From contig NC_052401.1 in assembly GCF_009389715.1 (NCBI RefSeq), forward strand, positions 4,251,530-4,315,529: a stretch of 64,000 nucleotides of DNA, read 5' to 3'. The number at the start of each line of letters is the position of its first letter. The first letter of the stretch is position 1. The DNA comes from Phoenix dactylifera (lineage: Eukaryota > Streptophyta > Magnoliopsida > Arecales > Arecaceae). Positions 1-64,000 of the stretch are shown one piece after another. A program made the position numbers and the translations under genes. A model generated the notes under the pieces. The model ran no database searches, was not told the origin of the DNA, and saw only the letters and a list, made by a program, of their open reading frames with translations.

Positions 1-2854
1 TTATTTAATTGATACAATTACCTCATTTAGTGAATCCCTGCAATTAAGTACACGAGGTATAAAGAGAAAATTAACCGATGAGAATTCAGCTGCGTTATGG
101 CACAAGAGATTAGGTCATATCTCCAGAAGGAGAATAGAGAGACTTGTGTCAGACGACATTCTGGACCCCTTAGATTTTACAGATTTTGATGTTTGTGTTA
201 ACTGTATAAAGGGAAACAAACCAATAAAAGGAGATTTGTAGCCAACAGGACTTTGGACGTCTTAGAACTTATACATACGGATATTTGTGGGCCATTCCCT
301 ACGATTGCTTGGAATGGTCAACAATATTTTATAACGTTCATAGACGATTTTTCTAGATATGGCTACATTTATCTCATTTACGAAAAGGCACAGTCGCTGG
401 ATATGTTCAAAAATTATAAGGCTGAAGTTGAGAACCAACTAAGCAAAAGGATTAAAAGCGTCAGATCTGACCGTGGTGGTGAGTACTATGGCAGATATGA
501 CGGTTCAGGTGAACAACGTCCAGGACCTTTTGCTAAGTTCCTAGAGGAATGCGGTATCGTCCCGCAGTACACTATGCCGGGTTCGCCCACTATGAATGGT
601 GTTGCTGAAAGACGAAACAGGACGCTTAAAGACATGGTGAGGAGTATGATTTGTCATTCTACCTTACCAGATTCACTCTGGGGAGAAGCACTTAAGACTG
701 CAGCATATATTCTTAACAGGGTTCCAACTAAAGCAACTGCCAAAACCCCTTATGAACTTTGGACAGGCAAGAAGCCTAGTTTAAAAGCACTTGCACATTT
801 GGGGATGTCCAGCTGAGGCAAGGCCTTATAGGCCTAATGAAAAGAAACTGGACTCAAGGACGGTGAGTTGCTATTTTATTGGATACTCTGAAAGATCCAG
901 GGGGTACAAGTTTTATGATCCCACGACTAAGTCGATTTTCGAGTCAGGAAATGCCCGGTTCTTTGAGGATGTCGAGTTTGCGGGGGGAGATACAGTTAGG
1001 GACTTTGTCTTTGAAGAGGAATATATTGATATTCCCACAGATGCTATTGGCATTGTTCAGGATTCTATTCCTGACCTTGTTCAAGATGCAATAGATCAAG
1101 ACAATGTCGGAGAACCCTCCATTCAAGAAATTGTTCCAGAAGAACAAACTCTACCACCTCAAGATCCTATGCCATTAAGGAGATCCACTAGAGAAAGGAG
1201 AAGTGCAGTGCCAGATGATTACATTGTATTTCTCCAAGAATATGAGGTAGATATTGGAGTGATGGAAGATGATCCGATCAACTTCCATCAAGCCATGGAG
1301 AGTTCTAACTCTCAAAAGTGGATAGATGCCATGAATGAGGAGATAAAGTCCATGAAGGACAATGACGTGTGGGAACTTGTCCCATTGCCTGAAGGTGCGA
1401 AACCCATTGGTTGCAAATGGATATTTAAGACCAAGAGGGATTCGAAAGGCGATGTGGAGAGGTTCAAGGCTCGTCTTGTCGCAAAAGGTTTTACACAGAA
1501 AAAAGGCATCGACTATAAAGAGACTTTCTCTCCAGTTTCTTCGAAAGACTCTTTTAGGATTATAATGGCATTAGTGGCGCATTTCAATCTTGAGTTACAT
1601 CAGATGGATGTGAAGACAGCGTTTCTCAATGGTAATATTGATGAGACGATCTATATGGTGCAGCCAGAAAACTTTGTGTCAAGAGACCCAAAGAATATGG
1701 TCTGCAAACTTAAGAAATCCATCTATGGGCTCAAACAAGCATCTAGACAATGGTATTTCAAGTTTCATCAAGTGATCATCTTCTTTGGTTTTGAGATGAA
1801 TTTGGTCGATGATTGCATATACCATAAGTTCTGTGGGAGTAAGTATATTTTTCTGGTTTTATATGTTGATGACATTTTGCTTGCCAGCAACGATATAGGC
1901 TTATTGCACGAAACCAAGAGATTTCTAGCTAAGAATTTTGAGATGAAAGATCTTGGTGACGCCTCTTTTGTATTAGGTATACAGATACACCGGGATCGCT
2001 CCCGAGGTATTCTAGGATTATCACAAAAGGGCTATATCGAAAGGGTTCTCAAGAGATATGGCATGCAGGATTGTAAACCAGGAGATACCCCTGTGGCTAA
2101 GGGAGATAAGTTTAGTCTCAATCAGTGCCCTAAGAATGATTTTGAGAAAAAGGAAATGCAGAAGATTCCTTATGCGTCAGCAATAGGAAGTCTGATGTAT
2201 GCTCAGGTTTGTACGCGTCCGGATATTGCGTACGTTACTGGGATGTTAGGAAGGTATTTAAGCAATCCAGGAGTAGACCATTGGAAAGCAGCCAAACGAG
2301 TCATGCGGTACTTACAGAGAACAAAAGACTACATGCTCATGTATCGGAGGTCAGATCAGCTTGAGATCGTTGGGTATACTGACTCTGATTTTGCTGGATG
2401 CCAAGATAGTTTGAAATCTACATCGGGCTATATATATCTGCTAGCTGGAGGTGCTGTCTCCTGGAAGAGTGCTAAACAGTCTCTTATAGCCTCCTCTACC
2501 ATGGCGGCAGAGTTCATAGCGTGTTATGAGGCGTCCAATCACGGAATATGGCTGCGGAATTTTGTCACGGGGCTGCACATAGTGGACGATATTGAAAGAC
2601 CACTCAAGTTATTTTGTGACAATAAGTCAGCAGTGCTATATTCCAATAACAACAGGAGCTCGACGAAGTCGAAGCATATTGACATCAAGTTCCTAGTTGT
2701 CAAGGAAAGAGTTCAGAGTGGACAGTTGTCTATAGAGCACATCGGTACAAACTCCATGGTTGCAGATCCGCTTACTAAGGGATTGCCACCTAAAGTGTTT
2801 CATGAGCACACTGCTCGTATGGGTGTCATATCATTTCAGGATATTTGGTTTTAG
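1..2854 (+). CDS. Copia pol remnant: integrase, RT, RNase H
   Basis: This is the coding fossil of element 1. The integrase core (about 250-820) shows the [18 protein letters not shown] and [10 protein letters not shown] motifs and a [10 protein letters not shown] segment. Reverse transcriptase (about 1290-2030) shows [14 protein letters not shown], the DVKTAFLNG motif and the catalytic LYVDDIL. RNase H (about 2360-2830) shows TDSDFAGC, then FCDNKSA and ADPLTKGLP. These motifs are diagnostic of plant Ty1-copia polyproteins. The reading is not intact; it carries about two breaks. No host function is implied. Confidence 0.9.
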
Positions 2855-3275
2855 TGAGAGTTTGTAATTATAGATGTTGCTCTAACAAAGACTTATTTTT
2901 CAGTCATTACAGTCTGTAAATATTTTCTGCAGAAATAAAGTTTTGGTTTATTCACACTCTGATTTTGGTATGGTTTGATCTCACTAAAGTTAAGACGGAC
3001 CAGTTGGAAATAGGCATGTTAAGATCACATTACATGAAATTTCCATGCTACACAACCACATCATAATCCATGTCATTCAGTTGTATTGGCATACGTGACC
3101 ATTGATGGGTCGAGTTACGACAGTTGTAACAAAGGCCGCTTTGATCCTATGTTGGTATGATTGATGGACCGGATTGGTTATAGATACATTTCGGTAATGA
3201 CAGCAAAGTTGAGCTCGTACGGTTATTTTTACAATGCATAATTATAAGGTTACACATATAGTCCAAGTGGGAGAT
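2855..3275 (+). other. 3' untranslated region and polypurine tract of element 1
   Basis: This non-coding stretch lies between the end of pol and the 3' LTR. It ends in the purine-rich run AAGTGGGAG (about 3265-3273), the expected plus-strand primer directly before the LTR. Element 2 has the same AAGTGGGAG run in the same place. Confidence 0.75.
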
Positions 3276-3860
3276 TGTTGGATCCTTAATCCAACGTTGG
3301 GCTTATATGTGAATAATTATGCATTGCAGACTGTCATATAAGGTTAAACCCATTTAAAAGTGATCTACTAAGGTATGGACTATTTAGGCTTTAATGTATC
3401 TGATAGGGTGTGGGCCTTTAATGTGTAGAGACTTAAGGGTTATTCTTATTTTCTATGATGGGCTGAAATAGGAATACCAAAAGGTAATCATAGGAATACC
3501 AAAGGTTATCTTAATGGTGGTATACCAAAGGTTATCTTAATGGTGGTATACCAAAGGTTATCTTAATGGTGGTATACCAAAGGTTATCTTAATGGTGGTA
3601 TACCAAAGGTTATCTTAATGGTGGTATACTAAAGGTTATCTTAATGGGGGTTATGGTCCCTGGATCACACGTATGCATGATTCTATTCTGACATCCCATC
3701 ATCAGATAGAGAACAGGGAGAAGCTAAAAAAAAAAAAAAGGGGATTCTCCATGAGAACGTGTTGATCTAGAAGAACAACCACACGACTCTACAGAGATAG
3801 GATTGTTATGGATTCAGGTACGCTTCCGCTTATCAATTATTGATTCTTGGTGATCCAACA
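3276..3860 (+). repeat. 3' LTR of copia element 1 (585 bp)
   Basis: The LTR begins TGTTGGATCC and ends TGATCCAACA, so its termini are an inverted repeat of about 10 bp with the TG...CA signature. It follows directly on the polypurine tract. Near its right end (3808-3827) it carries ATGGATTCAGGTACGCTTCC, almost the same string as in the LTR of element 2. The target-site duplication cannot be checked because the left end is missing. Confidence 0.85.
3499..3655 (+). repeat. 26-bp tandem repeat inside LTR 1
   Basis: About six copies of a 26-bp unit built on CCAAAGGTTATCTTAATGG follow one another. The first copies are nearly identical and the last has drifted. The array sits upstream of the presumed transcript end within the LTR and may be an enhancer-like array; that role is inference. 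Confidence 0.9.
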
Positions 3861-4071
3861 TGATGGTTCTTGGGATTTAGATGATGGTCTTCATCATTTT
3901 TTTTTTTTATGGATCTTGTGAGATTTCTAACATTGTCACCTAGTTGCAGGCTTACCTACCACCACTGCAAGTTATGAAAGATCTTGTTAGCTTTCATTTA
4001 ACATTAGAACTTTGTACAGTGACCTAAAAGAGATCACTGTGCCTCTCGATCTTCTTTCCGCATAATACAGG
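3861..4071. other. Short unannotated spacer
   Basis: I see nothing recognisable between the LTR of element 1 and the next insertion, apart from a T run near 3898. Confidence 0.5.
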
Positions 4072-4446
4072 GAAGGATGAAACTTTTTTTTTTTTTTGAA
4101 TGAATGAAATATGGAGGAAGTGAGTAACTTCCCCCATGCTTTATTGAGACAATATTACAAAGCAATTTACAGAGGAGAAGTGGGTGGTAAAAGGTTACAT
4201 GGGGAATTACAAGAGTAGAGAAGACAGTCTACTAGAAATGGCCTTAGGCTGTCCATGGACTTAACAGAGCCAGGGCCGGCCCGAGCCCTAGGCGACTGAG
4301 GCGGTCGCCTAAGGCCCCGGGCCAAGGGAAGGCCTCCGGGAGCAGAAGCTGGCTACGAGTCTTCCCCCTTGATGGAAGGGAGGTGGAGGGTTTCCTGGCC
4401 TGCAGAGGGCAATCGGGGAAGTTGGGGACAGTAGTTTTGTTTTGGG

Positions 4447-4448
<2 letters not shown>

Positions 4449-4483
<35 letters not shown>
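4449..4483. repeat. (GA)n microsatellite
   Basis: An uninterrupted GA dinucleotide run inside the hAT element. Confidence 0.95.
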
Positions 4484-4486
<3 letters not shown>

Positions 4487-4690
4487 GGATTTGGTTGGCT
4501 TCATACACACCTGAAGCCACTCTTATCTTTCATCCCTTCTCTTTTTTGGTTTTGGTCTTGGTTTTCCTTCCCTCACATTAGTCCTGATCCAGCTGGGCCA
4601 TCAGGAAGAAAGATAGGGGGATTGGAGATGGACTTCTTGGAGGGTGGAGATTCTTTTAATTTTCTCCTCTCGGTTTCTTCTCCCCTCTTG

Positions 4691-4900
4691 GGTGGTAGAG
4701 AGAGAAAAGGAGGGAGGGGGTTGAATGGCTGCTGTGCCGTGATGTTGCAGTTGCAGCTTCGGTGCTCACTTGAAGGGGGAGATGGTCTTTAGCAAAAGAA
4801 AAGGAGGGTAGAGAAAGAGAAGGAGGGAGGGGGGGTTGAATGGCTGCTGTTCCGTGATGTTGCAGGGGCTGCTTGGGTACTCACTTGAAGGGAAGATGGT
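4691..4900. repeat. ~105-bp tandem duplication inside the hAT element
   Basis: Two imperfect copies (about 4691-4790 and 4798-4900) share AAGGAGGGAGGGGG, TTGAATGGCTGCTGT, CCGTGATGTTGCAG and ACTCACTTGAAGGG. It is an internal duplication and not coding. Confidence 0.8.
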
Positions 4901-5393
4901 GGGATGGGACTTTTATTAATTAGATGGAGTGAATTTTCCATAATGACCCTACTTTCTCTTGGATAAATTTTTTGACCGTGAAGCGCCATGGGATGGCCTT
5001 TTTCCTATTCTGCTCTCGCTTCACATGGTAAACAGTATTGCCAAGAACAGTTCCATGGCCTTTTTTTTTTTTAAGTATTTTTTTTAATATTTTCATTCAA
5101 GAATTATATTAAACTGAAGAGGCTTTTTGTCGACCTTTATTAGATTCATGCATTTTTGTTGAAATAGTGTACTTGACAGCAATCTATTTCCATAACATTT
5201 TTTTAAGTATTTTATATTTATTAAAAAAATTATTATTTAAAAAAAAGAGGCCCCATTTACTGAATTCGCCTTGGGCCCCCAGATGTATTGGGCCGCCCCT
5301 GAACAGAGCACAAGTGCCCCACAATGGGAAGGAGTATAGCACACTTACATTATTACATAGGGAATTACAAGAGTAGTGAAGGATGAAACTTTT

Positions 5394-7258
5394 CTTCATT
5401 TAACTCTCTAGACTAAGCAATTCATGCTCATAGCTTTAACTTCCACAAGAAGATCAGTTCTCCATATCACAAGCCCAATATTGGTTGCATAATGCTCGAA
5501 CAAGCTTCTGGTGATGATATTATATAGCGAACGAAGATCTGATTTGCCTTCTTAGCAGATTGAATTAAAACTCATTTACATCTACAAAACAAAGTTTTAC
5601 CTGCCACCTCCCAATGGGACAAAGGACCAAAGCCAATGTAAAAAACCACATGAACAAATGCAGAATGCCAAAAGCTGATGTTAAATGGCATAGGAGTTCT
5701 AATCATTTACTCGACATGTCCTCTCCTTCTTGGTTTGGCTCTGTGTTAATGGCTCACACATCCAAATTGCTCCCACCATCTCAGCCTTCATCTCATTACT
5801 CCAGATATCTTCATTTCTAAGCTCCTATAGCTCGAAATTTTTTGTAAGAATATGAAATGGTCATCTAGAGCTCAAGGCTGACCGACGATATTTTGCGAGA
5901 AAGATCAGGGAATCACACTTGATACTTGCACACCTTTCAACCTCCTCTTCGGCACGAGTTTGTTTGCTTTCTTTTTCCACTGTTCATTGCTTCCACCATG
6001 CGTCCCTTGTCCATGATACTTTGGTACATCAGTTAGTCAGACTTGCCATGATTTTTAGATCTAGTGGAAACAGACCATATAGTCATCAATACATGCTTCA
6101 CTTCACTCTCTTGGGCATTTACTGTCACCAAGATGCCTCACCAATGGCGTCCTCCAGCAGCAGAAGTCTCTTTCTTTTAGCTCTTTCTTAGTTTATAAAC
6201 GTATGGTACGTCTGCAAATCTTGGTGATCACATCACCACCTCCGATTGGCATCTGCAGATGTGGACAATGGACCTTGAGTTTGCACAACCTAATGGGCTG
6301 TCATGAACCGAAAACGACCGAGTTAGGTTCACTGAGTAAGATGCATTTTGATTTTTTTTTTTTTTTGAAAGAAAAATTCAGTACTAAATTCAACATTCTA
6401 CTGCATGTAATTTCAGTGCTAGTATGTGTCCAAATTATATGATTTTTGTACTATTTATTGGCTGCTTCATGGTGAAAAAGTACACCAAATGCTTGAGCCA
6501 TACTAGCTAGTACAGCATTATCCAATTAGTTGGTCGACCGGATCGATTGCTGTACTTTCATGGTTTCTATTGGTAGAATCCAATAAGTTTTTATCTATTT
6601 GTTCTACATAAAAATTTTATTCTTGTTGAGCTCATCTTAGAAAACCTGCATTATCTATTAACAAATGTGCTGCCCCAGCCAAACTCTCCACCTGACAATG
6701 TCTTCCACCTGGATCGGCCTGTCAGGAGCTAGCTTTGAAGCCAAAAGGAGCGGTCGGGCCTTGCTTCGGACTCACAGAATGAGTAAAATAATACTAAAAA
6801 GTATCCATATAGTTAGACTATTCAGATGTCAGACCAAAATTAACATCTCATTGCTCTCTCTCTAGGGTAATTAGTAAAATAATCGTACAACAACAACAAC
6901 TCTTGTTATCTTATATTTTTGTAACCAAGCAATCTTCCTTCCCCCATGCTACTAATGGAGACCAAATAGGGTAGCATAAACAGCTCAATCCGACTCTGCC
7001 ATGCTCAGAGAAAAGAGAGAACTCGGGGGCAGCTCAACCTACTTCACTAAGGTAATGAAGAAAGAAGTACAGAGAGAGGTACAGGTCTAGGGTTCCATTT
7101 AAACAGAATGTTCTGGTTCTTAAGGAGGAAGTAGGTTCCTTTGTGAAAGCCATGGCCGCAAAGGGCAGCCAGCTGCTTGGATTCTCCTGCCTTAGACCCA
7201 AAGGACAAGAGCAGCTCCTGTGGGTAGAACAGTTTACTCCACAGTCAGATGCTAAGAA
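5394..7258. other. Intergenic, no gene recognised
   Basis: Only short open frames occur, with no recognisable motif, no paired splice signals and no repeat structure that I can name. Poly-T runs near 6350 may mark old retroposon tails. Confidence 0.5.
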
Positions 7259-7439
7259 TTACCGATACCTATAACAAGTGTTTTTAGGAATTTGTAGGCA
7301 TAGTATTAGATATTTGAATGACAACTTAATATAATGCGTGCATCCATAAATATAGCACTGATGTGTATGATATGGCCCTTGCTGAAGGTATGGACTTGAA
7401 AGTGACTTGGCCCATAACTGCATGGCCTTTGGACATCTT

Positions 7440-7608
7440 GGAGATTGAAGAAACTTCCCAAAGATTTGAGAAAAGGTTGGGATCGGTTTCTGATGGCATT
7501 TTCTTGGCAAATTTGGCACAAGAGGAACTCAGGAATATTTCTTAGGAAACCTTCTTCTTCTCCTTCTTCTATCTCAGTTCTCCAGAATTCCCTATACCAC
7601 TTCACCAT
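7440..7608 (-). mobile_element. Possible LINE ORF2 fragment
   Basis: The minus-strand reading contains FLLCQICQENAIRN, which resembles the linker between the zinc-finger-like and RNase H regions of plant LINE ORF2 proteins (a LLW.IW..RN pattern). It is short and decayed, and no flanking duplication was found. It may be coincidence. Confidence 0.3.
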
Positions 7609-7669
7609 ATGGTCATGACAGGCTTGCTAATCTTTTATCACCTTTGTTGAAAAAACATTCCCAAAGTTG

Positions 7670-7792
7670 TTAACAATCAATGTAGCATCCTCCTATTCTG
7701 TAAATTATTCTTGTATAGAATTTCTTTATTAATAAATTTGGTGGAAGTGCCTCACTTCCTCCATTTTCTATCAAAGAAAAAAAAGAGACTTG
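7670..7792 (+). mobile_element. LINE-like 3' tail
   Basis: An AATAAA signal, the string CTCACTTCCTCCATTTTCTATC and an A-rich tail (about 7735-7788) match, on the opposite strand, the tail of the retroposon at 4072-5393. Two related tails in one window suggest one retroposon family. No coding part can be assigned. Confidence 0.45.
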
Positions 7793-7911
7793 GGTCATAA
7801 CCTGTTTCCTAAAGGATAATGCTACAAAGGACACTATAATAGAAGAAAAAAAACGCACTTCATCTCTCTTCTTCACCATTGTTCTCGCTATTCCATTGGC
7901 AAATTGAAATG

Positions 7912-7913
<2 letters not shown>

Positions 7914-7959
<46 letters not shown>
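7914..7959. repeat. (CT)n microsatellite
   Basis: A pure CT dinucleotide run of about 45 bp. Confidence 0.95.
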
Positions 7960-7960
<1 letters not shown>

Positions 7961-8981
7961 ATGGTCACATCTCCCAACAAATAAGCAAGAAATGGGAAAT
8001 AAACAACAAATGAAATTGAAAGTCCTACAGCATTAAATGCTACGAGAACACAATATTTGAGAAAAAAAGGAATTACCGGCACAAAAAATGCAGAGAGTGG
8101 ATTAAAAAGAAAAAGCTCATAGAAATACAGAAACATCTATATAGAATTGTGCTAGAAGGGATTAAAGAAAAGCCCCCCAAGGAATTTTGTAGGACATATT
8201 AAAAGAATTTAGAAAAGAAAATATTATAAGACAGATGAGCTTTTCACACCTGCACTACGAAGAGGAAGAAAACTTCGTGAATGCCGAACTAACACAAACT
8301 ATAATGGCTTTATTTTGGGATCATTATAGTCATTGCTGGTGCATAACCTAACAGGAAGTTGACAGAATCCAAGTATGCATAAGAATTTTTCTCTTTTGCA
8401 TCTGAACTTCCTATTCATATATATGTCCTTGATAATGGCAACAAAGCATACCCGAAAGCAATGGTAGTATGACCTGTTGCTATGCGATATATTGCTAGTA
8501 GCATCAAAGAGTATAACCAAAGCAAAAATTTGATGCCTAGCTTGCAACAATCAATAGAAAGAGATATGACAACAGTGGGACGCTAACATTCAGCCTTCAA
8601 TAAAACCGAACTACAGAAAACATAATGAAATCAGAGAAAAATCGATAGAGGTTAAGACCACTTCTATCTTTGCAAGGATAATAGTTACTTTATTCAAAGT
8701 CTAGAAGGTTGATGTAAGCCTAAAAGATTTTTCCTTCATATGCACGAAGATGGCCACCGTACAAGCTTATTGGCGAGGCAGCTCCAAAATTAAACTGATT
8801 CCAATATAACAAGTGATAGAGAGGTGATGAGTTCATCAATCCGCTTCTCGTGAGATGCTTATGGAAGGATAAAAAACTGAACAAAATCGGAACCTCATTG
8901 TATTAGCAACTGAACAAAATGACAAACTCATTATATTAGAACTTCTGATCTGCTTAAATTTTCAGCCACTGTACGTAGCTG
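7960..8981. other. Intergenic, no gene recognised
   Basis: AT-rich sequence with only short meaningless frames. Nothing recognisable was found up to the target-site duplication of copia element 2. Confidence 0.5.
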
Positions 8982-8986
8982 GTTGC

Positions 8987-9253
8987 TGTTGGGTTTTGAC
9001 CCACATGACCACATCGTGGTCAGTTACGATCCCGTGAGAAGTGGAGGCATTATCCTTGATGGTAGGATAACATAACGGGTCTCACCCTCTGCCTAGATGG
9101 TGAACACTGCATCGGTCTCCATCACCGGGTGTTCGAACAGGGGCCAAGAGGGAGATACGAACTAAGGACTTGATCATCCAGAAAACAATGGATCCAGGTA
9201 CGCTTCCTTTATTTGAAGACTGGTTCATGATCCTATTTATAGATGTTCCTACA
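8987..9253 (+). repeat. 5' LTR of element 2 (267 bp)
   Basis: It starts TGTTGGGTTTTGACCC and ends GTTCCTACA. It is the same length as the 3' copy and differs from it at three positions. It contains ATGGATCCAGGTACGCTTCC at 9188-9207, near its right end. Confidence 0.97.
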
Positions 9254-9255
9254 TG

Positions 9256-9267
9256 TGGTATCAGAGC
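9256..9267 (+). promoter_or_regulatory. Primer-binding site (tRNA-iMet)
   Basis: TGGTATCAGAGC starts two bases after the 5' LTR. It is the standard plant copia primer site, complementary to the 3' end of initiator methionine tRNA. Confidence 0.95.
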
Positions 9268-9360
9268 CTGGTTCATCCTAGAACCAGATCACAGTAAAAG
9301 GGTAGATCACAGGGACAAGGCAATGATCGTTTTGGCCAGTATAGAGGCGATCTGATCATC

Positions 9361-9990
9361 GCCATGTTGACCGGCCGTCACTGGGATGCCGGGATACTAT
9401 GCCGAGAGTCGACCATTGCGTTGTCCCTGGATGGCTTTGGCACCATAGAGGCGATCTCCGGCATTGGGGTTGTTTTGCCGGCCATCACAGGGTCGGATTC
9501 ATGGATTTGAGAAACAACCCCACTCGGGGTGACCCTGCTGACGCCGGATCTGGCCGGCATATGCCGCCGTGAGCCATCAGAAGATCCGGCGTAGCCGCCG
9601 GCCATGGTCTCCCTCCCACTCTTAAAAAAAAAAAAAAGGGAAAACTTACTGGATGATCGTCTTCCTCTGTATTCCTGCGGGTGACGCCGTCGGGCGGCGT
9701 TTCGTCCGGCGTCGGGCCCATCCCGGTGGCGCCGTCGGGCGGCACTTCGTCCGGCGGCATGATCGCCGCCCGCTGCTCCTAAGAGCTGACGGGTTGGGTT
9801 CGGCGGAACCCCAACCCGCCGGCGTTGCCCTGCTGGCGTGCGACCGCCGGTGGGCTCGCCATCGGGCGGCGAGTCCACCGGAAGGAGGCGGCGCGCTCGC
9901 CGCCCCGGAGATCAGAGGCAGGCGGGCTGGGTTCGGCGGAACCCTAGCCCGCCGCTAAAAGAGGAGGAAGACGGGTCGATCCCGTCTTCA
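9361..9990. other. GC-rich block in the leader of element 2
   Basis: About 600 bp of CG-dense sequence lie between the primer site and gag, unlike the AT-rich remainder of the element. Open frames exist on both strands (for example minus 9378-9878, 166 codons), but they are Arg/Pro/Gly-rich and match nothing I know. I regard them as a by-product of base composition. Confidence 0.6.
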
Positions 9991-10173
9991 GTTCTTTTAA
10001 AAAAAATATATATATATATTAATTTATTTCTAACGGGTCCGGGTTTTGAGTTTCGACCCGAACCCGTAATCGTTAACCCGCTGCATTTAAAAGGGCATAA
10101 CAGGCAAAACGGGTTTGGGTTTTTGGGTTTCGATCCGAAACCCGAGTTCGTTTAGCCAATAGAAGGGAAATTT

Positions 10174-10495
10174 TCAGTTAAGCCCTTATGAAACATTTTA
10201 TTTTTTCATACAGCCCTCCCGGAGATGTTAAAAGAATGAAATGTTTCTGTTTAAGTCCCTGTGAAACATTCTATTTATACTGAAGTCTTAGAGGGCTGTT
10301 ACAAGATGAGAATGTTTCTATTAAGTCCCTATCAAATATTTTATTTACAGTGAAGTCCTTAGAGGGCTGTTAAAAGATGAAATTGTTTCTGTTAAGCCCC
10401 TGTGAAACATTTTATTTATGCAGAGGTCCTCAAAATATGTTAATTTAGTCCCTATAAAACATATTATTTATGCGGAGGTCCTTGTAGGGTAATGT
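10174..10495. repeat. ~72-bp tandem repeats in the leader of element 2
   Basis: About five decayed units share TTAAGTCCCTGTGAAACATT, TTATTTATACTGAAGTCC and TTAGAGGGCTGTTA. The last two units are shorter. The array is non-coding and its role is unknown. Confidence 0.8.
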
Positions 10496-11104
10496 GATAA
10501 AAAATTTTGTCATTTATTTTACATTTTAGTATACTTGATAGCATGATATGACACATGTACTGATTGTGTAGATTAGTAAAATATTAAATACATGTTTTAT
10601 TTTAATCTGTCATATTATGAATTGTCAATTATGTGCAATGTCATTATTTTAATTTGATGTCTATATTATGAAATAGTTTGGTAGTTGCCAAAGTAACCCA
10701 ACTAGAATGTTTAATAGACATCAAGTCATCAAATACTCTAATCCCAGGTATTAAGATAATGACTTTGCAAATTATGACTTACAGTTTTTCAATCATGAGA
10801 TATTATGGATTGGCCCAAAGGTGCACCACTTTCAAATGATTGATTTGCTGAGTTAGGATAATTAATGAGTATCCTTGATTTAATAGGTATTGGATGCTCA
10901 AAGGCAACAGACCTATTTGAATTTTGGACCTATATCATTAATTATTCCTAGGTGAATTGGGAATCACCATAATAGTAATTTAGTATTTCATAATTACAAC
11001 CCAAAGGTGTATTATGGTAATACTATTTATGTTATTCATCATTATTGCTAACTCAAAGTGTTAATGTTGTAAGCATTTTCTTATTGTTAATTTTCTTATT
11101 GCAG

Positions 11105-14100
11105 TATCTATTCCTGTTTCGCTTCATTCGCAAGCTTCATCTGTTACAATCTTTAATGGAACTAATTTCTCAGAGTGGAATGAACAAGTCCAGTTTCACC
11201 TAGGTGTTCTGGATCTTGATTTAGCACTCCGATCTGAGAAACCGGCTGACATTACTGATTTGAGCAGCTCGGAAGAAAGGTCTTTTTATAAGACTTGGGA
11301 AAGATCGAACAGATTGAGCATTATGTTTATGCGGATGAGTATAGCGAACAATATCAAGTCAACGCTTCCTGAATGTGACAGTGCTCAAGCATTATTGAAA
11401 ACTGTGGAAGAACGTTTCCGATCTGCTGATAAGTCTCTGGCTGGGACATTAATGGCTAAACTTACCACCATGAAATTTGATGGTACTTGTGGGATGCATG
11501 AGCATATCCTTGAAATGACAAATATAGCTGCTAAGCTGAAGGCTCTTGGGATGGATGTGAATGAATCCTTTTTAGTTCAATTTATTTTGAACTCCTTGCC
11601 TCCTCAATTTGGATCATTTCAAATTCACTATAACACTATTAAGGATAAGTGGAATGTGAATGAATTGACCAGTATGCTTGTTCAAGAGGAGACAAGACTT
11701 AAGCAACAAGGATATCATTCTGTCAATCTTGTAAGTCATAGAGCCAAGAAGAAATGGAAGAAGCCAAGAAAGGGCATGAAGAGTGGACCATCCAAGGGTA
11801 AAGAGCCTCATCATGATACCGAGGTTCATAAGAAGAAACAAAACAAAGATAGATGCCATTTCTGCAAAAAATTGGGACACTATCAGAAGGACTGCCATAA
11901 ACGCAAGGCATGGTTTGAAAAGAAAGGTAAGCCTTTGGCTTATGTATGTTTTGAATCAAACCTTACTGAAGTTCCTTCTAATACTTGGTGGTTTGACTCA
12001 GGTTCTAATGTTCATGTTTCAAATACGATGCAGGGATTCCTTACAACCCAGATGCAAGATCCAAATGAGAGTTTTAATCGTTTTGGGGAATGGAGTTAGA
12101 GTTCCTGTAACAGCTGTTGGAACCTATCGTTTGCTTTTAAATACTGGTTGTCATTTAGATTTGCTTCAGACTCTTTATGTTCCTTCTATTTCTAGAAATT
12201 TAATTTCTGTTTCTAAACTTGATGTTGAAGGATATTTCTTTAAAATTGGGAATGGTAGTTTGCGTCTTTTCAAAGACAATGTCTTTCTTGGTTCTGGTGT
12301 TTTGTGTGATGGTTTATATAAAGTAAATCTTGATAATCATTTTGCTGAAACTCTTATGACCTTGCATCGTAATGTTGGAATTAAACGAAACATGATAAAT
12401 GAAAAATCTTCTAACTTGTGGCATAAAAGATTGGGTCATATATCCAAAGAAAGATTAGAGAGATTAGTAAAGGATGGGATTTTGTCAAACTTAGACTTTA
12501 CTGATCTCGGTATGTGTGTAGACTGCATTAAGGGAAAGCAAACCAAACACACAAAGAAAGTTGCCACAAGAAGTGAAGAACTTCTTGAAATTATCCATAC
12601 AGACATTTGTGGGCCTTTTGACTCCCCATCATTTGGTGGAGAGAAGTATTTTATCACCTTTATTGATGATTTTTCACGTTATGGTTATGTCTATTTGTTG
12701 CATGAAAAATCTCAGGCAGTGGATGTCCTAGAGGTATACATTACTGAGGTTGAAAGACAATTAGATAGAAAGGTGAAAATTGTCAGGTCTAATAGAGGTG
12801 GTGAATATTATGGTAGGTATGATGAAACAGGACAACACCCTGGCCCATTTGCTAAACTCTTAGAAAAGCATGGCATACGTGCTCAATACACTATGCCGGG
12901 AACGCCACAGCAGAATGGAGTAGCTGAAAGACGTAATCGTACTCTTATGGATATAGTTAGGAGTATGTTAAGTAATTTTTCTTTACCCATGTCGTTGTGG
13001 ATGGAAGCCCTTAAGACCGCTGTATACATATTAAACCGGGTTCCTAGTAAGGCAGTTCCAAAAACTCCTTTTGAGCTATGGACAGGAAGGAAACCGAGTT
13101 TAAGACACCTGCATGTTTGGGGTTGTCCGGCGGAGGCCAGAATTTATAATCCACATGAAAAGAAATTGGATTTTAGAACGATTAGTGGATACTTTATAGG
13201 TTATCCCGAAAAATCCAAAGGGTATAGGATTTACTGTCCTAACCATAGTACAAGAATTATAGAGACCGGTAATGTCAAATTCATTGAGAATGGTGAAACC
13301 AGTGGGAGTGATAAATCACAAAATGTGAAAATTCAAGAAGTTAGGGTGCAAGTCCCTTTACCCATGACTTCTAAGAAAATTGTTGTTCCTACAGTTGTCA
13401 CACAGTTTAATAACAATGAACAACAAATTAATGATCAAACACTCCATAATGAAGTTATCACCACTGAACAAGTTGTAGAAGAACCACAAGGGATGACATT
13501 AAGGAGATCTCAAAGAGAAAGAAGATCTGCCATTCCAAATGATTATATGGTTTATCTACAAGAATTTGATTTTGATATAGGGACAAGAAAAGATCCGGTT
13601 TCTTTTAAACAAGCCATAGAAAGTGTTGATTCTACTAAATGGATTGATGCCATGGAAGATGAGTTGAAATCAATGGATCAGAATGAAGTCTGGGATGTCG
13701 TTGATTTGCCCGAAGGTTGTAAAACAGTTGGGTGTAAGTGGGTCTTTAAGACCAAGCTCGACTCAAAGGGTAATGTTGAACGACATAAAGCCAGACTGGT
13801 GGCCAAAGGTTTCACTCAGAAAGGATGCATTGATTATAAAGAGACCTTTTCTCCTGTATCTAAAAAGGACTCATTTAGAATCATTATGGCTTTGGTTGCA
13901 CATTATGATTTAGAGTTGCACCAAATGGATGTAAAAACTGCTTTTCTGAATGGGAGTTTAGATGAAGAAGTCTATATGGACCAGCCCGAAGGTTTCCCAT
14001 TAAAGGAAAAAGAACACATGGTTTGCAAATTAAAGAAGTCAATATATGGTCTTAAACAAGCTTCCCGACAATGGTATCGCAAGTTCAATGATACCATCAC

Positions 14101-15163
14101 TTCCTTCGGTTTTAAGGAAAACACTGTTGATCGGTGTATATACCTGAAGGTCAGTGGGAGCAAGTTTATCTTTTTGGTCCTATATGTTGATGATATATTG
14201 CTTGCCAGTAGTGATCTTGGCTTATTGTATGAAACTAAGGTTTTTCTCTCAAAGAACTTTGAAATGAAAGATATGAATGAGGCAACCTACGTGATAGGTA
14301 TTGAAATATTTCGTGATCGATCACGTGGATTGTTAGGGTTGTCTCAAAAGGCATATATAGACAGAGTTCTAGAGAGATTTGGTATGGAGAATTGTTCAGC
14401 CAGTGTTGTTCCAATTCAGAAAGGGGATAAATTTAGTCTCATGCAATGCCCACAGAATGAATTGGAACGTAAGCAGATGGAAAATATACCTTATGCTTCT
14501 GCAGTTGGTAGCTTGATGTACGCTCAAACCTGTACCAGACCGGACATAAGTTTTGCAGTTGGAATGCTAGGAAGATACCAAAGTAATCCAGGGATGGATC
14601 ACTGGAAAGCTGCAAAGAAGGTGATGAGATACTTGCAAGGAACAAAGAATTACATGCTTACATATAGAAAGTCAGATAGCCTTGAGGTGATTGGCTATTC
14701 GGATTCAAACTTTGCTGGATGTGTAGATAGTAGAAAGTCAACGTTTGGCTATTTGTTCCTATTAGCTGGAGGAGCAATCTCATGGAAAAGTACCAAACAG
14801 ACAAGCACTGCTTCGTCCACCATGGAAGCAGAATTTGTGGCATGCTTTGAGGCCACGGTTCATAGTTTGTGGCTGCGTAACTTCATCTCGGAACTTGGGA
14901 TTGTCGACTCTATTGCCAGGCCGCTGAGAATCTTTTGTGACAATACTGCAGCCGTCCATTTCTCCAGAAACGACAAATATTCTAATGGTGCCAAGCACAT
15001 TGAGCTTAAATATTTTGTTATCAAGGAGGAAGTTCAGAAACAAAATGTGTCTATAGAAAATATGAGGACAGAGCTCATGATTGCAGATCCTTTGACGAAA
15101 GGTTTACAACCGAAGACTTTTAAAGAGCATGTTGAAAGAATGGGTCTTAGTTGTAATCCATGA
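11105..15163 (+). CDS. gag-pol region of copia element 2
   Basis: The gag domain begins near 11105 ([18 protein letters not shown]) and ends in a CCHC zinc knuckle at about 11854-11895 ([14 protein letters not shown]). A protease-like WWFDSGS follows near 11988. Then come integrase (12420-13150; [19 protein letters not shown]), reverse transcriptase (13650-14400; [16 protein letters not shown]) and RNase H (14690-15130; [16 protein letters not shown]). The conserved gag start has no upstream ATG in its frame; a pyrimidine-rich tract ending in AG (11085-11104) stands directly before it. The region carries about one break and is otherwise well preserved. Confidence 0.92.
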
Positions 15164-15528
15164 TATTAGTTGAGGATTGTATTATGTTTATTTCTTTGAC
15201 ACTTAGATATAATTGATTATGTTTCTGTTTTTCCTGTTCTTCAAATATATGTACATGTATGGGTTTGAATGTATGATTACAGGAATTGTCTTTGACAAAG
15301 ACATAATGTTTGACCATTAAAGATACTTCTCATTTATGGACTATGATTAAATAATTTGCTAGTGTTGTAGTACTTGGAAGGAACTATGTCATTATATTGA
15401 TGTGGAACCGCCTTGACTCGCATTAGTAAGCTGTTTAATTATGGTATTATGATGACCCAACTGACTATGGATTAGAATGATGCGCGCCTAATGTTTATAT
15501 CATTTCTAACCAAAGTATGGTCATATGG

Positions 15529-15542
15529 GTCAAGTGGGAGAA
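15529..15542 (+). promoter_or_regulatory. Polypurine tract of element 2
   Basis: The purine run AAGTGGGAGAA lies directly before the 3' LTR, as expected for plus-strand priming. It matches the tract of element 1. Confidence 0.85.
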
Positions 15543-15809
15543 TGTTGGGTTTTGACCCACATGACCACATCGTGGTCAGTTACGATCCCGTGAGAAGTGG
15601 AGGCATTATCCTTGATGGTAGGATAACATAACGGGTCTCATCCTTTGCCTAGATGGTGAACACTGCATCGGTCTCCATCACCGGGTGTTCGAACAGGGGC
15701 CAAGAGGGAGATACGAACTAAGGACTTGATCATCCAGAAAACAATGGATCCAGGTATGCTTCCTTTATTTGAAGACTGGTTCATGATCCTATTTATAGAT
15801 GTTCCTACA
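15543..15809 (+). repeat. 3' LTR of element 2 (267 bp)
   Basis: It is the same length as the 5' LTR, with three C/T differences, and is followed directly by the GTTGC target duplication. Confidence 0.97.
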
Positions 15810-15814
15810 GTTGC

Positions 15815-17269
15815 TTCAAGAAAGGCACTACCAACAGAATGGATGGGATGGGAGATGTGGTGATGATCTTATATTTTAAGTTTATAGCTCCTTGTATTCT
15901 TTTCTCAAACTTTCTTTTATGATGCTAACAAAAAAATGCTCAACAGTTAATATAAAAATGTCTTCAGGATTGTTTTGCAATAGAGAGTATCCCTGGCTGA
16001 CCTTATGGTTCAGGCTTTTAACTGCAGACTAAGTTGTTGTTGATGGGAATTCAAGTTGCATAATCTTCTCCCTAGTTGCATGAACATAAGCTTCAGAACC
16101 AATAAAATGTGGAAGTTCTACTTCCAACTAGCCTTCTGTTATCCATGGTAAGCCCCTCTCTTGCCCAAATTGACTTGGGTTAGGAATTAGGTACCACCTT
16201 GAGTGAGTTCTAGGTTGAGAGATGATTGTTTATCATTCACAATTAAACTCCAACAAATAGTATATTAGTTGATGAGATTATAAATAATAAATCCCAGGCC
16301 ACAGATTTAAGCCAGAATACTAGCTTTGTTGCCTCCAATTAAACATTCTTACATTTATTGCTATTTTCTGTCCTTAACTGCCTCATGAACTTTAACAGTC
16401 CACCACCAAATTTTCTTCCTTAGAGCTTTCTAATTCCAAGGATTTCTCTTCTTTTGATTCTGTTTACCATATATTCTGGCACAAGTTTTCAGCATGCATT
16501 CCCTTCTTCAACTAGTATACTCAAAAAAAGATATTGGAGCCCCATTTTCCCCTTGTAAAACCACCGATCATTCCTGGACATCTGAATGGGTTCTTTTCCT
16601 TTTCTCTTGCATGCATGCAGAACTATTAGCCAATAAGTTTGTGTATGTCGCCCATGCGTTCAGAAGAATAGAAGATTCAAGTTACTCTATCTGTAACCAA
16701 GAGATCGAATGCAAGAAATTTTGTGAGTTTAGAAGAAGCAGTTCTGTTTTTATGACAGAATCCTTGAGTCTGTTTTTCATTTACATTAATTAATGAAACC
16801 GAGTTTTCTTTTACCTTTACCAAAAGGAAATTATTCTTTGGGCTAGGCACTAGAGAAGGATATGCATCCCTTTCTTCACCAAAACATACACATATACAGA
16901 TATGCACTGTAGTATTAATACATCGAATTAATATGATAATTCGTGAAATTTTGAACAAAAATGTACCACAAATGGTGGAAATCTGCCCCCTGGTTTTTAT
17001 TCTTTTATTCTTTCAGCAAAGACTTTTGGTTTCATCATATTATAGTCATGGAAAGTTGATACAATGGAGAACTGCTAATCCAGTCAACCAAAAACCAAAT
17101 AATTCGTACAGTGACCAAAAGAAGCCCAAACTTAATACGCCATTTTATTTCAGCAAAAGAAACAAGTTCAAACCACATACGGAGCCAACAAACAGACCCA
17201 CAAATCCATACAAGTAGTGAGAGAACAAACATAAGAAGAACATATACGTGGGAAATTCTCAAATTATAA
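15815..17269. other. Intergenic, downstream of sHSP gene A
   Basis: No gene is recognised. The right part probably holds the 3' untranslated region and transcript end of the minus-strand sHSP gene. A short stretch near 16780-16830 resembles a retroposon tail but is too decayed to assign. Confidence 0.5.
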
Positions 17270-18457
17270 TTACATTTCTGCCTTTGATGCCTTGACGTCT
17301 CCACCCTTGTTGGTCTCTTCTACAATGTTCACCACCCTCGGCTGCCTCTTCTTCTCCCCAGCCAGCTTGGGAACAGCCACCGTCAACACTCCATCCTCCA
17401 AGTGAGCTTTAATGGAGTCCATGTCCGCGCTCGCCGGAAGCCTGAACTGCCTCCAGAACTTGCCGGAGGTCCTCTCGGCTCTATGCCATTTCTCACCCTC
17501 CACCTCCTCCCCGCCCTTCCTTTCTCCGGTGATCCTTAGCACCCGGTTCTCCTCTACCTCGATCTTGATATCCTCCCTCTTTACCCCTGCATGATGTCAT
17601 GATGCCACCAATGCCAATGAGCAATCACTTGCAGTAATTTCCAAGATAAATTAAGGTAAAATTATCCAAGAAAAATGAGAAACGCTTCAATGTCCAACTA
17701 ATGCACTGTTTAAAGCTCAACCATCTTATATCGATCATGTCTAACTCCACTAAGTTTCACATTCATACTTATGGCGAAGGTGATGATGATTCAGGATGGC
17801 TGGCCCGAAATATTTATGTTATGATGAGCGATGGAGTGGACTTTCGAATCAAGCATATTTTCAGAGAGATAAACAAAGTCGCGGACTAAGTGGTTTTATA
17901 TACGGCCAACCAACCACTCCAGAGACATCTTATGGGATTGAAAAGAAGTATTTTCTAGAGCACCTTAAGATTTATTATTTTTTAATATTATCAAATATAT
18001 TTTTACTAAAAAGATATGAATCATTTGTTTTAGTAAATAAATAAAAATAAAAAAATAATGATGATGATGAAAGTACCATAGTCATATATTTGCATTTTTG
18101 GATATTAATTTAGTAAGATCATTAAGGGAAACATGGATGCCATGCACAGTTGAGTTAATTAAGAGATTTGATAAGACACGGGGCATGTGGCATAGGAACC
18201 ATGTACATGATACCTGGAACATCGAGAGAGATCACGTGAGCCTGGGGAGTCTCCTTCCAGTCGGCACGTGCGAGGGCGAGTTCGTCCACGGCCTTGGGCA
18301 TGGTGAAGGGAGCCTGCTCCAGGATTCGGAAAGGATCATCGCTAGGCAACATCATGTCCCAAAGGCTCCGAGAGTAGGGCATCAGGCCCTTCGTTGGAAG
18401 AGCCACCAGGCCCAGAAGAAGAAGAAGAAGAAGAGCCGAGACCTTAGAAGCCCTCAT
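17270..18457 (-). CDS. Class IV (ER) small heat-shock protein, gene A
   Basis: It has two exons, 18457-18214 and 17586-17270, giving 186 aa; the 627-bp intron is phase 1 with GT donor and AG acceptor (CCAG|GTATC ... TGCAG|GGGTAAAG). The protein is an ATP-independent chaperone that binds unfolding proteins. Residues 1-24 form a signal peptide (a long Leu run from [10 protein letters not shown]). The alpha-crystallin domain runs from about [11 protein letters not shown] to [12 protein letters not shown] and includes [10 protein letters not shown]; a C-terminal V-x-I motif (RVVNI) is present. The ending KAEM is weakly like an ER-retention tail. The start is the only ATG giving a signal peptide. 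The paralogue at 23952-25157 has its intron at the same codon, which confirms the gene model. The intron holds a LINE scrap. Confidence 0.92.
17790..17960 (+). mobile_element. LINE RNase H scrap in the intron of sHSP gene A
   Basis: The plus-strand reading [15 protein letters not shown], followed by a stop and then VVLYTANQP, resembles the last catalytic motif of the plant LINE RNase H domain (REANxxADWxA). Trp appears to have become a stop. It lies antisense within the intron at 17587-18213. It is short, so confidence is limited. Confidence 0.5.
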
Positions 18458-18583
18458 TGGGAGATTTACAAACGTTATTAACAAAAAAGTTTGACAGAGA
18501 GAGAGAGAGAGCTGATGGAATGCCTGCGTTTGATGTTTGCTTTGTTCTTGGATTGAGAAGGGTTGGGGTTGATGGGGTTTTTT

Positions 18584-18735
18584 TTTTATAGGAGGAAGAG
18601 GAGGGATTTCTGGAGTTCTCTTCTGATTTCTGGAGGGTATGGGTTCTCTTCTGGGTGCTTCTGGTTGCTTCACACGTAAGGATTGTTCTAAAGACACGTG
18701 GCAGAAGCAGAGACAATGTCGTGAATGTTCTGGAT
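18584..18735 (-). promoter_or_regulatory. Promoter of sHSP gene A: TATA box and HSE-like motifs
   Basis: On the minus strand TATAAAA lies at 18590-18584, about 130 bp before the ATG. Upstream are heat-shock-element-like arrays: TTCTGGAGTTCTC (18608-18620, TTCnnGAGnnCTC) and GAATGTTCTGGAT (18723-18735, GAAnnTTCnnGAT). A CACGTG core stands at 18695-18700. The pattern fits induction by heat-shock factors; binding itself is inferred. Confidence 0.6.
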
Positions 18736-19184
18736 GGGTCCATGATGGGGAGGAGGTGACATGTTTTCTTCAATCTGAGCCGTTCAAGAGTGTGATAGAT
18801 GGTTTTGAATCTTTTGATCTCATCGTGCAGAATTTTTGATGAAATTTATTTGTTGTCAGCCGACATGACGGTGTCTCTGCGGTTGGAGTGCTGTCAGGTC
18901 CGGTCGGATCCGACACTGTAAAATTTAAAAATTAGGGTCTACATTTTTCATCCATAAAGAAATATTATGGTGAAGGGGAAGTAGTTGGAAGAAAATTTAG
19001 AATTTATTGAAGTGTGAAGGCCTTCCTGATTTAAATCAAAAAGATGAGTTGCCTTTCCTTTGAAAACAAAAAAATAAAAAAGAGAGGGTCCTGATTGCCG
19101 TCTCCAGGAAATTAGCAGCTTGATCAATGCCATTAACAACCACTGCAAGGCTAGTTCCTCCTTGGCTATTATAAGAATCGGATG
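18736..19184. other. Intergenic, nothing recognised
   Basis: Upstream sequence of sHSP gene A with no recognisable gene or repeat. Confidence 0.45.
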
Positions 19185-19189
19185 GTAAC

Positions 19190-19669
19190 TGTGAGGCCCA
19201 ATAGTCCCACATCGGAAAGACTCGTTCCAGAGCCTGGGCATATGAGGCGGGTGACTTCAAATCCTACAGACGCATTTTGGGAGGAAAACAAAATCGAGGA
19301 GGATGAAGGACGCTTGCGTGAAGCCCCAGAACCGGACAATATCTGGCAGGGGAGCCCCGTATTTCCCCCTCATGTGGCCCCCACGTGGGCACTAGGTGCC
19401 TCACGTGCCTCGCAGAGGCGGGGGCGTGATATTAGTGCGAGGCCTAATAGTTCCACATCGGAAAGACTCGTTCCAGAGCCTGGGCATATGAGGCGGGTGA
19501 CTCTAAATCCTGTAGACGCGTTTTGGGTGGAAAACAAAACCGGAAAGGGGTGAAGGACGCTTGCGTGAAGTCCCAGAACCGGACAATATCTGGCAGGAGA
19601 GCCCCGTGTTCCCCCCTCATGTGGCTCCCACGTGGGCACTAGGTGCCTCGCAGAGGCGGGGGCGTGACA
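19190..19669. mobile_element. Tandem pair of short LTR-like repeats flanked by a 5-bp TSD
   Basis: Two copies of a roughly 240-bp unit (19190-19431 and 19436-19669) are separated by only 4 bp. Each starts TGYGAGGCC and ends GCGTGAYA. The pair as a whole is flanked by GTAAC at 19185-19189 and 19670-19674. TG...CA-type ends and a 5-bp duplication fit an LTR element, but there is no internal region, so it may be two LTRs integrated head-to-tail, or a solo LTR that duplicated internally. The units contain GTCCCACATCGG-like strings but no snRNA body. No coding part is present; it is a fossil. Confidence 0.7.
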
Positions 19670-19747
19670 GTAACCAAGGCATCGAGGCCGGTACGAACGG
19701 CGCCAGAACCATTGTCAACCAACGAGCGGTTGGTGTTTTATCATCCA

Positions 19748-21338
19748 TGTTGCCCAGAGATGATCACCCAAGAGGGGGGTGAATTGGGTGTTTTAAAACT
19801 TTTTGACTAATTAAAAAATAAAACACGCAAATGTAAGAACTAAAGTAAAGATAGAGGGATGAGAACAGTCAATCGCAAACACAAGGTTTTATAGTGGTTC
19901 GGAGCTTCCACTGCTCCTACATCCACTCCCCAAAGCACCTTTGGGAATTTCCACTATAATCCAAGATTACAGTCCGGTAGTTTTGCGAGTGCACTACCGA
20001 ACTCGTTGTTTTACACCGGGCTAACAACAAACCCTATAACCCCCAATTTCACCTAGGCTTGGGACGCCTTTCCCTTGTTCCAAGTCCCTTGACTGGAACA
20101 AGCACAATATTGAAAGAGTTTTACAAACGATTGGAAAGCTCTAAATAAGCAAATATAACAATGATAAACTATAAAACCCGGAAGAATCCTTTTGCCGTTG
20201 GAAGCGTGGGAAATGATGATTCTTCCGATGTGGATCGCGTAGGCTTGAGTGTGAGCTTTGAATGCCGAGCGGAAGAGAGTAGTTGAGCTTGAAATCAGTT
20301 GGGAAACTTGAAAGCACTCGATTTCTTCACTTGAATGCACTAACTCCCTTGAACCTCTTTTTCTTTCTTCTCTCTTGAATGATCTTGCTTTGGGTTGGTG
20401 AGAAGTTGTTGAGAAGCACTTAGGAGCTCCCTTTTATAGCCCAAAAAGCAAATATAGCCGTTAGAGATAAAGTAAAAGAGATTTGAAATTCAAACCAAAC
20501 CTGCAAAAGTTGTCAGTCGCGTCCCAGGCGCTCCGGAGACGTCTCCGCTTCAACGCGAGACGTCTCGGCTGTATAAATTTACTTTTCACTTTGTTTGGGG
20601 TCGACTCGGCACTTTACGGGGACGACTCCGATGATGAACGGTTTGAATCCTTGTTTTTCTGTTTTTCTGAGAGGGTCGTCTCGGCGCTTTACAGGGACGT
20701 CTCGGCTTGTTTGCACTTTTTGCATGGGGACGACTCCGCTGCCTTGGGGACGACTCCGTCGTTATAACTCCGAAAAACATGTCTTCTGGAATTCTCTGAG
20801 AGAGTCGACTCCGCTCTTTCAGGGGACGTCTCCGCTGCCTTAACTCCGAAAAAGACATCCTCTGGAAAACCCTGAGAGAGCCGACTCCGCTACACTGGGG
20901 ACGACTCGGAAACTCAGCTTTTTAACTTGCGGGGACGACTCCGCGTACTGTGGGGACGGCTCGCGCGTATCACTTGAAATCTGCCTTTCTGCCGCCACTG
21001 AGAGAGTCGACTCCGCTACTGAGAGAGTCGACTCCGACCCTGCGAGACGCCTCGCCAGGTGCCGGGGACGTCTCCTGTGCCAGTTCTTCCTGTTTGTGCC
21101 AGAGACGTCTCTGAGACTATCCGGAGACGTCTCGGCTATCCCTGATCTGTTTTCTTCATCTCAAAAATTCTTCAATAAATTCTTAAAAATTATGGGAACT
21201 TGCCTAGACATTTCTTAACAATATTCTTAATAAAACACATGAATTCCTCAATTAAATTGTTAAGATAAATGGAATTATACTCTAGTGTTTTGTATTCATC
21301 AAAATCCATTAGGGGGTCAATAATCCATTAGGCCAAAC
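19748..21338 (-). mobile_element. Solo-LTR-like repeat, possibly SIRE-type copia
   Basis: Read on the minus strand, this begins GTTTGGCCTAATGG, has a strong TATAAAAGG box (20439-20431), and ends in a pyrimidine run with CACCCCCC followed by GGGTGATCATC and GGGCAACA. Large plant copia LTRs of the SIRE type end in such a tract, from memory. No internal coding region adjoins it, so it is most likely a solo LTR of about 1.6 kb. The right boundary is uncertain, and TTATC beside both ends may be the target duplication. Confidence 0.5.
20535..21145. repeat. Array of ~20 degenerate GAGACGTCTC-like motifs
   Basis: I count about 20 occurrences of a 12-bp consensus GRGWCGWCTCSG in roughly 600 bp, at irregular spacing, many of them palindromic around ACGT or TCGA. 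The array lies in the promoter-distal part of the solo-LTR-like repeat. Confidence 0.8.
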
Positions 21339-23160
21339 TTATCTTTTTCTGAAACCTCCCTTTAAATCTCCTTCATCTCCTACGAAAATTTCTCTCCACT
21401 TTCTCACCCTTCTTCCTCGCCTCTGGTTGTCATCGTGCTACCATGGTGAAGCATTGCGCCCAAAACCCCACTTTCCTCTCTTAAAACCCCTCTCTATTCC
21501 TCTATTTCTCCCGATCCGATTGTTGCCGCTTGTTTTCTGCTGAAACCCACTATCGTCGACCAAGATGCACCGCTTCTGCTCCTCGCCGATGAGCTCCCCT
21601 TCTCTCCTCATTCTTTATTCTTCCTTAGGTTAAGCTTCTATCCCTCGATTTGTGACCCGACTTCAGACTTGGTTTCCTCTTCAATCGGTATGTTCTCAAA
21701 CAACCGCCACCCTCGGGCATTGCCACCGTCGTGGCTATCTGCTGCCCAGGAACCCCGGCAAGCTCACCATGCTATTGTCGAACCACCCTTCCTCCTTCCC
21801 TTCTCACATGAGGAGCCCCTATTTTGCCATCTAAGATTTTGCCCAAAAAATGAGAGAGAAAGAGAAAAAAAAATGAGGAAAACATCCATCCCCTAATATG
21901 GCCTTATCTCTTTAGATCGGATCCACAATCCGGCTAGATCTAGACTTTTTCCCTGATTGCCGGCCCGGACCACATAGACCGAGCTCGTAATCAGACTCAA
22001 ACTCAGACCCAAATCGAGCTTCTCTCTTTTCACTTTAATCTCTTTGTTTCTCTCTCAATTGAAGGCTAATAGTGTTAATTATACTGATCAGAGCCTTCAA
22101 CCCTAGAGAAGCATCGGGTCTAGGGATCGGTTTATGTGTTGGAACCTGCGACGGGTCTTTCCAGAATTTTTTTTTGGATTTGATTGAATTTGGACAGTAA
22201 ATTTTCTTTACCTCTGGTGATTTTATTAGTGCATGCCATATATTTTAAAATTGTAATTTACATTGCTTAGTTTTGAATTAATGATTTTAAAATTTTAATA
22301 ATTTACTGTGTCATAAAGCTTATTACCTCTCTCTTAATTTTTCTTACAAATGCAGTAGAGTAGATAGCATAATTTTTCTTACAAATGCAGTAGAGTAGAT
22401 AGCGATGAGAAGCTCAGGATTTTAGACATTCTGCTTAGCTCTTTTCTGAAAGAATTTGCTTTGAACAAAATCTTATAATTAATAATTATAAGTTTTTTAA
22501 AAATAAATGTATTAAATTATTTATTTCTACCATCGTCTAAGTTTGAAATGATGTGTATGAATCAAAAGACAAGCCTTATATATTCTACAATCGTTTGTCA
22601 CATGCTCAGCTCAGGCCATTGGATCAAGGCACGGCGGCCATGATATAATTCCTAATACTCTAGGGCAAGGATGATGAACCCACGTTGCATGAAGGCAAGG
22701 TGGGGAACTTCAAAATGGGCTTGACACTTGGGATGTGCTTTCAAGCATCGGCCTCAATTAAGATGATGAGATTCATCAGTTCAACCAGACACCAGCTTTT
22801 GGCGATATACAATTTGATTTTTTCGCCTTGGCCTGATAGCCCTATCCCTAAGACAGCTTATCCTGGTAACGTGACCTGGCTACCGGGATATATGATGATA
22901 TTAAATACCATTTCAGATGGGGGTAAACTCCGAGAAGCATCAACTGTCTCCAATCACCCTGCCTGGTTAGAAAATCTTCATCCAAAAGCACATGATTATT
23001 GATTATAACTTTGAATTTTTTAATTAAATCAATTCTTGTGCAAAGTCAAATGAATTCTAAGTCAACATCTACCTGTTTATTTTACTCTTAGGATTGCTTA
23101 CATGATCCACGCAAGAGATCATCAACCACTCTTCCTTCGTTGCAAATCCATTCAGAATAT
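21339..23160. other. Intergenic with a small tandem duplication
   Basis: 21340-21900 is CT-rich. At 22338-22403 a 33-bp unit containing TTTTTCTTACAAATGCAG is present twice in tandem. An open frame at 22685-23002 (105 codons) has no recognisable domain, and I do not call it a gene. Confidence 0.5.
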
Positions 23161-23534
23161 GGCTGCAAATGGGTCATCAGATCAACCCATAACCCAACCC
23201 ATACAAAACCCAATTCAAATTTTAGGACCCACGAAGCCGAATCCGACCCATTCTATTTTTTAGATCGGATCGAATCCACCTCATTCTACTTTTCAGATCG
23301 GATCAAATCCACCCAATCTAAATCCGAACCCAACCCATTTCTTATCCATTTTTTTTTTACTTGATGTTATTTATTATTATATAATAAAATTTTGAATATA
23401 AAAATATATAAATTCAGATCCGAACTCGAATATGTAGGCATATATCCGACCCATCCAGATTTTCAACGGAATCGGATCTGGATGCCAAATTAAGACCGAA
23501 CAAAAAAACTAAATCAGATAACCCATTTGTAGCC
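23161..23534. mobile_element. MITE-like element with GGCTRCAAATGGGT ends
   Basis: The left end GGCTGCAAATGGGTCATC and the right end, read inverted, GGCTACAAATGGGTTATC differ at only two positions and form terminal inverted repeats of about 18 bp. The interior is AT-rich with internal GATCGGATC copies and no coding capacity. I could not fix a target duplication, so the superfamily is open. Confidence 0.65.
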
Positions 23535-23648
23535 CAGCAGTGGAGAACACCTATGAAGGTCGTGATCTCACCTATCCCACTTCACCCAATTAAACTACTA
23601 ATAGGACCACTTAAGTTCTTATTTAATCCTATGCTCTTTACTCATATT

Positions 23649-23760
23649 CGTTATTGCAACAACGTTTGGAACCTCCCCTAGAAGAAACGTTCGTTGCAAA
23701 GAAATTCGTCATTGCACCAACGTTTGGCAACTTCCCAAGAAGAAACGTTCGTTGCAAAGA
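23649..23760. repeat. Two tandem ~57-bp stem-loop units
   Basis: Each unit starts ATTGCAMCAACGTTTGG and ends AAACGTTCGTTGCAAAGA, and its ends can pair as a hairpin (GCAACGTTT against AAACGTTCGTTGC, with a bulge). The two units lie about 190 bp past the stop codon of sHSP gene B, so they may be in its 3' flank or untranslated region. Confidence 0.7.
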
Positions 23761-23951
23761 TGGCCAAAAGGTGACGGAAAACAAAAAAGATTCACATTAC
23801 GACGGCCAGTCTCCCATGCATCCAGCCAAGGGAATGACCATCCTAAATACATGCACAAGATACCATTTAATATTTTTCATCTTGACAGTATCAAACATAT
23901 TGATGACACTCAGCAGAACATGAACCAAAAGAAGTCGCTGACGAGCTCGGT

Positions 23952-25157
23952 TCAGAGCTCAACCTTCTTGGCCTCAGGGGCTCCTCCTAGCTTCTCCTTC
24001 TCTGCTTCGCCACCGGCAATGCTCACCACCCTGGGGCCCTTGATCTGGTCCGGCGCCAGCTTCGGCAGCGTCACGGTCAGCACGCCGTCCTCTAGCTTCG
24101 CCGACACCTTGTCGACATCGGCGTTCTCCGGCAACCGGAATTGCCTCCAGAACTTGCCGTAGGAGCGCTCCACGTAGTGCCATTGCTCCCCCTTCTTCTC
24201 CTCCTCTTTCTTTCTCTCGCCACTCACCCTCAGAACCCGGTTCTCCACCACCTCTATCTTTAGCTCCTCCCTCTTTAACCCTGCATTCATTTAATTGCAA
24301 TAAAATGATCACCATTAGAATCCAGTACCGTCTGGAAATTAAATTCCTCATATTTTCTGTTTTTGTTTTCCAAAGCCCGAGAAGCTGAAAAGCTGAACGT
24401 TTTAGGCTGATAAATAGGTACAGTGAAACTTTTTGTATTTTCAAATTATTTATAAGATGTTTACGACTTTTGGTAACAAAGTTTTATTAAATCAAATATT
24501 TATTTAAATACTATTTTCAAGTGATATTTCACTAATTCACTTTACATCAAAAAAAAAAAAAAAAAAAACTGAGAGAAACAAAATCACAAAAACGCCTTAA
24601 TTTATAGAGTTCTCCGACATATCAATCTCTAAAAATTTTAAATTCATAAAATAACCCCCACAGCTTCCTTTCCTCTCTCCCTCCCCTCTCTTTTTCCTTT
24701 TTTTTTTCTCCACAGATTTGAGACCCCCATCTATATGACTATATCTCTCATAAAAAAAAAAAAAACTTAAAATTAAAATTGCAAGCAAATGGACCAATTT
24801 CTAAAGGCCTATTCTGAAATTTCAAAGTAAGCTAGGGGGTGAACGGAAAAAGAATAACCCCAAACTGGCACATCATATGATCAGGTGGACCTCCGTCTTA
24901 CCGGGGACGTCGATCATGATTTGATGGGCGTCGGAGGTCTCCTTCCAGTCGACCCGGGCGTGGGAGACAGCCGCCACGTCATCCCGGTCCAGCACGAAAG
25001 GCACGTGCTCCAGCATTCGGAACGGGTCCGGGAACCGCTCCAACAGCGGGCTCCCGCCCCGGTCCAAGAACGGCAGCAGCGAACCGCCCGCCGGCGAAGC
25101 GACGGCAAGCAATAGAGCCACACCGACGGCGAACACAACGGAGAATCTCATCGCCAT
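23952..25157 (-). CDS. Class IV (ER) small heat-shock protein, gene B
   Basis: It has two exons, 25157-24902 and 24280-23952, giving 194 aa; the 621-bp intron is phase 1 (CCCG|GTAAGAC ... TGCAG|GGTTAAAG), at the same codon as in gene A. A signal peptide (residues 1-25, [20 protein letters not shown]) leads to the secretory pathway. The alpha-crystallin domain runs from [11 protein letters not shown] to [12 protein letters not shown] and includes [19 protein letters not shown]-x-I motif (RVVSI) follows, and the last residues KVEL fit a K/H-D-E-L-like ER-retention tail. It is a tandem paralogue of gene A on the same strand, 5.5 kb upstream of it. Its coding ends are very GC-rich, as often seen in monocots. 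Confidence 0.94.
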
Positions 25158-25225
25158 CCGAACGCTGTGACGGAAACTGTGAACTCGCGTCGGCTACGAG
25201 AGGAAAGGAATAAGGTGACGAGCCA

Positions 25226-25337
25226 TTTAAAGAAGAAGCTGGCGGGACACGTGGCGGTCTAGTGGGTTCCCGGGAGGGCGAGAAGGTTCGAGCTCGTTAG
25301 AGAGAAAGAGAGAGTGCCGGAGACTTCGAGAGGGTTC
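25226..25337 (-). promoter_or_regulatory. Promoter of sHSP gene B with heat-shock elements
   Basis: A TATA-like TTTAAAT stands at 25232-25226. Farther upstream are TTCGAGAGGGTTC at 25325-25337 (TTCnnGAGnnTTC, one mismatch to a perfect element) and GAAGGTTCGAG at 25282-25292. A 5-bp-phased run of TTC/GAA-like units extends left from 25289 to about 25267. This is the layout of a heat-shock-factor target. Confidence 0.65.
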
Positions 25338-25419
25338 GATTGGGCAAAGATGGCTCACCGCATATTTGATGTTACTTGCGAGTGGGTTCAAACCTCGGAT
25401 AAGAATAAACGATCTCACG

Positions 25420-27640
25420 AGCTAGAAGACACCATAAATTTGGACTGCAACGTGCAAATCTAATTAAAATAAATAAATAAATAAATGATGCAATCCTCAT
25501 GACCTCTTGTTTCCTCGGACTGAAAATTCTATTAAATTTATGAATTACATCAGCGTATAACCGGCAAAATCATAGAATTATAAGCTAAATAGACTGAAGT
25601 ATTCGTACTTATGAATATAGGCCTAGTTCAGCATATAATTTTATGATTTTACTAGTTGTACTGGCTCAATCCATGAATCTAATAGAATTTTCAGTCCAAT
25701 TACCTAAACAGACCTTGAATCATCTTTCTAATCTAAGCTCAGCCTACGAGTTTAAATAATTAGGTTGGGCCCAACCCCAATACCCATAACACGACCGCAT
25801 ACTCCATAAGAAAAAATCCTAGAGAATATATAAGGCCTAAAAATTTATTACAAGCTCAATAACATCGAACAATAACGATCTCAATTCATAATAAATAATA
25901 AAATTGGTATAATTACAAAATTTAATCATTCAGCTAGTTTCAGTGATCCTCTATCCTTTCACCCGTGATTCTAACCATAAACAAGTACCATGCATCCTAC
26001 AACTCTGGAAAAAAAAAAGAGGTAGTGTAAGCTTTACAGACCAGTAATAATATAAGTTTGAAAATCGTAAAAAATCTTTACACATATTAGGAAATCACAA
26101 ACCGGCTATCAATAATACTGAAATAAATAGTATACATATGTACATCAAATATCAATAGAAATCTAACCTAAGAGTGATAAATCATACGACATCTCATAAA
26201 TGTGCAATAGTGTTTTCATACAACTTTTTATTATATTCATTTTTAACTCGATCTAGATCCAAGATTAGTTAGTTTTTTGACTTTGGGCCAAATTTAGGTA
26301 ACATTTTCTACCCATGATGGAGCAGTCAATAGGTGTCACATCTCTGGCCCATAATAGGGCAATCGATAATGCCACATTTTCAGCCTATGATAGGGTAATA
26401 ATGATAACAAGATCAGCCTAGAGTCCTTGTTCATTCAATCAAAGTTTACATCCACAAATTGATTCTTTTTATTTCTCAGTTTAGACTAACTACAATCACG
26501 TTTCTCACCCATAACAGAGCAATCAATATAATATGGTTAGTCCAGAGCACCATATTTTTTAGTCCGATTATGCAAATATCAGTTATACTCATATATTCAT
26601 CCATCATACTATCAATCACAAACATACATGATCAAAATATAATTTAATATAGAAACTATCATAAAAGAATTTTTGCATCTTCCTTATCTTGATCATTAGC
26701 ATATCATACATATATGTATACAAAATATCTATAATCATACAAACAGATGTACAAGGATTCTTACATCTAAGCCAACAACCCGGATAGACCAGTCACCTAT
26801 CCACACTGCAATCTATGAATCAGGGTATGCAAACCCTGCTCAACGTCGATTTTCCTCCTGCAGAACCAAATTGACATAAATATATCATCCGAGGTAACCG
26901 GCAACCCAAAACCTTCTATTACTCCACTACTAAAGGATTCACTATCATGTAGTAACTCGAAACTATCCACCAGTCCCTTCCACTCAAACTTTTCTGAATC
27001 AACTAGAGAGAGAAAACACAAAGATAGAGAGAGAAAAGAAAAAGAAGGAAGAGAGAGAAATAAGGAGAGAGAGAAAAGCAAGAGAAAGAGACCCAGCCAC
27101 CTCCCATGATGGCGACTCCCGGCAACAGCAGCAGCAATAACCTCGGCGACAGCAGCAGCAACAACCTCGGCGACAGCAGCAGCCACGACCCTTGGCAGCA
27201 ATGGCCTATCGGACAGGAAGAAGAAAAATAGAGAAAAACCTTTCTTCTTGAAATCCGGTGATTAGCTGGCTTCAATCGGCCGACTACGGTAGTCTAGGGA
27301 CTAAAAGAGGGAGGAGAATAAGATCTAGAGTTCGTTACCTAAACTACGATAGCTTGATGAAAATCCCCAATGGAAAACCAAGAGTAATCTCAACAAAAAT
27401 AGACTCAAATCAGCGGAACCTGGGTGATCAACAATCAGGCTCGAAGGAGGGATGATGTTTGCTTAACTAGATATGGAGGCTAGGGTTTTCTAGCCTCCGA
27501 TGGAGTCGAAGAGGAGCCGGAGTCGGTCTCCTCTTCCGATAAATAGGGGAAGCTTGTTCCTTTTTTTTTTTTTAAGGTCTGATCTCACTTTAAAATTCAT
27601 TCTGGGCCATAGGCTGGTTAATGGACTGGGCCCTCACACC
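25420..27640. other. Gene-poor repeat-like region
   Basis: There is no host gene. Degenerate copies of a motif like CCCATAATAGGGCAATCGATA recur at 26310-26405 and again near 26509. At 27638, read leftward on the minus strand, TGTGAGGGCCCAGTCCATT looks like an LTR start, and TATTTATCGG follows at 27547-27538. A decayed reverse-oriented LTR is possible, but I found no second end. Confidence 0.35.
27119..27192. repeat. Minisatellite, ~27-bp unit x3
   Basis: Three tandem copies of a unit like GGCGACAGCAGCAGCAACAA plus CCTC. The minus-strand Ala/Val-rich open frame here is just this repeat in translation. Confidence 0.8.
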
Positions 27641-28855
27641 AAGTCGAGATCAATTTGAGTTACAAGTTAACTCAATCCATTTACAACCCTAACCTTAACT
27701 AAGATCTCAATATGTACTAGCATACACTTACCAATGAAACAGTTGTGAAATCTCAATCCTTATACACTTCAGCAAGAGTGGAACAAGTTTAGATCATGTC
27801 GTGCTCTATATAATGTGAATCATTTGACATATGAGCCTGACTCAAAGGCTGATGCTAGGAGAACTACACATATTTACTGTGTTTCTTCCATGCTTGGCCA
27901 TCAAGTTTTCTTCTGAAATCATTTATTCCGAAGATCATTTTCATCACTCAAGACTTGCAAACAATCCATATATTATACTGCAAACCATAGTTTTCGGCAC
28001 CCTTTCAACGTTATATCGCAAATATTCTCAACTTTCTTCACTGAATAAAATAACCAAGCACATTATCATATCATAAGCATCATCTACTTAGTTTTAGCGA
28101 CATCAATAATATGTTTCAAGATATGAGATTGCAAAGGCTAGAGCTAGGTTTGTTTAAAATTTTTACCAGGATCAGCTTTGCAATGGAGCACAAATGATTT
28201 AATATTTAGCCTAAGGACTAACCCATTTGCATGATGAAGAGAAAGCACCTGAGCTGCACAAATGCAAAGCAACAAGATGTGAATCAAACCCATGCCCTGA
28301 TATTACTTGAGTCCGTCTATTCCTTAACAAATGGCCCTCGAGATAAAAAATACTAGGAGAAGGTTGGATATTTGTGACACACAAGAACAAATCATATTGC
28401 TACATATCACCATTAATCAATCCCCTAAAGGGCCCTCAAGAAAAATAGCAGTAGTTTTGGTATTTGTGGCACGCAAGTACAGATCATATGACCTCATAGC
28501 ACCATTAATCAAGCCTCTAGTGTTAGGGAAAAGTTATGCATCATATACCAGGCAAATTTTATGGTCTGTATCATATCGATCTAGGTCTTGCTCAGGTTTA
28601 GAAAGACTCTTCAATTTCCAAATAGATTACATGATGAGCTCACATTAAGTTTGGAATGAGCACAGATTTAATAGACTATATCCAGAGAAAATGTTTTATG
28701 AGTCCATTTTGCCCAACAAATAGCAGTCCAAATCAAATCTAGATGGGGTTCGGGTCTATGACTCCTAATGATATCTTATACAGCTTATTAGAATAAACTG
28801 TTTTTTTCACTAATAAAAACACAAACCATGTTTATTTCTTACAAAGACTTTAAAA
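27641..28855. other. Intergenic with an imperfect duplication
   Basis: No gene is recognised. At about 28365-28440 and 28456-28520 a stretch of some 65 bp is repeated imperfectly (ATTTGTGACACACAAG against ATTTGTGGCACGCAAG, both followed by CACCATTAATCAA). Confidence 0.5.
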
Positions 28856-28859
28856 TACA

Positions 28860-29060
28860 CATTATTTTTTTTTTTTGAGGGAAAAAGACATTATTTCTTC
28901 GTGTGCTGCGCTTAAAAGAAGAAGACCAGCCATAACTCATTATAATATAATCGATCCATGAATTATCCATGCAAAGTACTTGGAAAACATCTTCAAATAC
29001 TTGAGCCCAAAATCTCCTCTGTTTGAAACAGGGGCAGAACAAGTGAATAATCTATTCTCT
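28860..29060 (-). mobile_element. LINE 3' fragment with poly-A
   Basis: On the minus strand FCPCFKQRRFWAQVF resembles the zinc-finger-like C-terminal part of plant LINE ORF2 (HLFxxCxFAxxxW). It ends in an A run, seen here as the T run at 28864-28877. It is 5'-truncated, as most LINE copies are. Confidence 0.45.
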
Positions 29061-29440
29061 TAATGTCCCAACATTATATATATAGATATATATATATAGG
29101 TAAATCAGATTCATTAAGATAATCTATAATAAATATTATCCATGGGAATCAAAAAATAAAATATTCAAAAACTCAAAAAGGAATATTGGTCGTAATCATC
29201 CATGAGGTAGATCCAGTGTTATTAGCTATGTATGTCACCATCCAATTTGCAGTTCTGTTAGCCTCTCTATAAGCATCAACATTATATGTCTCAAATTGTT
29301 GTTTCTTGACTTTATTACTCAGAAGGAAACCTCTTTTTATCTTTTTCTTTTTTTTAAGAAAGAAGAGAGGTATAATGCCTCGGCCAACTTGCTACTTCAT
29401 CAGGTTCCCAAACAGTAATCTAAGACTCGATTCAACCAAA
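29061..29440. other. AT-rich spacer
   Basis: TA-rich tracts and a T run near 29345. No gene or clear repeat was seen. Confidence 0.45.
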
Positions 29441-29441
29441 A

Positions 29442-30999
29442 ACTTGGTGCAAAAATAAAATTGTTCTCCCAAGTGCAGGAGAATCGCACAAGTAGTAAAA
29501 TCTCGGGAGTCCGAGGTCGAATCCTCAGGGAACGATCTATAGATTATTAGCGTAATTTTTAGATGTAATTTTCAGTTGAATAAATATGTGGATTAAGATG
29601 ATGTTTTGATTTTCAGAAATTAAAAGCAGAGAATAATAGATCAATAAACTAAGTTCAATCAAATAGAAATGGTTAGGGATCCGGAATCCCCCTTGACAAT
29701 ATTGCGTTCAAGAAATAAACTTGGTAATTCTCGATCAAGGATCAAATAAATAAAATAGTTTCAATCATGAAATATATCTTTTGAATACATGAACTCAATG
29801 TTTAAGCATTCATCGTGCCAGTTATGTCTACGACAAATCAAATATCAGAGCAATCCATGCATCAATAAATATAAAACATGATGAATCTATCTAATAAAAA
29901 ATATGAGAGAATCAGAACATATGAAAAGATGTAAATCCATTAAAACCAAAGTTCAGAGTTTACTTCAAGAAAGTAACAAGTCAAGGGTTCTCCCATCACC
30001 CTTCACCGAAGGATTCAGCCCTCCATTAAAACATTAGCCCCTTCCTCCCCTTTTTTTTTTTTTCTTTTCTTTTCGGAAGAACAGGGCATCCCCTGTTTCT
30101 TCCCTCTCTCTTTTTTTTTTCTTTCAAAATGCTAGGGCCGGCTCCTCTGTTTTCCTTCCCGAATGAACTCTCCTCTATTTTTTTGAATGAAGGATCCCCC
30201 CCTCTTCCCCAGCCTGCCCGGCTTTATATAGTTCATGCGAGCCCTCATGCTCGCAGGGGAATGGGCGCGGATGGATGGACGGATGCAAGCGATCGCGACT
30301 CCGAAAGCTCCGGACGCGGAGGATCTGGGATTCTGGAAGATCACGATCGCCTGGGATGTGGATGATCCTTCGCAGTCGGCTGGGACTTTGCTGGGATGCG
30401 GGTGGATCGTGATCACAGAGCTGGGATCTCGGGAGATCTGAAATCTGGGACTCCATCGCTTGAGATCTGGACGTAGAGGATGATCACGGACGACTGGATC
30501 GCAGCTGGGACGTGCGGATGAAGCGGAAGGAAGCTGAGATCTGGGAATCCTGCAGGATTTGGGGAAGGCTGAAAATCGTGGTGGATGCTGGGAGCTGATC
30601 ACATGGACACGGGATGAGGAGTCGCACGCTGAGATTCGTATGATGCCTGGCTGACGGTGTGGACGGATGAGGGAGCTGATAGCATAGCTTTGGATGCTGT
30701 GGATCACTCACGGAAGAAGAGGATGAGCTGCACGTGGGCTCCGTCGGGCTGAGATGCACAGGCTTCTGGGAATTGGTTGCAGTGAACTGGCTGACTAAAC
30801 TTAGGTTCCTTCTAGTGTGCAACTAGGGTTGAACCATTCAGTTAACTGCATCTTTTTGGACCCAATGCGTATTTTAGCTTTAATTTATGATCACCTGCAC
30901 CCCACAAAAATATAATATTAATGCAGCACTTTTATTATTATTTGTTAGCAATAATACTAATTTAAGTGATGTGTAGATCGCACTTTTGTGCTCTCATCA
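29442..30999 (-). mobile_element. Possible solo LTR
   Basis: Read on the minus strand the segment starts TGATGAGAGCACAAAAGTGC and ends TTTATTTTTGCA, so it has TG...CA ends. The right end holds CTCGGGAGTCCGAGGTCG-type sequence that I associate with plant LTR repeats. The middle (30290-30790) is GC-rich and non-coding. The flanking 5-mers do not match well, so this remains a suggestion. Confidence 0.3.
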
Positions 31000-31051
31000 C
31001 TCGCTTCAATAGACAATACTAGAACTCCTCTATGGATTGAAACCTTCCAGA

Positions 31052-31095
<44 letters not shown>
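31052..31095. repeat. Compound (CT)n(CA)n microsatellite
   Basis: A CT run of about 26 bp passes directly into a CA run of about 18 bp. Confidence 0.95.
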
Positions 31096-31096
<1 letters not shown>

Positions 31097-32253
31097 ATCT
31101 AATTGTTTTGATTACTCCTTGTGCCCTCCCCCTCTCAAAATACAAAGATTCATCCCCTCATGGCAGTAATTCCCATGACTTGTTGATCTAGATGTTTGAG
31201 TGAAAACTCATGCAATCTAGATATGATGCAAGCTGTAATCAAAGCATACTCATTGTTCAATTCTAGCTAGACATAAAGTACCATATGAAGTCAGGCCATA
31301 AAAAGAGCTTTTGATTTGTTGGAACCATATTTTGGTTAAGAGTGCTAGCTGCCATGTTTTCCCAATGATCTTCCTGCAAAGATTTGGTTTTTGGTGTAAC
31401 ATATGAGTGGCTGAAGCTTAGATGGCCTTTGAAATTAAGTCTTGATGATGTATGCTTGCTTCTTCTTTGTTATCACAACTTTTCTTAATGTTAAAAGACA
31501 AGCTAGTTTGGGAAATAGTAGGTACTCAGCCTAAAATGATGTTGTTTCAAGGAAGTTTTGGGGGAGACAAAGTGTTGTCAATTTACAGAAATTTCTAAAA
31601 TCTGCATACACAGTATGTCAAGCGATCCAGCCTGAATAATATAGAATTCCTGATGCATGATATTGATGCAGATATGCTTGTGGACATTATTATTGGAAGA
31701 TCTTCGATCGATTCTGCTGTAAATTTTAGATACCCTCAAATCTAACGTACTATATTTGCATTGCCTCATGCATTAACCAATCTATTTGACTCTTTATAAT
31801 TAAAAAAATACTTCAAAATATTTTTTATTCAATTTCAATATGCCTTTTCACTACTATGAGTTTATCTAAGTTAATATCTTAACAATTCTTGTTAGGACCT
31901 AAGTGGACACTTCAACAATTGAGTTTTGGGGTTCGGCCCTTTTAAGTAATGAATGATATCGACGGCAACAGGAGAAACATGGAGGATTTTATATGCAATT
32001 ATAATTGCAACAAAGAATGCATATAAAGAAGGAAAAAGTGGGGGGTAAAACGCGCGCGGCATAAATTTATGCAAGCAAAATTATCACATAAAACAAATTT
32101 GGACCCGACACTAGCATGAAGCCAACTCAAATGCCAGACTCAGGATATTATTCTTTCTAGCCCGGGATTTTGGCTTCCAGTGTCAAAAGCATCGTCCCAA
32201 CACTCTGGTTGCACCATAAATTTGGGCTTATCAACTCGGTCGGCAATTTTGGG

Positions 32254-32256
<3 letters not shown>
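31097..32256. other. Intergenic, nothing recognised
   Basis: AT-rich sequence without convincing frames, repeats or regulatory structure. Confidence 0.5.

Positions 32257-32293
<37 letters not shown>
32257..32293. repeat. (GA)n microsatellite
   Basis: A pure GA run. Confidence 0.95.
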
Positions 32294-32296
<3 letters not shown>

Positions 32297-32498
32297 CATG
32301 GGATTGGCAAGGCTGACACATCCCCTGCCCTAATCTAAAGACATCTCGATCATGATAGTGCATATGTGAGCCAATCATGAGTTTGCGTCCAAGTACGCTT
32401 GGACGTTTGGCAAGAGCTGTATCCCTCCGCGGATCGTCATTGAGCGAGCTTAAAGACAGACAGCTGAGATTATTCAGTCGCATTAGTCGGATGGATCC

Positions 32499-33070
32499 TT
32501 GATAGCTCAGGACACATGGGGCTCCTCCTTTGCTCTTAGAGCGCGCCACATAGTGATTTTTATCTGGGAGCCCCCATCCTCGAGTTTCCTCAAGATTAAT
32601 TTCGACGGATGTGTACTGAATGGCGGAAGCAGAGGAGAAGCAGGCTTCATCGTCAGAGATCCGAATTCCAGGATGATTGCGGCTGGCGGCTGCCAGATCT
32701 TTGACATATCGATCCCGGAGGCAGAGTTGAGGGCAATTTGGCATGGCTTGAGGTATGCCCGACATTGCTTGCCTGCATGCGCTATAATGCTGAAGGGCGA
32801 CTCGGCGACAATTATTAGCTAGATCCAGCAGAATGTGAGTGGTGTCGGCGATAGCCACCCGCTACTCAGAGACATACAGGCTATGGAATGTAGGGGGTTG
32901 ACCGTTCAGGCTAAGCATGTGTACCGAGAGGCCAATGAGACAGCAGACTGGATAGCTTCTTATATGACTAACTATTCTGAAGAGATCCTCTGGTTGAGGG
33001 AGGAGGACCTACGCGGAGCACTCCAAAATCTATTATACATCCGTTTCAGCAAAAATAAAAAAAAACAGCT
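32499..33070 (+). mobile_element. LINE ORF2 C-terminal RNase H domain (5'-truncated)
   Basis: One reading frame spans about 190 codons with a single internal TAG (after SATIIS), probably from Trp. All four RNase H catalytic acidic residues are visible: KINFDGC, EAELRAIW, LKGDSA and EANETADW. The sequence matches the RVT_3-type RNase H that ends plant L1-like ORF2 proteins. An A-rich stretch at 33050-33066 follows the frame and looks like a LINE tail. No reverse transcriptase lies upstream, so the copy is 5'-truncated. A host RNase H-like gene fragment is a less likely alternative. Confidence 0.7.
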
Positions 33071-34413
33071 TATGAGAAGGAGACAAGGTGCTTCGCATGG
33101 TGCACAGCCACATGGTGCAAATAGCGTCGAGTATAATTATTGGACTCTCATTGCTCAAAAGAGCTTAATGCAAGTTTCTAATGCTCACCAACAAAATATA
33201 GTTTTCTGCTCGGATAGCCAGATTGGGTGTTGTTTTAATGCACAAACACCAGCTATTTAGATGAGGGGTGGCTTTGGCTGTGCAAACATGTTGCACAAAA
33301 GGTAGCATGCCGAGAAAGCAGGCTTTGCATTGGCAATAGATAGACAGCTCCAAGGACAGTTTAACACGGCTGTGTTCCACAGATACGAGTACAGTTGCTT
33401 CTGCTTTGGTGATTCCCACTGAATTTGAGATGTTACTATCATTCGACAGTAATATGAGAAAAATAATGGTAACTTGATGACATGGGCTGAGACCAACGAA
33501 CATATTCAGATTCAGCCACGATTTCTTTCTTGTTTACTTCTCTATCACCCATTACCTCTCTTTGCTCAGTTTGGACTTGTTTTCAGATGATATCCGTTTT
33601 CACTTCAGCTTCTCAGATCGCTACCTAGTTTAGCTTCTCAAATCCCAACCTAGAGCTTCTCCCTTGGGCTCACAAAATTAAATTAAATCCCAATTCTTGC
33701 TGCGAGGACAGGTGAAGATAACAGAACAAGAGCAGGAATGGATAATATCAGGGGAGAGGGAGCTGAGGCAGTGGTGCTGATGATGCTGAGTGTTTGGTTG
33801 GAGGCCTTCAGCAGTTCCCATGAAATGGTATAATGCATAAGCTTTATTTGTGCACAATATTATGTATTCAGCCTCTGCAACCACAACCATACATAAAATG
33901 GCAATTGTTCGCAGCCTAGCAGCGGTGTACGAAGGAATAAAAGGCGGCGGACACATTAGGTTTCATAGATTTGAACACACAAAAGTTGAAGTAAACCAGT
34001 AATATGAGTCTCTGGTTGGAATTATGAAAGCTGGTTCACATGGAATCCTCCGACAAGGATCATGTCCCTTCAAACTATAATAAGAAGATGACGAAGTGAT
34101 AAAGGCTAGAGGTCCCGGATTGCATTTCTTCACCCAAACCTCCACCTGCAAAAAATTAAGAATCTCAAGTAACAAAAAGGAAAAAGAAAATTGAACTCCT
34201 TTAAAGCATCAGAATGACGAAATACTGAAGAATCACAGACCAAAAGGATGTGGAGCAAGTACATTTAACTTCGTAATACAAGGCATAAGAAGAAGGGTTA
34301 GTTTTCTAGAAATTTCCAATAAATAACATTTAAAGCCAAATCGATATTGCTTTTATTTCTTATTTTCTAATTTTAAGATAAAACTACAAAAACCGAGATG
34401 AAAAACATGTTTG

Positions 34414-34414
<1 letters not shown>
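33071..34414. other. Intergenic, nothing recognised
   Basis: Short frames only, with no known motif on either strand. Confidence 0.45.

Positions 34415-34448
<34 letters not shown>
34415..34448. repeat. (ATT)n microsatellite
   Basis: A trinucleotide run of about 11 units. Confidence 0.9.
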
Positions 34449-34527
34449 TTATTTGTCATTATTTATAGAAAAATTAAAGTAAGAAATTTTTTACTTTCAA
34501 TATTTCAAAAATAAAAACTCATGTTTT

Positions 34528-34850
34528 ACCACGCCACCATCACCTCACCACCGCTACATTGTCGCCACCTTTGCCACATTGTCGGCACCATCACCACTGT
34601 GATTAACAATGTTATTGTTGCCTCCAACACACCACCACTGCCATTATCGTCGCCTCTACCACGTTGTTGGTGTCCCCCCCCAACCACCACCACCACCACC
34701 GTCATTGTCAGCGCCACTACCACCACCATCACCTCTACCACACCATCACTACCTTCGTCATACTGCCACCAACTCTGCTGCCAACACCACCAACATTTCC
34801 AATACCTTCATTGTTATTACCACTACTTCCGCCACCATCACGATGTTTGG
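34528..34850. repeat. CCA/CAC-rich low-complexity tract
   Basis: Irregular CAC, CCA and ATC trinucleotides fill about 320 bp. The His/Pro/Thr-rich open frames found in all three plus frames are an effect of the repeat. Confidence 0.85.
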
Positions 34851-34859
34851 TAATTGACT

Positions 34860-37110
34860 ATACAAAACATGTTTATATTTTATTAAGAAAAGAAAAAAAA
34901 CAGCAACAAAATTTCTATTTTTTAATTTTGAAAATAGAAAAAAAAATGAAAGTAATGCCAAGCAGCATCTTAAGTAACCTCTTAACTTTAGATAGCAAGG
35001 ATATGCATAGAAGTGACTCAGAGGCCTAATAATATCAAGGTGATATGCAAATAGTAGCTCTGCATAATGTAGGTTCTGCATAATGTAGGTTTTCTGAGTA
35101 GTACAAAGATTGGTTGGGCAAAAATGAGGCTCCCTTTATTGCGGAGATGTATAGCACTCTTCCAGAGGCACCTAACAATCTTGACACCAAACATTAAAAT
35201 ACTGAACTGTTGATGGTGGATTTTGATATTTCGCAAAGATTTTCTTTAAGAAGGCACGATTAACATTAATAAGCACTATTTCATGAATTGACATCTTACC
35301 TGCAAAGTAATAAGGCTGGGAGCTCGATCAGAGTAAGGTTTTAAATGTAACATGATAACCAAGGCTTGGCATTGAAACAAAGCCAATAGGGACAAGCCAC
35401 TAATAAAACATAATAAAGAAACTGACAGACTACTATGCGAAAAATCTTTACTTTCCTTCAACTCCTTAAAGGGATTTCAGAGCTGAGAAGAATATTTTCA
35501 AGGGATTTACAGATCTGGATCTATCAATGGATGAAGAGTTGTATCAAAATTTGGAAGTAAATTGTATACTGTTAAGTCCTTGAAAACATCAAAAATCTTA
35601 GGGAGGGTTTATGGAAATTATCTCCCTGGTGCACAGATGAAGTCATTTGATCCCATCATTCTTCTTAAATACGTGGTCTTCCATGTAAGGGCAAGCATAT
35701 TAGATTTTGGGTCCTTAACTCTGTTCAGACAATGACTACTAACTCTTCTTTCCCTATCTATTGTCTGCAATAGATTGTCTAAATACGAACTTGTTAGTAT
35801 TGGAGAAATTAGCCCACTCACGTCAACCTCTTACATTGGACTATTGTGGATCTATCAACTATTAGGATAAATCCAGCAATAGTGCCAAAAAGACAACGAG
35901 TCACCACTTTCTTCATTGTAAGGTTGGACATTATTTGGTGTCACTTTTATTATCTTAAAGGTGTTTAGTAGTTTTACAAGAACTCTTGCAGACATTTAGC
36001 ACAGGAAGAGACAATATCAGATAAATTAAAAAGCATATCTAAAGAACAGAAAATAGAGGTTTATTTGATAAAACTGTACTTACAGTTAAGCAATCTATTT
36101 GTTCTACATACATATAAAGAGGCAAAAAAATTGCATATGCCAGCAAGTCGATTCATGAGTTATAGTTGAACCTGGTTTCTTTCTCTTAGGCCTATAAATA
36201 GGTCACCAGAAGAAGGCAAGCTAGAACTTGACTTTGATGGGAGGTCCCATAGAAATCCATGTTCCTTGCAACATGGATATGTAACTGGAAACGTTCTCCT
36301 AGTATTCTAAGTCATTTATTCCACTTCAGAAAAGTGCAATCCCAAACAAGTCCTTAAGAAATAAAGTAGAAGGTTTATAAACTTTACGGGTCCTTTTCTA
36401 ATGTAATTGTAGGGAATAACAACATTCAAACTGTAGTTCTTCTTTTCAATTGTTGGGAGACAATTGTCCAAATGCTTCTTCATCTAGAAGCAATCAGTCA
36501 TAAGCGTTTATTGAAACCCTTTTATTATTATCAAAACCAGAAACCCGTTTAGTAGATTCCCATATCAATCTATAAGTGGTGGTCAGACACAAGTACACAG
36601 CCCCAATTATTTGGCCATAACCAAATAACAATACTCTTTTCCCTTTCTGAATCTTGTTAGATCTCCTATTCACGCCCAAAATAACAACACCCTTCACCCT
36701 ATTGGTCAAAAAACCCCTCATGATGCATCCAACCTCAATACGAGCCCTTTGCAACCCTCAATTTGCATCAGATAAATTATGTTATCCATTAGGTTTAGCT
36801 AAGATCATTCATCTAGTTTCAAACTGGGCCAAACAAAGAAAACCCTAAATTAAAGGAATTACCAGGAAGAAAACACTGGCAATCATGAATAAAAAAGGAT
36901 CAAACTTCTGGATTTAAAAAAGAAAAGGAAAAGATTAACATTTTCCAATAGATCCAAAACACCTATCTAAAAAAAGGAAGCAAAATAAGATCAAAACATT
37001 CAGAAAGTAAGCTCAAATCAAGAAAGAAGCACATTTAGCTACCATTTGTCAAAACGGGATCAAAATACGATCTTTTTTCAAAGTAAAACAAGGGGGCATA
37101 CGTGGGAGAA
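34860..37110. other. Intergenic, downstream of NDUFB3
   Basis: No gene is recognised. A short exact tandem duplication CTGCATAATGTAGGTT occurs near 35059. The right end probably includes the 3' untranslated region of the minus-strand NDUFB3 gene. Confidence 0.5.
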
Positions 37111-37134
37111 GAGATCAAACCCAGGGTTTTTGAT

Positions 37135-37332
37135 TCAGTGGTTGGAGGAGTGGGGATCGGGTCGGTGGACGCGGTTGTAGATGGCCTCGCCGACGAGGTA
37201 GATGCCGAAGGCCACGAGGGCGGTGCCGAGGCCCGGGAGGGCGTGACGCACCTGGTTGCCGACCATCGGGTGCTTCCTCCACTCGTCCCTCCGCCGGAAG
37301 AACTCCCCCGTCGGCCCCAGTGGCTTTGCCAT
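37135..37332 (-). CDS. NDUFB3: NADH dehydrogenase 1 beta subcomplex subunit 3 (B12)
   Basis: A single exon of 65 aa, the usual size of the plant protein. It is an accessory subunit of mitochondrial respiratory complex I, in the membrane arm of the inner membrane. The conserved N-terminus MAKPLGPTGEFFRRRDEWRK and then HPM..N..RHALPGLG identify it, and one membrane segment spans about residues 32-52 (LPGLGTALVAFGIYLVGEAIY). The frame is open farther upstream, but the family starts at this MAxPLG methionine, and the upstream part is only GA-rich leader in translation. A CT microsatellite (on the plus strand) lies about 25 bp upstream of the ATG in the leader, and a TIR transposon begins 126 bp upstream. 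Confidence 0.93.
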   Translation of the reverse strand: MAKPLGPTGEFFRRRDEWRKHPMVGNQVRHALPGLGTALVAFGIYLVGEAIYNRVHRPDPHSSNH

Positions 37333-37354
37333 CGCTCGACTTCTCTCCTCCTTC

Positions 37355-37377
37355 CTCTCTCTCTCTCTCTCTCTCTT
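37355..37377. repeat. (CT)n microsatellite in the NDUFB3 leader
   Basis: A CT run on the plus strand, read as GA in the transcript leader, directly upstream of the NDUFB3 start codon. Confidence 0.9.
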
Positions 37378-37770
37378 TCTCTCCTCTCTCGACTCGATCT
37401 CCCCCAAAAAGACTCCTCCTTTCCCCCGCTTCAACAGGAACGGGGATGGGGAGATAGGGGTGGTTCTATATACACCCCCCCTATTGCTAAGGACACCCCC
37501 CAAAAACCAAAAAAAAAATACCCAAACTAACCTTTAGTGTAATTACCATATTGCCCTTGAAATTTTCTCATACACCCCCCTTCCTCCTCCTCCGTTTCGT
37601 TTTGAAAAGAAAAAAAAAAAACACCCCTCAAACCTCCCTTAAACCCCTCGATCCATTTACATCGTTTAGGCGATCTTTGAAGGAGATTTAAGCCCCATTC
37701 GAAGCATGGACAAGCAACTAGTGATTTGGGACGAAGAATCGGCCGCAAAGGTACGTGTTCCACCTTGTTT

Positions 37771-37947
37771 CGAAATTTTTTTTTTCACGGTTTGTGCTCC
37801 GTTCGGCACTGGATCGCCGAACAAAAGGCTTCTGTTCGGCTGAACAGTGCCGAACAGAAGCCTTCTGTTCGGCAATCCTCAACCGAACAGATCTGTTCGG
37901 CTGCACAGTGCCGAACGGAGCACGAACCGTGAAAAAAAAAAATTTCG
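37771..37947. repeat. Inner inverted repeat (hairpin) within the TIR transposon
   Basis: Arms of about 41 nt (37771-37811 and 37906-37947) are inverted copies with one mismatch and one indel, both containing GTGCTCCGTTCGGCACTG in inverted sense. Between them CCGAACAG/CTGTTCGG motifs repeat in both orientations, so the whole could fold as a nested hairpin. It may be an older MITE inside the element. Confidence 0.8.
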
Positions 37948-37995
37948 GGAGAAGCCGGCGAGGTGGTTCCGGGAGAAGCCGGCGAGGTGGTCGGA
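37946..37995. repeat. 24-bp tandem duplication in the TIR transposon
   Basis: GGGAGAAGCCGGCGAGGTGG appears twice in tandem. Confidence 0.85.
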
Positions 37996-38279
37996 GATCG
38001 GGAGAATGCCGGCGACGAGAGGGAGAAGGGGGAACGGGGGGGTTTTGGGCGTTGGCGAGGTGTTTTGGAGGGGAAGAGCGGGGTGGGGGGGGGGGTTTGG
38101 GGGGTGTAGAGAGCAATTTAGGTGAGGGGGTGGGGAGGGTGGGGGGTAATTTAGGAATTTTTAATTTTTTAGGGGTGTCCTTAGCAAATGGGGGGTGTAG
38201 AGAGTATTTAATTTTTTTTTAATTTTTGGGGGGTGTCCTGAGCAATAGGGGGGTGTATATAGAACCACCCGAGATAGGG

Positions 38280-40050
38280 TTGCTCTATAGATAGTTGGAA
38301 TGACCCAGTTGTCCAGGATGTTAATGTTAATTACAACGGGATCCCTATGATCTCAAGAATTGACAAGCTCATACTGTTCATACACGTTATTATGGTATGA
38401 ATATACCAATGATATTGACCTCAATTGAGCTAACCCAAATTTAGGGTTTGGCCATCATCAGACCTGATTTGGCCCGACCGATGACAAGTTTTGAGATACA
38501 TACCTTATGCTTTGAGATATATGGTACTCTGCCACGAGCGGTCTTGCATCTTTGCCGTGATATTGAGATTGATTTTACAACATGTTCATATTAGTGTTGT
38601 TGGCTAGTTAGATTAGTGAGTTTTTTTGTAGATGTTCGGTCTAGTGAATTGGCTAACTTTTATTGATCGTAGATGCTATCCAATTAATCGTGAGAAGCAT
38701 GTCATGCATCTTGAGAGAGAGAGCTAACTCGCATTAGTTCATCCATTTTGAGATTGATGTGAGTTGGCTAGTGACTAGTGAGTTTGGTAGTTCCACCAGT
38801 TGTGGATGTCATCCAAGTAGCATTGAGATGCAAGTTGTGTCTCACATACTTATTGGTCTTTAAAAGCCTCTTACATCCATTTTTTCAAAAGTAGATTGGC
38901 AACATGGCTAGCTAGCTGTCGATTTCATCCAATCTGACTTGAGATTGTATTTTCCATCTTAAGATGCATTTCGATCTTCAAATGCAATTCTTTAATTTGC
39001 ATCTGAAAGTAAATGGTGTGAGATGGTTTTGACAACATCCTCAACTGGAAGAAACACATTAACATCATTGATCCATAGAGAACGTTGAAGAGAATTTTGA
39101 GTCCTCTATTCACAAAAGTTGTCTTCATAATATGTTTTTCTTAATAATCTAACTTGAGGATCACCTCATCAAGCTCAAAGCTATCAGATTCTTGGTTGGA
39201 TCATTTAGAGTTTAGGATTCAAACATCAATTAGGAGAACTTGATGATCTCCTTTGGAAAGTCAATCAAGCTTTAAAGTGGGATTGGTGATCCACCTGAAA
39301 CAAATTTGAGCTCGACCAAGATTTCAAAACTACCCTTCAGGTTTTTGACAGACATATATCACAGAAACATATATCACCAAATCTGATGGTTCACCTAGTT
39401 AGCAAACCTTTGAAGTTCTCTAAGGCCATGGTAGCCCTCAGATGGTGGCTGATGAAATTAGTAATGTTCTCCAGCAAAGTCAGAAAAAATGGCGATCTCC
39501 GCGTATAAGTTTTTATGCGGATCTATATTCCTACAAAAATTTTATATGTACATCTGCACATGAGTTTTATGGATGACAGGATAAGTCGCAGTGGTCTCCA
39601 ACACTGCAAATGGCCGCATATATTTTTTATGCAGATTTTTTTTTCCTATTTTTTTTGTCTACGCCCGCCCATGACCATTGCATAAAAGCATTTTTCTAGT
39701 AAAAATGTGCGCACTTTCAACCAGATGAAGCTATGTACATACCGTTAATGGTGCATGGATATGCTTGCACAGGTTCTCTTCTCCTACTTGATCAAGATCA
39801 ACTGGTGAAGCATTTATAGGGATAATCAATTATCTTTTTAGAAAACCTACCATTTTTTCTTTTTCGTCTTCATTGTCTTGTGCACCTAGATCTATCTATT
39901 CGTTTATCTCCTTCAATTCATCAAACAATATAGTGTCTCATTATTATTATTCCTCTTGGTTAATAAATGAGGATCTCAAGCACTCAAGCTGATGCAGTTT
40001 CTTTGATTTTATGATTACGTATAAAGATCTCACATTCATTATCATAATAT
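38280..40050. other. Intergenic, nothing recognised
   Basis: No gene. CTCTATAGATAG at 38283-38294, just beyond the transposon, may be the displaced TATA region of NDUFB3. Near 39490-39640 short phrases such as GCATATATTTTTTATGCAGA and GCGTATAAGTTTTTATGCGG repeat imperfectly. Confidence 0.4.
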
Positions 40051-40052
40051 TA

Positions 40053-40104
40053 GTCCCACATCGGTTGTGCTAGGAGTAGACGGGTGACTCGTGCTCTATA
40101 AAAA
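40053..40104 (+). promoter_or_regulatory. U1 snRNA promoter: USE and TATA box
   Basis: The plant upstream sequence element GTCCCACATCG stands at 40053-40063 and TATAAAAA at 40097-40104. The gap of 33 bp is the RNA polymerase II spacing (Pol III snRNA genes have about 10 bp less). Transcription should begin about 31 bp after the TATA start, exactly where the U1 body begins. Confidence 0.93.
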
Positions 40105-40127
40105 GTGGCGAGGGGCCTAATTGAGGC

Positions 40128-40290
40128 ATACTTACCTGGACGGGGTCCATGGGTGATCTGGAAGGCCCACGGCCTGGGCCCGCGGCCTCCATTGCACTTG
40201 GGAGGAGCGCTGGTCTACCATCTCCCCAAGTGGGAGAGTGGACGTCATAATTTGTGGCAGCGGGGGTACGCGTTCGCGCGGCCCCCACCC
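40128..40290 (+). ncRNA. U1: U1 spliceosomal snRNA (variant)
   Basis: The RNA of about 163 nt starts ATACTTACCTGG, whose ACTTACCTG pairs with 5' splice sites. Stem-loop II (CCTCC-ATTGCACTTG-GGAGG) keeps the U1A-binding ATTGCAC. The Sm site ATAATTTGTGG and the terminal GC-rich stem-loop IV (GGGGG...TTCG...CCCCC) are present, and stem-loop III has a changed but still pairing stem. The stem-loop I loop reads GATCTGGAAG where plant U1 usually reads GATCAAGAAG, from memory; this is the U1-70K site. I see no clear plant 3' box downstream. It may be an active variant or a young pseudogene with an intact promoter. Confidence 0.92.
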
Positions 40291-40899
40291 AATCCAATTC
40301 CTAAGGTTATTATTCTTTGTTTATTTAGGTAATCAATTTCTTAGTAGGCGTTTGTTCTTAATGTCATTTGCTAGGCCTGGCCCAAGTTTATTTCTGCCGG
40401 AGAGGCCTCAAAGGCAGCCTTATCATGATCTAAGGTTTGTGATGTAGCTGTAACTCTCATGAACCCAATGGAGATGGAGAGTCAAGAAAGGATGGTAAAG
40501 TATGAGACTTGTGAGTCATGGCTTGCAGAATCTATACAATAAGTCCTCAAATATGTGCATTTTCTTGATATATGGTGCAGGCTAGCAACAAAGAAGTCGG
40601 AGCTGTGAGGAAACTTTGCTGCAATCTAATCCATTAGCAATGTCGAGGTATTGTTTTGCTTGGAAACCATGTTGCTTAGATGCATTCATCTCACCTCCTC
40701 CTTGAAATTAAGCTGATGGATTTCCTCGCATCTCTCTCAGTGTAATAAAATAACAACAAAATAGAACTAGAAGGATACTTGCATGCTTTGAATTTATTGT
40801 AAAGAAGGTTACATTTGCAACCTGTTGTTATATTGTGGCGCAAGAGTTTGAACATGTGCAATGCATGTGGAGGAGAGACACATCATGAAGATACATTCG

Positions 40900-41140
40900 A
40901 AACCTTCGCAAGGTGTATTATAGAGGCTAACAACATCTTTCTAGAAGGAGACTCAGCGATGGTGGTCGAGTGGATTTAGGATAAGAAGTGAAGGGGAGAT
41001 GACCGCCCACTGCTCAAGGATATCTGCAGGATAGCAAGACATTGACTCATTTCAGGTTGCTCATGTGTATCAAGAGACGAATATGGTTGCAGACTGGGTC
41101 GCCTCTTTCGCTGCTTACCACTCAGAAAAAGTTCTTTAGA
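40900..41140 (+). mobile_element. LINE RNase H fragment, decayed
   Basis: FLEGDSAMVVEWI and, farther on in another frame, FQVAHVYQETNMVADWVAS are the third and fourth catalytic motifs of LINE RNase H. Two in-frame stops (TAG, TGA) and a frameshift lie between them. It is 5'-truncated and sits between the U1 gene and the GDSL gene. Confidence 0.65.
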
Positions 41141-41232
41141 CATGTTTTGTAGCCTCCTCTTCATCCTTACGCCATCTTCTTTCCATCAACTCTGCTGGTT
41201 GCACTCACCCTAAAGTGTAAGCAGCTGTTGTA

Positions 41233-41234
<2 letters not shown>

Positions 41235-41293
<59 letters not shown>
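41235..41293. repeat. (AT)n microsatellite
   Basis: A pure AT run of about 59 bp downstream of the GDSL gene. Confidence 0.97.
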
Positions 41294-41295
<2 letters not shown>

Positions 41296-41568
41296 TCTCA
41301 ACAAGGGTTTATATAGTTTATATTTTATACTAGATATAGAAGAATGACAGTATATATAAAGTTTATGATTTTCTATTTGAACAATTTCTTCTGACTTCAA
41401 ATTTCAGAAATGAGTAGATCCTATGCATAAGTTGAAGTTGCGGAGATGGTATGCGAAGATGCTGTCATTCACATTCCAGGAGTATTACCTTGTGCCAGAG
41501 TTCAAAGATTGGGAGACCAATTTTTGTTTGCAATGAGCTTTATTGGCACAAAGTGCTATCAGTAAGTA

Positions 41569-43304
41569 TCATTTTGTTGGTGTCTTCCTGTGACATGCCA
41601 TGCTCAATGGCATAGCAGGGTCTGAAAAAGCCCCCCTGGAGATCTGATTAAACACCCATCTGTTTGCAGCCTCAGTGTAATGAACTCCATCCCAATTGAT
41701 TCTTTTCCTGGGATTCCTACATGACTTCCCAAGAAGTATCATAGTTCCATTCACCTTCGCCATATCTCCGCACCGAATATTAGAATTGTAGTTGTAGACG
41801 CCGCCACCGTAGCCGCAACAAGCTCTAAACGGTAGCACAAATCCTGTAATCATCCTAACATCTCTGATAAATGGATACGATTTGATTATAAAGATGGACT
41901 TAATGAATCTTTAACACAAAATTAAGTTACAAAGATATGCCACCACTATGGCCATTGTCCAAAGCTGTTAAGGGATCTTACCTTGCTTTGTTGCCTGACT
42001 TACGAGCAAGTACTTAATGGAGTACATGTCCACTAATGTGAATGCTGCAAGAGGGAGATCCTTTCTGAGCTGAGCCACTGTGTCATTGAGCATTCTATTG
42101 AATTCTTGGGCTAATTTATTGTAACGAATTGCACAGCCAGCTGAGTCTAAATCTGATGGTGCAAGGTGGCCTTGCACCAGAACATAGGGAAGGCAGCCTA
42201 GCGGACCAGTGTTGTGGATCCAGAATGATCTCCCTCCCTCCTCATATATGCTCTGTGCCAACCCAGCTTCTCCATTAAAACTATGTCTTTCTTGATACTA
42301 TAGTAAGCATTAGCTTGATATTTATAACAAATTAAGCATTTAGACTTCATAATCTGTTATACCTTGATCACTCTGGAGAATTCCTTCAGAGCATTGGGAA
42401 TGTATTCTTCTGTGGACTCGTTGAGGAAGTAGAATGCAGTGAGGTCATTCTGACCGATGTCGAATGTATACAGCGCCCGAGAGAAGTACTCCTCTTTGGG
42501 AATCAAATCCTTGTAGATTCCTCCTATATATAATTTATTTGCAAGAAAATCTATAACAAAATACATGGTAAAACCCAAATGCTACTCTTCTGTATAGTAG
42601 ATAAACCCTGTGATTTTAAAATAGGACTTACCTTCATTATAGATCATTTGAGACCGGGACTTGAACTGCAAGAACTGCTTCAGCTGCACATCTAAGGAGA
42701 ATGGACTGTAACCACCCTGAGATAGAGTTATATTCTGTGGAAGTATTGTAGACAGCGCAGTCGCAAAATTTGCACCATGGCTAAAATTGGTGCCCATGGA
42801 ATCCAGATAGGCACTGATATAAGGCAATCCAAGGCTCTCAGCTGAAAATTGTACAAGCATGCAAATGAGCAAATCTAATCCAATAAGTAGTAATAGTTGT
42901 CAGACAAGGACATAACTCATATGGATCTAAGATGAAACTCTAGTCTGTCTCCTTGAAACAACCAGACACAATAGTAAAAAGGCCATTCAGCCGATGAATA
43001 GTTGCAATGGTTTAGTGCAACTACTTGATCAACAACTAGATTATTAAGAAGCAAATGAGAAATGATCACCGATGAAGTCGATAATGAGTCTGCCATCCGA
43101 GTATCTGCCTGCAGGCTTCCCGAAGAGAGACTCCCCATAAGGGTAAGTCAATGGCCCAAAGGTGGCCGACAGCCCACCGGTGTCGGAGTTGGAGTCCCCA
43201 AGATTAAAGACAGCAGGGAAGTGACATGGAGAGGAGGAGGCAGGCACTGAGAGCAGTAGTAGCAAGTGAACTGAGAGGAAGCTTAGAAGTTGAAGCTTCA
43301 TCAC
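41569..43304 (-). CDS. GDSL esterase/lipase
   Basis: Five exons (43304-43070, 42841-42632, 42523-42363, 42252-41982, 41843-41569) give 383 aa, the usual family length, and all junctions fit GT-AG with consistent phases. The protein is a secreted SGNH-fold hydrolase acting on ester bonds of lipids or acylated wall sugars; the substrate is unknown. A signal peptide covers about residues 1-25. Block I is GDSNSDTGG (Ser38), block II GANFATALSTI (Gly101, Asn103), block III GQND (Gly172, Asn174), block V DGVHY (Asp344, His347), so the catalytic set is complete. Leu108 stands where relatives usually have Gly. It resembles the ENOD8/At3g26430-like clade. A TATA-like TATTTAAA lies at 43380-43373. Confidence 0.93.
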
Positions 43305-43372
43305 TGGGAATCAAAGTGGTAGATGGAAAAAACAGTAGGAAAGAAACAGAGGAGAAGGTGAAGTAGATTAGT

Positions 43373-43380
43373 TTTAAATA
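43373..43380 (-). promoter_or_regulatory. TATA-like box of the GDSL gene
   Basis: TATTTAAA on the minus strand, about 70 bp before the start codon, the usual distance for a short leader. Confidence 0.5.
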
Positions 43381-43504
43381 GAAGTTTTCACTGAAAAGAT
43401 GCCTTTGGGAGGAAGAAGACAGCGGTCCATTTGGCGGGTGTAGCATGCGAGGAATCACGTGGTGGCTGGATGAGCTGCTGCTCCAATTGTAACGAGAATT
43501 TTGC

Positions 43505-43560
43505 AATAAAGATAGGGATCATATTCAAATGTCAACTGAAGGTTATCTTGGTGGTCAGAC

Positions 43561-43593
<33 letters not shown>

Positions 43594-45455
43594 TATCTCT
43601 TGATATCTAACTACCAATGTATTGCGTCCAAATCTCTGATCATTAACACCTGAATTAAATTTAGATTGATTGGTTTATGTTGCTATCTCTCTCTTCTTCT
43701 TTTTTTCTTTTTATTTTTTTAAATGGCATATTATATAGCTCTTACGAGGGTACAGTCAACCAAGTCAAGAGATAGAACATGATACAAAGCAGCAAAGAAA
43801 TGCATAAATAATTTTGTATGTGTTGGTGTCTAAAATCTTTTGTAACTAAATTGCAATTTGAGCAGATCTATTGTAATATATGTTGGGCATGGTATATATT
43901 GCTGAAATGTTTTCAATGTTTACGTTTTTGGAATCAAATGATCAATGAATGTAGTATAGGAGATTGCTTTACTGGAAGCTAAAAATTTGAATTCCCTTTT
44001 TGCTAGGTATTTATTCCATTAACTCATCTATCAGCTTGGCCTCTTCCATAATCCAAGCTGCCAAACATTAGATTAGTGCTTGATTAGTCTATTTGAGACT
44101 CTGGGCCAAAGTTTGACTCGACCCAAGTGGATTAATATGAACATCAATGTCTACAGCAAAGTCCAAATCAAGTAAATTAGTGAGATGAGTTTCAATCACA
44201 TTTGTAGGTGTGCTTGAGATATTAATTGGATAGAATTCCACCTTATAAATAGGCACACCCTACAAGCAACTCAAAACACACTATGAGCTACTGAGAGATC
44301 ACTCTCTCTCCTCCAATTCTCTCTGTTGTTCTTCTTCTCCCTTAGGGTTGGCTTTGAGCGGTAGAGATTTAGGAGAAGTCTCTTGTGGCTTTTTGTTAGA
44401 TCGATGATGATGAGCTTGAGCTTCGAGATATGTCGATATCTCCGGTAAACTTAGATTAGGAATAGCAACTTGGTGACATGGGCTTGTAACATTAATTTTT
44501 TATTAAGTTGCAAAATCCATTATCCCGTTCGATCTCAATTTGTTAATCTATTAATTTTATTTTGAACGAGCCTAAGGCGGGTTATTTCTGGTTTGACCAA
44601 ACCGGCTGTATTATGGTTATATATGTCAGTTCGATCAACTTGGTTTGATTAAGATCAGACCTGACCTGATCCTAAATTGTTTTACATGGTTTAGCTGGAT
44701 TTAATTGAATTGAATCTCATCCTTTTGGGCTCGATTCAGCTGAACCTAAGTTGATTGGATCTAGAGTGGATGGCATCAGACTGACCTGTAATCTGTAATA
44801 ACTGTTTATCCTTAGGTTATCCTTAGGGACCTAGATTAAGTTTTTCCGCCACAAATGCAGGGCTGTCATTGAATTTCTAACAAATATGTTAATTTGTATT
44901 GATGATGGCTTGCATAAATTTGTGAATTTTATTATTTAAGATGATATTGCATGCTATGTTTAGGCTCATAAGGGCAGTACAGAAAATCTGTGTATATATA
45001 TAGCAAATCGTTTGATGATTGTGCTTAATATTGCGATTTGCTCACTTAAACTTGGTCGACTGGCATAACATTCTTGACATGGAGATGATTCATAAGATTT
45101 CAATTTATGTCTTGAATGATATCACAATCAGGGTAGTTTTCAGAGGTTCAAGTAAATTACTTCTATGGTGTGCACTTAAATATATTTTAATAAGAAATAG
45201 TGATGGCTGACTAGAACATGGAAGAGAAGCTTAACAAAAAAATAATTATGCTAATTGGTACCCTAGGATTCTAAACTTGTTTGATAAGCAGAGCCTTAGA
45301 ATAATACCTAACTAATAGATTGCATTGCAATACCATTGCGAGATAGATACATAATTGAATTGGGACTAGAAGGATCATCATGCACACTTGATCATGTTGA
45401 CCAGCATGCATGATAGTCTCATTGGCACATATGAGAGTTATTAAACAGCCAAAAA
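43505..45455. other. Intergenic, possible decayed LTR
   Basis: A CT run at 43561-43581 is followed by AT-rich sequence. Near 44244 a TATAAATAGG box followed by CT-rich leader-like sequence looks like a retroelement LTR promoter, but I found no ends. No gene is recognised. Confidence 0.35.
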
Positions 45456-45630
45456 AAAGTGCAATGCCCTTGATGTTTATTGGTACCAAGCGCAGTAGAG
45501 ACACATGCATTGATAGGAAAGAGAAGCCTAGGATGAAATGCTACAATTGCAGGAAGCTGGAGATTTTGCTTGTGAATGCATTGAACAAATCACAAAGTAG
45601 ACCAACTCTCTGCATTGTGGGAGAAATGTT
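45456..45630 (+). mobile_element. Older copia remnant, left half
   Basis: The plus-strand reading KPRMKCYNCRKLE is a decayed copia gag zinc-knuckle region. It stops at the left target duplication (ATGTT, 45626-45630) of element 3. The matching right half continues at 52222. It is a fossil with several breaks and older than element 3. Confidence 0.6.
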
Positions 45631-46373
45631 TGTTGAATTAAATCAAATAATTTAAAATTTGAAAACCAAAATTGGTTAACGGCCAAGTGGCAAGCATCCG
45701 TGCACAAGCAAGGGAGCAAACATGGAAGAATTTCTAATGAAAGCAAACCATGACAAGTGTCATGTATCCAGCGCAGGAGCAAACATGGAAAGGCCCCTCG
45801 AAGAAGGAAGGAAGCATGAACGGCCAAGATGCAATAAGCCGAAGAATCAAAGGAGCACAAGAAGACACGTCATCAATCTGCGGGAGGGGAATCTTCTTCT
45901 TTTGACGTGTCTGAGCCTATATAAAGGGCTCTAGGGATCATTTCAAAGGACAATCAAAATTTTCTCTTCTCCCTATTCCAAGAGTCTAGATAAAAAAAGG
46001 CTCTAGGGATCATTGGGGAGAAAAGAAATAAAGAAAATTTTTCTTCTCTTCATAATTTTTCTAAGTTTCTTTTGAGCTATCTGCAAGCGTGAACGTGCTC
46101 TTCTTTCTTCCCTGGAGGCGCACTGATGGAGAAGACGTGGTTCTGTATTGGGTCGTCGTATCTCTAGGAGATCTGTGCCAGCAGACCCGTGCGTGGGGGG
46201 CATAAACTTTCCTGGGACAGCGCATCAGCGTGCTTCGATCCACATGCCATCTTCTCTCTCTTTCTTCATTTTATTATTATATTGTCAAGTTAGTTATTTG
46301 CTAGTTTATTCTTCTTATTTATTGTTTTTGAATATTAGAAATATTTAATTATATTTGTGCATCTAGGCTAACA
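45631..46373 (+). repeat. 5' LTR of element 3 (743 bp)
   Basis: It starts TGTTGAATTAAATC and ends CTAGGCTAACA. A TATATAAAGG box at 45919-45928 predicts transcription from about 45950. The segment 46201-46215 (CATAAACTTTCCTGG) is the exact reverse complement of the sequence at the primer position. Confidence 0.96.
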
Positions 46374-46375
46374 AT

Positions 46376-46390
46376 CCAGGAAAGTTTATG
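46376..46390 (+). promoter_or_regulatory. Non-tRNA primer-binding site, complementary to own LTR
   Basis: CCAGGAAAGTTTATG begins two bases after the LTR, the usual copia distance, but lacks the TGG start expected for pairing with a tRNA 3' CCA end. It is an exact 15-nt reverse complement of 46201-46215 in the LTR. Self-priming, as known for the fungal element Tf1, is the inference. Confidence 0.65.
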
Positions 46391-46913
46391 TACGGTTAGC
46401 ACTAGATTTTAGATTGCAATATTTATTAAATATTTTGCTGCATAATTATAAATTGTTCTATTTTAGCTGTTACACATTTATGCTAGCTTTACTTTAATAC
46501 TTAATTTTTTAAGTAAAATATTAGATTGCTTAACCTCCAAGAGCTTTATTAATACCTCCATTTGGACTCCTTACGGAGTAATTTCCAGATTCCATTCAAA
46601 CGAAAATTCGGAAATTGGTTAATTCATAGGAGCTAGCTTAATATTGCACTTAGGATAAAATTGAACGATATCTAGTGAAATTATCTATTGAATAACGGTG
46701 TCTAAGAAAAGCTTGTCAAAAAGGCATACGTGCCTAAAAAAGGCTGGTACTTAAGTGAGCCAAGTGCTCCACCACCGATCTGGAGCTGATCTGGCTGTTA
46801 TTCTTTGGATTTTTTAATTAGACATCTAAAGTTCAATTTAAATATCAGTGCAATAATTTGACATAAACCTTCTCATTTCCACAGGTGTCAAAATTGTGTT
46901 AAGCTACAAACTA
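46391..46913 (+). other. Leader of element 3
   Basis: About 520 bp of non-coding sequence between the primer position and the first gag ATG (46914). A TTTCCACAGGTG string at 46877-46888 resembles a splice acceptor, but no use of it is shown. Confidence 0.5.
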
Positions 46914-49900
46914 ATGGCTTCCCACGCATCTGAAAATCTTAGTGCTAAACCTGAAAAATTTGATGGTCAAAACTTTAGAAGGTGGCAGAATCAAATGCGG
47001 TTCTAGCTCACCACCTTAGGCTTGATCTCCGCCATTGGTGGGTCTAACCCATCTGCTTCACGACCTTCTACTCGCAACAACCCAAACCTTGCTCCTTCTG
47101 ATGATGCATCCTCCACTAGGACTCCAGAAGAAACCAACTACCACTGTCTTCATAAAATTCTAGGAGCCCTTTCTGATAGGCTTTATGATATTTATTATAT
47201 AGCTAAGAGTGCCAAAGATCTCTGGGATACCTTAGAAAATAAATATGGACTTGATGATGCCGGGGTAAAGAGATTCAAAGCTTCTAACTTTAGCAAGTTT
47301 AAATTTGTTGATTCCAAATTTATGAATGATCAAATCCATGAATATGAAACATTGATTCTTCAACTCCAGGCAAATGGAACCCACTTAGATGAGTCTTTCC
47401 AAGTTGCCTGTATTATAGACAAACTTCCCTCTACCTGGTCAGACTTTGCCAAGACTTTGAGCCACACCCAAGGTGATCTGTCTCTAACCCAAGTCCTAAA
47501 TTCTATTAGGATTGAAGAACAACATCGCCTTAGAGAAAAATCTCACTCCTCCAATCCTTTGCCCAAAGTCAACAATGTTGAATCCAAGCCCAAATCCAAA
47601 AATCAGAATCGTTTTTTCCGTCCCAACCACAACAAGTCCTTCAAGAAGAAATCATTCAACCATAGGAACTCCTTTCAGCCCAACAACAGAAAACCCAACT
47701 TCTCTCAGAACCAGAAGAAAGAGAAAGAAGGAGAATCTGTTCGTTGCTGTTTTGTCTGTGGTCGGACCAACCATATGGCCAACCAATGCTTCTACAAGAT
47801 CACTACTCCTCGTCAACCTAGAAGTAAGGGTCCTACCACTTCTGGTGCCCAGGCCAACATGGTGACCTGTGGGGCTAACTCCTTTGAGACTGCTATCAGG
47901 TCTGTTTCTTTCATACCTGAAGTTAACATGACACAATTAGCACTTGACTGGTGGATTGATACCGGAGCTAGTATACATGTTTGTTCTGATCGCTCCTGGT
48001 TTTCATCTTATCAGATCTCATGTAGAGGAACTGTGACCATGGGTAATAATGCTGTGGCGCGCGTGCTTGGAGCGGGACGAGTGGATCTGACACTTACCTC
48101 TGGGAAGATCCTTACTCTGCAAGGCGTGCACCACGTTCCAGACATCCGTAGAAATCTAGTTAGTGGATCCTTGCTTGTCCAGCAAGGATACCGAATTGTT
48201 TTTGAATCAAATAAAGTTGTTGTAACCCATGGTGTCTCTTTCATCGAAAAAGGTTTTCTTTGTGATGGATTGTTTAAACTCAATGTGATTATTCCATCTA
48301 TGAATGAAAATTCTATTGTTCTTCATATTGACTCTCCTGTTGTCTAGCATAGTAGGCTGGGACATGTAAACTATAGTTCAATTAAAAGATTAATGCACTT
48401 GAATTTAATCCCAAAATCAGAAATTAAGAATAATGATAAATGTGAGATATGTGTAGAGGCCAAATTACCCAAAAAACCCTTTCACTCTGTAAGTAGAGAT
48501 TCTGATCTCCTTGAACTCATATATAGTGATGTATGTGACTCAGGGAGAACCTCAAGGGGTGGAAACAAATATTTTGTAACTTTCATAGATGACCTTTCTA
48601 GATACTGTCACCTCTATCTTATCAAAGCTAAAAATGAGGTCTTAAATAAATTCAAAGTCTATAAAGCAGAGGCTGAAAACCAACTAGATAAAAAGATTAA
48701 AATCTTAAGGTCTGATAGAGGAGGTGAATATACCTCTTTTGAGCTGACCCAGTTCTGTGAAGAACATGGGATAATTCATGAAGTGACAGCTCCTTATTCA
48801 CCCCAATCTAATGGAGTAGCTGAGAGAAAGAATAGAACCTTAATGGATATGGTTAACTCTATGTTAATTAGTTCAGGTGCACCAGAAAATCTTTGGGGGG
48901 AAGCACTAGTAACTGCATCTTATATCTTGAATAGAATTCCATTCAAACATAATGATAAAACTCCATATGAAATCTGGAAACATAGAAAACCTAACTTAAA
49001 ATATTTAAAAGTGTGGGGGTGCTTAGCTAAAGTAAAAATTTCAGAAAATAAAAGAAAGAAAATTGGACCCAAAACAATAGATGCAATATTTATAGGATAT
49101 GCAATTGAGAGTAATGCTAATAGATTTTTAGTGTTTAACTCTCAAATAAATGAAATTAATAACAACACTATAATGGAAGCAAGAGATGCAATCTACTTTG
49201 AAAGTATATTTCCTTTTAAAATAAGGATAAATGATCAAATAAATACAAATAATAACTTAGGGACTAGTTCTAGCAGAACCAGATTTAGAGAAGAAGAAGA
49301 AGAAACTGAACGTAGAAGAAGTAAAAGAACTAGAGTTGAAAAGAACTTTGGAGAAGACTACTACACATTCCTAATAGAAGACTATCCTACTTCTTTAGAG
49401 GATGCCTTGAAATCTCTAGATGCCCCCTTCTGGAAAGAAGCAATAGATAATGAAATGCAATCTATAATCCAAAACCATACTTGGGAATTGGCAGACCTAC
49501 CCCAGGAAATAAATCCATAGGGTGTAAATGGATCTTTAAGAAGAAACTTAGGCCAGATGGAACTGTAGACAAATATAAGGCTAGGTTAGTAGCCAAAGGT
49601 TTTACTCAAAAATCTGGGATTGCCTTCTTTGATGTTTATGCCCCTGTAGCTAGAATCACTACTATTAGGATTCTTGTTGCCTTGGCTTCCATTCATAAGC
49701 TGGTTATACATCAAATGGATGTTAAAACTGCTTTCTTGAATGAGGACCTAGATGAAGAGATCTACATGAACCAACCCGAATGTTTCATTGTCCCAGGTCA
49801 AGAGAAAAAGGTATGTAGGTTGATTAGATCTCTTTATGGTCTAAAACAAGCCCCCAAACAATGGCACCTTAAATTTGATGAAATAATTCTAACTAATGGA

Positions 49901-50920
49901 TTTAAAATTAATAACACAGATGAATGTGTATATTATAAAAAGAAGAATAACAAAATTATAATTTTATGTTTATATGTAGATGATATCCTAATTTTTGGAT
50001 CAGACTTAGAAATTATTAATGAAGTAAAACAATTTTTATCTCTAAAATTTGACATGAAAGATTTAGGACAAGCAGACCTAATCCTTAATACTAAAATCAT
50101 AAGGAATGAAAATGGAATAACTTTATCCCAAAGCCACTATGTGGAGAAAATTCTTAAAAAGTTTCACTACTCTGATTGTCATCCTGTATCTACTCCCTAT
50201 AATCCATCTCTTCATCTAAAGAAGAACTTAGGTGATCCAGTCAATCAAAGCTTGTATGCCCAGATCATTGGTTCTTTAGGATTTCTTGCAAATTATACCA
50301 GACCTGATATTGCATACTCTGTGAACTGACTAAGTAGATATACTCACAATCCTAATAATGATCATTGGACTGCCCTAGAAAGAATTCTCAGGTACCTTAA
50401 GGGTACCATATTTCTAGGATTACACTATTGTGGTTATCCTGCTGTTCTGGAAGGCTATAGTGATGCCAACTGGATCAGTGATACAGTTGACACCAAATCC
50501 ACCACTGGTTTTGTCTTTCTTTTAGGAGGTGCAGCTGTATCATGGAAGTCTACCAAACAAACTGTAGTGGATAGGAGCACCATGGAATCTGAAATGATTG
50601 CCCTAGATACCACTAGCATTGAAGCCGAGTGGCTTAGAGATCTACTGATAGATTTGCCTATTGAGACTTCACCATTACCTTCTATATCTATTCATTGTGA
50701 CTGCAGATCTGCTATAGATAAATGCAATCAAGAAAATGCAAATGTGAAAATGAATAGGCACTTGAAAGTGCGCCATAAATCATTGAGATACAAATTAAAG
50801 AATAACTTGATTGCACTAAATTTTGTAAGATCCGAAAGGAATCTAGCTGATCAGCTTACCAAAGGATTGTCTAGAACAGTGGTTCTAGAGTTGTCGAGGG
50901 GGATGGGGCTAAGCCCATAA
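46914..50920 (+). CDS. gag-pol region of copia element 3
   Basis: gag runs from the ATG at 46914 and contains a CCHC knuckle near 47745-47800 ([14 protein letters not shown]). Protease is marked by [14 protein letters not shown] near 47950. Integrase (48480-49050) shows [14 protein letters not shown] and [10 protein letters not shown]. Reverse transcriptase (49500-50230) shows DVKTAFLN and LYVDDIL. RNase H (50440-50910) ends in DQLTKGLSR and SRGMGLSP. The organisation is normal for copia. The region is broken, with about four breaks, and no intact polyprotein is present. Confidence 0.92.
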
Positions 50921-51473
50921 GTAAAGTCACCACGGTGGTAACCCAACCTGAAAAGGTTCAATGGGTAGAAACAAGCTAGATAGGTGACTAATGAGGAGCA
51001 CTATTTGTTTTTCCCATCCCTAGGGCAACAGTGCTCATAAAAAGCAAGGGTTAGGTTGAGTTTTTACTCTTAATGAATCCGAGACCCATGAGGCAGGGTA
51101 CCTACTTGCTCGTACCCTTTTTCAGGATTCACCTATATGCGTGTAGTCGTGAGGCCTCGACTGTGGGAAGTGGGCTGTTCCCTAATAACACACATGAAGA
51201 GATACCTGCGCATGGCCGTAAAGCGCAAACCCGCTTCGAGCATGTTCACGCTATATTATGTGTGCTGTTGATGAAATCTGAGCCATGGACCAAGGTTCAA
51301 GGCATAGTCCACTTTGGCTCCACAGAGGTAATCAATTGTCACTAAGTGAAGGTTCAAACCGAAAGGTACCTACACCTATTACATAATATAAGATACTCAG
51401 CATTTTATTTTGATTTTTTTTAAAATTTTATTTTGATTTTAAATTTTTTAAATATTTAATTTATGTGGGGGAT
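50921..51473 (+). other. 3' region and polypurine tract of element 3
   Basis: About 550 bp of non-coding sequence follow RNase H and end in GTGGGGGA (about 51465-51472) directly before the 3' LTR. The unusual length for a 3' region suggests conserved RNA structure, which is inference. Confidence 0.6.
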
Positions 51474-52216
51474 TGTTGAATTAAATCAAATAATTTAAAA
51501 TTTGAAAACCAAAATTGGTTAACGGCCAAGTGGCAAGCATCCGTGCACAAGCAAGGGAGCAAACATGGAAGAATTTCTAATGAAAGCAAACCATGACAAG
51601 TGTCATGTATCCAGCGTAGGAGCAAACATGGAAAGGCCCCTCGAAGAAAAAAGGAAGCATGAACGGCCAAGATGCAATAAGCCGAAGAATCAAAGGAGCA
51701 CAAGAAGACACGTCATCAATCCGCGGGAGGGGAATCTTCTTCTTTTGACGTGTCTGAGCCTATATAAAGGGCTCTAGGGATCATTTCAAAGGACAATCAA
51801 AATTTTCTCTTCTCCCTATTCCAAGAGTCTAGATAAAAAAAGGCTCTAGGGATCATTGGGGAGAAAAGAAATAAAGAAAATTTTTCTTCTCCTCATAATT
51901 TTTCTAAGTTTCTTTTGAGCTATCTGCAAGCGTGAACGTGCTCTTCTTTCTTCCCTGGAGGCGCACTGACGGGGAAGACGTGGTTCTGTATTGGGTCGTC
52001 GTATCTCTAGGAGATCTGTGCCAGCAGACCCGTGCGTGGGGGGCATAAACTTTCCTGGGACAGCGCATCAGCGTGCTTCGATCCACAAGCCATCTTCTCT
52101 CTCTTTCTTCATTTTATTATTATATTGTCAAGTTAGTTATTTGCTAGTTTATTCTTCTTATTTATTGTTTTTGAATATTAGAAATATTTAATTATATTTG
52201 TGCATCTAGGCTAACA
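51474..52216 (+). repeat. 3' LTR of element 3 (743 bp)
   Basis: Same length as the 5' LTR, with 8 substitutions counted by eye and no indels. The primer-complementary segment is unchanged at 52044-52058. Confidence 0.96.
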
Positions 52217-52221
52217 ATGTT

Positions 52222-52350
52222 TACACAACGGTGCCCGTTGCTTATTCTGCTTCTAATTGGATTGTAGATTCTGGAGCAATGAGGCATGTAGCAAGAGATC
52301 CGTCGGGTTCGTTATTTTCTATCAAGTTCGAGTTGGGAGAATGAAGAAAA
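52222..52350 (+). mobile_element. Older copia remnant, right half
   Basis: The plus-strand reading WIVDSGAMRHVARD is a copia protease motif. It lies directly right of the target duplication of element 3 and corresponds in domain order to the zinc-knuckle remnant on the left side. Confidence 0.65.
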
Positions 52351-54180
52351 TTCATAGAGAATAGTATAGACAACCCCTAGTTTTCATAATTCATAGCTTC
52401 TTGCTCGGTTGACTAGCTTGTATCACAACCCTTCATTTTTACTATCATCCTACACCTTCTAATCTCTTTCTATTTTTTAGTTTTCTCATAATTGCTTAAA
52501 CTTTTGTTCTCATTTAAAAAGCTCTTAAGGATTCCTTAATCTACCCTTAACCTTCCAACCTTTAATTGACAAGTAGGTTGCAAGAGAAAAAAATATTTAT
52601 GTGAAACTTGAGCTTAAATTATATAAATGATGCAGCAAATGAGTTGAGAGATGGATACATCCATATTCCAAACTTATATAACCAACTGAAAAATGGCAAC
52701 ACAGCCAAAAGTATTTAACATTATTGTAATCCACTAGCAATGTCACAAATCAAAGGATTAAGTTTTTCTTCCAATGAAGCATAAAAGAATGGAAAATCTC
52801 CTTATAGGGAAGGTATAAAGGGTTGTCGAAGTTGCAATAACCTAGTGCAGTAGAATTCGTGTTATTTCCCTTATATTAATTATTTTAGAAGAAGAAAACC
52901 TTGTTTTAGGCACTTGCTTGAAAGCCTCTATTTTTGTGCTCGCTTCTTTTGTTAACATCATTCTCAACAGTATTGCTTTATGCTAGCAGTGCAATTCTAG
53001 AACAAGTCTCCATATTCACATCGTTAATTTAGAATTCTGTCTTATCCTTCTCCATAAATTCCTGAGAGGGAAGACCATCGTTGCACAAAATTAAGTCATA
53101 CCATCACAAACCATTCATGTAATATTTTAACATCCAAGCTCTCCCTGATTGCTTGAAATTTTGTTGCCACTGCACCATCATTCAAGTTACTGCTTCAACC
53201 TGCATGGGATAATTCAGAACAACCATGGTTAGCGATCCTCTCGATTCTTACATAATTAAATATCCTTGACTTCAGTTACCCCAGACTCCCCTGCAGCAAT
53301 TGCAATAATTTCTGCTAAACTTAGCTACTCTTCTATTTTTGAGAAGTGATGAACTTGAAAAGAATTCGTATATTAGTATGTTCTAGACTGATATGCTCAT
53401 TCATTTCCTCAGAATAGTTGCAGTTTGTTGGAGAATGCTACTTTTAAGTACATTAGAACTTAGAGTGGCCACAATTTATGCTGGATAAGAGTGTGAAGGC
53501 TGTCTCTATACAGTATAATGTATATTGATTTGCCAAATTGCTTGATAAGTCCAAGAAACAATAGATTTAGTATCCATCAACTGTGTCCTAGTGATTGGGA
53601 ACCCATCTTCTGCATTGCATAAATTCTCAACTCAAAAAGCTTCACCAAATATATGAACTACTTGCAGAATGGGATCAATCAGCAGAACACATTAATGTTA
53701 AAGAGGGCCATCATTTATTCATTTTAACCCTGTGCAAGTGCTCTGTTCATCCATTTTCCATATAAGTGGGAGAATACATTTTAATTGATGATTCATTCCG
53801 TGATGCAAGCACCATCATAGTACATGCATGGTAATTTAACACCATGCAGGTACAAAAAAAACTAGAAATTTGAATGACACAATTCATCAATGTTGTACTA
53901 CAGCATCTGCCTCCAGCATGAAGAGTAAATGCATTCTCCTCAGAATAACCAACTCGATCAGCCACCTGTTCTGAAGCGAATATATTGGAAGGAATTTGTC
54001 TTGGTTTTCCATCGTTTTTATTCTGTTCCCTATGGAAAATGACTCGAGCTAGCAAAATCTGAAGAGATGGCAGACTCATCAAATTACCTTCTATATGTGA
54101 AGAATGAATGGCTCTATGAAAATATACAAGGTGCAAGAAGAAATGCATTTCAGAGGTTTTATATTTCTGATTTTGTTTAA
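52351..54180. other. Intergenic, downstream of the STICHEL-like gene
   Basis: No gene or defined repeat. The right few hundred bases probably include the 3' untranslated region of the minus-strand gene. Confidence 0.5.
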
Positions 54181-57100
54181 TCATTTCCTGAATCTGCTTT
54201 CAATCGATGTCGACTTCCCACAGAGCCCATACAATGAAAGGCGACAAGTCTTTTGTGACCGTACACGAGTTCCTTGTCTCACCTGATAATAAAAATAGTC
54301 TTGGTCACTTTGGGTGTCTAAACCTCCTGAAGAACAGTGTAAATGAGAACTGTTACCTTTCCTCCCTGAGGTGTGCGAGTTTTCCAACAAAAGAGCCCAT
54401 TACAACCAGGTCCGGATTCATACCCCCTGCAGTATGGTGATAATTAGTATAGCCAACAAAAAAATGAAAATGATTGAATAACATCAACATGGATTGAATC
54501 AAGGTATTATAAAATCTATTGTTGGGTTTCAAATCAAAAAGCAACAAAATTAAAATGGTTTGAATGTTGAGACTCAAGAAAAGAGAAAAGAAACAAATCA
54601 AAACCAAAATTTGCAATACTTTGCCTTATTAGACAAATGTTAAACACCTGACCATGTCCAAAAAAAAAAAATCTAGCCTGAATGTGATTTGTAAATACAG
54701 GAAATAACATCTCCAAAATAAAATTGGAAAGAAGCTTCAATTCTACACACTAGATATTGGTATATTAACATATCCACCATTATCAACATATCATAAGTTA
54801 TTGATATTATAACCCCATGCTGTGATGAACTGTAACGAACGTCGACTCAAGAAAACATTGGAAAGATATTGGTCTTAACAACAAAAAGTACTCTACAGTA
54901 TTTGCTGTTTTATTTCACCCATCTTTAGTCACACTATAAAACTAATGTCAAAACAAAGTAACAACCAGCCAACACTGTATCAGCTAGCTGATTAATTGTT
55001 CTATAATGTATTACCAGTTTCCATCGTAGAAAATTTAAACTGAAAATACAAATTTAAGATGAAAACTTGAATAACAAACATGAGTACGTCAACAGCAGTA
55101 AATAATAAACATTATTCTTGCTGTACAAGAAAAGATTGAAAATCATTTTGTGTGACATGTTTACAACAATTTTTACAAAATATGATGTACCTTTAACTTA
55201 GATCATTAAGATTCAGTTCTAGATTGCATAAGACGAATTTTAAAGAATAAAAAAATGGCAATAGCAGACGAAGAGAATTTGATAAATACACTTGTCTGCT
55301 TCAAAATATATTGAAAGAAATTATAACTCACAGGTTCTCTCTGTCAAAATTGGTATTGTAGCCGTTACTGTGTAACAAACTAGGAGAAATGGCATAGTGA
55401 TTGACGCTCCCAACAAATTGTTCCTCTTGGTGCCCTTGAGTATAGCTGATTTTTAAAGTTCTAATCTCATTATTCAATTCATTTTCCCATTGTTTTAGTG
55501 ACATATCTTGTGCAGCAGAAGACTGATTTTGGTTCTGACAAGTGACACCATTTTGTGGCAGAACTTGGTTCTTCTCAGGTTTTGGAAGACTAGCAAATCC
55601 AGGCCTATACTTTTCTGCAGCTTGAAGCCATGCATTCTCCAACCTTCGCTCATCAGTAGGTGTCATGTGTGTCCTTTGCATTAAAAACTCCTGGGCTGTC
55701 TCTTTGGTGTTGCTAGCTCCATTATTTCCTTCTGAAGAAAACATGGGAAAAATTGCCACTTGCAAGTCTTTGTCTGCCACCTGAGAGCTATTCTCTTGTG
55801 TTCTCTGCATCCTTCCATCAGAATGATCCAAACTTTTCCTAGTCATGTTGGGGTTCCCTTTGAGTCCATCTTTATCAGAAGATTTGTTTAAAATATCAGA
55901 TTCTACCTTCCTTTCCTTATCCAGGTTTGTGATTACTTCTGTCAGGTTGTTGATTGGAGAGTTTGACATGAAAGTTTCAGTCAAAAGTCCTAATCTGACC
56001 TCTACATTCTGTCTCAGCACAATCTCCATTGAGTTTGTGATACTTCTCAAGAATCTCTCAGCTCTGGGTTTTATATTCTTATCCTCAAATGCCATGAAAG
56101 CAACCAAAATGCCTGCAAAGCAGTAGCACATTAACTTACATGCAAGCAACTTCATTGCAATACGAATGACTGACCAGCTATTTGCCTTTTGTAGATACAA
56201 AAAATATTAGCTTAAAAAAGGGTATGTAACAAAATATAAAGAAACAGTTTTGAATATAATATCCACTATAAATGGAAAGCGTTGATAAACTTGTGTTTTA
56301 TGTGAAACACAATAACAAAATTTTTATAACCCTGCAGACATGGTGCATGAGGTCAAGGATAAACATTGAAGGGCTGGGTGCAGCAGCCCATAAGAAAAAT
56401 TTAACAGCCAGGCAACAGCTATCTCAGAGGTCCCGAAATATCAGAATTCTCAGGAACATGCTATGAAATTTAATTGCCTTAAATATGCAAAGTTCCAAAA
56501 ATTACATAAAATTATTTTTTATCTCTAAACTTTTTCAGAAGTGTTCAAGATATGTTAATACTTGAAATCTGCCCGTACATACACCTCTAGACATATATAA
56601 TTTCACATATATCATAAGCTATGGAGCATTGTGTGATAATATATAAGGCTAAAGCTTCCATAGAAATAGAAAATCATGGAAATATATAAGTCATCAAGAG
56701 TTTGACATTTACTTGATTTTAATGCTTTCCCTCAAGAACCTAAAATGTACAACAGGCTAATTAGCTGCTGTTTTTTTTTTTGGTACATTTTGGCTGCTGA
56801 TTTCAATTGTTGAGTGCTACTGCCTCAAGGATCTCCACACAGTAGAACCCTTACTGAGTTGTAGCAAGGTATCAAAAACAAAAGTGCGAAAAGTTTAATT
56901 AAATGGAAGCAGACTAAAGGACTATTATTTATTAGTTCCAAGGAGCACCAATCTGGTCTTGACTTCTGGCTGGTGGCCAAGGTCATACATTCCACATGAC
57001 AACATAAGCATTATCTACATACATGGAAGGATTGCAGAGCTGATCAGCATACCACGGCATGGCATCACATGATAAATACAGTATCAGCGCTTTGCTGGCA

Positions 57101-60100
57101 CACTGCACTGGCATGATACCAGCTGCATCCCAGTATTGGGCATGCTACAGTGCCTGTGCATGCTAGTGCATGCCAAGCATACAAAGCACCAGCATGAAAC
57201 AGCATGTCAGGCATGACCTTTATATGTACCTGGCTAGCTCCAGGCCAGAATGCCACTGGCACAATTAATTCAATCCTTACTAATATGATCACAAACAAGT
57301 GCACAGACATGTAATAAATGCTTAAGAGAAGTAAATGAGTAGTCAAGCAGAGAAAGCTTCCCTATGTCGGTCTAGAGCATGTCAATCAACTATTTAGTCA
57401 GATAATAGTCTGGGATAAAATTATGGCCTACCTTCATGTTCAGTGATTGATACTAGCTTTCCATGAACTCCAAGTAATTCTCTCAATGTCTTCGAATGAC
57501 ATCTTTGGATGCACCTTCTCCAAATCTCAGCCAACTTCTCAGGGCTTACACACCTTACAACTCTTTTTCCTGGGGCATCATTTGTCTGTGTGGAATCCAG
57601 TAAGCTTCTATCGACAAATCTACTATGTGAAGGCAACACATCACAGATTAAGTTCTCATTCATTGTCATTCTATATGATGATGATGAGCCATTAAGGCTT
57701 GGATGTCCATTGGTCGATCTAGGAATCAAACCTACATTTAGTTCCTGAGGCATAAGTGAAGGATGAGACTTGTTCTTGCAAAGTGGGATGTCTTTGACCA
57801 TTTCAGATGCATTATCATTAAATTTTTTAGCACTGTGTTTGCAGATGCTGCTTGATTGATTAGTTTCCAGATTATGGCCAGAGCCAAGCTGTAGAAGAGC
57901 TGCAGTGAACCATGTTGAGCGTTCGCTTGAAAGCCTTAACTGCTTTTCGGCATCTGAAAGAATCTTCAATGCTTGTTGCAACCTCTCTAATTCAGCTTCA
58001 GTTACTGGAGAATAATCCAGGGGCAAAGGAATATAAGAATCAGACCTTTGAGTCAATCTGAGTTAATTGCAGAACAACATACACCACCATTATCAGATAC
58101 AGTTTATGTGGACAAAAATTAACACATGCAGATATAGTTGATGTGACATTTTAAATTTAGAAAATAGTACTGCTGTAAAGAAATGTGAAAGGGGCAGAAG
58201 CAAAACATTTGGGGCCTATTTAGATATGGCTAACAATCCTGCAAGAATCGGACCTGTTGGTCCATGTAGCTTGCATTTTTTAAGGGCCTGTCCATTATCC
58301 AGCCTTTGGGCTGCAGAAAGAAAAAAAAAGACCAATGAAGGTCTTTTTTCCTTCTCATAGGATTTGTACTGGAGGTGTTTAGCTGATAGAGCCATGCTTG
58401 AATGGGAGCCTGATCCATGAATCTTGCAGGACTTTAGCATCACTTGTTGATAGTAGCAAATGACAGAAGAGAAACCAAAGAATTATGCCAAAATGGTACA
58501 ATCAATGATGATAATGAAATTAAATTAAAAAAAAAAGTTGCAACTTATGCAAAGATATAAGAATGCCACAGTAAACTGATATTAATACAGTCAAATGTTG
58601 ACAGTACATTGGTAACAAGAAATATTAATCAGGTAACATGAATTTTTCTGAGTTCATGTTGAATATAACACCACCTTCAGGACTTGATTCAAACCAAAAT
58701 GATACTTTTCTCCGAAAACTTCATATGGATTTACATGTGCATGACCCATCAATTTGACAGCCTGAAACCATCTGAGCAGCATTTATGAAATGAATCTGCT
58801 CCATGTTTGAATGACAAAGGCCCAATTTGAAATTAGCATATTGATTGAGCAGTTTGCCTCAAGAATAAAGGGTATCACATACTATGCATAAAGATATTGA
58901 GCTCACTATGTGTTCATTTTACTAAAAGGTACTGATTTAGGTGACAGAAAGGAGTACTAGTTGAACTTTGTATACTCACAACTTCGCCTGCCAAGAGTTG
59001 TAGTACCACATTGCGAGTTGGCCAACCGGTAAGTTCCAGCAATAATGTCCATTATGAGCCCAGCTAATTGAGACATCAGAGCCATCGGATCAACACCAGA
59101 ATCCATCAGCTCTCTGGACCTTTCGACAGTTTCTGCAGTGTTTGATGACATGGCTATCTCCAAAAGATCAAGTAATTTCTCATCTGAGACAACCCCAACC
59201 TGGAAGTTTACACAATAAGTTGCTTCTGATATAAAAGAAGTCAATCCTACTACAAAATTCAAGATAAAGGAAAAGTCCAAGCCAATATTTAACAATCTTT
59301 AGTTTCACTAAAAAATTTATAATGCCTGTTTGACTATGACAGTTGCTATTATTGACAGCATCAGTGAAATCAAAACCCAAAAACTGATAATTCTAATATA
59401 GAGATTTAAAAACTTCATCAAAAAACAAACACAGAAACTCACAAATGCTAAATAAACATATCCTGGAAAAAGTGCAAAGATTAATCCTGTTTTCAGATTA
59501 TTGACTCCCGAAATCAAAAGCTAACCAAATGCTCAGAAATCTTCTAACAATATCACTTGGTACGTTTTAGACTCTACAGAGTGAACCCATGTTTTGTTGT
59601 CATTAATACCTTCCCAGATAATGATCACCTTCACCAGCATTCGATAAATCAGATCAGTATCAGTTTGTCAAAACTAATATCAGAAAGATAAAATGCAAGG
59701 AAACTGTAATGAACAGAGATATTCGGAAGCAAACTCACTAGATCGTTAACAAGAGAAGTGGTTATTTTTCTTCCTAGCAAACTCAGTTGATCTAGCATTG
59801 TTTCTGCATCCCGAAGTGAACCATCTGAGTTTAATGCAATCAAATCTAGAGCCTCCAATTCAATATCAAGGTTTTCTGCAGCAGAAAGCTTTCTCAACCG
59901 GAGGATTATATCAGCATCTTTAACCTTCGAAAAAATGTACTTCTGACACCGTGATGCAATAGCTTGGGGCAAGTTGTCTGGCTCGATAGTTATGAATATG
60001 AAGACAACACGAGGTGGTGGTTCCTCAAGAAATTTCGTAAAGGCTGACCACATTTTGGAAGATAACATGTGGCATTCATCAATGACAAAGACTTTGTATC

Positions 60101-61730
60101 GCGAAAATGTTTTAGCCATGGCCAAATATTTTACCAATAACCTAATTCCATCTATAACCTTCTTATTGGTGGCATCCACTTCTCTGAAATTTGTTCCACT
60201 TCCACCAGAAAAAGTGGTGCACTCACTACAGAAGCCACATGGTTTGTTATCTTCAGTAGATAGGCAGTTCAAGGCTGCAGCAAATATTCTTGCAATTGAT
60301 GTTTTTCCTGTCCCACGTGGGCCTTGAAACAGATAAGCAGGGGCTATTCTACCCCTAAAGATGGCATTATTAAGTGACTGAACGACAATATTTTGGCCAA
60401 TTACTTCATCAAAAGACCTTGGCCGATACTTCTGGCTCAAGCTTCTTTGCTCTGTGATGTCCAACTCGGCCTCTTCAGTTCGGCCTAATTCCACTCCCTC
60501 TTGGGTTTTACAGCTAGACCATCTCCTTCCATCCAACCGGCTCATTGCCTCCAAATCAAGCTCTCCATAGTTAGTGGACAGTTCATCACTAGCTGTATCT
60601 AAGGATGAACCACCTCCATCACAACTGTTAGTCATTAGTGGCAAACCTTGGGAAGTCTTTGAAAGGTATTTTTGCTTGTGGGAACCAGATGATCTCTTCT
60701 TATTATACAATGTCTGACTCCCACAAAGAATACTACTACCTTTTCGCCTTAAAGTATCAGAAAGTGAAGGAGAATAAAAACCTCCACAGCCTGTGTCTTT
60801 AGCTCTCTTTGGCCAATAGCATGGAATGCCACATCCTTGGTGCCTTGGTAAGTCTGGTTGGTCCAATTCATCCCCATCATAAGAAGCAGCACTTCCATCC
60901 CATGACCCAACAGTACTGGGGTTTCGAGCTCCATAATGTCTGCAGTAAGAGCTAGTTGAGGCAGGAGTATAAGAATGAGATGAACCTTCCCTTCTAGTAC
61001 TTCTTCGGATTTTGGACGAACATGACCAATTCCCACATCCAGATCCAGAGAACAAAGGTGAGTCAGTGCGAGACAGGTAGCCAGTTTTCTGTGTTAGCCC
61101 ATTTGTTAACTGCCATAAATCCTCAGAATTGCAGTTCTCAGTATCATCGGACTGCTCAACTGAGTCAAGAATTCCTAACAAGCTGGATGGAAGATCTAGA
61201 AGCTTTGAAACTGCTGAATGCTTAATTACCCCCTTTTTTGAAATAGAACTTTTTCTCGCCTGTTTCACAGTTCTTCTAACTGGAGTCTCTGAATTTGCTC
61301 CTGCAAACCTATAAACGTTTACAGGAGCTTGAAGATAAGTATCACTCTTAGAATCTAAATCATAAGGATAGCTCAAGCTGTCCTCTGGACTCCCTTCAAC
61401 TGATTCTTGCCTGTCATCATCATCCAATTTAATTCCACTGCCACTAGCTTTACTAGAATGATGCCTCCAATTATAAAGGTAGACATTTTTCCTTCTGTTT
61501 TCACTTCTTGAAGGTGGTTCCAGTGATGCACCACAATTATTTTTTCCTGTTAGGTTCCTCCTGATCCCATTTTCATTGTTCAAACTAGAAGTCACTGCAA
61601 ACAATTTGGAACTTAAGGGGGACCTCCAAGATGAACAAGTTTCAGGGTCACGTAAATACCGTGCCTTTCGAAGTGCAGTAAGCTCCTTCTTCAGGTGAAG
61701 TTCACTTGGACCAACACGTATATCCACCAT
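54181..61730 (-). CDS. STICHEL-like protein (DnaX/AAA+ domain)
   Basis: Six coding exons (61730-59739, 59199-58980, 58004-57432, 56112-55332, 54426-54357, 54282-54181) give 1245 aa with consistent GT-AG junctions, close to Arabidopsis STICHEL, which controls trichome branching. Start motif VGPSELHLKKELTALRKARY is typical of the family. The AAA+ region resembles bacterial DNA polymerase III gamma/tau: SQKYRPRSFDEVIGQ (from 432), Walker A GPRGTGKTS (470-478), zinc cysteines 489, 498, 501 and 504, Walker B VFVIDECH (547-554), SRC (593-595) and sensor GSLRDAE (637-643). The long N- and C-terminal parts are plant-specific; the C-terminus is Cys/Gly-rich (GPGCNGLFCW) and then basic. Polymerase activity is not implied. 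A splice-acceptor-like site at 61801 suggests an intron in the 5' leader. Confidence 0.94.
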
Positions 61731-64000
61731 TTTCTCTCACAAACCAGAACGTGACTTTAGACTACAAATCCAACACATAGTAGCAGTCCAGAACTCGCTA
61801 ACCTGCATATGATAATAGTTCTGTACTATTAAAGAACAAGTGATGCCGGATAGCTGAACTATGACGTTGAAATTTAAAAAGAAAAAAAAAGGCAAAAAAA
61901 GTGATCTTTCAGGAGTCATACACAAAAAGACTGCAAGTAAAAGGCAACTAAAACAAACTTACTAATTCTACAAAGAATGAATGATAAAAAGAAATTTTAT
62001 TCAGATTAAGATTCATTTATGCACTCATAGAATACATGCATAGTTTTAGACCATAAATCCCCATATGGACGATATGAAACAAAAAGGAGAAAAATACTAC
62101 AAAAAAAAAAGTTATTTGCATGCAACCAAATGATCAATTGATGACAGAAATAATTAATATTCCAGATAAAAGATTTAGTCTAAAACATAGAAAGATGTTC
62201 TTATCCTACAAAAATTTTTGATGTATTAACTCACCTTTGAACTACTATTTCCACTTCCAATAAAAAATTACCCTCACTATTCGGCATTGTAAGACCTTGA
62301 GGTGTAAATGAAAGTCTCCTAGGTATCATGTATGTTTATCTCTTGAGAAAACATAATCCTTACAATTTATTAAATTAGAAATTACTAAAAGGACTGATTA
62401 TTGGCTCTCAAATTGTAAATTTAATAAAGTCACTTGGCACTGCCTAAAGATTGTTTTTTCTAATTTTGTGATCTGGAAACAAGATTTGCCAAAACTATCA
62501 AACTAAGCTGTTATACAACAATTGTAACCATACAGTGTATAATACGAAGTTACATGATGACTTCTAGAATCAAATCATCAACTTCACATGGCTTGCAAAC
62601 AAGATCCAAAAAATTGTTGTGATTCTTAATTTTAAAAATTCAAGCGCTTTTTAAAGTTAGGAAGAGTTCAAGATTTCAAAAGAGCAAAAAGTTCTCACTT
62701 TTTTTTTTTTTTTGCTTTTTTGCTTTGGCGGGTTCTTCATACAATGCGTGTACGAATATGCCCACACCCAATAAAAAGTTCTCACTTTTCAACAAGCAAA
62801 ATTTCTCATCTGTGCTGTCTGAAATTTCCCAATATTTCCTTGAGGCAATAGTAAAAGATCAGGTCAAATGACACTTTTAAATCAAAGATACAAACTTACT
62901 GTTGCCATAGGAGAAACCTAAAAGAAGAATATCAAGGAGAAAATAGAAAAGGAGGATCAAGCACACAAAAAAGGAAAAGAAAAGGCTTGTCATGAGAAAA
63001 GGAAGATCAAGCACCTCTGACAAATGGCACATTTACATGGGAAGATGAATGCATCAAAGGAGGAAAACTACAGGTGGCAAATCAGGTGGGCCTGGTCAGG
63101 TTCAGGTCATATCAAATTTGAGTTGGGTCAAACATGCAAAATTTAACCATATGTAGATTCAATGTGTTGGTACGCTGTAAAGTCATACCGAACCCTCTCT
63201 AATTTGAGCCAAGTTCAAGTCCACCTAGTTTAAAACATAATATTCTGTTTATATAAGAAAAAACTACTACAAAAGTAGAGAAAAGTAAGACAACATAAAA
63301 TATTCATCCTCAATACTCAGAAAATATCCATTCTACTAGAATAAAAGCCCAATCTCATCTTTGCAAAACAACAAAATCAGCTGGTAGAGACCTAGTATAG
63401 ATAACTCAGGAGTTGGGACTTAGCTTCCTAAACCAGATTAAGACAATTGTAACTAAGTTCCCAGTACCCTTTAATCAAACTGATACATGACCCAAACAAG
63501 ACCTGTACTTTGGCTGATTGTGTTCAGGGTAACTGGAATTTGTCCAGGGTTTTAAAAGGCCTACCCAAACCAAATTTTCAGCTAGACTTGGGCAAGTTGG
63601 AGAGTCTAGGCCAAGTTTTGCCACACTTGGGAAAATCAAACCCATGAGAAACCTAAAATTGTGAGGTTGGAAGTTAGATTCAGGATATTTTTCCCCCTCA
63701 ATATCAAAGCAAAATCCTATTTTCCCTCGCACCCTAGCTACAATGTTTGCTTCCATGCCTACGCAAATTGCCAGGATGGATGGCCGGACATTCCTTGTTG
63801 CCAACTAGTGACAGCAACCACAAGGAAAACGAGCATCATACGATGTAGAGAGGAGAAATGATATGATCTAGACTTAGATGAGTCTTCTTCTTCAAAGTAA
63901 TTTTATTTTTCTCTATTTTCTTGGATTTAATTATATCCAAACTTCAAGGGTCCCTGCCTTAAGATTCAAATGCCAATTTCATGCAAAATACTATGATTTT
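61731..64000. other. Upstream region of the STICHEL-like gene
   Basis: ATATGCAG on the minus strand just before 61800 looks like a splice acceptor, so a leader exon may lie farther right; I could not place it. A T run at 62698-62714 and a GGTGGCAAATCAGGTGG repeat-like stretch near 63074 are present. The minus-strand frame at 63475-63804 has no known domain. Confidence 0.45.

Follow-up and report, generated by a model that had tools for sequence, protein, structure and literature searches.

A Phoenix dactylifera Ty1/copia element that most likely primes reverse transcription with RNA of its own LTR

The copia element at 45631–52216 of the window, i.e., of the whole 64,000-nt stretch of Phoenix dactylifera DNA that was analyzed, raises the question of which primer starts its minus-strand synthesis. 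The 5′ LTR ends with CTAACA and is followed by the two bases AT and then by the 15-nt site CCAGGAAAGTTTATG (46376–46390). This primer binding site (PBS) begins with CCA and not with the TGG that is characteristic of priming by a whole tRNA such as initiator-Met. As the original prediction had pointed out, the exact reverse complement of the 15 nt is found in the LTR itself, at 46201–46215 and 52044–52058. In our view, the best explanation is that a Ty1/copia element, most likely of the TAR lineage, very probably primes minus-strand synthesis with its own LTR RNA, a conclusion that we draw from the sequence comparisons described in the following.

The features of the element are compiled in Table 1. 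Both of its outer ends are bordered by the 5-bp TSD ATGTT, and Pfam searches revealed the Ty1/copia order of domains, with Retrotran_gag_2 followed by rve and then RVT_2, which places the integrase upstream of the reverse transcriptase (RT). The reading frames of this copy are broken into several pieces, and the C-terminal frame is probably the RNase H, as judged by its resemblance to such domains. Transcription is predicted to start near 45948, about 30 nt after the TATA-like box. The earlier estimate that the primer segment lies about 250 nt downstream of the start thus holds as a prediction that depends on the box at 45918. A scan of positions 45600–46700 with Rfam gave five matches, all far below the gathering scores.

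Table 1. Features of the window element and of copia element 2 (positions refer to the window).
Feature	Position	Strand	Basis or remark
Left TSD ATGTT	45626..45630	.	Read in sequence; repeats at 52217-52221
5′ LTR, TGTTG...CTAACA, 743 bp	45631..46373	+	98.9% identity to 3′ LTR; 8 differences
TATA-like box TATATAAA	45918..45925	+	283 nt before primer segment
LTR block with self-primer inside, conserved with sister family	46131..46238	+	BLASTN, window LTR against L084 LTR
5′ arm of possible local hairpin, partner of primer segment	46163..46179	+	Pairing and changes on both sides; energy not exceptional
Proposed self-primer CATAAACTTTCCTGG	46201..46215	+	Exact PBS complement; covariation
Two-base spacer AT between LTR and PBS	46374..46375	+	Read in sequence; identical spacer in sister family
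Primer binding site CCAGGAAAGTTTATG	46376..46390	+	Position after LTR; exact LTR complement; covariation
Gag and Pol_BBD reading frame	47022..48347	+	Retrotran_gag_2 2.4e-22, Pol_BBD 7.9e-25
Integrase reading frame	48393..49520	+	rve 3.1e-14, SH3_retrovirus 1.8e-15
Reverse transcriptase reading frame	49481..50329	+	RVT_2 2.2e-74
C-terminal frame, 117 aa	50567..50920	+	Pfam: no match
Polypurine tract TGTGGGGG	51464..51471	+	Followed by AT (51472-51473), then 3′ LTR
3′ LTR, 743 bp	51474..52216	+	8 differences from 5′ LTR
Primer segment, second copy, unchanged, inside 3′ LTR	52044..52058	+	Exact match
Right TSD ATGTT	52217..52221	.	Read in sequence
Copia element 2, LTR copies	8987-9253 and 15543-15809		267 bp match at 98.9%

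Elsewhere in the window, a frame on the reverse strand (59649–61730) contains a DNA polymerase III clamp-loader-like ATPase domain according to Pfam and resembles plant STICHEL-type genes. Another reverse-strand frame (18155–18697) gave no Pfam match and looks like the N-terminal part of a small heat-shock protein of the ER.

The complementary segments could in principle be an inverted repeat that arose by chance in a single decayed element, and the frames of the window copy are indeed in pieces. The probability of such a match had been put at the order of one in a million, which is a fair figure, as an estimate from base composition gives 8e-7 per LTR and 4.8e-6 when offsets are included. Dinucleotide-preserving shuffling of the LTR, with six start offsets covered, produced no 15-nt match in 5000 trials, the longest match being 12 nt, which occurred once. 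When up to three mismatches were permitted, the PBS had seven matches within the window, three of them exact and four with three mismatches. A search of the host genome, which comprises 773 Mb in 2391 contigs, located the exact 15-mer at 103 places (46 forward, 57 reverse) and the reversed pattern at none. A DNA search with 241 bases spanning both segments yielded 334 candidates, of which 40 were scored, the window itself included, and 41 of the 100 15-mer places listed fall in these scored copies. Forty-eight places were read singly, with 39 found in the LTR of this family (family 1), eight in its PBS, and one in unrelated DNA. As three of the 48 overlap the 41, 86 of the 103 places are accounted for. 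Chance is thus opposed both by the shuffling and by the 47 of 48 places that belong to the LTR or PBS of the family, and it was refuted by the finding that a sister family has a matched pair of its own (see below); we regard this explanation as practically negligible. The match in unrelated DNA (L152, G000:C6:12514409-12514564) is exact, and its surroundings resemble neither the LTR nor the PBS region; by a simple estimate, about one match of this type is expected by chance at this genome size.

Within family 1, the segments show decay and little covariation. Exact complementarity is kept in 12 of the 40 copies, including the window copy, and by eye the segments differ mainly by C>T or G>A exchanges. 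Pair 5 is C-G in 18 of the 41 distinct copies, C.A in 11, U-G in eight, U-A in three, and U.U in one. The C.A combination is thus uncompensated in 11 of 41 copies, and double changes are confined to the three U-A cells. The last primer–PBS pair is broken in six of the 41 copies, and also in five of the 12 copies of the sister family.

This sister family (family 2) was found by RT similarity, using a 265-aa query with which 144 of 25,093 candidates were scored. Matches of about 79–83% identity constitute the lower part of the scored list, and those that were read belong to family 2. We fetched 20 upstream stretches of 2.2 kb each, picked across 79% to 89% identity, and scanned them blindly for inverted repeats of at least 11 nt. 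The scan revealed the family-2 site CCAAAGAAGTATT(TG), positioned 2 nt after the LTR end AACA or AATA, with an exact LTR complement of 13–16 nt in 11 of the 20 stretches, as well as a 16-nt segment pair of the family-1 type in L098. The family-2 PBS, CCAAAGAAGTATTTG or a near copy, stands at the equivalent place, and its LTR complement lies 288–302 nt upstream. Scoring of the same stretches for both motifs gave 14 with both segments (12 of family 2 and two near family 1). In the other six of the 20 stretches (L080, L086, L088, L094, L095, and L097), both segments together were not found; L080 has a PBS-like site only and L097 an LTR-like segment only.

The family-2 spacer is the 2-nt AT of the window element, and AT is present on the inner side of both LTRs in both families. 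The other end of one family-2 copy showed the LTR start TGTTG, the TSD AAGGA, and the polypurine tract TGTGGGGGAT, and this copy shares with the window element the junction TGTGGGGGAT-TGTTG between polypurine tract and LTR. A TATA-like box, TATTTAAA, is located 271 nt before the primer segment in L084, one of the family-2 copies. Dozens of family-2 RT matches lie in open frames of 1342–1350 codons, a few of which are listed with a stop, and many have equal scores. Given the length of these frames, intact copies appear to exist, and the open frames together with the many equal scores suggest a recent burst. A third family was sought via the shared flanks in combination with a different primer, which gave 10 and 9 places, compared to 5 and 0 with the reversed controls. 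Among the eight places that were read, two had a PBS, both of known kinds (L187 and L189), and the other six, some in stretches of only about 300 bases, had no PBS-like site after the LTR end. As no third family was found, the evidence of covariation comes from two families. Outside the host genome, a single scan of viral_contigs and another of genome_contigs detected no relatives.

Comparison of sister copies had been proposed as a check for covariation, and the second family indeed shows primer and PBS changed in step. Both segments were present in 54 of the 61 stretches scanned (53 once the window duplicate was removed), and seven had no such pair. Over all 53 copies, standard pairs are formed in 760 of 795 cells (95.6%), namely in 590 of 615 cells of family 1 and 170 of 180 cells of family 2. 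For the covariation analysis, we chose 15 copies for their diversity, eight of family 1 and seven of family 2, leaving out L091 and L093, the family-2 copies with the worst sites. In this chosen set, 98.7% of the cells of the primer–PBS helix are standard pairs, and five of the 15 pairs are changed on both sides between the families. The observed number of paired cells, the number of double-change cells, and the covariation score were not reached by any of 500 shuffles, but 261 shuffles attained the observed count of double-changed pairs and all 500 that of further pair types. When the partner was slid by 1–3 columns as a control, pairing was 30–54%. As a single divergence of two families underlies the changes, they are to be counted as about five family-level events and not as thirty-three cells. 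In tRNA-primed elements, the PBS is copied from the primer in each cycle; if this also applies here, priming itself would enforce the matching of primer and PBS. With five in-step changes between two families of one genome whose LTRs are otherwise mostly unrecognizable, these data constitute covariation evidence for self-priming and support the proposed self-primed plant copia lineage, which is of an already known kind.

A tRNA-type site is present in the same window in copia element 2, which is also of the Ty1/copia type and, in this respect, differs from the window element. Its 5′ LTR is followed by TGGTATCAGAGCC at 9256–9268, and it has a long open frame at 11783–15163. We take TGGTATCAGAGCC to be the usual initiator-Met type of PBS. 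Rice Lullaby and Tos17 also have TGGTATCAGAGC, according to the accessible text of PMC3977881. Unlike copia element 2, the window element has a PBS that starts with CCA, and a whole-tRNA primer was rejected.

Drosophila copia is primed by a half tRNA. A half-molecule or internally cut tRNA, as in Drosophila copia or Bianca, could also be the primer of the window element, in which case the LTR match would be a by-product, and the use of half tRNAs is indeed described for Bianca, Osser, Bryco, and part of Gymco-II in the accessible part of PMC6317226. We compared the sites with tRNAs of the host, for which we scored 63 of 43,082 first-look candidates; 62 of them were matches, and the 40 that were fetched represent 33 distinct tRNAs of nine kinds as identified by ARAGORN, with initiator-Met absent. 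The expectation that no host tRNA matches the site was borne out for this sample, which is an incomplete set. The best sampled tRNA had seven mismatches in 15 positions to the family-1 primer, and 463 of 500 shuffled primers fitted some tRNA better; the best fits to the family-2 primer and to the site of copia element 2 had four and six mismatches, respectively, and the latter could not serve as a positive control because initiator-Met was missing from the set. A pattern search for a half tRNA with TTTCCTGG placed 5–35 nt before a T-loop gave three places in the genome and one with the reversed control, and neither ARAGORN nor Rfam detected a tRNA at the three places. As a tRNA-derived primer moreover leaves the in-step change of LTR segment and PBS unexplained, we consider this alternative very unlikely.

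It is also conceivable that the segments pair for packaging, dimer formation, or translation control, and that another primer is used. The evidence covers pairing as such, from which we infer priming, and the leader has competing folds (see below). Against this speaks that in each family the downstream segment is found 2 nt behind the LTR, where a primer site has to be, and that a tRNA-type TGG site was seen there in neither of them. A function of the pairing outside priming is thus quite unlikely in our opinion, and priming by the LTR RNA remains the preferred explanation.

For such self-priming, the conserved and covarying complementarity suggests that the RNA of 46201–46215 would pair with the PBS at 46376–46390. 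The RNA would then be cut between 46215 and 46216, probably by the RNase H of the element, which would parallel Tf1, and synthesis would begin from the 3′ OH at CCUGG, opposite the AT spacer. The RNA at the 5′ end of the minus-strand strong-stop DNA would be ...CUUUCCUGG. As AT is found inside both LTRs in both families, a primer ending with TGG would result in linear DNA with the ends ATTGTT...AACAAT, which have two identical extra bases outside each LTR, and such extra outer bases would be of the kind that integrases often trim. With a primer some 250 nt away from the predicted 5′ end of the RNA, strand transfer within one molecule would work only if the 3′ LTR were polyadenylated downstream of 52058; alternatively, the primer could come from a second RNA molecule. 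An AATAAA is present at 46027–46032, upstream of the primer stretch, and the end of the LTR (46260–46370) is very AT-rich; whether one-molecule priming can work depends on which of the two sets the poly(A) site. Given the internal position of the primer, we would expect either transcripts whose 3′ ends lie beyond the primer stretch of the 3′ LTR or the involvement of a second RNA.

When the LTRs of the window element and of L084 were compared by BLASTN, the 108 nt at 46131–46238 were the sole match below E = 0.1 (73.6% over 110 columns, E 2.9e-10; next matches E 0.14). Most copies have in common the primer flanks GTGGGGG (before) and GACAG (after). The segment scan itself required no more than two mismatches to GACAG, and both flanks are also present in the family-2 stretches from the search that required neither of them. 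The primer can also pair with the segment 46163–46179, giving a local hairpin with this segment as 5′ arm and the primer as 3′ arm, in which 92.7% of the cells are paired and four of the 15 pairs are double-changed. These values are based on 10 distinct rows, with a register that we set from separate folds of both families and with stretches that were cut to make the families align; five of the 10 rows are without pair 5-52, and five are without pair 13-43. None of 500 shuffles reached the hairpin values for paired cells, double-change cells, or the covariation score, and 158 and 90 of 500 reached the number of double-changed pairs and of further pair types, respectively. Three 63-nt stretches had folding z-scores of −0.95, −0.67, and −2.44, and two 138-nt stretches had −1.44 and −0.97, so the predicted folding energy is mostly ordinary and gives the hairpin weak support.

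For family 1, folding of the full predicted leader favored the local arm over the primer–PBS helix by 1.8 kcal/mol, and in the leader of one family-2 copy the two folds were 1.1 kcal/mol apart, with the ensemble favoring the primer–PBS helix. With shortened family-1 leaders, the primer–PBS helix won by 3.5–3.9 over folds with unpaired PBS. The modeling suggests two competing folds, with the local LTR arm and the PBS competing for the same primer, which is a lead and not a proof. Somewhat speculatively, the LTR might contain a self-priming module of about 108 nt with an internal primer that is hidden by the local 5′ arm and used by the PBS, and fold switching might set the transition from message to template. 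If this rather doubtful idea is true, 5′ arm, primer, and PBS must change together.

Self-priming of plant copia elements is already known as a prediction, and the kind is therefore not new. In its accessible part, PMC6317226 (Neumann et al., 2019) predicts that plant Ty1/copia elements of the TAR lineage are self-primed, refers to Capy 2005 as having proposed this earlier for Houba and Osr-1, and uses as criterion a complementarity of at least 10 bp between PBS and 5′ LTR that starts 0–5 bp after the LTR. In the window element, the complementarity extends over 15 bp and begins 2 bp after the LTR, and the sister family likewise has a site that matches its own LTR. Houba of rice is described as producing circular DNA upon treatment with drugs (PMC5501947). 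Like the TAR elements Houba and Osr-1, as far as they are described there, the window element is a plant copia element without tRNA-type PBS and with a site after the 5′ LTR that is complementary to the LTR; the published description, which is the sole basis of this comparison, shows no difference, and the window element is most likely a member of TAR. Plant copia self-priming in this literature rests on sequence prediction (PMC6317226), and the accessible text of PMC3352295 gives lineage names and no PBS. In the accessible open-access literature on plant copia self-priming, no description of between-family covariation, the conserved block, or the hairpin was found, nor was the 15-mer found in the open-access literature. 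The conserved 108-nt block, the internal primer, and the pairing with a local arm are possibly new. Bianca, Osser, Bryco, and Drosophila copia are, like the window element, copia elements that do not start synthesis from the 3′ end of an intact tRNA; in these four, however, the primer is a tRNA half, and an LTR match is not needed.

Self-priming has been discussed as a possible ancestral mode and for some chromoviruses, according to the accessible text of PMC3601003. As described in the parts available of the respective papers, the primer of Tf1 consists of the first 11 RNA bases, released by an RNase H cut between bases 11 and 12 (PMC7175516), and the RNA of Tj1 is proposed to be cut as primer in a similar way (PMC4600332). 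The window element resembles these systems in that the RNA of the element would pair with its own PBS and be cut. In contrast to Tf1 and Tf2, which are Ty3/gypsy elements, the window element has a copia gag, RVT_2, and an integrase that precedes the RT. While the primer of Tf1 is at the 5′ end of the RNA, the primer of the window element would be located some 250 nt from the start of the predicted RNA, and the TATA-like boxes 283 nt (window element) and 271 nt (L084) upstream of the primer segment, taken as indicators of the predicted starts, argue against a primer at the 5′ end.
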